A stretch of DNA of 64,000 nucleotides from Acarospora socialis. Its lineage: Eukaryota > Ascomycota > Lecanoromycetes > Acarosporales > Acarosporaceae. The stretch spans positions 1,178,001 through 1,242,000 of the forward strand of contig JAMYGW020000012.1 in assembly GCA_025617375.2 (NCBI GenBank), given 5' to 3'. A program made the position numbers and the translations under genes. Position 1 is the stretch's first letter. Each line of letters begins with the position of its first letter. Below the pieces are notes generated by a model. The model searched no databases. It was not told the DNA's origin and saw nothing but the letters and a program-made list of their open reading frames with translations. Of this stretch, positions 1 through 64,000 are shown piece by piece.

Positions 1-1398
1 CACATTCCTCCTGAGTGATGATCTCACCTGCGTATTCGACGATGATCTGGTTGGGCTCAAACGTGCGGTTGCTTCGAACGCCATATCCACGGTCTTTAGT
101 TTTGATGACTTCAACGCCGATGTTGTATTTCCCGCCAGCTTTGCACCGCTTCTTCAAATCCTCAAAGCTGCGATTAGTGCATGACTCCGCGCCAATGCTA
201 CAGTTGTTATCGTCACATTCGTAAAACATAAGTCTGTTGAAGCAGTCCTCATCACAGCCACTCTCGGGCTTGCAGATGCAGGTTGAGTATTCTTGGAGCT
301 TGGTGTTTTTCCAGATGTTGGCGGCTTCTCCGACGAATACATCTAGACTCACAGTTAGCGGCAGCAGCAAAGCAATGGGTAAGGTAACGACTTACTCTTC
401 TGCGTCTTCTTCCATTCCTCAGGCTTTGGCTGGCCGGGCGGTAGAGGGTTGAATACCTCAAAAGGAAGCTTGAAATCTCTCCCAGTCTCTAACATCCTTT
501 GCCCTGCAAACATTGGTAGAGGCAACAACTTTCTCTCCTTGGGCTTCTCAGGGCTCTTCGAATTTTTCTTCTTGAGTTTATTTTTCGTGTCAGTCAACCG
601 TGGGTCGAAGTCGCGGTCTTGCCCAACGTATAAACCTTGCGATAGCCACCGCTTGACTTTGGGTTTCGGTACTTCATGCCTTGATAATGTAGTTGTACCG
701 GTGTCTGTTTTGCTCAACCCATTATCCGCGACGCGTACACGCTTCGTGACAGGACCCTCAACAACCTTCTCCTCCTGAACTTGAGACCCTCTGGGTCTGA
801 GAGTAGTCCTCCTATCCACTTTGATAGCCTGCAGCTTCTCTTTCCCTGCAGCGATAGCCTCCCTACCACGCTTCCCCAGAGCTGTTGTAGTGGTTCTGAC
901 CATAGTCGTCGCTTTCTCTATGAGCTTCAGACGCGTCGATCTCCTCGTTTTTATTTCCTCCGCCGGTTCAGGCTTCTTCGTCTCGTCAACAGGCATAGCG
1001 TCAACTTTCCCAATTGTTTCTGAGGTTAGAATCCTTTCCAGCACAAGCTGTTGCTGAGATACAACATGCTGGTTGACCAGCGTTGCGCCGGAAACCGTGC
1101 GGCTGCCGCCGTCGCTGTTCGTCTGCGCCGTTTCGTTGGCAGCTCGATGGTCCAAGCTTCTGATGCGGTCAAGGGCACGCGGAGTTTGGTCAATGTCGGT
1201 AAGCGCATCATACCAAGTCTCCTCAGCTTCGGGCTTCATGGTCGCGTCGGTAATCGCGCTTGAGGCGTCGTCAGCGTCCTCCGTAGGTGGTGTTGTGGTG
1301 GAGCGCCCCGTGGAGGGGTCGTAAGAATTATCGCGGACAGTGATGCATGAAAGCGTAGACGCAGATGGAGAGCGTGTCATTATACGACGAGGAGCCAT
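1..1398 (-). CDS. Ash1-like AWS-SET histone lysine methyltransferase (partial, 3' end off window)
   Basis: Two exons are visible: 396-1398 and 1-342, with a 53-nt intron (GTAAGT...CTAG). The ATG at 1398 (context CCATGGC) is the first in frame. The N-terminal ~330 residues are basic and low complexity, ending in a conserved stretch (KLLPLPMFAGQR, then FNPLPPG). After the intron comes a cysteine-rich AWS domain (CICKPESGC, DEDCFNR, YECDDNNC, SCTNRSF) and then the start of a SET domain (RGYGVRSNR, IIVEYAGEIIT). The sequence leaves the window inside SET, so the catalytic NHS/GEELTYDY part is not seen. AWS followed directly by SET is the arrangement of H3K36-type enzymes. The proline-rich lead-in suggests the fungal Ash1 (KMT2H) class rather than Set2, but that choice is from memory. 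Expected role: nuclear chromatin methylation. Confidence 0.85.
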
Positions 1399-2053
1399 GG
1401 CTGGAAAAGTACTTGTCTTGAAGAAGAAGTAAGAAGATGTGCTATGCTTGAACAAGCTGATTCAGGGCAAACGTGTACCGCGTGTACAAGAACCAATATT
1501 GACTTGGGACAATGGTTTGTGATCGTGAGAATCGTGAGGCTCGCGTCGCTCATAGAGTGTACGTGTGCGAAGGGGAGAGAATTTGGGAGAGGAGAAGGAG
1601 TGGGAGTGGGTATTTGTATTGCACATATTTCTGTAAAGGGAAGGGTTGAAGGGGAGCTCGAATTCGCGAGACGTGCAGGAGCCCACAACAAACCCTTGTC
1701 CGCCAATCATCGATGCTCCATTCTTCAACATTCCTTTTCTTCTTGGCTATGGACGAATTGACCTGGCAACTTGCATCTCAGAGAACAACTTTGGAAGGTG
1801 GCAGTGAGGATATATAGATTATTAAGCTGGTCTATGATACAAAGTTTATCCCAGGCTCTTCGCTCATACAATAATATACACCAGATCCGGAGATGCACTC
1901 ACACCGTATCCGTCTCTTCCAAAGACCCCAATTGCTACAATTAAGAAAATGATATACAAGTCGCTGACGTGTGGGGAATCGAGGTTTGTACAGGTAACGC
2001 CCGCTCCCGTAATAACATGGAAGGAAAGAAATGCAGTCCAGTATGGTAGCTGA
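1399..2053. other. Intergenic, 5' of the SET gene and 3' of ERF2
   Basis: No convincing coding exon is visible. Short ORFs on both strands lack family features. The stretch must hold the SET gene promoter and the ERF2 3' end. Confidence 0.5.
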
Positions 2054-4216
2054 TCACTTTCTGTGGCCCTCCTCCGAGGTTCCCGCGGCCCCGTGCATAG
2101 GTCCTTGAAAAGCGGGACCTCCTCCACCGACGTTCTGCATTTCCACACCGCCACCTTGCTGCTCCGGGACCAATGGAGCGTGTGGTTTGCCCCTCCTTGG
2201 ACCAAATCTTTGATCTCCTTCCTCGTACTTTCTTTTGAAATGCAGATACGTTGGCGGCCTCGGGCGAATGAGTACCGCGACCCAGTTCTTGAGTATACTG
2301 CCTTGACTGAAAGGCCGATGTCGATCCTTTTTGAGAAACTTATGCGAGTTCAACAGCTCCCTGGTCGTCTCTCCACGAGCGGTTAGGTAGAGATGATATG
2401 CGAAGAGAGAAGAGGGATACGGTAGGGCAAGGATGCCGTAGAGGACCAAGGCGAAAGGAACACGGCAATCATTGATGGCCTCGCGAAACGAGATGTCTTC
2501 CATTGTCATGTATTTGAGACAATGACAAAGACTTGCGCCGATGAGAAAGAGACTTATGATAGTCCCTGAGCTCACAAAGGTGAAAAAGTACCGATAGTTT
2601 CGCCTGCCGACACAGTTGTTTAGCCAGCTGCAATGGTGATCCTGCGTCTCTACGCAGCTGTCGCACACCCTGCAATGATGGGCCCGAGGAGGTCGCCAGA
2701 TATTGCACGTTTTGCAATATTTAACGGGGACTTCCATTGCAGCGTGTGTCGGCCTCATAGACTTGACTAGAGCCCAGTCGTTAAGTGAGGGCCCCAGAGT
2801 CAGCGGGTCTTCACTATCATCTGGTGGGGGTAGAGGGTGTAGATTTCGGGGGAGAATCTACATAACGAGCTGTCAGCTGTGAGGAAGAAATATACTAAAG
2901 AGAGACACCTACTCCAGGATCAGTTACAGATGCATGTAGGAAAGAAGATATACAAATGAAAAAGATATATGCAAAGATGATGGGTATCGCTGGTGAGACG
3001 TTGTGCCATAGCCATGGTGCCCTGTTTAGGAACTTTGATTAGTGCAAAACACCTGATGCCGGTTGCGATGTCCCCGGACCTGCACTTACGAATATGCAAA
3101 GAAAAGCGCCCCCGGGAGAGTTACGACAATGCCGGTGGCTATATTCAGCGGTCTATCCCTAGCGTTCTGTAACCGGCCACCCAAGCAGAAGACCGTATTA
3201 CCCTCAAAATACTGATAGTTACGCCCAACCTCTCGCTTGACCTCCTCCTGCAACTTTGTTCGCGCAGACCTTGTTGATGACGCAGCGGAAGAGAGACGCT
3301 CCCTACCTTGGGTGTTGTTGCTTGGCTGGACGTCTCCTTTGGCCGGGAGTAAAAAGCTTGACCGAAACGATCTTGGTGACTTTGATGGCGGCGAGAGCAT
3401 ATTATGTCCTTGTTTGTAGTTCTTGCGCAGATCTAGATGGGTGGGCCGAGGATTCGATGAGCGGTCTTGCAGCGGCCGTACGCTTTCAGTCGTGCTTTGA
3501 ACCGTTCCATGACCCGTTGGACTTGTGTTCGCTGTTCCTCTATCCGGCCCATCATGCTCGGTGAAGTCTGTACCTCGCGACGGCGGTGGGATATCCTGGT
3601 CTTGGTGGATCTGGGGACCTTGTCTCAGAACGAGGTTTGAGCCCACACTCTGTGGATTGGTAGTGCTTCCTGTATCGCTGTTTCCATCCTCGGGAGCAAC
3701 AGACTGCGTGGTATTCGGTCTCACACCGCGCTGCGCTTGCAATCGTTGCGAGCTCATGGGGCGGAAGAATGCGTGCGAGGCAAGTGAAGGAGCGTGGGTC
3801 CTGCTCGTCCGGCTTGAAACACTATGCGATCTGTTTGTCCCTGACATTGGCCGTCCGGACGCCCCAGAGAGAACGCCACCCCGAAGCCCGCCAAAACCAC
3901 CTGTCTGAGGCAGCCCCCGACGCGAAGGTGGGGGCTGTGACCATGTATCGCGCTGAGAGGAATTTTGCGCAGCTGATGGTGGGCGCGAGTAATTCATAGC
4001 AGAACTACCAGCAGACGTCCGATTGCGCGAGACTTGTATGCGTGTTGTACTTGCGGCAGCGTCAACGTCTTCCTTGCCATCCTCCGATGCTATGTCAGTC
4101 ATGCGGGACGATATGACACTCGGCGCATGACGCGACTCTGGATCACCGCTCGACGGGCGTTGGAAGGAGGTGCTAGCAGATGGGTCATGGTAAGTCGAAG
4201 AGGTCGCAGAGGCCAT
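2054..4216 (-). CDS. ERF2: Palmitoyltransferase Erf2 (DHHC protein S-acyltransferase)
   Basis: Three exons: 3090-4216, 2913-3021 and 2054-2857, with introns of 68 and 55 nt, giving about 679 aa. The ATG at 4216 is the first in frame. Residues 1-330 are Ser/Pro-rich and disordered. Then comes the conserved NYQYFEGNTVFCLGGRLQNA segment and paired membrane segments (GIVVTLPGALFFAYS; PAIPIIFAYIFFICISSFL). The zinc-binding cysteine-rich domain reads CKTCNIWRPPRAHHC, CDSC, then DHHC at about residues 485-488 with WLNNCVGRRNY. Two more membrane helices and the TTRE motif follow. In yeast Erf2 with Erf4 palmitoylates Ras in the ER; the motif set and order support orthology. The filamentous-fungal protein is longer than the yeast one because of the N-terminal tail. 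Confidence 0.93.
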
Positions 4217-4656
4217 AATCTGGCTTGAGCGCTTCGTAGTCAAAGCATCCGTGGTACTGAAGATCAAGGGACCCGGGCAGCCAAGAAGGCAAGGTGTAAT
4301 GAGGCGCAATTAGGATCGACGAAAGGGCATGCGTCGAGAAAAGCAAAATAGATTGTAAGGTAAACCCGTGTATGATTAGAAAACAACGACCATCTTGAGC
4401 AGTGTCTGTTCCAACTTCCAGGGGACTTCAATAAGATACTGAAAGTTCACGTAATCCCAGATAGCGAAAGAGATGAACTCCGTGTACTTCTCTAACCTCA
4501 TATGGTTAGTACCTCTCCCCAAAGACTCGATTAGTCAGCCACCATTCAACGTCACAGCACAAGGGTAGCTTTGTACCCAAACAGCATCTGAATCTCACAA
4601 CATCGGTAGCATATATCCCCAGAAATAGATCCTGCCGAACAGCAGAGGCAGACACA
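4217..4656. promoter_or_regulatory. Divergent intergenic region
   Basis: This 440-bp stretch separates the start codons of ERF2 (leftward) and the small membrane-protein gene (rightward), so it should hold both promoters. No specific element was recognised. Confidence 0.4.
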
Positions 4657-5310
4657 ATGTCAGGAACAGCAGCACGAGTTGCCAGCAAGATCGGCTCGGC
4701 CGCGAGCGCGACGGCCGGCAAGGCAGCCGAGACCGGGTCAACCAAGCAGACGAGCGTGCTCCAAAAGGGCGCCAAGAGAGATCCTGAGCTCTACGTGCGT
4801 ACCTTTCGTGTCTCTCACTTCATGGTGGTTGTCGGTGAAGGCATAGCTGATCACGACGCTTCGGTGACAGATCCTCCTAGCCATCATGTCCGGCGCTTTT
4901 ACGATGGCGGGCTGGCATTTCGGTATATCTTCCCCCTCGGCGTGGCGTGGAATGGCCAGCTGAGACGGTTTACTAGGGCGGAAACCGACATCTTCGTCTT
5001 CCGAGGCGCCTGTGAGCATGGCGGAAGGCACCATGCCTTGGCAGATCGAAGAAAAGGGAAAGTCCGCCAGCGAAACCTTTAAATATCAATACCACCCAGG
5101 CGGCGACCCTAAAGCTCCGCCCAAGAATGCACCGAGTGCTCTACATTCGGTCATTGTGCCGAACGTCAACTTGCCAAAGGTGAGTGTGTTGTTGGTCATG
5201 CTACAAACTCCGAGTTGTTGGATTTCTCAAGATTTTAAGACGGATAGGCTAATACTTTTGAATAGGAGCTCCATGAGAAGTACAACAAGTGGGGCAAGGA
5301 TGATTATTAG
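4657..5310 (+). CDS. Small single-helix membrane protein, probably mitochondrial
   Basis: Four exons: 4657-4794, 4871-4922, 4977-5179 and 5266-5310, giving 145 aa. The first exon encodes an Ala/Ser/Lys-rich N-terminus (MSGTAARVASKIGSAASATA) suited to a mitochondrial or membrane-interface segment. Then KRDPELY leads into one hydrophobic helix (ILLAIMSGAFTMAGWHFG) that is split by intron 2. The C-terminal part has YQYHPGGDPK, a run ending in the VIVPNVNLPK exon, and the terminal ELHEKYNKWGKDDY. The same layout and C-terminal motif recur in a conserved family of filamentous-fungal proteins. The lead DPELY plus helix resembles B12D/NDUFA4-type respiratory-chain accessory proteins, but that link is inference. 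The frame is intact across all junctions. Confidence 0.8.
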
Positions 5311-5770
5311 GTATCAGAAGATATTCCTTGGATGATGAGGAAGGCGAGTCATTGTAGATAAGGTAGTTTATGCAAGGCGTCAAATCACTTGTCTCACCAA
5401 GAGATCTTTTGCGTTACATCGCCGGCTACCCAAACAATCCATGCTAGATTTCAACGACCGGAGCGATCCCTGCGTCAAGACAGCTTTCACGATTTCCCGT
5501 CATTTCTGTGCGTTCTGTGTGAGCGCTATCTCCAGCGCTATCTCCAGCGCTCGCTCCCGACCTTCCGTTCATATCTTCAACATCAAGACAGGAGCCAAAG
5601 CCCAGAGCCTCTAAGCCTACTTATCAGCGCCGGATTGCGTCGATATACAAGAGCAGGTAATATTGTGCTTGAGTGTGATATCCCAGGTCATCGTCTGTAG
5701 CAGGTGCTGCTGAGCTCCAGGAAATCCTGATAGACTAAATGCCCAATCTGAACTCTCACTCGTGACCGAC
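5311..5770. other. Convergent 3' intergenic region with a 12-bp tandem repeat
   Basis: No gene seen. Around 5523-5553 the unit gcgctatctcca is repeated about two and a half times. Confidence 0.45.
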
Positions 5771-7021
5771 TTAAGAGTTCTTCGGTGCCTCGGCGTAATC
5801 ATTGCTATTTCCCCTGCCTTCAAGGTGACGCTCCAAACTCCCAAAGAGGTCCACCTCCCCATCGGGGCTCTTCACCTCGCTTTCTTGTCGGGCTTCTGGT
5901 TCAGCGCTTTGAGTTTCGTCAAGAGGGGCCTCGTTGGATGGTGGAAGATTCGCATGACTAGCAGCAAGGGGCAACTCAGGCGAGCTTGAAATATCGCGCG
6001 AGATCGGAGGTATAGGAGGTGGTTGGAGAGGAAAGGTGAGTTCGGCGATCGGCGACATCTGAGCAGCAGTTACTTCTATTAAGGGCGGTGGAGGCGGTTT
6101 CGACGGAGACCCTGACAACGAGCCTGGCGCATCTGGGTCTGGAGAAGGAGATAACTCGCCCTCTTCACGGTCGTCGTCATCGCCTTCTTCTCCCTCCTCG
6201 CCCTCTTCATTGTCGTCGTCTTCCTCGTCTCCGTCTTGCATGAGTGAGTCGTCGGCCATCTCTGCATCAGGCCCACCGTTGGCCACGCCTTCAGCAGAAG
6301 TAACTTCAGTCTTGACGCCCTCGACTGTTTGATGGCCACTTTGCGTAGTAACAGTGACATTTGTTGAGACCCCAGCAGTTGCGATACCATTCAAACTCTC
6401 CCCATTCGGGGCGAACTGCACTTTCTTCCTCCTGCCTCTGCCCGGGCCCTTCGGTTTCCTCCTTGGCGGCGGTGGTCTTCTCCTCGGTGGCGTAGGCTGC
6501 ATCATCGCGTCTCCTGCCACAACCACCCCTTCTGCGTTGACGACGCCCACACCTTCCACAACCGTGCCGGGAGCAGGCGCTTCCGTCATCTCCACATCCT
6601 CGAATATCTCCCCTTCCACGACCTGCCCTTCTGGCGCTAAGACTTCCCACACAAACGTCTGCCCCTCCGAATCAGTCTTCCTAACCTTCACTTTGCGCAT
6701 CGGACCTAAAGTCCCCGCTCCTAAGGGGCCCATATACATCGACGGAAGCCCCTTCCTTCTTCTCGCCAGATACTCAGGTTCCGGCCCTTCGAGATGACGA
6801 GGCACAACCGTCCACTTCTTCGCTACGAATCCCCTCTCTGTACCCCCTACATCGCCTTCCCCGCCATCCTCTTCCTCTCCCATCAGACCCTCCTTCTCAT
6901 CCTCCAACGGCTGCGGCGGCGGGCGGAAGACGTTCCCAGACCTTGCCGCTCTCAATAAAGCTTGGCTATGTGGAGGCAAGAGGTGATAATCTCTCGGCAT
7001 AGGAAGCTCCGGCCAAGGCAT
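5771..7021 (-). CDS. Conserved acidic, proline-rich fungal protein of unknown function
   Basis: Single-exon reading of 416 aa from the ATG at 7021; an upstream exon cannot be excluded. The N-terminus (MPWPELPMPRDYHLLPPHS, then QALLRAAR) looks like the conserved core. Next come FVAKKWTVVPRHLEGPEPEY and LARRRKGLPS, then VKVRKTDSEGQTFVWEVL and EGQVVEGEIF. The middle holds a Pro/Arg/Lys-rich basic patch (PPRRRPPPPRRKPKGPGRGR) and the C-terminal third is strongly acidic, with long Asp/Glu runs, then Pro/Ser-rich. A basic patch next to an acidic tail suggests a nuclear protein, but no catalytic domain was recognised and no function is assigned. Confidence 0.75.
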   Translation of the reverse strand: MPWPELPMPRDYHLLPPHSQALLRAARSGNVFRPPPQPLEDEKEGLMGEEEDGGEGDVGGTERGFVAKKWTVVPRHLEGPEPEYLARRRKGLPSMYMGPLGAGTLGPMRKVKVRKTDSEGQTFVWEVLAPEGQVVEGEIFEDVEMTEAPAPGTVVEGVGVVNAEGVVVAGDAMMQPTPPRRRPPPPRRKPKGPGRGRRKKVQFAPNGESLNGIATAGVSTNVTVTTQSGHQTVEGVKTEVTSAEGVANGGPDAEMADDSLMQDGDEEDDDNEEGEEGEEGDDDDREEGELSPSPDPDAPGSLSGSPSKPPPPPLIEVTAAQMSPIAELTFPLQPPPIPPISRDISSSPELPLAASHANLPPSNEAPLDETQSAEPEARQESEVKSPDGEVDLFGSLERHLEGRGNSNDYAEAPKNS

Positions 7022-7385
7022 GTTTCCGCGGTTGTGACTGTTGTTGGCAGCAATGGTTGGTTCGGCGCGTGGGGCAGCACCAACGACGGCGGGTTGGCGG
7101 CGCCAGTGGCGGACCGGCAAGCCTTCGAAGACATCATGATCTATTTGGGTACGGTTGGACCGGGATTGGCGGTTGTTGCGATACTGGAGTTCGCGACTTG
7201 TCAGCGCAATGAAACCAGATCGCTTCTAAGGATGAAAGCGAGCTGTGCAATTTGTGGGCGGGAAGCGACCAGGATGCACGAGATGACGGTAATGGAGAGC
7301 TGTGGGAATCCTTACTGGGGCCATATTGCTCCTTAGTTTGTTTGCAGTGTCGTTGCGCCAGGCAGTCTGCGCGCTCAACAACGGC
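7022..7385. other. 5' flank of the acidic-protein gene
   Basis: No gene recognised. It lies between the start codon at 7021 and the foldback element. Confidence 0.4.
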
Positions 7386-7817
7386 AAATGTCTCCGGTCT
7401 ACCCTGATCTCTTCAAATCGCATCTAAATCTACCCTTTTTACTAATATCTCCCCCCACTGAATTTAAGGCCTAAGTTTAGGCATCTAATTTAGGTGCGGG
7501 CATATCTATAGGTAAGATCATAAGGTATGTAACAGTTTTGGTAGTAAGGATTAGACTTGAGATAGATGTCAATTAGTGAAGAGACTTAACTTAAGTCTGA
7601 CTTTAGAACAACATTAGACATGAACTTACACGCAAGCTTAGACACGACCTTACACAAGATCTTAGGCATGAAGTCAAGCATATAAGTCTGAAACTCTCTT
7701 ATATGATCAGCGAATCTTGCACCCAAACTTAGGTTTTATATTCAGTGGGGGTAGATATTAGTTAATAGGGTAGATAGAAATACGATTTGAAGAGATCAGG
7801 GTAGATCGGAGACATTT
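7386..7817. mobile_element. 432-bp foldback / MITE-like element with ~80-bp imperfect terminal inverted repeats
   Basis: The left arm (7386 to about 7470) starts AAATGTCTCCGGTCTACCCT. The right arm (about 7733-7817), read in reverse complement, starts AAATGTCTCCGATCTACCCT, and the two stay alignable for roughly 80 bp, including TGATCTCTTCAAATCG and CCCCCACTGAAT. The interior is AT-rich with repeated short cttaggcat/tttaggcat-type motifs and no ORF. This is the form of a non-autonomous foldback or MITE-like DNA element. No clear target-site duplication was found next to the ends, so the exact termini are uncertain. Confidence 0.8.
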
Positions 7818-8237
7818 ACTGAGTATAATTCTGGGTTGTACTGTATACCTATGATTGTCAACTGCTACACAATACTCATATGAGGAGCCTCCCGATGTCA
7901 CTTGCATAGATTCCAAAGACTTCAATTCTCAGTTGATATACACTGTTCTGAAGCCCTCCATTGCTGAAGAGCTTCAATCTCATTGTTAATGTGATTGGTT
8001 TCTTTGACATACTGGAGTGCTCCAGAGGAGGATGCTGGCATTGACTTACGACCTAGGACTATATGTGACTGATCTAGCCTGAGCTCTCGTAATATACAAG
8101 TCTCCGGAGTCAGATGCAGCTTTCGGAGGTATATTAATATCGCACCTAAACAATATGATACACATCCAGCTCCAAGCTTAGGTCCATCTAGTAGAGTGTC
8201 AGTAACTCATCGCGGTATAGGAAGGCGAGCGTGGAAC
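7818..8237. other. AT-rich intergenic DNA with a dispersed-repeat motif
   Basis: No gene seen. It carries gaagccctccattgc at 7950-7964, a motif also found near 32804 and 59554. Confidence 0.45.
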
Positions 8238-8970
8238 TCACCCAGTATCTTTAACCCGGATCATGCCGCCTTCGTTGCCAGTTTGCTTGCCCTAAAAATC
8301 GAGCTATTAGCATCCTCAAAGCTAAGTAGTACAGCACACTGTTGGCCAGAACGGCCACCTGTTTGGAGGGGTAAACTCACCGTCTTCCCGCCTTCCACCA
8401 CTAACCTATCCAGCTGGTAGAACTGACTGACGACCGTTTGCCTCTGTAAACCGCGAACATCAGCCGACCACTCTTTATGTCATACAATCACCCTTGCCAT
8501 CATGGTCGTTATCCAGAAAACCAAGAAAGTTCCTGTACTGCCACCTCCTCAACAGCTAGCCAGTCCCCGATCCATCTCCTTTCCCATGGTCAAGCCCAGC
8601 TCTCGACCTACCTTCATCATCTGTAACTCCTTCAATCCTCTCTGAATAAGCTCCTGTATCCTCCGCTCCTCCACCTCTCCTCTGTGTTCCCTGAAAGCAT
8701 CTATCGTCCTCCGCTTCGCATACTCCCGGAAGTTGTACGCCGCGAACTGCCGCGATTGTCTGAGAAGTGAGCGGAACTGTGGATTGGCCGGAACGAGCGT
8801 GAGTGTTAGTGTTGAGAGCTCTCTTAGACATAGGTGACAGACTTCCACTTGGGGCTGTGAAGAGGAAACAGAGTGCAGAGGTGTTGCGGCGCATTGGAAT
8901 GGAACATTTGCGGACGTACGAGGGATCGAGCTTGAAATGCACTGTCGCCTCGTATCGAGGTCATGGACAT
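8238..8970 (-). CDS. ISD11: ISD11/LYRM4-like iron-sulfur cluster biogenesis factor
   Basis: Five short exons: 8920-8970, 8831-8854, 8612-8776, 8381-8443 and 8238-8291, about 118 aa. The joined product has the ISD11 core: PQVEVCHL, then [70 protein letters not shown]11 binds and stabilises the mitochondrial cysteine desulfurase Nfs1. Junctions 1, 3 and 4 are normal GT-AG in phase. Junction 2 is odd: the good donor (GTCTAAG at 8829) and acceptor (CACAG ending at 8777) leave one extra T and would break frame. Keeping the frame needs exon 2 to stop at 8831, giving L-F-R where the family has L-Y-R. The start may be 8970 or 8964. Identification is firm; the second junction is unresolved. Confidence 0.85.
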
Positions 8971-9822
8971 CTCCAAAGGAGAAAAGGTGACACAGCCTAC
9001 ACTTATCGGGTAGAGATCTGTGGTCGGGAAGAGGATTATGTCGGAGACCGAATTTGATGAGGGTTGATGGACCCGATATGCGTTTGCCCCTGGTGATATG
9101 TTAGAATCAAGGTACTATATGCGAGAAAGTCATGATCCAGCTTTTGTGGACCAAGGAGAGCTGTGTTTACAAATCTATAGACTAACAAGATCATTACTAC
9201 GAGTACATCGATGTCTGCCGTCAACATCTCTCCATCCCGGCCCATGATGCTCCGATTATGCTTAGTCATCATAATTCCTGTCGATTAGCCCTCGATCCTT
9301 CTTGGGGTTTGGTCTTAGGATCTGGTGCACCTTTCTCTTTAGGACGAAAAGGCGCCATAGCTACCTGGATACCCTGTGAGATATATGGGTGAACGACCTA
9401 TAAACGTATCGGTTGGGGCCGTGGAACACGTCGAGCTGGTCCCAGCCTCAGACTAGCTATTGATGGCGTCGTCATAGTTGATACTCTAGGGTTCTCTCAG
9501 AGATCGTCCTGATGACGCGAGCTGCGACTATTACGCGATGACCACCTAGTCCTGAAGGACTACGAATGCGTACCAACCGGGATGGACCTACACATCACTC
9601 GTACTTGTATGACATGTCGAGTACAAGCACTTCGGTGGTTAGGCTCAATGAGAACAGCGAGTTACCATGAAAGTAACTATAAAGTATAACCCTCTAACGA
9701 CATACAAGAATCCTGGACGGCCATCTAGTAACAAAAATCCCCAAAGCTTCAAATGCGCTTCCATAATGGTACATCCCTTTCTAGCGTACCTCATACTCCA
9801 TGCTTGTCCTCGCAGGATACCA
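8971..9822. other. Intergenic region between ISD11 and the first RGS-LOV gene
   Basis: 852 bp with no recognised coding exon; only short unlinked ORFs. It holds the ISD11 promoter and the 3' end of the RGS-LOV gene. Confidence 0.45.
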
Positions 9823-11635
9823 TTACCAGATCATTGTCATCGAGCCCAACGTCAGCACCACCCACTTCACAGCACCGTGCTCATCTTTCAGAGGCGTCCA
9901 ATGCGTTGCGAATTTCTCGTTGCCCCGCATGGCAGCGGATCGGCGCGTCGAGAGGTTGATCTCGGACGAGATGGCACGGCCGTGCTTCAGAGATTCTTTG
10001 ATCCTGTTCTTGAAATCCTTACTCATGAAGGGTGCGTGTTGAGCCAGAGTCCTGAAGATATCACTCCCAACGAAGGGCGTACCGGCCTTGGGGTTGATGA
10101 TGAGCATGTCGAGTATGTCGGGGGAGTAGAACTCAATCGTGAAACTGTCGTAGCTCAGGACCAGATACTGTGACGTGTTAGCCGCATCCCACGGAGTATC
10201 AGGTGCTACAGATGGAGGTTGTAACGCGGTATAGATACCTTTGAATATGCAGTGTAGAACATCTTCATCTGTGTTTTCAGGTTCATATTTTCAATTCGGT
10301 TCAGTAGCCCCTGTTCCATGCCAGCCTCCCGTACATCGGCTGTAACCTTGTTGCTACTTCGCGTTCGGAAAGATTTGAAGAACCCTCTAGGACCGCTTGA
10401 ATCGCCTCGGGTCAATGGGGGTGGCGACAGTGGGATCTTCTCTTCTTCGGGCTCATCAGAGATAGACAATACACGCAGAATGTCGGAGCAGTTGTGGATG
10501 GTTGTCGAGCAGTTGATCTGTCCGCCTAGGTAGAAAGCCACCTTGCCATCTCCGCCGTACAATGGCGCTGAACGGTGCATTAGCGGATCCGCATATCTAA
10601 ACAGAGTTTCTGCAGTCGGAGCCACTTACCGACATAAAGCAAATTCCAGAACGGTTCGCCGTTTTTTCTATAGTTAAGCAGGAGTTCGACACTCTCCTGT
10701 TTGCTATCAATCGCGACTCTTAATCTCTTCACGGCGGCGATGTCCGTATATTTGCCCTGAAGGAATCGACAATTTCGCGGTATGATATCAGTCCGGGAGT
10801 ATCCTGTAACCTTGATGAATCCGTCCGATGCGAATACGATTGGATTATCAGCCTTGCTGAATGCGGCTCAGTCAGTACGGTATCCTAGACGTCCATGGCT
10901 CTTCGAACACTCACGCGGGATCTGTCAGACAGAAACAGTCACCAAGACCAGCGTATCTGCCGCGATCGCTGGAGAGCGCCTTCACCGCGCTTGTCGTCAT
11001 CTGATGCTTAACAAAGCGTGGATAGATATCCGTGGCTAACAGTTTCTCGATATATTCCTGCGCATCGGCGAAGATAAGCTCCATTGCCGGAAGCGTGGAT
11101 AGGGTGCTGGATTTGATGTCTGCATTGATCCTCTTCATCATTCCTTGAGAGAGGTTCAATTGTCTCGGCGCATCGATCGAGGTGAACTGGCGATGTATGT
11201 CCGACATCACCTTCGTCAACTCGTCCAGAAGGGTGTTGTAGCGGTCCACCTTGTCCCCATAAATCCATAAGCGATGAACCAGTTCCCGCTGGCAAAGGAG
11301 AGAGGGTGAGGCAGACGAACCTTTTCTAGAAACTCCATATTCTCCCCGCAGAACCGGGACTGACTGAACTTCAGTAGCTGATGCGCCGTTGTTGGATTAT
11401 GCAGTACGATCTGAAAAACTTCCGGACTGAAGAAGTCGGCGAGACCAGCTACACCTACGCCAGCGACTCCATTGGATTTCGTGACCGAATCTGCCGTTCT
11501 GAGATTGTGCCCGTTCGGAAGGCTTTTCTCCGCCGGCGATTCTCGCCATTGCACTGGCTTTTGACTGCCCTCATTATGTCTGTAAGGGCTATGGGTCGAA
11601 TCGCCATTGAGACGCACTCCTTGGTTACTCTGCAT
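9823..11635 (-). CDS. RGS-LOV blue-light photoreceptor, copy 1
   Basis: Five exons: 11321-11635, 10915-11249, 10630-10856, 10239-10567 and 9823-10167, about 516 aa, all junctions in phase. After a ~65-residue disordered start comes an RGS domain (DFFSPEVFQIVLHNP, LLKFSQSRFCGENMEFLEK, DRYNTLLDELTKVM). Then a complete LOV domain: NPIVFASDGFIKVTGYS, IIPRNCRFLQG with the photoactive cysteine at about residue 246, NYRKNGEPFWNLL, and FYLGGQIN with the flavin-contacting Gln. A linker carries a basic-aromatic stretch (GFFKSFRTRSSNK). The C-terminus is a second PAS-like domain (YLVLSYDSFTIEFYSPDILD). RGS domains act on G-alpha subunits; LOV domains bind flavin and form a cysteine adduct in blue light. 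Known fungal RGS-LOV proteins (BcLOV4 of Botrytis) bind membrane in light. Pro replaces the usual Gly before RNCRFLQ. Confidence 0.9.
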
Positions 11636-13396
11636 GATGACGCTGGAGGTCAACACAAAGGCGACGTGCTGGAAGGGGATGGGTTCGTTGATTTGATGTA
11701 CGGAGTAGACATACGATATAATCAGGTGAAGCGGTTGCGGGCAGAACAAGCTATATCTCGCACCTGACTAGACCAAATTATTAGCGCAATCGTACCACCA
11801 CCAGATGAGAAGGGTAAGGTTACTCCGCACAGCCTGTCCTGGTGTGACTTCGGTGTTGGCTGCGTGCAGTATTTCTGAGGTTGGGATATGCCGTCAAAGA
11901 AGCTCACTAAGGTATTCACAGGAGCGGCTTTCCTTCGAAGCATGCGGAGTTGACCCCTGTGCCGTCGGTATGAGCTAGCGGGCCAATATCAATCTCGAAC
12001 CGCGAGTCAAATTATCAAAAGCTTCTTGCCCATTGGTGTATTTTGCTAGAATATGCAGGTATATCGCGATCTGATCTACACAGTACTCGTACGATCGTCG
12101 ATCTCAAAAAGCAAGTCTGGCCGGGAAGCGAAAAATTGTACGCTCCGTAGTCTTAAAGTATCAAGAATTTACCTGGTAGGGTAGCGTTACCTTTTATTCA
12201 AATCCTCCTCGGCCGTTAATATTGAGGAGCGGACGGTGGTTTCGAATGTTCGGCAGAGTGCGCCCCTTCGTGGCTTTCGGGCAGGAATAGTATTGGTCTT
12301 GTATGAGCGCCACACTACTGAAATATAGTTCCGTACATGGGGCTAGAAACATGCTCATTGAATTAGGCCCTTTCCAAATAGAGAATGATTCGAGGGCGTC
12401 TGGGCGACGTCAAGATGGCTAGTCTTCAATTCATGCCATGCCATGTCATGGGGGGCCAGATTGACAGCGGAGTAACTTAAGACAAAGACTCTTGCGGTGG
12501 TGGTGTGACTGGCTGGGCAGACGTAGGTAGGTAGGGTTCTGTAGTGGAAGAGAAGTGTGGGCCTGAGCTCGCTCAAGTTGCTCATCCAATGCTTAATCAT
12601 GATTGCGATTGCGGTAGACCACAATCCAATGCTTGAACACACTGACACAATTCGCCTGAAAGTTCAGTTCAACAACCTCTCAAATTAGAAAGGAAAAGCA
12701 ACAAGGCTACAACTAACGGAGTACATAAAAATGTAAGTTTGAAGGCCCAAGAAGTTGTATAGAAACCCTATAAAATTTTCATACAAATGTGGGCTCAAAC
12801 GTGAATTTAGACATTAATTCAGCGCTGATTTTAGATGTGTATTTTAGGCATAAGTTTAGGCATTAAAGCCTGAAATCACTATCTGTTTAGGGATGGTCTA
12901 CGGTCAGCAAACCTATGGTCTATGAGTATTTGTTGGAATTAGGAGGTCTTTAGGAGTTTCAACCCTATCCAACCTAGCGTCGGGGTCCTCCGTGTCACGT
13001 GATACTGCTTAGTCATCACCCACACAAGTTATCCTTTGTGTATTCTAGTCTTCTACACAATTCTAATATCAAGCAATAGAAACGTTCCAATAACAGTATT
13101 GAATTGTGGTCTACCGGAATCACGGGCCTTAATCTAAGCTAGGTAGCTCGATATTCCAAAAAGGCACACATCACATCAAGTCAAAATTAAGAGGCAAATT
13201 TCGCGCCCCCTTTAGGAGTGACTCAAGCGTGCAAACAACAAACCAAATATAAGATGATCATGACTCGAGCGAGGCTTCAGACTGACTCAATACAACGGCG
13301 GTGCGCAGCAAAAGATGGCAAGAACCAAACAAAATCCATCGCTGCGGTTTGGACATGTTCATCCTATCAGTCGGACATAAAATGATCCCAACAACC
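11636..13396. other. AT-rich intergenic region with short repeat relics
   Basis: No gene recognised in 1.76 kb. Around 12780-12900 the sequence has repeated tttaggcat/taagtttaggcat motifs like those inside the 7.4-kb foldback element, suggesting a decayed relative. The rest is featureless to the eye. It includes the RGS-LOV promoter and the DUF6594 3' end. Confidence 0.45.
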
Positions 13397-14774
13397 TTAC
13401 TTGAACTGAACTGGTTCATTGCACTTTGAGCCTACATTACCCAGAAACACCACAAGGACAGCACAATAACTTGCATGCTGTCAGTCCATGTTACAGGAAG
13501 GAGTGAAGCATCAAGAGTACTCACGCAGCAGCAGCAGCAAGGATCTCATGTCTCCTTGCTTTCGTAAAGAGCGAGAGGACAGCGGAAAACGCGAGGGTGA
13601 AAACGAGGAGTACGCCGATGCAGATCGTGTAGGAGCTTCTAGTGCCAATATCGCCTACCAGATGGTATAGGAGAGTAATGGGTATGACAAGTAGAGCAAG
13701 GATCGCTAAGATGATGATGCTAACTGCAGCGCGTTCAATCCGTTCTCGGGTATAGTAGACTGCTAGGCCGTGTGTTTTTTGCTTTGTTTCTGCGGAACAG
13801 AACAGGTACTACAAAGGGTCAGCATATATACCAGAAGCCAGTCCGATCCACTTGTGCAGCTTACCTCGACGAACCTTTTGGCTCCGAGGCTGCATTGCAT
13901 CCACTTTAGAAAGTGCTCAATACCTGCGTCAAGCCATGCATGCTCTCTCCCAGCTCTTAAAGTAACCATATCTTCTCTATGCTGAATCCACTGAGCATCT
14001 TTGGCAATCAGAGGTTTGTTATGGTCCATGTAGTTGACAACACTTTGGTAATCACACGGAGCGGGTTTGTTGAAAGACACCAGTTGTTGAGCGATAACCA
14101 TAAGACTACCTATCTCACGTCAAGAGGGAGTTGAGCAGTCAGAGAAGCCATTACGCACCGTACTCGCGGAACTTTTCCTCGATTTGCTTGAGCAGCTCCC
14201 TCCTAGGCGCAGCATCCTCTTCCTTGAGATCTGTAGTCTGCAATCTTCTAGGATGATGACTTGCATCGAAGTCATCCATGTTATCCAGCCTCGTTTCCAA
14301 AGCTCGCAGCTCGCCCTGCTTGTCCAGCAGCAAGCGGGCTTGGAGGTAGCCAAACCGACGGTAAACCATAAAGCATTCATCGCTATCGAGAAATGTGGCA
14401 ACGTTTGGGTATCCTTCAGGACATGATTTCACTGACCAGCGCAATCAGCAACAGTATGGTATCAAACTTGCATATATCTCTCACACTGTCTCACGACTGC
14501 CTTGACAGCTTTATTTCTCGCTTTTGGTCGAAGTGCCTCGAGCACAGCAGACAAATATGGAGAGAACAATTGCCAGACACCGCGATGGCGATCCTGTGCG
14601 TCCTATAAGCATTCAGTTCCAATATATTGCATGCAACCCAACCTGCCCTTTGATTGTCCAATAATGGACTTTGGGATTTCGATATGGATGCTGCCGAAAC
14701 AGTTGTCGGTGATGTTGCGGATTCACTAGACAAACCTTCTTCCATGGCCCTAAGTACTCGAGCATCGGAGACAT
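13397..14774 (-). CDS. DUF6594-type membrane protein
   Basis: Six exons: 14643-14774, 14485-14593, 14159-14431, 13865-14109, 13525-13808 and 13397-13469; 371 aa with every junction in phase. After a variable N-terminus comes the family core: GYPNVATFLDSDECFMVYRR, FGYLQARLLLDKQGEL, a polar helical stretch, VIAQQLVSFNKPAPCDYQSV, then EDMVTLRAGREHAWLDAGIE. The C-terminus has three membrane helices (VSIIILAILALLVIPITLLY; YTICIGVLLVFTLAFSAVL; AYCAVLVVFLGN). This is the layout of the fungal DUF6594 family, function unknown, expanded in many ascomycetes. An ATG four bases upstream (14778) opens a different frame; only the 14774 ATG joins in phase to the conserved exons. Confidence 0.88.
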
Positions 14775-14973
14775 CCATTTGATTCAGAGTCACAATTGAT
14801 TCGCAACACAGTATTGAAGCTATTCATCGACTATCCGATGGTCAAGACTTGACTAGATATGCCGATATATATATATTACCATGAAAACTAGCCTTGCAGC
14901 ACAACCTGTCCAATTGATTGCCTTGTGTTTGTATGCCCTACAACCTGAATAATATGGCTCCCAAATCAACTTA

Positions 14974-15352
14974 TCATGCAGAGTTACTCAATCTTTCTTC
15001 AGCCAGAAACTGGCCGGAGTTCACAAGTTTTTCATTGCTGTCTTTCACCTTGTAACTCCATTTGCCCGACTGTGCGTCTTGCTTTCGGTCTACGATGGTC
15101 ACCAACATGTTTGGCCCGCCGGCAGTCGATTCTAACCAAGCAGACTCGTCAACTTGAAATTGTGCAGGAAACTGCTCGTTCCATTAGTAATGAAGTAATT
15201 TGAGGCTGTGGAGTAAGGTAGACTTGCGCTGGCGGGAGTATTGGTATTATTGGCCGAAGAATAGAAGGCGCGACTGTCCGGGGGCTGAATTCGGCGTAAG
15301 GATGTTTCTGGACATGTGAATCTCTGATACTTACCGGCTGTGACTGCGCCAT
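14974..15352 (-). CDS. Small 71-aa protein, unknown
   Basis: Two exons are proposed: 15335-15352 (MAQSQP) and 14974-15171. The donor is a strong GTAAGT; the acceptor GAGCAG is preceded by a TTACTAAT branch site. The product continues FPAQFQVDESAWLESTAGGP, then NMLVTIVDRKQDAQSGKWSY, KVKDSNEKLVNSGQFLAEER. The balanced composition and regular spacing of W/Y/V look like a small beta-rich domain. A retained first intron followed by a shorter second one is also frame-compatible and would lengthen the N-terminus. The gene ends 200 bp upstream of the DUF6594 start on the same strand. No family name is offered. Confidence 0.6.
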
Positions 15353-15974
15353 CAATCGATCGTGTATTGTTCGGTCAATCTTAACGCCAGTTGATCGTGT
15401 TTACGCCTTGTTCCTTCCTGCTTGTGCCAGCAGAATACGCCTTGCGAGATTTTTCTGTCTGATGAGCTTGAACCGAAATAGCAATAACAGACAAGGCAGA
15501 GCTTCCTGCCTTATGCTCGAGCCAAAGAAAGATAGATTCGGCGTTTTCCGTTGCTTGTTTAGGCTGCAAGGCATGCAACCACAACGTTCGATGCGTGAGT
15601 GTGGGTGGGGCTCAAGGTCGGGTAGGACGAGGCTCTTCAACCGCAAAGTCGACCTTGCGCAAAGAACATCCGGGGCCCAGCATGACCAAGCCACAGTGAG
15701 CTTTCCAACATGACCAAGGCACAATGAGCTTTCCGCATACAAAGAGCAATGCGCGTGAGAGCCCCAGGACGCAGAATGGTCACTGATGAGCACTGGCAGA
15801 ACAAGCACAGCCTGATGCGTGCAGCAATCGCTGTACTCGCAGGCGATATATCTCGAGGAATTCCTTGGAAAGAAAATCAAATTGATATCGTACCTTTGAA
15901 TTTCGGTGCTGCAGATTCGCTTCCTCCAAGGAAACCAATTGGCTCGGGGCAACGTTACGTGCAAATCTGGAAGA
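15353..15974. promoter_or_regulatory. Divergent intergenic region
   Basis: 622 bp separate the 71-aa gene (leftward) from the caspase-like gene (rightward). A 196-aa ORF on the minus strand here is Cys-rich and has no exon signals or conserved motif, so it is not called. Confidence 0.4.
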
Positions 15975-17531
15975 ATGGCAAGCTTCGCCAACTCTCAACC
16001 CAGCTCTCCTGAGGGTTTAATAAACCAAGCGGAACAGACTCGTCTTCAAATCCTTTGGGAGAAGACCACGGAACACCCTACTAAGTTCGTTCATTATGAG
16101 AAAGTCGCAGTCCTGTTGCTGTCGTGGGATGATACCTGCGATGATCTCAAAACTAAGCAGGAGGTACGCTTTGATATTGAGTGGAGCTCAATAGAAGTAA
16201 TCACTAACATTTTATAGGTGGAGAAACTTGCAGCAGTATTCAGAGACATGTACCATTTCGAGGTCAGGCAAGAAAAGCTGAATCATAAGGAGCGAGCACA
16301 AGCTCAAATGAATGAACACCTGGCGACATTCGTCCGCAAATACGAAAGGCAAAGCCATAGCACCTTGATAATCATCTACTACGCTGGCCATGGATGGTCT
16401 GATGGAGCTTCTCGTACCACCAAAAGAAAGCTGCGACTGGCAGCGTATGACTCTACGACACCCATGAAAGTTCAACTGCTGATAACCTGTGGCAGTAACA
16501 CCTCCCAGAAAGCGCTAGATCAACTAGAGCGAAATAGCGTCATGTGGGAGCGAGCCGAGAGCAACATTCAAGGGGCAGATGTTGACGTTTTCCTGATCTT
16601 TGATTGCTGTAATGCAGGCATGATTTCTCGATCAGGAACCAAGAGTTTTCAGACTCTTGGCGCGTGCTCACCGGACGCAACGACTCACATACCGGGAGAG
16701 TCGTCGTTCACGTCGGCGCTCATCTGGGCTCTGGAGCAGCTTCGCATGAGGAAAGACAAGCCCTTCTTTCCGTCCTCGGAACTACGGCAAATGATCACAC
16801 AAGCGCCGAACTTTCCGAAATACCAGCATCCGGTGCTATCCGACCGTTTGCCGAGCTTGGAACACATCGTTATCGCCCCTTTGCCAGCAGATAACACGCC
16901 GCTTGAAATCCCAGCTGACCAGAAAGAAGACTCGGATCGCTTTGCAGAGCCCTCCTACCTCGATCTCCGGTTCCATTGTGACACGCTCGACGACAATGGC
17001 ATAAAAGACGTTGCGAAGGCCCTTAACAAGCTGTTGATGGACCGTCAGCTCTCTGTACGCCGTATAGATTTCCTTGGTAAGAACTCCATGTGGAAATCAG
17101 GGCAGTGGCAGTCAGTGTCGAGAATAGGGCAGATTTGGTATGACTTCGCAAAGGCGACAAGGCTCCGAAGACAGCTGGTCCCCGAGGGGGTGGTCGCAAT
17201 AGGGCTTACTCCAGCGCCCATAACTCGTGGTCCAACCAGTAATATAGTCAATGATGGTGGAACCGAAGATACCGTCTTGACTACGTTCGGCGCAGCTGGC
17301 GGCAGAAAGCCTCGACTTTTGGAATCAACGCGGAACGGGAATTGCGAGCAAGGTAGCGCGGATACTCAAAGCTCTGCAATCCAAACACGAGGTAACGGGC
17401 CGCAAACGAATGGGGCGGACGCGTGGCTGACAGGCATACAGACCACGGTCAGATTGGAGAGAAGAATCATGAAAGCCGTAAGAAGCAACCTTGACCAATA
17501 CCCTGTTCACGGACAGCTTTCCGCTATATAG
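15975..17531 (+). CDS. Stand-alone caspase-like (peptidase C14) protein
   Basis: Two exons: 15975-16163 and 16218-17531, joined in phase, 500 aa. The p20-like fold is visible: VAVLLLSWDDTCDDLKT, then VEKLAAVFRDMYHFEV, then TLIIIYYAGHGWSD with the catalytic His at about residue 121, and VDVFLIFDCCNAGMIS with the catalytic Cys at about 194. Both members of the Cys-His dyad are present. A second conserved block follows (DLRFHCDTLDDNG, DRQLSVRRIDFLG), then a low-complexity tail. This is not a classical metacaspase: there is no Pro/Gln-rich prodomain with YxG motifs. It resembles the caspase-like domains found alone or at the N-terminus of fungal NLR-type proteins. A role in regulated proteolysis or incompatibility-like cell death is inference. 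Confidence 0.82.
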
Positions 17532-18379
17532 ACGGCGAGTTGCCAAACCTGCACCTTTCGACCCTGGAGTTAGGAGTATCTGGGCGTACCGGTCTGGCTC
17601 TTCCATTTATTATACCCGAATCTTGTCCAATCGAAGTCGCTTTCTCTCTTCTTCCCACCTTGTTTTGATGCAAATAAATTCAGTAGCGCAGACTATGCAG
17701 TTACAATAAGAACGACGCAAATGAGATCCATATGGGGGTCCATCGGAATGATGTTACTGCCGTGCGGTATGCCTACGCTTTTCCTTTCATTTCGCTAGTC
17801 TGGGACCTTTGGAGAGTTTCATCAAATGTCGAATGACTTACGCCGATAATCTCATGCCGATAAAATTGAAGATTCGAAAAATTGGGATTAAGTGCATGTA
17901 TAATATGCCTCGAGGTTTTAATATGGCACCCGTAAAACTAGTATACGTGTTTTCGTTTGTCCACATCCGCAGGGTCCACAGGTTATGGACACTACAGGTG
18001 GATAGCCGCATATTGAAATCCCACTATCTAAGACCAAGTCCAGGGTGGCACTGACAGATTTTGTATGAGAGCGCAAGTTTTACAGGGCTAATGTAGAGGG
18101 TTTTCCCATATGCAGCTATCCACCGACTGTATTATTCGACTAAGGGCAGGTTTAACTGACATCTATCTGCAATTCGATAGGCAATTTGGGCCAGAAGCAC
18201 AGGCTGCCATTTCTCGGGCTCGCTCAGCCACGACTCATCTCGCTCTCAGGACAATACGGACTTGCTCCCGTCTAGGACAAAACCAGATGTGGATGAGAAG
18301 ACTTTTCGTTCACAACTAACAGAGGTAGGTTTGATGGTCCATCTCAACCCTAGTACTATAGTCCTGGTTTTATATCTCA
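17532..18379. other. AT-rich intergenic DNA
   Basis: No gene, RNA or clear repeat recognised between the caspase-like gene and the Ulp1-like relics. Confidence 0.4.
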
Positions 18380-19245
18380 ATGCCATATTCCAATCCCGGA
18401 GCACTTCATTGCATCAAAATGAAAACAGAACACCAACTTGAAGATTTCCACATTATATGGAGGACTTCAGAACAGTCTGTTGATCAACGAATCGAAGTTT
18501 TTGAACCCATGGACAAATTCTGTTGGAGGGCTCCCCATACATATACCCACCGGCTAACAAGCATACCTCATTACATTCACCCTTCTGCCTTCATGCAGTC
18601 CTCCATCATGTCATTGAGGGCAGTCATGCACCTATCTCTGGCCACTACCAGTGCACCTGGTTGAAGAGTCCCTTAGAGCTTGCCCAGTGCTCCGTATATC
18701 TCAGCTCTGGCTGATGCAATTCTGCTCCCGCATTCGACGGCTCTTCACATGAAATGTGTGTCACTGTTTTCAAACTATTGCAGCTATCGGGGGCGGCTCC
18801 TGGGTCACACCTGCAAGGCATTACCTGGGAATTGGAGCAGGCATACTCTCATCAGCAGCGCAACGGCGATGATTGTGGCGTCTTTGCGATCAGAAATGGT
18901 GTTGCGGTATTTCAGGCTGAAGACATACGCACTCTTGAATATAACGGCTATGCACTGCAGCTCGACTACGCCATACTGCTCCGAGGTACGCCATTAGCTG
19001 GCAAAGAGCAGCAGACCAGCCAGATACACGCGTCACAAATTAGAATCAGGCCTGCAGAGAAGACACCGCCCACCCAGAGTGTCGCTGAGAAACATGATGG
19101 GATTTATCAAGGAATGTTTCAGAACGACGGGTCTCCAAATGTGCTGCTCGAAGAGGGTATGAGCCAAACAATAACGGAACCAGAGACAGATTCGCCATCG
19201 TTGACGGTTGTGAACCGGTGGAGGGATGGTTTGTTGATAGAATGA
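18380..19245 (+). pseudogene. Decayed Ulp1-type (C48) cysteine protease fragment, copy A
   Basis: The part from 18754 reads QQRNGDDCGVFAIRNG, the Gln-x-Asp-Asp-Cys-Gly block holding the oxyanion Gln and nucleophile Cys of Ulp1/SENP proteases, followed by about 110 residues to a stop at 19245. No His-Trp block is found upstream in frame, so the N-terminal half is missing or scrambled. The stretch around 18590-18680 resembles copy B near 20690-20770 at the nucleotide level. It is unlikely to encode an active protease. Ulp1-like domains often ride in fungal repeat families, so this may come from an element, but no transposase is visible. Confidence 0.6.
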
Positions 19246-19286
19246 GGGGAGCCAGTTGATGACCGGGTTCTAAACCTGTGGAGGGA
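19217..19286 (-). repeat. Inverted-orientation copies of the 53-bp minisatellite
   Basis: Two ggtggaggga/tgtggaggga units about 60 bp apart. In reverse complement this stretch (ccctccacaggtttagaac, then ggtcatcaact) matches the tandem repeat at 20895-21060. Confidence 0.55.
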
Positions 19287-19499
19287 CCCCCACTCGGTCA
19301 ACATGCGACCCTCCGGTGACAATACCTTCTATCAAGCTACTGTCGACAGTAGAGTATCTCGCGGAATCCAATAAAGCAGTACCCTTTCTCCATCTGTCTG
19401 ACGCTCTACCATTACCAACGGTCGAGAATCTACCGGCAGACGTCCATATGTCGATGACACCCCCTTCAGATAGGGTCCATGTCACCTCCGAGAAGCCTG

Positions 19500-20895
19500 T
19501 CCGCTGAGATTAATGACAACCCTATCGCCATTTCAGACCCGCCACTCCTACCCGCGTCGTTATCGGAGCGGCCGAAGTCACCTTCCTCAAGCCAGCATCC
19601 ACCGACCAATTGACGTCTAAGAGAATCACCGGCGTTACTGATAGACCTGTCACCGTCTCGAACTCACCCATACCATCATCCTTACCATTAGACGCATCCG
19701 AACTTACCTCCACCAAGCCATTATGGTCCTTAGATGCAATCAAATCAATCGACGCAGGCAACGCTAATCGGGATAGATTGTTGCGGGACCTATTACTGGA
19801 AGGATATAAAATTGCGTTAGTCATTGATGGCATCCCGAAAGACCTTACCAATCCTTATTATGTTGGCGAACTCCGTGCTCAGATCCAACCGGCAGATCTG
19901 ATGAATCTATTGCCAACGCAAGGGCTTACAGATGAGCTTGTCACCGGCATCCTCGGAATCTATTCAGCACACCGACACAATGTCGTTTTATGGACTGCCA
20001 AGTAGCATCCTGTCGTCTTCGTCCTCCTTTCGAGCGGCTATCTCCTCAACTGGTGCTCCATACAGCAGTGGAAAGATATCTTTCCATAATTCGAATATGT
20101 GGCCCTCCTTGAATTGCTCATTGAGGAGCAATTAAGCAAAGTCTTCACTCATCTCATGGGCTTGCTGATTTCGAGCCGTAACATACTGAAGTCGGATTAG
20201 TGACTAATAAAGAAGGAAAAGAGTCAATATATCTTATTGAGTTTTCGCAGTGAGGACCAGAATTGCTTCAAAATGCCCATCTCCTGCAGCTGAGCGTCAT
20301 CTATGTTTGCAGCAAACCGTTGTAGCCTCGTTGTTAATGGATCATCTAACAGCTCGGATTTATATCATTGGCAATAAGCATTCTGAGCCTGCTCTTTTGA
20401 AACCTATCAAGCTCGGCTCAAAGGTTTTCAACCTTGGGTTTTAGCGATTAATAGTGCCAATGGTGATTGAGTTCAATCGCCACTACGTTGATAGCACACC
20501 CTTGGACAGAATGACGGGAGCGGCCATGCCCTCTGCAGTAACAATCAGCCTACAAGAAGGGGTTGATACTTTGCTGATCCCGGCGAATGTGGCACACTGC
20601 CATTGGATCCTCCTAGTCGCCCAGGTCAATGCAACGACTGCCACAGGAAGTATAAGCTGGAACAATCTGCTAACCCATCGCCTTCATACTTCTGCATTCC
20701 TGCAGTCCTCCATCATCTCATGGAAGGCAGCCATAAACCTATCCCCAGCCACTACCAGTGCATCCACGGTCCGGAGTCCTCCAAACCTTGCCAACCAGCT
20801 CAACTCGCGGCAGCCCCCATTAGAACGATCTACAGCGATGAGGTGTTCCAGTTCGAGATCTATGTCTGCAAACTTAGCGTCATCGAGATAGACCT
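19500..20895 (+). pseudogene. Decayed Ulp1-type protease fragment, copy B
   Basis: An open stretch at 19610-20005 ends in LMNLLPTQGLTDELVTGILG, which fits the region before the catalytic His in Ulp1-like proteases. Further right, around 20590, AHCHWILLVAQVNATTATG matches the catalytic His-Trp block. The parts are in different frames and separated by non-coding sequence, and the Cys block is absent before homology to copy A resumes near 20690. The copy is broken in several places. Confidence 0.55.
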
Positions 20896-21060
20896 CCTCG
20901 TTCTACGGAGGCCCTCCACTGGTTTAGAAATCATCATCGAGTAAGGCTCCTCATTCTACGGGGTCCCTCCACCGAGGTAGAAACGGTCATCAAGTAGGGC
21001 TCCTCAATCTACAGAGACCCTCCATTGGGTTAGAAACTATCATCAAGTAGGGCTCCTTGT
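20895..21060 (+). repeat. 53-bp minisatellite, three full units plus a partial
   Basis: Units start at 20895, 20948, 21001 and 21054. Each has the form tcctc-n-ttctacgg, ccctcca, ggttagaaa, tcatcaagtagggc with a few differences. The exact 53-bp spacing is seen directly. Confidence 0.85.
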
Positions 21061-21180
21061 TCTAGGCAGTCCTTTGGTACGACTTTAGTGGTGAGAGTAG
21101 CTGCGCAACAGAGGACAAATGATGCAGTCGGGGGAGTGGGTCAAGTGAGAGCTTTGCAGCGTCGCTCTTTTCGCGGACTT

Positions 21181-21230
21181 CCCTTCTCTTCACTGCATCC
21201 CTTCTCTTCGCTGCATCCCTTCTCTTCTTC
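21181..21230. repeat. 18-bp tandem repeat
   Basis: The unit cccttctcttcrctgcat starts at 21181, 21199 and, partly, 21217. Confidence 0.8.
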
Positions 21231-22078
21231 GAGGGCCGTCCCTTTTTCCGGATAGATGTCAGCTCAGTCGAAAATAGGTCGTGCTTTTTCTACTCACAGC
21301 TACCATTATCAGTACAGTATGGCCGGAGCTGGTGACGCTGGAAGAGGGCTAGAAGTCTGTCTGTCGGTGGTTTGGGGTTGCAGGTCTGACCGGTATCGTA
21401 AGAGTACAGTCACGGTGATTATTCCACGACAAAACAGTGTCGCTGTCGGAAACGTACCCGTAAGAGGAGATAACTGTCTCTTTTTCTCTGCCATATACGA
21501 TAAGCGAGTTGAGGGCTTGAACCCATGGCGCGAAACTCGTCCGAGATTAGACTTATCGTCACCGACTTTTTCCCCGCAGGAGATGATCTTCCAAAGATAT
21601 CCCGCCAGACTTCATACTTTCGGTCTTCCAGCGTTGCTGGGCTTCTTGCTTGCTCTTCCGGTTGGGCTTGAAGCTTTGAGCTTCCGGTAATGCTGGCGTT
21701 CGGGCGTTGAGCAGATAGCTTCATCGCCGCAACCACAGATTGAGACCCGTTCAACGTATTTCATGCATAAGGAGTGGCACCAGGGTCATAATACTGTAGA
21801 AGCTTGACTATCTCTTGCTCAAAACGCTCTATGTAAACGCCAGCCAGCGTCCCAACTATATATAGCACCTAAGAGACTTTTGCCTTCTCACTCGTAGGGG
21901 CAAATTATATCAATGCCTACCGTATGCTTGCGCCTTGCCGGTCATCAGAGCATATGTATTTCCGTCAAACCTTCTGTTCGGCAGGTTGCCATTTAAATTG
22001 GTGTAGAATCATCAGAGCGTAGACTTGCTAGAAACCTGTCTATTGCATAAGTTACTCCGAGGTAACAGTAGAGCCGTT
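21231..22078. other. Intergenic region, no gene recognised
   Basis: Overlapping ORFs of 144 aa (plus) and 111 aa (minus) at 21256-21754 show no domain or exon support. The rest has no visible feature. Confidence 0.35.
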
Positions 22079-23641
22079 CTATATCTCCAATGCAGGTGCC
22101 CACCTAAAGTAGTAGAGCAGGTTTGCCGCGAGTTGTCCCATTCGACAGCTCATTTCCAGTGAACTCACGACCTCCTCGCCGGCTCCAGTATAGAAAACGC
22201 CATCTGCTATCTCAATGTTGTCCAGCAAGGCAGCATTCGAAATGCCAGGGGATGCATGAGACCAGCTCTGATGGTGTATCCATTGGATTCCGAGATCCGT
22301 AAGAGTGCTATTTTGTGGTTTGCCGAGGAGCTTCGCTATGAAGCCATCTTTGACTGGAGCGGCAGTGACTAGCCGGTAGAGGTTCTCGCTTTCTGCGATG
22401 CATCCATTTAGTGGCAAATAGGCTGACGAGGAGTCGATGCTAAAGAAGCCAGGGTCAGAGGCTATACCTCTCGTCGTGAATATCTTGTCGGGTATCTTAT
22501 CTGCTGTGGACACATTGAAGAAAGATGGCGAGAGCGTGTCCGACTCACGGGATGTAAAGTGGGTGACGTGTCTCTCAACGTACGGTGTCAAAGCGTGGGT
22601 AACGTGAACGCCCAAGTCCAAGTCCAGCCCAGCTCCTTGAAGGGGGGTGGCAATGATGATGGCATCGTACTCCACTATCTCAGTGATTGGCGAGCGGTCG
22701 GGACGGTCTCTGGTTGTAACGGTGAGCTGTAGCGTTCCATGGACTGATCTTTTGATCTGAGTGACCCGGGTGTTAAGGTGTAATTCTGCTCCGGATAACT
22801 TGAGCAACCTGTCGATTAAATTGTAGTTTCCCCCGCTCACAGGCTGCACAAAGTCGACATCGGCAGGGTTCATAGCCACAAGGGCAGCGAGTCCATTCAT
22901 ATCGTCGAGATCCTGCGCAAACCATGCACGAGCTGTGGCCTGGACAATGTCCCTCGAAAAGTCGGATGAGATTCGATTACTGAGTAAATAGTTCGCTGCG
23001 GAATGTATTTGTTCACTTTTAAGGCCTAGGTTCTCAAGAGCCTCTGAGATGTTGCGGTTAGCATATTCGAAGGCTCCAGACAGCTTATGTAACTGAGGAA
23101 GCTTTTCAGCAACCAAATCGTGGAGGCGGCGAGGAGACAGTCCATATCTCCAAAAAGAGCGGACCAAGTCACGCCATGTTGTCGACTTGAGGTCTTCGTC
23201 TCTGTAAAGAACGAAGCTCTCCCCGGTCCATACCCCGACTCGCTTCTTCCGTGGGTAGTGCGGCTCCAATCTCTGCCTCAAGCCAACCTCGTCGATCACA
23301 CTCTGCAAGCACTTGTCATCTGAATAGAACGTAGCCGCCCCAGCCTCGACATGCTGTGACCCATAAGCTCCATCATAAACTTTAACAGATTTGACCCTGC
23401 CACCGACTTGGGAGCGTGCATCGTAGACTGTGATATCGATGGCAAGCCCAGGACGGTGCTGTTCTTGTAGGCGGTATGCAGCAGATGCACCTGCGATGCC
23501 TGCTCCAATAATAGCAACTCTCTTGGAACTGCCATTATTGTCGGCATCCGGACCGTGCAGGGTCATGGGAATTTGTTGAGGATCAATGCTAAGTGCGAGT
23601 GATGCGATAGAAAGAAGAGAAAAGACGATGTTAGAGGCCAA
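22079..23641 (-). CDS. Prenylcysteine oxidase-like secreted flavoprotein
   Basis: Single open frame. A hydrophobic N-terminus (NIVFSLLSIASLALS) looks like a signal peptide. It is followed by the FAD-binding motif VAIIGAGIAGASAAYRL, an acidic VYDARSQVGGR strand end, and EAGAATFYSDD, as in prenylcysteine lyases. The C-terminus has DGVFYTGAGEEVVSSLEMSC, the second flavin-contact block. Prenylcysteine oxidases cleave the thioether of farnesyl- or geranylgeranyl-cysteine released from degraded prenylated proteins, usually in a lysosome- or vacuole-like compartment. Odd point: the frame has no ATG ahead of the signal peptide. The open frame begins after a stop just upstream, 23641 is TTG, and the first in-frame ATG (23566) would discard the signal. 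No GT-AG exon join supplying an ATG was found. Confidence 0.82.
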   Translation of the reverse strand: MASNIVFSLLSIASLALSIDPQQIPMTLHGPDADNNGSSKRVAIIGAGIAGASAAYRLQEQHRPGLAIDITVYDARSQVGGRVKSVKVYDGAYGSQHVEAGAATFYSDDKCLQSVIDEVGLRQRLEPHYPRKKRVGVWTGESFVLYRDEDLKSTTWRDLVRSFWRYGLSPRRLHDLVAEKLPQLHKLSGAFEYANRNISEALENLGLKSEQIHSAANYLLSNRISSDFSRDIVQATARAWFAQDLDDMNGLAALVAMNPADVDFVQPVSGGNYNLIDRLLKLSGAELHLNTRVTQIKRSVHGTLQLTVTTRDRPDRSPITEIVEYDAIIIATPLQGAGLDLDLGVHVTHALTPYVERHVTHFTSRESDTLSPSFFNVSTADKIPDKIFTTRGIASDPGFFSIDSSSAYLPLNGCIAESENLYRLVTAAPVKDGFIAKLLGKPQNSTLTDLGIQWIHHQSWSHASPGISNAALLDNIEIADGVFYTGAGEEVVSSLEMSCRMGQLAANLLYYFRWAPALEI

Positions 23642-24686
23642 AATTCTGACTCCAGATGATCAAAGGGTATGTTCTACCAGCAGGTGAGAAAGGAAGCGAT
23701 ACATAAATAACCCCGTTCTGAAGGGCTGTGCCTTGCGGCGTGATGCATGAGGTAGGGCGAAGCTCAGAAGGACACGCATCCAATGGGATAGGCTCCAGAA
23801 CACCACTAGAGCAACTGTACTCTGGCTACAAGGAACCATTTAACATAGAGTCTTAATGTTTGTTTGTCCACCTCGATTTCTCCCGGCACTGCGGCGTTTA
23901 ATGCATAATTAGGGCCTTTCAGTAGTCGCACGGTGTGAGCACGCTGTGTTAGCCTGAGCTTGCAGCGGTTCCATTAATAATAACATACCTGCATGGGACC
24001 AGTTAAAGTTACCTGGTACTTGGGCGGCCGACACCTCAGTGTGTCACGTGCAGGTTATGGTACGCTTGCCTACTGCTTTGTTGGCCGCGGGATGCCTAAC
24101 CAGTAACCATGGAGAGTACTCATAACAAGTTGTATGGAGACCTCTGTGGTAACTGGCGTCCACATCCGCATGCATAAGTGTAGGCGGGCAAGTCGTTGTA
24201 CAGGATATGTCCAGCTCTTACAGCCACAGTCGCCGAGATGGCAAGTGATCTACTTAACCCCAGCAAGGGCTGCAACTAAATGTCGACCTTTCCCGTCACC
24301 GGAGCGAAGGACCCCAGGCTTATCTTGCATGTCCGGCATCAAACGGCAGGGTTAGCCGTACTCGCAGTGCAGCTGAAGGGGTACTGCGGACTGTACATGT
24401 ATGCAGGAATATAAGTACTCGTCATGAGATGGGGTTCGAGATGCACGGCAAAAAAAGGCATGTTGATCCATGTAGACCATTCCGTGTCTTTCCAGTAATC
24501 TTCCTTAGTAAGTCATGGCCCCCTTGTAAGTCAGATAATCGATCATGTAGTCTATTTGCCCAGCTTCAACCCATCATTTGCTTTCCAGGCGTCGCTACCG
24601 CCATCGGTTTAAGCTCTGGCTGCCCGCGCTCACACTGGCTCTCCTTTCGCTTCGCTTTGCAACGCGCTGTCCATGACTTGCATGGA
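23642..24686. promoter_or_regulatory. Divergent intergenic region
   Basis: Lies between the prenylcysteine-oxidase gene (leftward) and the second RGS-LOV gene (rightward). Part of 24429-24686 is open in frame with RGS-LOV copy 2 and could be its N-terminus. Confidence 0.4.
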
Positions 24687-27173
24687 ATGGTACCTCATAT
24701 TGAGAATATGCCGCATCCCGACGTCCAGCGAGAACCCAATGACCAACGGACGCCAACGCAAATCGATCTCCAACTGCGCGAGTTCAGAATCAATGCCGAA
24801 AGCGTGCCAAAGGTCCAGGAGATTCCACATGCTGATCAATTCGGTCGTCCGCGAAACAAATCTGCGAATTCACAGCGCTCAGCATTCTCGGTGATAATGG
24901 AAGAAGACGCTGAATCTTCGCAGATTGGGTCACCGGAAAGGTTGGCTCAGACACCCTCTCATCCTACCAGGTAGGTAGCTTGTTCTTATTAGCGACACGA
25001 GCACAGACTTACCCCCGGACATAGGTTTGATCAGCAAGATATTCCCTATGAGTCCTCGAGCTCTTCACATACGTCTATCCGCGGACACTCTCGAAAGCAC
25101 TCCTCCGCCTCCTCGGTGGAGACCTATGAGACCAAGGCCACATCCACTGTAACAGCGCAACATGGCAAGACCGTTGAGGGAGCCGAAACGATGGATTCGG
25201 TGCCGGAAGACGAGGCAACGTCTTACGATCTTGCGCCGCCTTTGGAAGAAGGCCAGAAATTACACACTATGGAGACACTCTCCGATATCCTGTTCTCCCG
25301 AGAACATCTACAAACTATATTCGCGGATCCATCTTTGTTACTCAAATTCACGGCCTTTCTCAGTATATACCGGCCTCGATCTGTGCCTATTCTAATATAT
25401 TATCTTGATGCGATGAAAGCTCTGAAAGCAATCAATTATGCGAATGCGCTCGCCGAAGCTCTTGAGCCAATCGCAGGCTTCGATTTTACAATCTTCCCTG
25501 CGAAAACGACGATGAATTCGGTGTTGGAGGACAAAGCTAACCAAGCTTTCACGGTGCTTGTTCAAGAGGATTTGCCAGCCTATATCACGCATATTTACGT
25601 CCAGGTGACCCACTCGAGCGTGGTTAGACGAATTACAGGGGCAACAGCTCTCCGGTCACAGGACGCCTCCGATGGACTGGCTGAAATCTTTTGTCTTTCG
25701 GACCCTTCACGGCCTGACAATCCTATCGTCTTTGCTTCTGAAGGTATTGAGTCACACATCTCCGGGGTTGTGCGAGGTCATTATCGTCGCTAATGACTTT
25801 TTAGAGTTCACCCGGACGACACAGTATGGCATGAGCTATATCATCGGACGCAATTGCCGCTTTTTGCAAGGTCCCAAGACCAGCCCCTTCAGCGTCCGTC
25901 GGATACGTGATGCAGTTGAAGCTGGCAGGGAGCATTGCGAAGTCTTCTTGAATTAGTAGGTGTGGGAGATACCAGCTATACGATAACCTGCTGACCGCAA
26001 GCTTGGTAGTCGTCGGGATGGGTCACCTTTTCTGAATCTTCTCATGTGCGCCCCATTGTACGACAATTCTGGTAAGATCAGGTACTTTCTTGGAGCTCAA
26101 GTCGACATCAGTAGTACGGTCAACGAGGGCACGGATCTAGACTCGCTGCAACGCTTGGTGGAACAGAAAGAACGAGGTGGCGAGCCGAATGCGAGCGATG
26201 AAGAGAAGAAAGATGAGTTTCAGCAGTTGAGTGAGATGCTAGATATACAGGAGCTTAATGCGGTTCGCAAGTGGGGAGGGCGTATGCTGCAAGAAACTCA
26301 GGAAGAGGACAACAGCTCACACAAGATGAACTGGCGCAGGCCGACAGTACTACTAAGAGACCCTTCTCGTGATCATATTAAAACAAGCCCACCAAATGGT
26401 GGCAGTATCGGTAGCGTGGCTGGATTCTATCACAATGTAAGTCAGATGGCTTTGCCCCGCATCAACTGCTGATTTTGTAGTATTTGCTCATTCGGCCGTA
26501 TCCGTCATTACGTATCCTCTTCGCTTCTCCGTCCCTACGCGTGCCTGGTATCTTACAATCACCACTTATGAATCGGATCGGCGGCAGCGCCCGAGTGCGG
26601 GATGAGCTCACCCAGGCGCTTGCAGAAGGTAGAGGTGTGACCGCGAAGGTTCGCTGGGTATCGAGGCCCGACGACGATGGCCGTAACCGTTGGATTCACT
26701 GTACTCCTCTGTTCGGTAGCAATGACCAGATTGGCGTCTGGATGTTGGTGGTTGTGGACGACGAACAGGATGAGCTGAAAAGATCAAGACAGGCTCCACC
26801 AGTCCCGTCCAATATGAAGACTGCTCATGCCATGTCAATTACCGCGGGGGGTGTCAGTCCGGGTCAATCTACCTGGCAACTCAACTCAGAAGCCGAATTG
26901 GATGCTATAAGTGGCTGGGCCGAATCGAACGGTACAGCCGAACGTCGAACGAAGCCATCAGACTGGACTTTGGCCGCGCTGAGACGAGATGGGACGAACA
27001 ACAACAACACTGATACTGAAGAGGACGAAGAGGGGTATCAGACGCTCGAGGAACGTTTGGCAACCCGAAGGCGCTTAGAAGCTGAGCGCATGTATGACCA
27101 GCCTGGATCCGCCATTCCTCTCCGTCGAACCTACAAGTCGCTATCACCATATCCATTTAGCTTGGACGACTGA
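24687..27173 (+). CDS. RGS-LOV blue-light photoreceptor, copy 2
   Basis: Five exons: 24687-24970, 25025-25743, 25805-25955, 26010-26436 and 26481-27173; about 757 aa, all in phase. The start may instead be 24429 (843 aa). After ~200 disordered residues comes an RGS domain (METLSDILFSREHLQTIFAD, LLLKFTAFLS). The LOV domain reads NPIVFASEEFTRTTQYGMSY, IIGRNCRFLQG with the photoactive Cys at about residue 352, NYRRDGSPFLNLL and YFLGAQVD. An acidic/basic linker with an amphipathic-looking ELNAVRKWGGRMLQ leads to a PAS-like domain (YLLIRPYPSLRILFASPSL, then RWIHCTPLFGSNDQIGVWML) and a charged tail. Intron positions inside LOV match copy 1, so the two are paralogues. Expected role: coupling blue light to G-protein signalling, possibly at the membrane. 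Confidence 0.9.
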
Positions 27174-28365
27174 GTATCTCCCGTCTTCCGACATCTTGGC
27201 TCTTCCTGAACTGGCGTTCGCGTACATTCCGTTACGATGGGTCGCCTCTAATTCTCATGAATTTACCCTTAGACACGCCGAGTTCTCACCTTATGCCCTC
27301 AGCATGTCGACGTACTGTTTCACTGTGGGAGTTCGAATCATCGAGCCGAGCAGGTGTTGTATTGTTCGACGCGTTTCTGTTCTGAGCGGAGCTTCACCAC
27401 CCAGCGTCGCATAATTATGGCAGCTGCATGTGACTTCCTGAGCCCTGAGGCCTTCAAAGCGTCGGCGGGACTGTCTTTGGCGAAGCGTTTGGTGCTCTTG
27501 ATACGGTAGTAGGGTATTTGTGTCCACCGCGTGGCCGGGACCGTTGGTCGCCGCAGCGCGCACATGACTTGAACTGTTTGTGGTTCATCTTCGAAAGACT
27601 AGGGATTTTGGGGTGGCGGGACATCTTCGTGATCTGAAATTTCCGGGATTTGGGGTCGAGTATGACCATACTATTGATTCCACGAGATTGGAACATTTTA
27701 ACGTCAGATTTTCTTACTGCTATACTTCTTATATCCAGCACTAGGGATGATATCATAGGGAGGCTTGGTTGACTGGTGACTAGAGGGTGATTTACTTTGT
27801 TGGCAGCCACCCTGCAACCTGAATGTATCTTTAGGAAGTCGAAGTTCGTACCTGCCAGCCTATACTTAACCATTTGGTCACATCTATAAAATCTGATGGT
27901 TTCACAATGATAAGGGCCGGTCCGGTGAAGACAATTAGAAGATCGCAGCTCGCTTGCCCTAATTACGCGAAGGATGCACTAGAGTCCACGTCACTATCCA
28001 ACGTCTCTGATGTTTTGATGCTACAATACTCCAGCCGGGAGAGCTAGGACGTAGTTCACGTTCTACTTTGACGACCGCTCTCACGGTGTGTTATTCTAGC
28101 CTACAATTGACCAACAGTTTATCTACAAGCTCTAGCACAAGTTCAACCGTTTCCGGTACGCATACACTTACCTTACGCCATCTCCCGTCTCCCACCTCGA
28201 ACGCAGAAGACCGCCTACTTGGGCGAGTCGACCTGCTTGCCAGCGAGAGTAGGCCAAAAGCAACAACTGCAGCACAGTCGGAATTGCAATCCCGCGAGAA
28301 ATTGGAGAGGTAACTATCTAAGGACGTTGAGAGCTGGTTGGCGGCCTTCAGGAAGCACCTACAGC
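27174..28365. other. Intergenic region
   Basis: 1.19 kb with no supported gene. A 139-aa minus-strand ORF at 27454-27873 has no recognisable motif and is not called. Confidence 0.4.
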
Positions 28366-29875
28366 ATGTATCACCTCAACGACAAATACGCATCAAGTCC
28401 GTCTAGCATACGTCATGAACGATCTCCCCCATCTCCTGGAGGGTTCAGGCCCCGGTCATGGGGATGTACTCCTCGCAAGCTATTCCTAGCTGTCAACCTC
28501 ATCGGCAGCATGATCCTCATCCATTCTCTGGTATCGACCTTCTACCATCCTACAGTAAGCTTGCCTTCGAACTCTCCATACCGTGGTCAGTCGGTTGATC
28601 ACAACATTGTAGCAGTACCGACCTTCCTACCTCACAACCACCATGCCGTACAACGCTGCCTTCTTACCCAACGCGGCTTTCCAACCACCGGAGGCGCTAC
28701 CACACCGTGTTCCTGACACCATGGACACATTCGCCGGCTACAAGTACCGCAACACGTGTAACATCTCGTCGCTCGATCTTCACGCGCCATTCGCTCCTCT
28801 CTGTTCTGACCGCAAATCATTACTCACGGCCTTGTCCTCCGGAGGCCGCATCGGACACGATGCTCCGTACATGCCCAGGGGCTGTGATATGCGCTGGTTC
28901 ACCACGGAAGAGATCTGTGAGATCTTGAGCCGCTTCGAGAAAGTCATCATAGTTGGAGATAGTATGATGAGGCACATTATAGGGAGCATAAATGTCCTGA
29001 TACGTAAGGACTTGGGATACGGAGCTGTGACGGATTGGAACTTCTCGCCCGAAGAGCGGTAAGTGTCGATACGGAGGCGTGACTCGGACGGTCGTACGGT
29101 TTTCGAGCATAGCTGACTGCACGGTACCTGCTAGGAAAGAGTGCTTCTGCAACTATCAGTTCAACATCAAAGCGTGCTCCATCCAAGGCATCTTCAAGAC
29201 CAGCGACGTCGTCAAGAACGACCCGAGCAGCGTGGCATGCAAGCCTGGCACCGTCGACGTGATGAGTAAGACCCCTTTCCCATCCCAATCCTGACGTCTC
29301 GTCTCCAAAACACTCGCTCATCCGTCAATCGCCAGTCGAAACAATGATTCGCTTCCCAATCCCCGCGGAAGAACTCGACCGATTCCGAACCCTCCTCGGC
29401 ACCACCAAGCCCCCCAAACCGTACGCCTTCATCTTCGGCCACGGCCTCTGGAACGACCTCGACCTGCAAGCGACCCTCGACTGGCTCGACGCGATTCTCG
29501 AAACAACGACCTCACAGCTCCCCTACCTTACCAAACCGCACGCGTTCTGGCCGCGCTTGTTCCTGACACCCAACGCGGCGGGGAAGGAAAAGCCGGACGA
29601 GTGGCTCGTCAGTCAGGGGAACAAGGCGCTCATGCTGTTTGAAGAAGCGGTGGGTGTCGAGGCGGGGAGGAGAGGGGTGGAGCATTTAGGGACGTGGAAT
29701 ATGAGTATTCAAAGCAATAAGTTTGATGGAGTGTATGGCGTTCGCCGTCTCATTCCGAGACAAAGATCGTGGCATGTGCTGACGTCAACGCAGGCATGTA
29801 GATTTGAAAGGAAACCTGATCAAGGCGATGATGGTCATGAACTGGTTGAATATGTTGGAGGTCGAGAAACATTGA
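28366..29875 (+). CDS. SGNH/PC-esterase-like type II membrane protein
   Basis: Five exons: 28366-28554, 28613-29058, 29135-29265, 29336-29732 and 29794-29875, giving 414 aa with all phases matching. A short cytosolic N-terminus is followed by one membrane anchor (LFLAVNLIGSMILIHSLVST) and a luminal domain. The SGNH block I is VIIVGDSMMRHIIG with the nucleophile Ser; the last block is FDGVHVDLKGNLIKAMMVMN with the Asp-x-x-His pair. Two cysteines in FCNYQFNIKAC and another at DPSSVACKPG may pair. This matches the fungal GDSL/SGNH-like acyl-esterase group related to Pmr5 and Cas1p, which add or remove acetyl groups on glycans. Substrate unknown; Golgi location is inferred from the anchor. Confidence 0.82.
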
Positions 29876-30515
29876 GACGAGATCAAGATATGGCAGTATC
29901 ACAGCACAAGGAGAGATTCGCAAGCACGGCATGGTAGTTGGAGCAAGGTGATAGCAAAAGCATGAGCGGATGTCGCTCTTAGGCTTCCTGCTTGGCCTTA
30001 TCGTGCCGTGCCGGTATAGGTATTATACACAGCACATTGACCAGCTTAAATCTGTTCCCTCCACATGTCGCCGAACTCACGATCAGTCCATGGGCCCTCG
30101 TCTCCGCTCAGAGCTAGCCATCCAATGACTTTCCTTCACACAGAGCAAAATGATGCACCAGGGCACCATCAGCCTTTCACCAAGATATCGCACCTGTTCC
30201 ATTTCCGCTCCCTCCCTGTCTTTCACATCACTGCCCGCTATGACCGGAAAACCGTGTCTTCTCCGCTCTTGTGACCTCTGTACCGTCGATATCGGCGATG
30301 GAGGTTCCATGTTCGGCCTTCACTGGTGAAATATTCACGACCACCACCGCGGACACTGAGACAGCGGCGACGGTAGATGCCAAAGCGTAGAACAACCACC
30401 ATAGCTGGGAGATTGCCCGCTGAGCACTGAAGAATCGATGACATCGCAGTGCCACCCCAGTTCCTGAGAGCAAGACCCCAAAATAATAGTCTGCACTTCC
30501 ATCGGCCTCACCCAG
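29876..30515. other. Convergent 3' intergenic region
   Basis: 640 bp between two converging genes; no gene or RNA recognised. Confidence 0.4.
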
Positions 30516-32313
30516 TCAAGGCATCTCATCCTCCTCTTCATCCTCGTCCAGATCATCCATCTCGTCCTCCTCATGAGTCTGTGCCTTCCCCCTCGTATCC
30601 CCATCACCATTGACCACTCTTGCCCCCGCCCCATTAGAAACTGCATCTCGAGCTCGATCGCTCTTCTCCCGCTCATACCGATACGTATTCAACTCGAGCA
30701 ACTTGTCCCACGTCCATTTCTGCGTGCGGTGCTGCGACTGCACGAGGGCGTTCAGGTCTGCGATTTGGGATTTCAGGTCGACTATTTCGGAGGTCTCCGT
30801 CGCTGTCGAGTTCGGTGGAGCGTGGTCATGATCGTTTGCGCCGTCGAAGCCGGTGCCGGGAGGTAAGGGCGCAGATTTGTTGGTGTTGTTGTTGGTGGCG
30901 GTGGAAGTAGGCGTATGATTCCAAGCCGCGAGTTCCCGAAGTCCCTCGTCAAGCATCTCCGTTGGGAAACAAGCGTGCTCCAACGCGGCATCGAAGGCGC
31001 TAGGACGTGATGTCAGGCCAAACGGTGCCGTCACTTGCAGTAAATCGAGCGTGGAGGTAAAGTGTGCCGAGAAATTGTAAGTCATCGGAACGCCGCCGTC
31101 TTCCCCAGCACCGTTCGACAATGCGGCTTCGTACCGTGGCTTCACGACGTTGTGGACCGTGAGGTTCGGTTTTGGTGCGCACGGGAACCCGGTCGGAGAC
31201 AGCATACGCAGATTCGTGACGGGCGCAGCGACGTCGGCGAGCTCGGTGACGTAGCGCCCCTTCGCGACGTCCCATGATACGATCTTGCCGCTCTTGTGGC
31301 CGCTGATGAGCGTGGTCCCCTCATAATTGACCGCTAGACTAAGCACTGGGCCAAGGTTCTCGTTCGGTGGCGGCCAGCGGTCCTTAGGCGATGCTTGCGC
31401 CGGTGTAAATTGCTGCGCGGGGTCGTACAGCGGATTCGTGAGGGTGGGCGTCTTGTAGAAATCCAGCAGCTGGATGCTGCCGTCTTGGTGGCCGGCGTAG
31501 ACGGCGCGGTCGGCGGGATCGAGGGCGAGGCAGAGAGGTGTGGAGGGGAGGAGGAAGGTCTTCAGCGGGGTGCCGGCGTGATAGTCCCAGACTATGCAGG
31601 TGTTGTCTTGCGACGCGGACACGGCAATGTTGGTGGCGCTGCTGCCGTGGCCGAGGACTAGGTGCGTGATGGCTGCGCGGTGGTGCGATAGGCTGCGGAG
31701 AGGGGAGCGGGGCGAAGGTTGTGTGGGGTCTGTGGATGAGGGTTGGACGAAGGAGAGGAGTGCGGGCAGGGACCAGACGTGGATGGTTGAGTCTGGGGAG
31801 CCGGAGAGGACGAATTGGGAAGTGGGATCGACGGCGATGGTCGTTACAGCCTGGAGGTGCGATTGAGAAGTTGAGATCGACCGGCCCGTGCAGAGCTACA
31901 TGCTAGAATTAGCAATGATCTAACCCACATAACTGTAATGAAGTATAAAGAATCCATACCTCCCACAAAATCAGCCTCCCCTCCTCCGTCCCCAGCACCA
32001 GCACCCCACTCCCATCCTCCTCCCCCGCAAGCGCAACGCTATGGATCCGCTCCGGAAACGGCACTATAGCCTCCTGATTGCCCCTCTCCCGACTATAGAC
32101 ATACACGACGGCCTTCTCGGCCTGCGCGGCGAAGACATGTGATGCGCTCACGGCGAGGCAATTGGTGGGTGTCGAGCTCTTCTTGAAACTTGTTTTGAGC
32201 GCCGGCGTCGGTTGGAACTCGTAGAGGTGGATACCAGCATCTTTAACGACGGAGTTGGGTTTAGACTTTGCGGACGAGGATAGGACGGCGCTCACGAAGG
32301 TCTCGGTGAGCAT
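30516..32313 (-). CDS. IPI3: Ipi3/WDR18-like ribosome assembly factor
   Basis: Two exons: 31960-32313 and 30516-31895, 577 aa, joined in phase. WD40-type repeats fill most of the protein (LVLGTEEGRLILWEV, VLSGSPDSTIHVWSL, AVSASQDNTCIVWDY, VYAGHQDGSIQLLDF, LISGHKSGKIVSWDV). The C-terminus has a coiled-coil-like stretch (DLKSQIADLNALVQSQH) and an acidic tail. Ipi3 with Rix1 and Ipi1 acts in ITS2 processing and late 60S pre-ribosome maturation. The N-terminal phrase FVSAVLSSS with GIHLYEFQP and the coiled-coil end are typical of fungal Ipi3 rather than other WD40 proteins. Confidence 0.9.
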
Positions 32314-32466
32314 GGTGGGACAGAGGGGTTGCGTTGCCCTGGTCGACTAGGTACGGTTTTGCATGTGCTGGCTAGATTTATATCCTGCAGGGCTGAGCTG
32401 AGTATCACTAGTCTGCATATAATGTATACGCTTTTATACTTTACTTACCGCTGAGTAAGCCCGCAA
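32314..32466. promoter_or_regulatory. IPI3 upstream region
   Basis: Immediate 5' flank of IPI3; AT-rich, no specific element recognised. Confidence 0.35.
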
Positions 32467-32960
32467 TTGTGTCTATTTACACTGATTGACGCATCTAGGT
32501 CTCGACCCCATTGTCGTTGCCTCCATCGTCGTCGGCACCTCCTACATTGTCATTGCTCCATTACATCGTTGGAGCCCTCCCACATCGTTAAAGCCCCCCA
32601 ACATCTTCATCGCCGTGCCCATTATGGGACTTGTCAAGTTCCCCTTCGTCATGGTTGACCTTCTTCATCACCTGTGCTCTCTGGATGACAATATCCCCCT
32701 CTCCTTGTCTGATTCTGAGATATATTTTCTATTCTACTAGATGGCTTTGGTCAGCAAAGCTACGTCGTCTGAAGAACTCCCTCAACTCTATCTGTACTGT
32801 TCCGAAGCCCTCCATTACCGACCGCAGGGCAATCCAGTGTCTGGAAGCCATGTACTCTAACGTCGAGACTCTGTCATCCAGCCTGACTCTGGTCGCCAAA
32901 TCAGAAAAGGCCGCAAGGTTCCGCGCTCCCGGCACCTTAGTGGCGTCAACACATTGCTAA
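32467..32960 (+). repeat. Relic of a dispersed repeat
   Basis: Carries gaagccctccatt at 32804-32816, shared with 7950 and 59554. The preceding bases (gtactgttc) also resemble those at 7950 (cactgttct). Short overlapping ORFs are broken. Family unknown. Confidence 0.45.
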
Positions 32961-33478
32961 GCACCTACCGGGTTGGAGGGCCGGGCTAAAATCTACACAG
33001 CGACTGTTGGCATGTGGTGATCTTCGAGGGAGGCATCAGTACCAGCTCTGAGATCCAGGCATACGGAGGCCCTCCGGCGAACTCTTGTATCAGACAGACT
33101 CCATCAACGGCCAACGGAAATATCAACAACAGATGAAGATGCGGAGTGAGATTTCTGGATGGGAGGACCAGTTGATGGATGATGTTATGTATACCATAAA
33201 GTGTACTGTTTATATTTACTGAAATGACAGTTCATCTGAACACATTCCATCTATGTGGGTCTCATAGCAACTTCAACCCACTACACGTCACCATCGAAAG
33301 CACCGGGGAGAATTCAAGTCAGAGATCATGTCACCGAACAGCATCGGTGCTTCCACAACTGAACAAATGCACTACATTCAGACATGTTCCCAGGTGTCGC
33401 TGAGACCTAACTCGAGTCAACCGATATGAGCACATTGCAAACAGCTGAAACAAGGAACAAGCGTGACTACCAAGAACG
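32961..33478. other. Intergenic, probable repeat-derived DNA
   Basis: No gene recognised. Confidence 0.35.
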
Positions 33479-33901
33479 ATGGGCACTGATACAGTCGCTT
33501 CTTTGGGGCACATATATAAAGCTGTTAATTCAGCGAAGTCGAGACCAGACACTTCAGTGGAGTCGAAACCAGACACTAAGCTGCAGACACAGCGTCCATT
33601 ATGTTCTCAGGCATTTGTTAGTCTTTCAACAAACCTTTATATCTGTAGGTCTGGGGGCCAGGGCTTGACTCAAGAGGAGAGAGCAAAATACTATACGGAG
33701 TCGACCAAAAAGGTCAAGCGTGCTCAGTCCCAAAGGGATCTCGAAGTGTCAACCGAAGACGCAACCGAGTCGCAGAAGCTTCTTGGGTACAAGGGATGTA
33801 AGAAAGAGCGTTGCCCTATCTGTCATAAGTTCTACCAACAACTAAAACGCCACCTGGTCTCCTGCAAGAAGAAGAACGCCGCAAAAGACTCTGGAGGGTA
33901 G
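33479..33901 (+). CDS. Small orphan ORF with a zinc-finger-like C-terminus
   Basis: 140-aa ORF starting ATGGGCACTG. The C-terminal part has RCPICHKFYQQLKRHLVSCK, a C-x2-C...H-x4-C arrangement resembling a C2HC/C2H2 finger, with flanking lysines. Upstream is a short internal duplication (RPDTSVE, KPDTKLQ). It sits alone in a repeat-rich, gene-poor stretch, with no conserved introns. It could be a real small gene, the 3' end of a larger decayed gene, or chance. Confidence 0.4.
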   Translation: MGTDTVASLGHIYKAVNSAKSRPDTSVESKPDTKLQTQRPLCSQAFVSLSTNLYICRSGGQGLTQEERAKYYTESTKKVKRAQSQRDLEVSTEDATESQKLLGYKGCKKERCPICHKFYQQLKRHLVSCKKKNAAKDSGG

Positions 33902-34880
33902 TCTGATACTGCATCGGCAATCTCTAGAACATGGCTGACATAATCACCAGTGCACTGTAATTTTCCGTGAATTACTCCGTGTAATGGTCATGATGGCGTT
34001 CATCCCGTAGGCGGACATGGCTGTTTACGATAGAAGGGGCCATTACAGGGCTCGAAATTTCTTCAGTCCCAGCGTATGAAAGCTGTTCTCTTATATTGTT
34101 CCTCGCCCGCTTCTGCTTGCGTTGGGAATTCACTACTCCCATTCAAGAATATTGACAACTGACGAAGGCAAGAGGAGAAATTGCCGGGTTGGAATGATCA
34201 GTTGATATCCCTGTAACTAGAAGTTCAAAATTGATCTTGTTCGCCTTAATACCTACTTACCAGGTCCTGCTTCGAGAGCGACTTCAGCTCCTCGATGGTA
34301 AAGTGACTCGTCGCCGAGCTGGCTATGGCAAGGTACCTTAGGGCTTACCTTACCTTGCATTACCTACCTTAAAGTAATTATACAGGCAACGGATACGGCT
34401 GCCTAGATAGGTATTCCAGTTTTCCTTTCTCTTCAGAATAACGATACTATTCTTCCTTGCACTACGACATAGCTTCAACCTACCTCCTTACCTTTCGCCG
34501 TCGAGGACCATTTCTCGTGCGGTGGATGTGGTTTGGAAAGAGACCTAGCCCCTTTACAGATCCTCTCTGAGATTGTTCATAGCCTCTGGCTCTTTCCTTG
34601 CCTCGTGCGGACTGTAGGCGCACAGATCGGACAATCGTGCCTGCCAGGTCTCACGCGTGTAAATCAGACGATTCCAGTTCCTAACCCCCTTCATTGGCAA
34701 GATCAAACATGGGTGGAGGATCGGTCTAGCCATTGACTCATCTATAGAAAGGTCTACTCTATCCCAAGCCATGAATTTCGCCTGAGAGTGACTTTTGCCC
34801 CAAACCATTTCAAGCGTCAGAAAAACATCATATCAAACCCCACCACCCAAACTACCAACCCGCAACGTGAGGAAACGAAT
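33902..34880. other. Intergenic region with an acctta-rich patch
   Basis: No supported gene. A low-complexity acctta-rich patch lies at about 34330-34375. Confidence 0.4.
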
Positions 34881-37584
<2,704 letters not shown>

Positions 37585-38559
37585 TCATGCTGAGATCTTC
37601 AGTTCAGACTCAAGAGCGCGCTGCAGAGCTTCCTCTTTCTGCTTCAGTTCTTGCTCTCTCAAGAATTGCGCAAATTTCGAACGCGGGTTGTGGATGCCAC
37701 ATTCCGTCTTCTGCTGCCCCTTCCATCGACCGGCACGCTCGTCTTCGGTTTCTTTGATCGGCTGTGTCGAGTGCCAGTCACCCACGCTCTTGTACCCTCG
37801 ATCGAGTAGTTCGTTGTACGGGACATCGTTGGCTTTGACGTACTCTTGAACCTGCTTGAACGTCCAATTGGCGAGGGGGTTGACTTTAATGAGACCAGCC
37901 TCATCGACTTCAATGACGTCGAGATCGCCCCTTTTCCCTCCCTGACTGCGTCTCCGCCCTGTCAAGACGGCGTCGACTTGCAATTCCCGATAGGCACGTT
38001 GCGCTGGCTCAACCTTTGCTACCCAATCATACAGCTGCTCGTTCATCTCCCAAAGTCTCTCGCCATACTTGGCGGCAAATTCTTCTGGTGTCTCGACGCC
38101 GTCGGGTTTGTAGATATGTACGGTGACGAGGGGATATCGCTTCCGAACCCGCTCGACAAGGGAAAGTGTCTCGGAGAAATGATGAAGGGTATCAAGAAAG
38201 ATGAGATTGACGACTTGTGGTCTCGGTACTTTCAGTTTCGACAGCATGTCGAGAGTCACCAAGCCAGTCATCCCAAAGGCGGTAGTCTGAAAGAGATTGG
38301 GAAGGGTGGTGATGCACCATCGCAAGATTTCTGACTGCGGGTTAGGACCTGTTATAACATGGCAGTCAGGGGTATGTTTTGTTGACATACCTTGTGGCTC
38401 AAGGTTTTGCAATTGACGATTCAAGAACTGGAGATGAGGTTTGGTGAAGTAGATGTCCGGGGTGCTGGCTTCGCTGGAGCTGGCACTTGCGTAGCCGGAT
38501 TCCAGTTCTTGCCTGGACATGCTCTCGCTCTCAAAGACTGGGTATGATCGGGATGGCAT
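37585..38559 (-). CDS. MET16: PAPS reductase (phosphoadenylyl-sulfate reductase)
   Basis: Open frame of 324 aa from the ATG at 38559. An internal 42-nt segment (38349-38390) has GTATGT...ACAG ends and a CTGAC branch-like site. It is a multiple of three, so splicing gives 310 aa without a frame change and is more likely, since the segment is not conserved-looking. Core: LRWCITTLPNLFQTTAFGMT, LVTLDMLSKL, VNLIFLDTLHHFSETL, VLTGRRRSQGGKRGDL, LIKVNPLANWT and the catalytic TECGIHNP with the redox Cys. It lacks the paired-cysteine iron-sulfur motif of APS reductases, as expected for the PAPS-specific class. Reaction: PAPS to sulfite with thioredoxin. Tandem with MET3. Confidence 0.95.
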   Translation of the reverse strand: MPSRSYPVFESESMSRQELESGYASASSSEASTPDIYFTKPHLQFLNRQLQNLEPQGMSTKHTPDCHVITGPNPQSEILRWCITTLPNLFQTTAFGMTGLVTLDMLSKLKVPRPQVVNLIFLDTLHHFSETLSLVERVRKRYPLVTVHIYKPDGVETPEEFAAKYGERLWEMNEQLYDWVAKVEPAQRAYRELQVDAVLTGRRRSQGGKRGDLDVIEVDEAGLIKVNPLANWTFKQVQEYVKANDVPYNELLDRGYKSVGDWHSTQPIKETEDERAGRWKGQQKTECGIHNPRSKFAQFLREQELKQKEEALQRALESELKISA

Positions 38560-39426
38560 GACGAGTTTTTGAAGAAGGCCTGGATGCGATGAAATGCAGG
38601 AAGAAACAATACCACTGTTGGAGAGAAATTGAGAGGGAAGTCTATAGTTCTATCGAGTGGGGAAAGGAAAGGTAATCCAGGGGGGGCTGAACGAGATAGA
38701 ATGACACCAGAACGTGCCTTCAGCTTATGCAAAGAAAGAGACAGTAACTAGTAGACAAGAGGAAAGACGACATTACAAACACTCTGCCAGCGGTGTCTTT
38801 AGAAATCAAGGGAGTGACATATTACTGGTAGTATTCCGACATGGCTCATGGTAGTGGGCCTTATAGTTGGTTGCGTTTTTCTTTGTAGCGATTGCGTGAT
38901 CGGTACGCTCGGCCGATTTCGCCTTAAAGCCAAATCTGACCTTACCTGTCCTTCAACCTCTCCCTCTCCAGTAACAGGTAGCGTGAAGGTCATTATTGCG
39001 GGAGGTAGGGAACAGTCTTGATTATGTCACTGCCCTCAACGGTGTGGAGCTTATGAAGCATCTCCGGGGCTCTTTTGAATGAACTTGGAGGATCGCCAGT
39101 ATGCACGATTCCATCACCCCGTCGTCACGTCAAAACTGCGCATCAACGACGCATCAACGGCTGTCATGTTTCCTGCCAAGTATAGCTTTCTCATATGCAG
39201 TAATCTTCGACACGATTGCATACATAGAAGAGGTGCAGATATGCTGCCAATACTATGCGACCAAATGCGGTGGTTATTTGAGATGGAGTCCGCCTCGGTC
39301 GTCGGTTACGGCACGCTAAAGTAGCCTCTATCGCAGAACGGCATAAGCGTCAGGGACTGCCGCCGATCATTCAATGATTGAGCTAGGATGATGTCCTCGA
39401 ACTTATGACGAACTCAACAAGAAGAC
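38560..39426. promoter_or_regulatory. Divergent region between MET16 and SER2
   Basis: 867 bp shared upstream region; no specific element recognised. Confidence 0.4.
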
Positions 39427-41238
39427 ATGTATTCAGCAATCACTGCAATACTTGGTGGTGAGGAGCGGGAAATGGTGACCGAGCATAAACCACCTGCTCG
39501 GGCCGGCCGGCCAATGCTGCGACACAGCTCAATGACCGGAGGCTCTTACATCAAAGATCACCAGAATTACAAACCCTCAGACAGCGATCACGGTATTGAC
39601 AGCATAGTGGAGAGTGTTCAGTCAGATCAGATAAAAAGCAACGGTTCAACAGTCAATGGCCACCATGCAAACTCAATGCCCTCTCGAATCAAGGACAGCG
39701 GCATCGTCCACTCCATGTCGCACCGCAACTGTCAGCCAGGACCGGACGACTCGGAAAAGCTGGTCGCTACCCTATTCTACAAGTCACAAACTCCCCGACA
39801 TCCTCACATCCACCCGGATTCATTACCCAATCCGGACACCGATAACCTCCCAAAACCCACCGTGCCCTCTGGCGCCGCCCCGACGGTCGACATGACACTC
39901 TACCCTCTGGAACCGCCCGCGCCGGAACCAGAACCTCTCGATCACCTCTACGGCCCTTATATTTCGCAAATCTGCCTGACATACTTCCTTCAAATCCTCG
40001 ACGAACTGCAAACTCCCTACCAGCGCACCACGTCCTCACATCGCTGTCTCGACTCCCAGACTCATCCCCGGGTGATGGAGATTACATTCTCACCTCCCCC
40101 GAACCCTGAATATTTGACATTTGACGAATTGAGGAGACACGAGAGCATCTGGCGATTTGAAAGAGAATGGAACGTTGAAGTCGTGTTACAGAAAGAAAAC
40201 GTCTTCCGGAAATACAAGCGGCTTGCCGTCTTCGACATGGACAGCACGTTGATTCAGCAAGAGGTCATAGACGAAATCGCGAAGTTCGTCGGAGTAGAGA
40301 AACAGGTCTCGGTAAGGCCGCAACGCCCTGTAGCCGACATACCATACTAAAGGTCATCTGAACCAAGGGCATCACTTCGCGCGCCATGAACGGCGAACTC
40401 GACTTCGCCGAAGCGCTCAAAGCACGCGTCGCCCTACTGAGAGGCGTCCCCGCCGACGTGTTCGAGCGACTGAAACCCATCATCACCATCACGCCCGGCG
40501 CGCGCGAACTGTGCCGGGCCCTGAAGCGACTGGGCTTCAAGATGGCGGTGCTGAGCGGCGGATTCGCACCGTTGGCCGAATGGTTAGCCAGCGAGCTGGG
40601 GCTGGATTACGCTTATGCAAATCATGTACGTAGCAAGATGACCACATATCACTTCGTCGAAAAGCCGCGCCCACACTTCTGTGCCCTTTTACCCACCGAG
40701 CTGGATTGCCAACGCAGGCACCATTCCCCACCTCAACCTCCACCTCCACCCCCGCCCCAACAAAGTCCCTTCTGCCTTCCGCCACCACCCAACCCGCACT
40801 CCAACGCTTCTAACGAACCCCCACAGCTCTCCATCTCCACCACCACCCGCACCCTAACTGGCTCTCTGGCCCCCGACTTCCCTATCATCGACGCCGCGCA
40901 AAAAGCACACCTCCTCCGCACCCTCGCGTCTGCGAACGGCATTCCCCTCTCGCAAGTCCTCGCCATCGGCGACGGCGCCAACGATCTGCTAATGATGAAA
41001 GCCGCCGGTCTCGGCCTGGCCGTCAACGCTAAGAGTCGGGTCCAGTTGGAGGTATGTTCTTCCTTTCTTTCCTTTGCCTTGGTGGCGGGTGGGTTAAGGG
41101 ACGGAGAGGACGATGGCTGATGTGTGCTTGGTTGGGGGGATATAGGCGCCCACGAGGCTGAATTCGGAGTCGTTGCTAGATGTGCTGTATATCCTGGGTT
41201 TTACGAGGGAGGAGCAGGAGGCGCTGCTGGCGGAGTAG
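39427..41238 (+). CDS. SER2: Phosphoserine phosphatase
   Basis: Four exons: 39427-40311, 40368-40625, 40827-41051 and 41146-41238; 486 aa. HAD motifs are complete: motif I AVFDMDSTLIQQEVIDEIA, the cap start SRAMNGELDFAEALKAR, motif II MAVLSGGFAPLAEWL, and motif IV AIGDGANDLLMMKAAGLG. Product ends LGFTREEQEALLAE. Reaction: L-phosphoserine to serine, last step of the phosphorylated pathway. The first ~190 residues are a long low-complexity extension, followed by a region (YGPYISQICLTYFLQILDEL) like the ACT-type N-terminus of fungal Ser2 proteins. The second intron is 201 nt and very C-rich, unlike the ~55-nt introns around it, and it shifts frame if retained. Confidence 0.93.
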
Positions 41239-42208
41239 AGGATAGGGGTGGATGGTCTCGTGGGCGGCACGCTGGCTCTTCGCCCCGGGGTTGTGTCTGC
41301 TCGTGCCGCGCGGAGAGGAGCGGAGAGGAGAGACGCATGGGGGCGGGGGATGAGTTCTCTCTCCTAAGCCGTCTTCTGCGTCGGGTGACTACCTAGGTAG
41401 ATAGAAGGGCAAGGAAGGTGTGTAGACTATAGTCGTCCGATGTGATGGTCCCACGACTGGTGTTTGATCGGTTGGGTTAGATTATGGCTGCAGAATATAG
41501 AACATAGAGCGTAGAGGATCCTTTAGATACGGTATCTCTCATATCCAACTACTTCGTATAAGCGATGAATGGGCATACGTGGACGCTTTGTCGGCTCTCC
41601 TCGTCCGGCGCAGGCTGAGACATGGCGCTATCTGTCTTTGTGGGTGGATCCTAGAGGGATAGGGCTCGGCCAGGCGGATCTATGAGATGAGGTACGGTAG
41701 AGACCGCAAGCAGTATATCTTTGTCTCTAAGGTGTCCATGTATCTGTGCGTGCAGTCGGAGCCGGGTGCGAATCTGTTGCTGTCATGTCGCGAGTGTATC
41801 AGAACCGTGAGGGTGTACGGTCCTGATATTATTGATTGTATGTAGGAGAGGTTTGCTATGATGGTTTAGGGACTGTGCTCGTGATTCAGATACACTGCTA
41901 AGCCAGCGTAGGAGGTACAGACAGACGATAATAGTGAACGATGGGATAAGGGATACGGACTAAGTGTAAGAGTGGAAACACGCCTCTTCTCCCGGGAAAG
42001 CTCCATGTCCATGCTAGTTGAAATGATTGATAAACGATACTTGAGGAGGATAGGCATATTCCCTTCTTCCCACTCGCAAGGCAACGGATCGTGGATCTTT
42101 AGCCCGGAAGACACCTGCCACGTAACAATATCAGGTAGTTCCCCTATAACACCTTTCCATACCCTATAAAGTCCAGGAACAGCAAGCCATCACGCTCGAC
42201 TCTTCACT
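41239..42208. other. Convergent 3' intergenic region
   Basis: 970 bp between SER2 and the KEN-box gene; no gene recognised. Confidence 0.4.
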
Positions 42209-43357
42209 TCATCTCTCCTTCTCCCCGAAAAACAACCCCCCCTCCGCATCCTCCACAAAAGCCCTCTGCTTCGTCAGCTCTCGCGCCGTCTCCGACTCAC
42301 CGAGTACGACTTTCCCTTTCCGACGCTCCGGCTCCTCGCTCTCTGTCACGCCATCGTCCGAGTCTTCGTCGCTTTCGTCTCCTGTCTGCATTTGGGATGG
42401 CAGGCTGAGGATGTCGGCGTCGAAATAACTAGGGCAGCGCGTCCGCTTCGGCCGGTTGCATTTCCGGTAAGGAGTGACGTGAGGGCTCAGAGGGACGAGT
42501 GTCTCGTCGTCGGGGTTGATGTCGAAGGGAGATTCGGTGCGTGATGGTTTTCGGGGTCGAGGGTCGGTGGCGCCGTAAGGGGGGTTGGGCCGTTTCTTGC
42601 GGCGGGGTGGTTGGCTGAGGAGATTGGAGGGTGTGGCTGGTTGAAAGAAGCGCGAGGGGGATTTGGGGGCGGGGGTGGAAGATTCGTGAGCAGGGACGAT
42701 TGGGCCTATGAGACGGGAAATGGTGGACGATGATGGAGAAGGTGCCTCATCCAGTGCGGTGGGTACCGTCAAGGTGGGTCTTCTAGGGGATTGTTTCAGA
42801 GGAGGTTGATTCTCTTTGTTACTTTCCGTCTTGGAGAGGACTTCCATGCCGCTGAGATCTTGAGCGTCCAGAGTCCTTGGAGACTTGGGCATGGTTCGAA
42901 AGGTGATTGGCTTGGGACTTCCCGCATCTCGAAGGTGGTGTTGGGCCAGAGGAATGCGGGAGGCTTTCACGCTAGAAGGCGTGGGACGGCATGGCGTTGT
43001 CGGCATCTGCATCGAATTTTGGGCTTCTCGGAAGACGGCAGCCATCTTCACGCTATGGCTTTCGCTGGGTACGGAGCGTGCAAGCGAAGGTGTGGTTACA
43101 CGTTTTCTTCCAACATTTGACCTCGTGTGACTCGGCGTCCTTGGTTCGACGGCCGAAGCGTCCTCCTGCTGTAAATTGTGCTCAAGTTCGCGTGATTGCG
43201 CCACAACAGGTAAGGCGGGATATGTGACTCCTTCTGCCTGGCCTGGTGGTGGATCTGCAGATTAGAAGATTATGATCAGCAAATGTAAGACGTTCAGAGA
43301 TTGCAGCGAGAGAGACGGACCTGACACGTGGGGGTTGGGGATCCCCTCTGGTTGCAT
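42209..43357 (-). CDS. Disordered protein with a KEN box
   Basis: Two exons: 43321-43357 (MQPEGIPNPHVS) and 42209-43254, joined in phase, 360 aa. The protein is Ser/Pro/Thr-rich with many SP and TP sites. It contains ESNKENQPPLKQSPRR, a canonical KEN destruction box, a basic patch (PPRRKKRPNPPYG) and a conserved-looking end block (SPHVTPYRKCNRPKRTRCPS, then YFDADILSLP). A KEN box in a phospho-site-rich nuclear protein suggests an anaphase-promoting-complex substrate. A fungal securin-like role is possible but not shown. No enzymatic domain. Confidence 0.7.
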
Positions 43358-45997
43358 GATGTAAGTTCTTTTGCAGATCGTATCTGCCTCGATGTCAGCC
43401 TTCGTGTCAGGAGTGCTTTGCCGAGATGTTGCATATGCGGACTCTTATTACATACATGCTGGCTGACGGTTTAATTAGGTTCTTCAATCCACCATCCAAT
43501 GAATTTACACAGGACTTCAAGCTTCCCTCATTCTCTGCCTGAAGGTAAGGCTGAGATGCGAGTCAAAGGGGAGAGCAGAAGATTGAGTGGTAGATAGAAG
43601 CGAGAGAGGGTTGGCTTCTGAGGGAAATGGTGATTTCGTGTATCAGTACCAAACAGAGAAGCCAAAGAATTATGGGAAGGATGTGAACAGGAGATTTGCC
43701 ATCCTGAAGAAAGGATAACAGGTAGGAAAGACCAGAATAGGAAGATAAAGATCATCATTGGTACAGAATGAAGCATATTAGTACGCGGTCGCACTTGCAA
43801 CGTCACGGTCACTTCCTAGGGAAAGAGTGATGCAGACGATCCGCTTTCACTGCTGTTGCTTTTGTTGTTGCTTTTGCTTGCACTCAGCTCCTTCTCAGTC
43901 ACTGTGGCACGTCGTGTAGCACTGCAACGTTAATACAGGCATCAGACGGGATAATGAAGGGATGATCCAGATGCGGGTGTCTGTCAATTTCACATATCAC
44001 GGTTGAGCCTGACGCTTCGCGTTACTCTGCCATCCAAAAGGCACCCTTCTAATTGCGGCCTGAAGGGTATCAGTGACCATGAGTTGCTTCCTGTCTGTGT
44101 GCTCTGGCTTTTAAGATTGCTTGCAAGAGCAGGCAGGTAACTTTTGTAGTACTCCAGATTATTATTAAGGTATCGCCAGTCTCCGCAAGAATATTATTCC
44201 GTAGCGTTGGTGGGGCTTGACGCGCCGTCTTCGATGGTGAAACAGACGGGAGTGCATGTGGCCACTAACTAAGGTAACCGCGCCACATGGTTCCTTAGTA
44301 CTCCCCTAAAGGTTGATAAGTGCTGTCTCTTCAAGATGAAAGGGCTTCAGCGGCCTGGGAAATTGGAGCTGGACTCGCTCTCTTATTGCTCAGTGCTTGC
44401 GGCCGCACAGGCGATATTAAACATCAAGAGAAAGTCTCGAGATGGGTGATGAACCCTGCTTATACTACGGCCTTTAAAGCTGATTCGAGTCTAGGGAAGA
44501 TCCATACCCTTGGAAAGCAGCTGACGCCGCTGTTTCGCTTTCTCAGCGACTCAGACGGCTTGATCAAGAGCGGCATATCCAGGAGTATGTGTAATAATAA
44601 TGCAGCAGATCATCTATTCACTTATTACAAAGTGTCTGTACGCGCCTATGCTACGTACAAGAGTATGATACCTTGAGATATGCACGTTGCTACCGAGTAC
44701 CGACGAGTACCTTACCCAGTACACAGTACTTATCACTCTCATCGCATCCCATGTCGGTTCATGTGGGAAGCCGCTGCATGCTCAACAAGAGGAGCTTCGG
44801 AACCCTTGTCTCTTCGTTGCTCTTTCTCTCACGCCTTCTCCTTCATAACAGGGACGAGGTATCTTTTAGCACCTCCGCCGCCAAGGGAGGCTGATCGTTC
44901 CCGCACCAGTCAAAACCCACCGCATTCGACCTCTACCTGCTGCTTCCCCCTCCCTCGTTCATCACTCAAAATCTTTTGATCGTTGCATTCATTGCACATT
45001 GGTACACTACCGTCGGAGGAGCTTGATGCTCTGTATATGATTCTTCGCTCGCTCAAATTCGACTGCACTGCCGTTCAACTCGACTGTTACATGCCACCGC
45101 CCGGCCGCCGGGAAAGGTTGTATGCACATTGACGTTTTCTTCGGCGAAGCGAGGAGTTTGAGATCGGACTTCTGATACACGATTGATAGACTTTGCGACG
45201 CTGAATGAGAACCCGGGTCACAGATGATCTTGTGTGACGTTTGGCAATCCGAGGCAATCCGAGCGTCGAACTCGGTCCACTGCACTGCATTGACGCGATA
45301 TACTACTGGCGGGTTCCAGCGACTTGAGATACTTGATCGACTGTACGTGCTATTCTGTTTCCTCGCAAATATCCATGCGCAGAGCTTTGTCGATCGCTTG
45401 CAGTATTACGAGCTATCGTCCGTTTGTGAAGCGGGTTGAACCCGCTCCCTTCTTCTTGCGGGAATCAGGTCGTAATGGTGATAGATGATTCACCTGGGTC
45501 GGCATCTTCATGTCCCATTGATATATACTCTTCAGTTACTGACAGAGGTCACTGCTCATTTTAGTCCGCCAATGAAGCGGTGGGATCGTCCCTCTTATTG
45601 TTACCGACGACACCATTGAACCGCGCACGATTCAGGAACTGGCTTCGTTCCTCGTTACGACTTCTCGCTCGTTGAGTGCACAGAGATCTGGAATCCACAC
45701 TCCTCCATTTCCGAGGTCTTGAAGATCTGGTATAGCCCATACACTTACGTTTCTGTTACTCGTTCACGAGAGCGACATACACATCATTTGCCTCCAATCG
45801 AGGTGTTTCACTCGTTCCATCACCCACCAGACTGCGCCGTGGGCGTCTTATCTCGACCTCGATCACGGCAAGCTACATGTTAAGCGATCTTCGGGTCGTT
45901 GCTGAAAACCACACCCACAAGTGCGGATTCTCGCAGAAGCGGAAACGTCTCGGAGGAAAACCATATCAGCCATTGGGCTGGAGCGTCGCGCCGGCAG
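43358..45997. other. Long intergenic region upstream of the EGF-domain gene
   Basis: 2.6 kb with no supported gene. Features seen: a ttgttgcttttg-type repeat near 43853-43880 and pyrimidine-rich stretches near 44800-44990 and 45600-45800 that look like promoter/5' UTR of the gene at 45998. A 118-aa ORF at 44320 has no domain. Confidence 0.4.
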
Positions 45998-48803
45998 ATG
46001 ATTCAGGCAGCTCAAGGGCCTGGAGAGCCTACCAATGGCCAACACAGCACACAGGAGCTGGGGAGACCACAAGGTGGAGGCTCTCCCAAGCGCGTAAAGA
46101 CAAGCTCGGATGCCGGTCGGTACTCCGAGCAATCTCATCAGTTGCCTGGAGATACAGTTGTCACTTCAGCTGATCCGCGGCAATCACCAACATCGCCAAA
46201 ATCGGCAACACCCCCCACAAAGCCACGAGTAAATGGAACTACAATCTCAAAGGCAGCTCAGACCCCTCAGTGGCCACTCAAAATCGACAGCAAAGCGTCT
46301 CGAAGGAGAACAAACAGCCCGACAGGTGACAGTGGAGCTACGAAACACTCTCCTCCTCAACGCCCTCCTCGTCCAGACCATGTCCAACTACTCACCGAAA
46401 CGCCCAATGGCTACGATCACACGCCAGTGATCTCTTCTCAGCGATCACCGCGAGTCAAGGTGCCTGAGCCGCAATACTGGGAGACCGATTCTCAGAGGCC
46501 ACCTCCTCGGAAATCTAGCCCTCCTAACACTTCCGGTGCCTCCGTGGGCCGAGGCGGGTTCTTGGCTCCTCCTTTGAATGGCTCTGCAATGGGGAGTTCC
46601 AAAAGTACCGCCCCCACATCGACACCAACAGCTCGGCGAGCGATCAATCTAGGACCTCCACCATCGGCACGACGTGGAGCTGCAGCATACTACCTACCAC
46701 CCACTTATGTTACACCCATTCCAGAAGAGTCACTGGAGAGCGCGCATCGGTCTCAAGGCTCTTTCGCTTCAAGTCATGTCATACCTTCAAGTTGGGGTTC
46801 CAGTCCTCCCAATTTGTACGTGGGGGAAGATCCAGGAGAAGACGAAGAAGATGAAAACGTGTCGATTGGGGAGGAAGGGAGAGAATCGAACGGTGGGGAT
46901 CATGACGAAGCGAGCGGCTTGGTCAGGCAAGCCAGTCTTGGCAAAAGACATAAGCCCGCTCTGACGACGATCAAGAGCTCCGAGATGTTGACAAAGGACG
47001 GAGTCACTCCGCAAGGGCCACCGAACACAGTCGACGATCCACCTCGGGAAACTGACGACAAGCCCAAAAGGTTGACGACACGAACGCTTGACGGAGCTGC
47101 CGGGCCAGGCTACGCGCAAGGGAGTAGTAGGCAGTATGCTGAAGAGGGCCTAAGCGGTGGGACAGGTCTTTTGGATCCCTCATCTTCATCGGATGAGTCA
47201 TTAGTGAAGATGTCAAATGCGTCAATCACCGACGCACCATCACAGTCAAGGTCCGTCTCGCCTTTAGCATCACCGATTGACCCAAGGATCCACCAAATCC
47301 TTGGAGGTCTAGAGAAGGCCGGTGCACTTGAGCCTCGAGGCGCTCGTTTTGCAATACCTCGTAGTACACCCCGAATCAATGGTACTTCGGCAGGGCTACA
47401 AAATCCTCCAAAGACGGGGCTCTACACCACGGGGGAGCAAGATTTGAGAAATAGCTTGACGAGTCTTCCAGACCTAATTCGACGTGCGACACGTCTTGCG
47501 TCTGTGTTGGATCGCGGCAGGACTGCAAGTAGGCTCGGGATGTTTGATTCAGAGGAGAGCGGTGACGGAAGAGAGAAGATATCGTCTCGTAAGTCAATTT
47601 AGTACCAAGTACATTTCAGCTCCTAACCCTTTCCTAGCCGCCGGTCGTCGGCGCTCAGGTTCTATATCCGATATCCTTGCATCCTTTCCCTCACCCGGTC
47701 TTGTCACTCCTACTGGCGAACGGCCTTCACCTCGCTGGCCTACTCCCTTCATGAGCTCCGGCTTGGCTCGGAACAAGATCGTCTCGTCACTCGATTCCCC
47801 TTCGACCAACACTCATGGGCGCCGTCGGAGGTGTTGTGGCCTCCCACTCTGGGGCTTTCTCCTTCTTTGCATTATCCTCCTCCTTGCTCTCGCCGCTGCT
47901 GTCGTCATCCCCGTCACACTAGTCGTCATTCCACGACAACATGACGCTGGGAAATCAGGCAGTGGTCATGCCAGTAGCCTTGGGTCATGCCAGCAGAGTC
48001 AACCCTGCGCTAATGGTGGTACGAGTGTATACAACGCCAACTCCTGTCAATGCCTTTGCGCGGATGGCTATGCTGGTGACCGGTGTACGCTCATTACGGA
48101 CAGTAGCTGCGTTACAACCAATATCAAAGTCAACAACGGTGTTGTCAACGCGACCGTTGGTAGTAGCTTGCCTAAACTGCTGCAAGCTGCACAGAGCAGT
48201 TTCGGCATACCCTTAGACCCATCGACATTGATGTCTCTTTTCAGCGCAGCAAACCTGTCCTGTACCTCTCAAAACGCCTTGGTCACATTCAACGGGCGAT
48301 CGCAGCGTCGAAACGTTCCACTCGTCGAGGCTCAACGAATCGAAGACAGTGCTCACTACACACGTGCGAGCAGAGTGGCCGCTCGGACTCTTGCACCAAG
48401 ATTCACCTCAGTAATGGACTCCGCCTCGCCCACTACGAATGTACCCATTCCAGGCCCTGCGTCCGCCATTACCAGCAACGGCCTCGTCTTCGCTGCACCT
48501 ACCGCCACAACTGCGCCATCTGCAACATCGACCTCCTCATTAAGCCTCGGTTCAGGTCCTTATCCCAGAACAGGCAGCGCTGTCGACGACACCACGCTCG
48601 ATTTCGCTCGAATTTGTGTCCTTTACATCTTCCAACTCACAACGCTCAACACGGCCGTCATCGCACAGGAAAATATTCAAACGTTCCTGGACGCATTCAG
48701 CAAGAGCAAATTCAACGTCACCGGACCCATAGAGATCGATTTTGGGAGGTTCAGCATCGATCTTGGGAATGGGACGGTTGTTGGCGGAAGAGGCGGACCA
48801 TGA
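45998..48803 (+). CDS. Single-pass membrane protein with extracellular EGF-like domain
   Basis: Two exons: 45998-47588 and 47638-48803, in phase, 918 aa. The first in-frame ATG is 45998; the open frame begins at about 45882, so an upstream exon is possible. Residues 1-590 are disordered, Ser/Pro-rich and presumably cytosolic. A basic GRRRRCC precedes one transmembrane helix (LWGFLLLCIILLLALAAAVV, about 597-629). Outside it lies an EGF-like module with six cysteines (SCQQSQPCANGGTSV, SCQCLCADGYAGDRC, about 648-680), then a Thr/Ser-rich ectodomain ending in GPIEIDFGRFSIDLGNGTVV. Similar proteins are widespread in filamentous fungi with no established function; a cell-wall-sensing role is inference. 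Confidence 0.82.
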
Positions 48804-50270
48804 ATGACCATCACGATCTTCACCAACATTGGCTTTGTGTAACTGCAAATCTACTCATGGTTCTCTACACCACACCGTCTTACCACTCCTTCTGCATCAT
48901 ATCGGACCATCTACGTCTAGCGTGTCTTTTCTGCGGCGATACCATTTCCAGCGAGCGAGCGAGCGAGCGATCCATATCCGCGAACATCTCTGTATTCTTT
49001 CTTCTGTAAATACTCCTTAGTTCTCGCCCTCTGGTAGCCGGTGGCCAGGGAGCTGCAGACCTACCTACCTATTGAATTGTACGATATGTAAATGGACATA
49101 GCAATCAATGTACATAAACAACATGATAATCCAAGAATTCAGATCATCAGTAACACCGACTCATGTACCTTCCATGCACTCTATGTATAATTGACAGTCA
49201 GGCCCGCTCGGCCTCATACCGGGGACTACGACGGGCGGACCTGTATAACCCAGTCACGGAAGTTAGGGTCAAGACATCGGAACGCCTCCTTCTACGCTAT
49301 AGCAGCTTCTTCGAACGACTGTAGGAAGGGATTCGCACATAGGTCGATTACAACAGTAGCGATTCGTCTTTAACATACCGCATACTGACATTCAGAAATA
49401 TTTCAGAGTACAAAGCCCTACACCAGAACCATCGGTCCTGGAACCACGAACCACGTACGTATGGACTCGGCTCCTGCCTGACACGGATTACTTGCTGTAC
49501 CGGACTGCTATCCATACCATCCCTAGCTAGGTATTGTCTCCTGCCACAGCACCTCGGAGGCACCCTAGGGATAGGGGACCTTTCATATCATATTGCAACT
49601 GTAAAACTTTTATACAAAGAGTCGAGGCGTTAGAATGTCTACCTACCTAGATCCGTCGGGTCGCAAGTGGCAGAGAAGCAAAAAAGGGATGGTGATGAAG
49701 TGCATTACAGCATTCAGCAGCTGAGCTGTGGATAAAGTCGTACTACGTTTGGTATCTTGCATGAGCCCATGAAGACAATACACCAAGAGGATCTGAACCA
49801 GCTGATCTATCCTATTCAGTCCATGAAGATCCCCGAGGTGCTGTTGTTGCCGCCATCGAGAGAGCAGGTTCTGCACTCTACAAGCACAGCTTGCCGCACG
49901 CCCCGGAGCCTGGGTAGGCAAAGATCAAACGGCCTTCGTTGTGGCTTCATGACGGTTGCAGCCCGCACAACGGGGCGGACTAGCTGCCCTTTGGTGTAAC
50001 TGCGATTCCCGGGCTCCTGGCGACATCCTGTGGACGCGTCCAGGGCGGACGCTCCAGACCGATTTGAAGAGAATTGTGGGGAGAAAGGGAGAGCAGTCTA
50101 CTACAGAGCTATACGAAAACGATGTAGAAAACTAACGTCCTATGTGAAAGCATAGTCGGGGTGTATCACAGCTGCCAGGATCGTAAAAAACAGAGAATAC
50201 GCAGCTGTGTAATGTAGATTTAACGGCTGTGCTACAGGTAGGGTGAGTTAGCCTTGTTGGAAACCCTTTT
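48804..50270. other. Intergenic region
   Basis: 1.47 kb; only a gcga microsatellite near 48953-48972 was noticed. Confidence 0.4.
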
Positions 50271-52636
50271 TCACCTCCGCGAAGAGATGCGGTCGTCGCT
50301 GGAGAGAAGTTGAAGTTCTTCTCCGCTTTCGTTCTTGTAGACACTGCTGGAGCCGACCAATTCCTTCCGTCCGATCCTCGGATGGTCGGGGTCCACATCG
50401 GGTGGCATGCCGAACGTTTCTCCAAACTTGGTCACCGGCACGACGGAGGTGCCGCCGGACCAGGTACCCATGCCAGCTTCTTCGTACGCCAGACGTTGAA
50501 GCTGTAGTTTTTCGTTCAGGGCCCATTGGACGCGTTGATAATCGCGCATATTCCGTTTCCGCTGGATGAAGCCAACAAGAGTGTCGAGGATGAGGCTGGT
50601 AGTGATGAGGAGGCCGCCGACGATCAGGATGATGACGATGCCGAGGGTCGAGAAATTCATGGCATTGTTGGTGGAGCGAACTTGCTGGTTGTCGCACATC
50701 ATCTGGGAGATTGGCTCCGTGGGTTTGCTGATGTAGGCTCCCTCGATTAAGTTCGTTGGACCGGTGGCATACTGCACGACGGATTGCTGCAGCCTCGCGA
50801 GCCCCGTTGCGAACCACGATTCGACCTCAATCATCCATTGATTGTTCGGCAGTGGACCCGACTGGATGCCGCTTACGACCTCTTGGGCGCGTAGAGCTGC
50901 AGGGCCGCGGCCACCGATACCTTTCCGTAATTCTGTCAGTGGTCGGAGTTTCCTGATCAGGTATGGAACTGGAGTAAACTTACTGTAACTGATAGTCTCC
51001 AAGAGGAAGTCGAGGGACAGGCGGGAAGTCATTACAGATTGGACGGCGTTGAATCCTATAGCTGGGGTACTTTTGACAGCGGTGTAGTAGGATTGAAAAT
51101 CGGTACATTCCTGATTGTTGGGGTTGCAGAACTGATGTTGGTCGATGCATGCCAATGGGCTAACAACTGTATGGAAGGATTAGAGGCAAAATCTCTCGGT
51201 GTGACAAACTTCAGCACTTACAGAAATCAGAACTGAAATAGGTGGTATTTCGGCCGTTATCAATAACCGACATCTCTTCTGTCGTGGCTGTAAAGAACGG
51301 ATCATGTACAGGGTCTAAATATAGAAGGCTGTTGGCAGCCAGGAAGATGATTGATACATCAGCATCATCTCGAGATAGAGCTTTGACGGGAATCCAGGTG
51401 TTGTTGATTCCGCCGCTAGAATACAAGGAGGAGCTACACTGAGTCAGCAGCTATACGTGATACCAGGCCTTCAATATATCGAGAGAGCCATTAATATGGA
51501 ATTAAAAACCCAAGGATGTTCACTGAAGTTGTCCATTTGCTGTGCAAGTACGAAAGGAAGATCTGTAAACAGTAATGATCACAGCGATGTGCACAATCCT
51601 TAGCAGTGACCCTAAGTCCTGTCTGCACACCTGATAATGCCACGATAGACGGAAAGTGATGTCAGTCACTTGATACTCACCTAATCTCATAACCATAACC
51701 GGTAGTAGCGGCATGTCTGTTGTAATAATAAGTGAAATTATTGCCGTAGCTTCGTCCAAAGTTATAGAAGTCAATGATATCGCCGGGCTGGCCTTCGAAT
51801 CCGCTCCCCAACTCCTTGAGTTCCAGTGCATCCGTGTAATTGAAAGAGGTGATAAAGCCTTTGTCTTTGATAGGAGCGCAGGTGGTCTTCCGGCGGTAAG
51901 TGATTCTGTCCTTTTCTTGAGTGTTGATGCCAAGGTCATCGTGGGATGAGATGTTGCCTGTATCCATCGATATAGCGGGCGTACGTGAAGAGAGGCACAT
52001 GCCGGCAGCGAATGGACATGTAACATTTCGATTCATCCTGTATGCGATCTGCTGCTTGCTGTATTGATTGCACTGGAGTGTGTCTGACTGGGAACCGTAG
52101 CAGGCCCGAGCATAGCCTGCAGCAGTGATGGTGTCGTTCAGTATTTTGCGCTGAAACGCAAAATGAGAAGTGGTACTATTCAAAGTCCAGTTGCCACAAT
52201 TATCGCTCCTGGCCAAGACCGCGTCGCCGGCAGCTTTAGTGACCTCCGATGAAAAGATGCCCGCCAGGGCGAACGCGATGAGATTAGCCAGCGCTAGAAG
52301 GGCAAGTGGCAGAGATCTCCATAACGGCCGCTTTGCCAATTTTCTCCAGACGTAAGACAATTGGAGGAGTTGCCACGAGGCTGCGCCAGGTGTACCGCTA
52401 TTCCGAAGTATGGCTTGTTGTTGATGATGCAGACCATCGCGAGGGTCCTGACTGGTGCGCAACTGGTGAATGCTGAAGCTGAGGATTTTCCACACTGCTG
52501 CACCAGTTGCGGCCACGAAGATGGCAAGGAACGCGGTGAGGAGAGAACCATTGCGGGAGGAAAGGGTTATAGTCGATCCGACGATGGAATTGTGGCTGTG
52601 ATTGATCCATATGCCGTGATAAACTTGCTCGGACAT
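50271..52636 (-). CDS. Polytopic fungal membrane protein, unknown function
   Basis: Four exons: 51681-52636, 51222-51433, 50984-51166 and 50271-50932; 670 aa, all phases match. A further small exon inside the 247-nt first intron cannot be excluded. N-terminal membrane segment (LLTAFLAIFVAATGAAVW) then SIHQLRTSQDPRDGLHHQQQ and ILRNSGTPGAASWQLL, a motif typical of a widespread fungal family. A second helix (LPLALLALANLIAFALAGIF), a long Asn-glycosylation-rich ectodomain with paired cysteines, and a last helix (LGIVIILIVGGLLITTSLIL) before a cytosolic tail. The layout suggests a plasma-membrane protein; no function known. Confidence 0.78.
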
Positions 52637-53652
52637 TGCAGACGAGCAGCAGATGGCACTGACGAGGACGAGGAGAAGAGAGAAGAGGAGGAGGAGGAGC
52701 AGGAGGAAGAGGACGACGACGACAACGACGCCAATGGTGACGGCTTGACAGAGTCAGGCATATCTTGGGTGGCTCGCTCTGATACATATAGGGAAACACT
52801 GCACGAATACTGGGAATCTGACAGATTGTTCAGCCCCCACCCTTCGGCGCTACAGTCCTTGAGCTTCACTGGTCTTACTCTAGACTAGAGGCATCCTAGC
52901 CGACCCTAATGCAGCCCATTTGGCTCCATGGTGCTGCGCCGCAGAATAAGGTATTTCGGGAGTCGGGGGCGAGCCCATGGTACCGATCCGTAGGCTCGGG
53001 GTGTTCAGGTTAGAGCGACACCCCGATTATTGAGTCCGTCCAATCCCTTTGCTCCGGCCCCGGCTTGCTTGGTAGAGCATTCGTTCTTCATCTGTATCTC
53101 GCCAGCCGTTATTGATTGGCGATAGCTTGGCGGCCCTCCCCCTATTTTACACAGCCGTTTGAAGCGATAGATCTTCGATATATTATACATATGTGGCTGA
53201 TGCGACGTCCAGACTTGTGTGGTTGGTATGTAAGTGGTTTGTCGTTTAAGTGCGTGGATGACGAATGTCGCCGCTCTGCGAGACATTATCCATTACCGTA
53301 CGAGCGTATCCATGGTTAACTTACGCGTGTCTTGAACACGGTGAAGGTATGCAATAAGATACCAGCAAACTCTCGAGTCCCAATTTTTTCGGTATAGATC
53401 ACGCGAAATTTGTGCGAGACATTTAAGGGTCCCACCGAAAGACTTCGAGCTTGAGAGAGCAGAAAAGCGCCGTTCGCCACACTCCCACCCCTCCTCGCCT
53501 TTGCTGCCAGGTTTGGCGTCCGTTTGCTCGACCCCTACGGCGGAGATGCCCCACTTCCACGCCGCTCCCGTCCCCATACGCAGAACATCCACGAAGCCAC
53601 TGAGTCAATGACCCTCGCGCGCTCGCCCTTACACTATATACGATAGTACCGC
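52637..53652. other. Intergenic region
   Basis: 1.0 kb with no recognised gene. A gaggaggag-rich patch lies at 52676-52735, immediately upstream of the membrane-protein gene. Confidence 0.4.
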
Positions 53653-55464
53653 TCAACCGAACAACAACACCCCGTCCCCCTCCCCCTTCCCTGCAATTCT
53701 CTGCCGCAACAACATCCCCCTCACATTCTTCATCCTCTCCTCCACGGCCCGTTCCTCACGCATCCATCGCCCCTCCTCCTCCCTCTCCCCTTCCTCCACA
53801 GCCCCAGTGCTCGCTCCGCCGCCGAACCATCCGCGACCCTTTTTAATTTTCCTCCCCGCAACCTGTTGTTTCTCCGCTTTCTCAGCAAGCACCATCTTCT
53901 CCACCATCTTCCGCCAATTCCCCAGCCCGACGTCGAGACATTCCTGGCAGCGCCTCCGTCCGTTAGGGTCCGTGTCCGGGCTCGTGAAGGTCGCTTCCGC
54001 GACGTCGACCGCTTCTCGCGTCCACGCGAGGCCGTCCTCCCTCTTCTTCGTGCCCGAAGCGAATAAGATCTCGCCGATATTCGCCATGAGCCCCGCTTCG
54101 TCGCATATTTCCCTGCCGTCGCGTTTCGGCACGTCGTTGCCGGAGGGCGGTTCAGGCGGGTACGGAGGTGCGACGATGAGGGAGCGGAGGAGGGAGGAGA
54201 TGGTCGAGAGGAGCGAGGGCGGAGTGTCGGCTTCGGCGTCGTCGTCGGGGATGGAGAAGTGGAGGGTTGATGGCTGGCCGGGGGGAAGAGAACGGCGGGC
54301 GCGGAGGACGGAGAGGAGGATGGGGAGAGCAGTGGAGAGGGAGCCGGTGCGGGCATGATGGGTTGCGAGGGCGGTGGTGGCGAGGAGGAGGTTGGAGGTT
54401 ATGAAGGGGGCGGTGTCGACGGTGTCGTTGATGATGCCCGTTTTGCGGTCGAGGATGTTGGACGCGGTAGTGGTTTGAGGCAGGCCGCTGACTGCGATGT
54501 CTAAGGCCCAGCTGTACATTTCCTCGGCGCTTTGCGGCAGATCCTTGTAGTCGAGCCAGTCGGCGTAGGCGAGAGCGGCGTCAAGACGTTGGCGGGTGCT
54601 GAAGCCAACGGTCGTGAGAATCTTGGTGTAGATCGATTCCGGGGTGGCGTAGGCCGGGGTGCAGTTTTCTTCGAGAGGCGCGGCATGGGCCCCCGGCGGG
54701 ACAGGCTTGGGGCGAGGGTTTGAAGGGCCAATCACCACTTCTGCCGGAAAGACGATGTTGCGAGTTGTATCTTTCAGGCACCCGTCAAGGTGTTCTGCCA
54801 CTCTCGCAGATCCCATCAGAGCTTCGTAGTAGCCGCGTCGCCACGGCTCGCTTTTGCTGCTGATGTCTAGTCCCGTCTTCCCAGCGCCGGCGACGAGGAT
54901 GCCCCCTTCCACTGATTCGGTGATGCCGGCGCCGTCCTTTGAAGGGTCTTCTAGTCTCTCTATCAATTTCCTATACCGCACACCCACGCTCGCCCAGTCC
55001 GTCATCCCGTACTCCATCGTGCCCGCCAACTCCTGCCCCTTCGCACTGCGCCACGTATTCCTGCTCCTCCATGTCCACTCGCCGGGACTCGGGAACTTGC
55101 GCTCGATACGTTCATCTTGCACGCCGAAGAACATGACTAGCACGAGCGCGATGGCCGTCCACCCGTATGCCGTCCATTTCCAGGCCAGCCATAGTTGGTC
55201 TTTGATGTATTTCTTCCGTTCTGTCGTCAGAAGGCGGGAGAGTTGGTACTGTATGTTGACGTTGTTGCGGGAGCGGAGCGGGCGGAGGGTGGAGGGGGCG
55301 TGCAGGAAGGGGAGTTGGGGTCGTGGGGAGGCGGGGGAGATTAGGAGGAGTTGGGAGTTGTGGGTGAAGAGGCGAGGTCTAGGAGGGCCATGAAGGATAT
55401 TTGGGGGCCGGAGAGGTCGGAGAAGAGGTTTTATGAGGAGGATGGACGACCGCAATGGATACAT
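53653..55464 (-). CDS. Mitochondrial-type membrane protein with helical repeats
   Basis: Single frame of 603 aa from the ATG at 55464 (MYPLRSSILLIKPLLRPLRP), which gives an Arg-rich, acid-free presequence; ATGs at 55563 and 55560 are also in frame. One membrane segment (WLAWKWTAYGWTAIALVLVM) follows the presequence. The rest is soluble and helical, with TPR-like pieces (RLDAALAYADWLDYKDLPQS and AEEMYSWALDIA). Ends in a Lys/Glu-rich tail. The plan (presequence, one helix, TPR-like domain) recalls Mgr3-type adaptors of the inner-membrane i-AAA protease, but similarity is too weak to name it. Its start lies 147 bp from the divergent VMA22 start. Confidence 0.75.
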   Translation of the reverse strand: MYPLRSSILLIKPLLRPLRPPNILHGPPRPRLFTHNSQLLLISPASPRPQLPFLHAPSTLRPLRSRNNVNIQYQLSRLLTTERKKYIKDQLWLAWKWTAYGWTAIALVLVMFFGVQDERIERKFPSPGEWTWRSRNTWRSAKGQELAGTMEYGMTDWASVGVRYRKLIERLEDPSKDGAGITESVEGGILVAGAGKTGLDISSKSEPWRRGYYEALMGSARVAEHLDGCLKDTTRNIVFPAEVVIGPSNPRPKPVPPGAHAAPLEENCTPAYATPESIYTKILTTVGFSTRQRLDAALAYADWLDYKDLPQSAEEMYSWALDIAVSGLPQTTTASNILDRKTGIINDTVDTAPFITSNLLLATTALATHHARTGSLSTALPILLSVLRARRSLPPGQPSTLHFSIPDDDAEADTPPSLLSTISSLLRSLIVAPPYPPEPPSGNDVPKRDGREICDEAGLMANIGEILFASGTKKREDGLAWTREAVDVAEATFTSPDTDPNGRRRCQECLDVGLGNWRKMVEKMVLAEKAEKQQVAGRKIKKGRGWFGGGASTGAVEEGEREEEGRWMREERAVEERMKNVRGMLLRQRIAGKGEGDGVLLFG

Positions 55465-55610
55465 TTTGGTGAGGAAGGACTGCTCTGTCGAGATGTTGAG
55501 ATTATCGCTAGTGGTGGTGGTGGAATGATGCAACGGCAAGATCCGCTTCACGTGTATCATCATAGACCAGCGACCCCAAGGCCTTCGACCCACTAGGGTT
55601 TTCGAGACAT

Positions 55611-56355
55611 ATGAACAAGATGACAGAAGTCCTCAACGGCAGGATGCCATTGTCTGCAAAAGATTCTACCTCTCAGGAACAGCTCGTCCGCTCCCTTGAC
55701 GGCCTTCTCGAACGCTACCTCCACCTTCTTGACCAGTACCAGACCCTACAACAAGAGCTCACGAAGCATTTTTCCGCCGTAGGGAATCACCGTATCATTC
55801 CTCCAGACAAGTCATACAACTGATTCTGAGCTTTCTATTAGGGCTATTTCTCCCTCGCACGAGCCAACTTCAACTCACCGAACCGCATTCGCTACGGCCA
55901 GGATTTCTATGATGAACGAATGCAAGCTTTGAGAACAGTGTAGGACTCAACGATATTAGTAGAAGTGTAAACGTTGAGCAGCTGAACGATTGTGTAGAAA
56001 GATCGTCTCTTCCTCTTCTAGTCCGAGCCCTACGTTCACGATAACAGTTTCGCTAGAAACGCCGGTGGAGAGCCATGAAAGGTCAACGTCATCAGTTAAG
56101 GAGAAGCCACAAGCGGCAGAGGAACAGACTGTTCGTAGCAACGATGCGAAGCTCGCTTCCAACACTAAGGGTCCCTGTCTTGATCCCTTGAAGTGGTTTG
56201 GCATATTGGTTCCGCCCGCTCTGCGTGCTTCTCAGGCAGAGTTCTCCCGTGCAGTATTAGAGTCGATACCGAAGCTAGCCAGTGTGAATGAGGAGATGCG
56301 CTCTATAGAGGAAGAAGTCAGAACAAAACGGCGCGAGCTGGGAAGAGGGCAATAA
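55611..56355 (+). CDS. VMA22: Vma22-like V-ATPase assembly factor
   Basis: Three exons: 55611-55778, 55842-55939 and 55998-56355; 207 aa, in phase. An N-terminal helical part (QLVRSLDGLLERYLHLLDQY, QTLQQELTKHF) is followed by GYFSLARANFNSPNRIRYGQ and DFYDERMQALRTV. After a polar linker comes LDPLKWFGILVPPALRASQA and a final coiled coil (SVNEEMRSIEEEVRTKRREL). These blocks match fungal Vma22 / animal CCDC115, an ER protein needed for assembly of the V-ATPase membrane sector. The start could be the second ATG (55620). Short divergent promoter shared with the mitochondrial-type gene. Confidence 0.85.
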
Positions 56356-56517
56356 GGTAGGTGTTATTAGCTGCGGCATACATTTATCTGGCCAGTTTCC
56401 TGAAGTCCACTCGATCTAGACGGAGAATTTATAAAAGTTATAGCGAAGGTCGACAGCCGCCCGCGGACGTGTCATTGACTAGCTTTTCAAACTTGGGGAT
56501 CCGTCCCGCGTCTAAAG

Positions 56518-58642
56518 CTACCCAATCGTTCTCACCACCTCGCCTACAGCCTTCAGTAGTGCCTCATCTCCATTTCCCAGCGCAGGCCCACCCATAGTCT
56601 CGATCATCCTTCTCGCGCACATCTGCAGCCCTTCCAAAAGTCTCTCGATTCTAAACCGTACTTGGGACCTCTCCAACGAGCTACATGTCAGGAACGGAAT
56701 ACGAATGCCCAGCCTGGCCCTGGCTTTCTCGGGTACTTTGAAAGGAGACTGCCTAGAAGTAGGCGGAAAAGCTGATATAAGCAGCTCAGAGACATGGTTT
56801 AGAGCCAGCAGCGTGGCAAAGAGGCTGCAACGGAAGGCGTCTGTCGTACATGGAAAGATGTTACGCAGCGGTTGAAGTTGGCTGTCCTCGAGGTCGCCGC
56901 TCTGATGATAGTATTCAGGCTGATGGGGTTGTGGTGAGGAACGTAAACTGGAGCTCCTGCTATGTCTCGGTAGAAAGGGTGACGATCGTGACCATGAGGA
57001 AGAGGGTGGCATCTGAGGGGTACCTTGACATGCCAGACGAGGAGCTCGCTGTTTACGCAACTCGAAAATGACCGGAGAGTTGGGTTGCAGCATTGTCAAA
57101 GGAAAGTTGGCAACTGATTCTTCAAGCTGGGAAAGAATCCACGGCAACTGCTTGGCCCTTATCGAGAAGCTACGATAGCTCTTCGGAACTACATCGTTTG
57201 GGACGATTTCTGACGACAGGGGATCTTTGCTCCGCGACAGAGTCCCAGAGGTCGTTACTGTCGGAGTTCTTGGTGGAGTTATCGGTCGAGGTGCCTCGCT
57301 TACTGCCGTTTCGAGCTTCTTTTGTGTTATGCCCATGGTTGCCAGGACATTCTGGAGAGTCTCCCCATTGTCGATAACGTCTGGGGTGTCCGGTGGTGTA
57401 TCTGGACTGAATGCCGATACAAGCTTCGGGTTCTGCTGGGGCGTCGATGGCTTGATGACTCTGGGTAGAGAAGTTGCGGTCGAACAGGTTCTCGAAACGC
57501 TCACCAGCTTCGGTCTTCCGGGGTTGACAGCTACAAGGGCGTCCTGAAAGCACGGAGTCAGTACCAACCATTACAGCACCGTGGTAGCACCACATATCAA
57601 AAGAAAGGATACATACAAGTGACAATTGTGTGTTATCTGTCCTACCATGCCTCGATCTGATGCGTCGCACTTGCGTACCGCTCTGAGCGTTGCCGGCAAC
57701 ATTCGGAGCCGTGCTACTGCCGATTACAGATGTTGTACAGGCATCATCTATCCAGCTCTGACATGGTGCAGACGCTGGCACCGGATCGGTTTCACTGCGC
57801 GATATGGTTGGCCTAGGCGCTGTGCCCGGGGTAGCTTGACGCTTTCGGCTTTTTGAAAGCCGTTCGCAGGGCGAGGTCGGCCATGGTGCGAATGCGGGAC
57901 TCAATGAGGGTGTGCCAAGCCGGTATGCGTTGTTGGCAGGGCAATAGCCAGGTCGGCCTTCGAGAATTAGATTCGCTGACGCTGGTGGATTCTCATACGG
58001 TGATGAGGTGTACGTTTCTCCGCAGGGCAATCCTGCAACGCGGTTGTGGTAACCTCTCTTCTCATCATTGAGCGTGTCCGTCTGAAGTATAAACGAATAA
58101 CGGACCGGTGCGGTCTGGGACTTTGGACAGTCACGAACGAAGTTGTGTATGCTGGCGTCTGATCGTAGGCGCTGTACTTCTGACCGCTTGGCCCTCGTTC
58201 TTGGACTGGTCGATGTCTCTGGGCGACGGAAGAACTTCTCGAAGTCGAACGGGGGTTCGGAAGGCAGAGGCTTTTCTACCTTCATTGTCACCGGTTTCTC
58301 GTCGCTTGATGATTGAAATGCCGGAAGCAGTTGAGGGCGCCCTCGTTGCATCCGCCTCACCGACGGGAACCGGGACGAAGGCGATGGCGGACCTTGAGAG
58401 GTTGACGGTCGTTCGATGCCACCGCTGCCAGCCTTCTGACTTTTCCTGGACATGATCGAAGCAGAACGGCTAGGGTGCGCTTGCCGCAGAAAGTCAGATA
58501 ACTTCAGGCTTGGAGACCTTGTCTTGAAGGAGGGCCGTGTGGGAGGAAGGTCAGAACGGTGTTGTTCGTGCATCTTTGTTGCTTGAAGATGGCCGACATC
58601 AAGAGGAAGATAGGTAGCGGAGCAGAGTTTATGTTGATACAT
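56518..58642 (-). CDS. Disordered conserved fungal protein, unknown function
   Basis: Two exons: 57617-58642 and 56518-57543, joined in phase across a 73-nt intron, 683 aa (660 if the ATG at 58573 is used). The N-terminal half is Ser/Pro/Arg-rich with phosphosite-like motifs (KTRSPSLKLSDFLRQ). The C-terminal 200 residues look folded and helical: RCSLFATLLALNHVSELLIS, EKARARLGIRIPFL and ERSQVRFRIERLLEGLQMCA. No catalytic motif. Function unknown. Confidence 0.72.
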
Positions 58643-59553
58643 GTTGTCGTAAAGATAGAAAAGTCCACGACAATCGAACGCTTTGAATGATGGTAGAAGA
58701 CTTGCTTCCCCTACACAGCAAAACGGGGCGAGGGACGAAATAAGAGACAGCTTTCACTGCCCCTTCCTTTGCATGATCAAAAAATATCAATAGCTTCGTG
58801 AAACATCAATGTTTGTCACCCTTGCAGATGTTTTCCTGCCCTCGCGTCGTGGCGCTTCCATAGCCACGGTGCTGCCTAGTGAACGTCAGGCACAATCATG
58901 CATATCCAACGCTTTTTTCTGGGGCCAGAGTATATGTAAGAAAGATGCTTGCATAACCCCCTATGAGTGCGATCGAGGTATTAGACGAACGCGGCTCATC
59001 ACCACGAAGACTTTGGTCAAATACAAAGCCTTGTCATTCATAAAAGACTCCATATGACACAGATGATTTGTCGCAAGGATGACAACCAGTCGACGTTCTT
59101 TGCTGTGCTGGAGTGCGCCAAGGGCCAAACTATCGGGTCTTATGGCCCCATAACATGTAACAAGGTGGAAAGTAAGGGGCCATCTTTTCGAATAGATGAG
59201 TGTCCCCAAATAAACGCCCTTACATGTGAGACTGAAATGGATGCCGGTCGGAGGACTCGTCAAAAGCGCCAGTCGGGAGATGGTTGACAATAATAGACCC
59301 CGGGCGAGCTGGACCGGGACGTTAAGCGTAACCGGCGCTTATACTAGCTCAGCCCTGATGCAACGGTTGAACCATACCTTACCTATGTATAGAGAACCGT
59401 CATGAATTCTACTGCCTGCCCTAATAAAGGATCGCGTTGGACATCATATAATACTTGAAATGCGACCCAGTCATAAGCTTAACCTAAGTTTAAGCGTCGG
59501 TCTATCTATATGTCTCTAGAGTTCTAGGTTAATGCTAGGCTTTCTACCTATCT
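58643..59553. other. Gene-poor intergenic region
   Basis: No supported gene. Confidence 0.4.
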
Positions 59554-59640
59554 GAAGCCCTCCATTGCGTCAGGAAACGAACAAGAGATCAATACGATAC
59601 TGAACATCTGTACGTACTACCTGGGAGGGCTTCCGATCAG
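59554..59640. repeat. Dispersed-repeat relic with an internal inverted repeat
   Basis: gaagccctccattgc at 59554 and gggagggcttccg about 70 bp further right form a short inverted repeat. The left half is shared with 7950 and 32804. Confidence 0.5.
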
Positions 59641-60687
59641 TATGCTAGCCAAATGTGGAAGTCCTGAAACACCTAGAAGGATAGTGTCGGGAACCTCGAC
59701 GATATAGAACATAAGTCAATGCCAATTTCCTAACACAGAAGGGCTCCGACGCCTCGTGAAAAAGACTAGGAGAAGTGTCGAGAGCAGTGAAAGGTATTCG
59801 GGCAACAAATAGATGTTGGGAAGGGAGTCCTCATTGAAGAAAGGGGTTGGTGTTGGGTCTTGGAAAGGAGGAAGGAAGTCGAGGGTGTGGAGGGAAGTGA
59901 TCATACGGCTGGCGCTGTGATTGCCTCTATAGTTGGAAGGTGAATAGGAGAAGGCAGATAGAGGACAAGAGTGCTTGACTCGAGGTTTACGGCTGTGTTT
60001 TATTCGTTCGATGCGGTAAAGTGGAGTTGGCATGTCTGTATCACAGCTGAGATTATGGTGAAGGTGTCGAGCTTTTCCGTGGTAATGGATGGGATTGAGG
60101 TTGGTCTTGCTTGAGGGATCGGTAATTCACATAAAGAAGAGAAGAAAGAGCATGGACGAAGGAAACTACGGTAGGTAGGTGCAGTTTGAGTAGCATCGCT
60201 GCGGCCTAGGGTGTTGCTCCTTCCATGTGATTTTCGCGACATTTAACAGAATGAAGGGACGATTTTGATGGCTACTTACGGCCAACGTACTCGTCGAAGG
60301 GAACGGCGTAGTAGGTTCAAGGTTCTGATCGTAGTTCCCGTCGAAGGAGAGTCTTGGGCGAGGACAACGGACTACATGAGCTCTTGCGTGAAAGTGATTC
60401 TTTCCCTCATCTGTTTAGATGGTACGTAAGGCTCTGTAGAAAGAGATGAGTGCCTTCTGCACCATGTACCGGCAGAATAAACGCGTAGGGAAAGGCACAC
60501 AGTAGACGAGGTCTTTGCCCGCCGATGGAAAGCGGGTAAGTGCAGCGTAACACCTGTGGCAGAAGTCAGCATACAACCAACACTTATGAAGAAAGAAGAC
60601 CGGCATACTGAAAAGGATAATTCAGGACTTGAAAGCGGCAAAAGCTCAAGTCAACCGTCCTATTTTCTTTAGACGAATGACCCTACG
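59641..60687. other. Gene-poor region with weak small ORFs
   Basis: Minus-strand ORFs at 59716-60033, 60000-60242 and 60372-60641 show no domain and no convincing join. The piece reading LHTLDFLPPFQDPTPTPFFN at 59716-60033 is the most protein-like. None is called as a gene. Confidence 0.35.
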
Positions 60688-60707
60688 AAAACCCCTCGAG
60701 GGGTTTT
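60688..60707. repeat. Perfect 20-bp palindrome
   Basis: AAAACCCCTCGAGGGGTTTT, exact two-fold symmetry centred on an XhoI-type site. Confidence 0.9.
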
Positions 60708-60773
60708 GCTCCGGTCCAGGTCCGTGTGTTGAGTCGAAATCGGCGAAGGTCGAAGTCGGAGTCGAACGCGCGG

Positions 60774-60837
60774 CCCTTTCCCTGTAGCAGGTATGCCTGG
60801 CCCCGGATAAACCAGCTGCTACAGGGTGGGTGAAAGG
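60774..60837. repeat. Hairpin-forming inverted repeat
   Basis: ccctgtagcag (60780-60790) pairs exactly with ctgctacaggg (60816-60826). The stem can extend outward with cctttc (60774-60779) and gaaagg (60832-60837), and inward with cctgg and ccag. No RNA family recognised. Confidence 0.8.
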
Positions 60838-61142
60838 AAATGCTTCTTTTTAATATATAACCCCCAAACAGCACCGTAGTACTGGGATGTAAGTACACCA
60901 ACTAACAGTCAATCCTATCACTCCTACCACCATTATTCCTCGATAATACCATCCTGTCGAGGTTCGTCCGAGTGACATAGCGCATGACACAACGGCAGAG
61001 GCGGGATAGCAACAATCCAGACTCCACACTATTCGACTCAACATTATCTCCGTGAATCAAGATATATGTCTATGGAGCTGCCCGGCGTCAACATCAAAAC
61101 ATACGCAGGAATATTGGCATGACTTACTGACATGTACAGCTT
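60838..61142. other. 3' flank of the SDR gene
   Basis: No gene recognised. Confidence 0.4.
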
Positions 61143-62249
61143 TTAGGAACTCCACCAGCTCCTAACAGCATACCACCCCGCCCCAACTATATCGCTAGCC
61201 CATCCACTCCATCCCCGAAGCTCCGTTGCAGCGTTCAGCAAGCCAACCATCTTTCGCTGAAAGACTTCGCTATCCTCAAAGTCGTCGGCATATATCTCCC
61301 AGATCGCCTTGTCGACACCTCCTCCATTATTCTTCTCCAAAAGACTCCACTCGCCGTCGTCTTTCTGCGCGACTCTCAACTTTGGCCCGACAACAAGAGC
61401 CCGACCAACGATACGCGAATCAGCTGCGAAGCGTGTACCAGCATCTACAACATCCTCGACCTTGCCGAGGACCGCCCCGGCAAGGATGGCTCGCGCATCG
61501 GCGTCTAATAGAGGAGTGTCGATGAAGTATGGACACAGGATATTGACGCGTACACCATGAGCAAAGGATGAGGAACGAAGACAACGGAAGAGCCCAAGGA
61601 CACCGTGCTTTGCAACACCGTACAACGTCTGACCACTAATTGGACAAATGGAAGCCATGGAACCCAGGAGCAAGAGATGCCGGTCGCGGTACGTAACCAT
61701 CGGATTCGTCGATGAAGATGCTGGCACCGAGTTTGGATTGCGCGCAAGATAATACAAGGCCAGATGTGTCGTATACAAAACGCCTGTCAGGTTCACATCG
61801 ATCACCTTCAAGGATGGTGGCGCTGGTTCCGCAGCATCCAACTTCTCCGGCCGCTCGAAAGTCATCTCCGTGTCACCAATGCCGGCATTGGCGACCACCG
61901 TATCGATACCCCCATGAGTACTGAGTTGGGCTGCCTTTTTGAAGAAGTTGACCTGAGACTGCCAATCCGCCACATCACAATGGATGAAGTGAAGGTCCTG
62001 ATTCCCCGTTTCTTTCCGGATCTCCCGAACTAGCTGATCGCCTTTTGCAACGTTGATATCTCCAATAATCACATTTGCACCATTGGCCGCCCAATGCTTG
62101 AAGAACCCTGCACCAAATCCGCTCGCCCCTCCAGTGATGACTATCGTCTTGTTCTTGATCCAGGCGGCGTCATATGTGGCATCGGTGTCGATTGGTGGCG
62201 ATTGACCGATCTTTTCCCTCAAAGGATATCGCCTAGTTTCTCCCGCCAT
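61143..62249 (-). CDS. Short-chain dehydrogenase/reductase
   Basis: Intronless, 368 aa. Classical SDR motifs are all present: cofactor-binding TGGASGFG (39-46), GDINVAKG, CDVADW (91-96), NAG (121-123), the catalytic Ser in LLLLGSMAS (197), YGVAK with Tyr210 and Lys214, then VNILCPYFIDTPLL. The acidic residue in GDIN at the end of beta-2 favours NAD over NADP. The C-terminal ~90 residues (RRMVG-like helix, WSGWASDIVG) extend beyond the usual ~250-aa fold, as in 15-hydroxyprostaglandin-dehydrogenase-like fungal SDRs. Substrate unknown. No biosynthetic cluster around it. Confidence 0.88.
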   Translation of the reverse strand: MAGETRRYPLREKIGQSPPIDTDATYDAAWIKNKTIVITGGASGFGAGFFKHWAANGANVIIGDINVAKGDQLVREIRKETGNQDLHFIHCDVADWQSQVNFFKKAAQLSTHGGIDTVVANAGIGDTEMTFERPEKLDAAEPAPPSLKVIDVNLTGVLYTTHLALYYLARNPNSVPASSSTNPMVTYRDRHLLLLGSMASICPISGQTLYGVAKHGVLGLFRCLRSSSFAHGVRVNILCPYFIDTPLLDADARAILAGAVLGKVEDVVDAGTRFAADSRIVGRALVVGPKLRVAQKDDGEWSLLEKNNGGGVDKAIWEIYADDFEDSEVFQRKMVGLLNAATELRGWSGWASDIVGAGWYAVRSWWSS

Positions 62250-62835
62250 CAGCTACGTCGATCAGAGACCAAGAGACAGACGGCTCTGTGACCGTTCACA
62301 AGCCGTGAGAGAATGTTGCCGGAGAACGAGAACAGAGACTATCAGGGCTTGCAACACCACTTATGACACAGCCGCAATGCTTTCTCGAACAATATGAAGA
62401 TATTATAATGGAAAGACGGTCTATGCTAGCCTATACCTTATAAGGGCATGGTGAATATATATGAGCCGCACCACGCTACGTTCAGGAGAGCGTTTAACAC
62501 CACAATCGGCGTGATGCCGAGGTTCGCTTGATGCAGTCGAAAAGGCAGAAGCGCTTCATTACCATTGCTTCAGCACGACCTGGACTGCAGAGTGCAGACC
62601 GGATGTAGTCCATAGGTACCTGAGATATTAACTTAACATCAATGTCAAAGTCAGCGACTCTTAATGGAGGCTCCCCAGCACTTTTACGTACTTGGGGAGA
62701 ATTTGCAGTTATCCCGCGTATATTACTGAATCAAGCCTAGCCCGCTGATTGCGGCTCGGCCTGGCTCACCTTCATCTACGGATTCTGCGAAGTAGATACC
62801 TCGATTATAAAGTACAACTACACCGTCTAAGCAGT
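62250..62835. promoter_or_regulatory. Divergent region between the SDR and uS14m
   Basis: 586 bp; no specific element recognised. Confidence 0.4.
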
Positions 62836-63338
62836 ATGGCTCAATTCCGGGCCAAGAAGCTTGACTTGAGCTGCTACATCAATGTCCGAGTCCTTAGAGA
62901 CCACACCAAGCGGAAGGTCTTTGAGCAGAACGAGACAGAAAGGTATAGTCACTACGCCCACCACCATCAAGACTGCCCCAGACACGACGTTCGATGCTTC
63001 TCTACTACGATGATGTTGGAAGTTAACTCTTTCCAGGCAAGCACTTCGATATATCATCCGCAACACCACCCTGCCGCCACGAATGCGTGCTCAGGCGCAA
63101 CTGGAGCTGTCACAAATGCACGCATACACAAGACCTACGCAGATCCGAAATCGATGTATAGACGGTGGCAAAGGGAGGGGTGTGTTCAGAGACTTCCACA
63201 TGGCACGAGTGAGTCAATGTTTTCTCGTTCCTCCAGCGATGCGCCTGCATTTGCTGAAACCCAATATGAGTACAGTACTGCTTTCGAATGAACGCTCTGG
63301 CTGGAAATCTAACCGGAGTCAGGAAAGCCAGCTGGTGA
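62836..63338 (+). CDS. MRP2: Mitochondrial ribosomal protein uS14m (Mrp2)
   Basis: Three exons: 62836-62942, 63037-63208 and 63276-63338; 113 aa, all junctions in phase and GT-AG. Product: MAQFRAKKLDLSCYINVRVL, RDHTKRKVFEQNETERQ, ALRYIIRNTTLPPRMRAQAQ, MHAYTRPTQIRNRC, GGKGRGVFRDFHMARYCFRM, ending in LTGVRKASW. This is the uS14 fold with the terminal KASW typical of bacterial S14 and mitochondrial homologues. It belongs to the head of the mitochondrial small subunit. The length is normal for the family. The last 21 codons, including the stop, sit in a separate exon easily missed by ORF calling. Confidence 0.95.
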
Positions 63339-63805
63339 TGTATCGTTTGGAGTACACTCGGTGATCGCTCGATTGTTGGGTCGACTTTCCAGTTCTAAGC
63401 ATGGTTGACGGCGTTTTTACGGTGGCATTGCATCCCAGAAGATATGTAAATAGCGGCAACTCTGCATCAGTCTCGATGTCTTGAAATGGGGGTTGACCCT
63501 CCGTCCTTCTGCTGTGATCTCCTCGGTTGATCGCATGTGCCAGTTACTATGTTGGGCGATATCGGCTAGCCGCTTGAAGACTTGACGTTCGCCCCCATTC
63601 ACTCAACATCAAACCTCGAAGGTGATTCACAACTCTCGTTGGACGCTGGTCGATGTGTTCAACTCCATGAGACTTTTCTGACTCTTACATCTCTCATATG
63701 CTCTTTATTCAAGAGACAACACTGCCATAACTCGTGCTGCCTCTTTACGTATCTTTGCTCACACCCTTCAACATAACTTGCAACATACTTGTAGCAATTT
63801 TTGGA
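63339..63805. other. Intergenic region
   Basis: 467 bp between uS14m and the last gene; no gene recognised. Confidence 0.4.
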
Positions 63806-64000
63806 ATGTTTCGACGACTTAGCACTAGTTTGCCCAAAGATCCCGACTTTCCTCCATATCTCGAGGCTCTTGGGTGAGTTTCATTTCCCTCTCCTTCACA
63901 TCCGCTTCAGTCAAAGTATAACAGGCTGAGTTGATATTGATTCGCTCAAGGTACTATGTTACGGGAAATGATCAGATAAGGTCCATCGCGAATCCGGACC
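63806..64000 (+). CDS. Arb2-domain-like protein, N-terminus only (3' end off window)
   Basis: Exon 1 is 63806-63873 and exon 2 starts at 63951 and runs off the window. Visible product: MFRRLSTSLPKDPDFPPYLE, ALGYYVTGNDQIRSIANPD. This N-terminal motif (FRRLxxxLPKDPxFP...LGYF...DQIR.I.NP) is, from memory, that of fungal proteins with an Arb2 domain, named from the fission-yeast argonaute-binding protein Arb2 and related to histone-deacetylase-associated proteins. Only 39 residues are available, so the assignment rests on that motif. The donor is GTGAGT; the acceptor is a plain CTCAAG. Confidence 0.65.

Follow-up and report, generated by a model that had tools for sequence, protein, structure and literature searches.

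Linked LOV genes with and without a detectable RGS domain in Acarospora socialis

Introduction

RGS-LOV proteins bind membranes under the control of light and, as natural systems of this kind, are used in optogenetics; what they do in fungi is described as little studied in the sections of PMC10056346 cited here. The same sections present further LOV proteins as frequent in fungal genomes and divide them into two types, one with an RGS domain and one without recognisable regulatory domains; both occur in Magnaporthe, Botrytis, and Fusarium and, within those sections, were not found in Aspergillus or Neurospora. BcLOV3 is classed as short-LOV and BcLOV4 as RGS-LOV (cited part of PMC12941744), and the cited part of PMC9512790 reports an RGS domain for Zt_Lov1 of Z. 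tritici, not for Zt_Lov2 or Zt_Lov3. V. dahliae has genes named rgs-lov and lov-u, which we use as names alone (excerpt of PMC7493669).

BcLOV4 is seemingly held by its RGS domain in the dark, and its polybasic amphipathic linker, between LOV and the C-terminal domain, has been speculated to bind lipids in light (excerpts of the review PMC8993538). MoRgs5 carries an RGS domain followed by PAS/PAC; deleting MoRGS5 had no visible effect, and according to the authors the protein may act independently of G proteins (excerpts of PMC3248559). Another source reports binding of MoRgs5 to two of the three Gα subunits and higher cAMP in the mutant (PMC10056346, cited sections). As for expression, bclov3 is light-induced via BcWCL1 and bclov4 is the only blue-light receptor that is not induced (excerpt of PMC10218500), and Fusarium lovA is light-induced via White Collar, lovB not (PMC10056346, cited sections).

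Here we analyze a 64,000-nucleotide stretch of Acarospora socialis DNA (the window; contig JAMYGW020000012.1, positions 1,178,001 to 1,242,000), in which an earlier note had proposed a linked pair of RGS-LOV genes. Gene models were built by hand and compared with Pfam and PDB, with shuffled sequences, and, by domain layout, with described fungal LOV proteins.

Results and discussion

Two LOV genes face each other

The window contains two LOV genes with their 5' ends face to face, gene A on the minus strand and gene B on the plus strand, as the earlier note had located them. Their start codons lie 13.05 kb apart within a linked block of 17 kb. Both were spliced by hand at GT-AG sites and have five exons. 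For the first intron of A, a version of about 32 bases was dropped by eye in favor of one of 71 bases, which was preferred because the longer reading restores RGS-like sequence. The 5' end of B is uncertain, since its reading frame is open from 24258. The features of the two genes are as follows.

9823..11635, minus strand: gene A, RGS-LOV, 516 aa (Pfam RGS 6.4e-15, PAS_9 2e-16)
11635-11321, 11249-10915, 10856-10630, 10567-10239, 10167-9823, minus strand: exons of gene A
11001..11416, minus strand: RGS domain of A, residues 74-188, interrupted by the intron 11320-11250 (PF00615; PDB RGS7)
10509..10940, minus strand: LOV domain of A, residues ~209-312, split by two introns, with Cys246 (PAS_9; PDB alignment)
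10344..10397, minus strand: basic stretch of the A linker, residues 350-367, a candidate membrane-binding segment (charge and moment score; role by analogy with BcLOV4)
9823..10167, minus strand: C-terminal domain of A, exon 5 (weak similarity to that of B; no Pfam match)
24687..27173, plus strand: gene B, LOV, 757 aa (Pfam PAS_9 1.3e-15, no RGS)
24687-24970, 25025-25743, 25805-25955, 26010-26436, 26481-27173, plus strand: exons of gene B
25245..25676, plus strand: N-terminal domain of B, residues 169-312, read as RGS in the earlier note (no RGS signal)
25683..26115, plus strand: LOV domain of B, residues ~315-420, split by two introns, with Cys352 (PAS_9; PDB alignment)
26481..26819, plus strand: C-terminal domain of B, encoded by the beginning of exon 5, just after the intron shared with A (shuffles, intron mapping)

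Gene A resembles the RGS-LOV proteins

The RGS assignment of A, one half of the claim that both genes encode this domain, stands. Beyond the Pfam match, the RGS region alone matched 27 distinct solved sequences in PDB at E ≤ 10^-1 (0.1), nearly all of them named regulators of G-protein signalling, with RGS7 the best (1.4e-9). Conserved EN, NL, D, and YPRF residues, which in RGS domains have a role in contacting Gα, are common to A and RGS7. Downstream of LOV, residues 350-367 carry a net charge of +5 and the top combined moment-and-charge score in the protein, at a modest hydrophobic moment of 0.30.

Gene A thus fits the BcLOV4 type of RGS-LOV protein well in its domain content. Its order of N-terminal RGS, LOV with RNCRFLQ, basic linker, and C-terminal domain is that given for BcLOV4 in the cited excerpts of PMC8993538, and MoRgs5, likened here by description, likewise has RGS preceding its PAS/PAC region (PMC3248559, excerpts). 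The protein has 516 aa compared with 663 aa for LovB (PMC10056346, cited sections).

The LOV domains are related and one carries a proline

Both genes keep the motif RNCRFLQG within their PAS_9 matches, which bears out the LOV domains claimed for the pair. A photoactive-type cysteine is present in each, Cys246 of A (in RNCRFLQG, aligned to phototropin) and Cys352 of B. The best PDB matches of the two domains were LOV domains of plant phototropin and algal aureochrome (8.3e-30 for A, 3.8e-29 for B). A and B share with these proteins the LOV domain and its later N, N, and Q positions, which contact flavin; unlike phototropin and aureochrome, neither has a kinase or bZIP match in Pfam.

In A, Pro243 replaces the Gly just before RNCRFLQ, a difference from the BcLOV4/LovB/MoRgs5/Zt_Lov1 kind, compared here by description. 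Gly occupied this position in 75/76 motifs and Pro in 0/76 in the forward frames of 81 fetched loci, a set gathered partly with a pattern permitting Gly or Pro. Judged from sequence, Pro243 might alter flavin binding or cycling in A.

The comparison loci came from a scan of genome contigs with a two-row LOV alignment, which yielded the best 80 of 310 confirmed bacterial loci among 596 stretches; the same scan of viral contigs confirmed one locus of 48 stretches, and viral contigs scanned with exon 2 of B and exon 2 of A gave 0/7 and 0/1 confirmed candidates. Bacterial and viral loci served solely as outgroup. The tree of 46 rows held 42 of the 81 loci (thinned by hand, non-randomly), phototropin, aureochrome, A, and B. 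In it the A and B LOV domains grouped together with support of 99/88 against bacterial, viral, plant, and algal outgroups; other fungal LOV domains are absent from this tree, and therefore it places A and B nearer each other than these outgroups, nothing more. The end branches are long (0.57 for A, 0.86 for B), the two domains are identical at 57/117 positions, and by BLAST the LOV domain of A scored 121 bits to B versus 119 bits to the best bacterial LOV among the loci listed.

One intron and the C-terminal domains are shared

The earlier note reported matching introns in the LOV region; their positions and phases differ. Gene A is interrupted in phase 2 at residue 217 and in phase 1 at residue 293, equivalent to B positions 323 and 399, and gene B in phase 1 at residue 335 and in phase 2 at residue 385. 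The two genes have just their last intron in common, in phase 0 in each (SK|YLVL in A, HN|YLLI in B). The C-terminal domains that follow it are weakly alike, their alignment score being reached by 8/1000 local and 4/1000 global shuffles. These domains, labelled PAS-like in the earlier note, do exist in both proteins, and the label finds no Pfam family at E ≤ 10, a search in which HMMER filters lose most matches above ~0.1.

An old common origin of the LOV domains of A and B is supported by their sequences. The old duplication that had been claimed for the genes thus draws on the LOV grouping, with weak additional support from the C-terminal domains and the one common intron; the N-terminal domains, compared below, lend it none.

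Gene B has no detectable RGS domain

LOV is the only domain that Pfam recognised in B. The full protein gave no RGS match at E ≤ 10, a range in which most matches above ~0.1 are lost to HMMER filters, and its N-terminal region alone gave zero matches in PDB or Pfam at E ≤ 10. Aligned with the RGS domain of A, the N-terminal domain of B scored about as well as shuffled sequence: 425/1000 shuffles reached its score locally and 86/1000 globally. Against a two-sequence RGS HMM it scored 1.1 bits, with 7/200 shuffles higher and 3/200 equal. No counterparts of the EN, NL, and YPRF residues of A are visible in B. Two single-sequence structure models of the region had mean pLDDT of 38.0 and 43.4 and were not usable. 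The RGS domain claimed for B is thus not confirmed, and without a detectable one in B the claim of two light-gated Gα regulators is not supported.

One hint points the other way. With hhalign, B gave one 23-column match to RGS, in the opening part of that domain (FSPEVFQIVLHNP / FSREHLQTIFADP), at E 0.056 and a probability of 1%. Together with the LOV grouping, the weak likeness of the C-terminal domains, and the last intron common in place and phase, this match is what one would expect if A and B were both RGS-LOV paralogues and the N-terminal RGS fold of B, which may lack GAP activity, had changed too far to be detected, a reading close to that of the earlier note. Against the blank Pfam and PDB searches, the shuffles that do as well or better, and the missing residue counterparts, we regard such paralogy as possible but doubtful.

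By its domain layout alone, B probably belongs to the BcLOV3/LovA kind, which it resembles in having a single LOV and no other recognised domain; Zt_Lov3 offers a further candidate kind. Possible members of the BcLOV3/LovA kind also include V. dahliae lov-u along with Zt_Lov2 and Zt_Lov3. B has 757 aa compared with 674 aa for LovA. Its linker after LOV has a net charge of -3, and its best-scoring basic stretch lies in the N-terminus (residues 53-70, +4).

Proposed working of the two proteins

We consider it likely that A is an RGS-LOV protein of the BcLOV4/LovB/MoRgs5 kind and B a protein of the BcLOV3/LovA kind, and that they act as set out here. What the sequences themselves show is the gene structures, domains, and conserved residues; the light chemistry, membrane binding, GAP activity, and expression that we infer for them follow the described relatives. 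In the dark, the RGS part of A would cover the basic linker. Blue light would form a flavin bond at Cys246 and release the linker, and lit A would attach to anionic lipids of the plasma membrane. There its RGS domain would hasten GTP hydrolysis by Gα, and G-protein signalling would fall. In B, light would switch the LOV domain at Cys352, and the flanking domains would relay the signal to a contact partner left unspecified in this proposal; B is probably not a GAP for Gα.

By analogy, the B gene would be light-induced through the White Collar complex and the A gene would not. Counts of the White Collar motif do not separate the genes: within 1.5 kb of promoter, GATCGA occurs once for A and twice for B (window mean 0.95), and GATCG four times for A and twice for B (mean 3.2).

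The block between the genes and the meaning of the linkage

Three further genes or open frames in the block gave Pfam matches.

13524..14444, minus strand: DUF6594 gene (PF20237; three ORF pieces, 7.6e-20, 5.6e-7, and 1.7e-17)
16218..17528, plus strand: caspase-like (C14) gene, an extended open frame containing the motifs YYAGHG and DCCNAG (PF00656 4.6e-6)
22082..23659, minus strand: prenylcysteine lyase/oxidase-like open frame of 526 codons, divergent from B (PF07156 1.6e-42 for 22082-23569)

The YYAGHG and DCCNAG motifs have catalytic meaning in caspase-like proteins. Of the accessory genes that had been proposed for the block, the caspase-like and DUF6594 genes are confirmed; the supposed Ulp1 relics, of which two ORFs and a longer stretch were compared with Pfam, had no match there. 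The prenylcysteine lyase-like frame had been missing from the earlier list. Short GT-AG introns and genes such as those for an ATP sulfurylase with a match to an APS-kinase domain, a DHHC palmitoyltransferase, and a PAPS reductase give the window the look of a filamentous ascomycete chromosome. A comparison with Rfam at gathering scores produced 0 matches. GC content is 0.488 in the interval between A and B versus 0.512 and 0.526 on its flanks. On the usual reading of repeat-induced mutation indices, one dinucleotide index is slightly raised in the interval (1.30 versus 1.17 and 1.13), and a second shows no clear difference there.

Genes A and B are themselves ordinary; only their closeness is unusual. 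The pair had been put forward as undescribed. Proteins with and without RGS are known together in several fungi, according to the cited parts of PMC10056346, PMC9512790, and PMC12941744, and what stands is that none of the papers listed in our searches, which included few subscription papers, reported such LOV genes as neighbors. In an assumed genome of 30-40 Mb, two given genes would lie within 15 kb of each other with a chance of ~0.001, and for any of 10 gene pairs the chance is ~0.01 at the same assumed size, but the window was chosen for its linkage.

Such low prior chances, the head-to-head order, and the LOV grouping would all suit a relic of an inverted duplication that created both receptor kinds and was broken up in other lineages. 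Yet the long branches and mismatched LOV introns put the split between the two genes far back, and fungi seldom keep gene order over such spans; the window, moreover, was selected for displaying the linkage. The LOV pair is also apart in other fungi: in three species of Fusarium the locus tags of LovA and LovB are far apart (PMC10056346, cited sections), and in Z. tritici the tags of Zt_Lov1 and Zt_Lov2 start with 2 and 1, which we take as chromosomes (PMC9512790, cited part). On balance we think a relic unlikely. A later rearrangement that brought A and B together by coincidence, without functional meaning, seems to us somewhat probable, the low prior chance of such closeness notwithstanding: it agrees with the separate loci elsewhere, and the DUF6594, caspase-like, and prenylcysteine lyase genes have no evident photobiology in common. 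Judged by their sequences, none of the genes identified between A and B is evidently tied to light sensing.

A bolder scheme, which we rate as very improbable, would have one inverted duplication make both kinds, with the order surviving here. B would have lost Gα binding and kept its LOV and C-terminal domains, and could pair with A; light-induced B would then tune A or compete with it at the membrane, the two forming a linked effector-and-brake pair.

Significance

As an RGS-LOV protein with Pro in its LOV motif, A is a possible kinetic variant among these photoreceptors. If the linkage of A and B were ancestral, the origin of both receptor kinds would be tied to one duplication.

The LOV motif of gene A, the minus-strand RGS-LOV gene, reads PRNCRFLQG: proline replaces the motif glycine at residue 243 (10778-10780, minus strand), and the cysteine is retained. 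Proline occupied the corresponding position in none of 76 LOV motifs drawn from the best 80 of 310 bacterial loci and one viral-contig locus, a set retrieved partly with a pattern allowing either glycine or proline.

Repeats and sulfate-assimilation matches in the window were as follows:
7386-7817: inverted repeat of 96 bases, arms 88% complementary and 240 bases apart
18564-18655 and 20671-20762: direct repeat of 92 bases, copies 80% alike and 2107 bases apart
20894-21052: tandem repeat, three copies of a 53-base unit
34884-38649, minus strand: neighbouring pair of genes for sulfate assimilation, one matching ATP sulfurylase and the other PAPS reductase

The inverted repeat is possibly a small mobile element. 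Both the direct and the tandem repeat are set among reading frames reminiscent of Ulp1 peptidases, pieces of which matched no Pfam family when searched.

Gene B, the plus-strand LOV gene, and an open frame resembling prenylcysteine lyase/oxidase are divergently oriented and ~1 kb apart (22082-24687), and may therefore share a promoter region.
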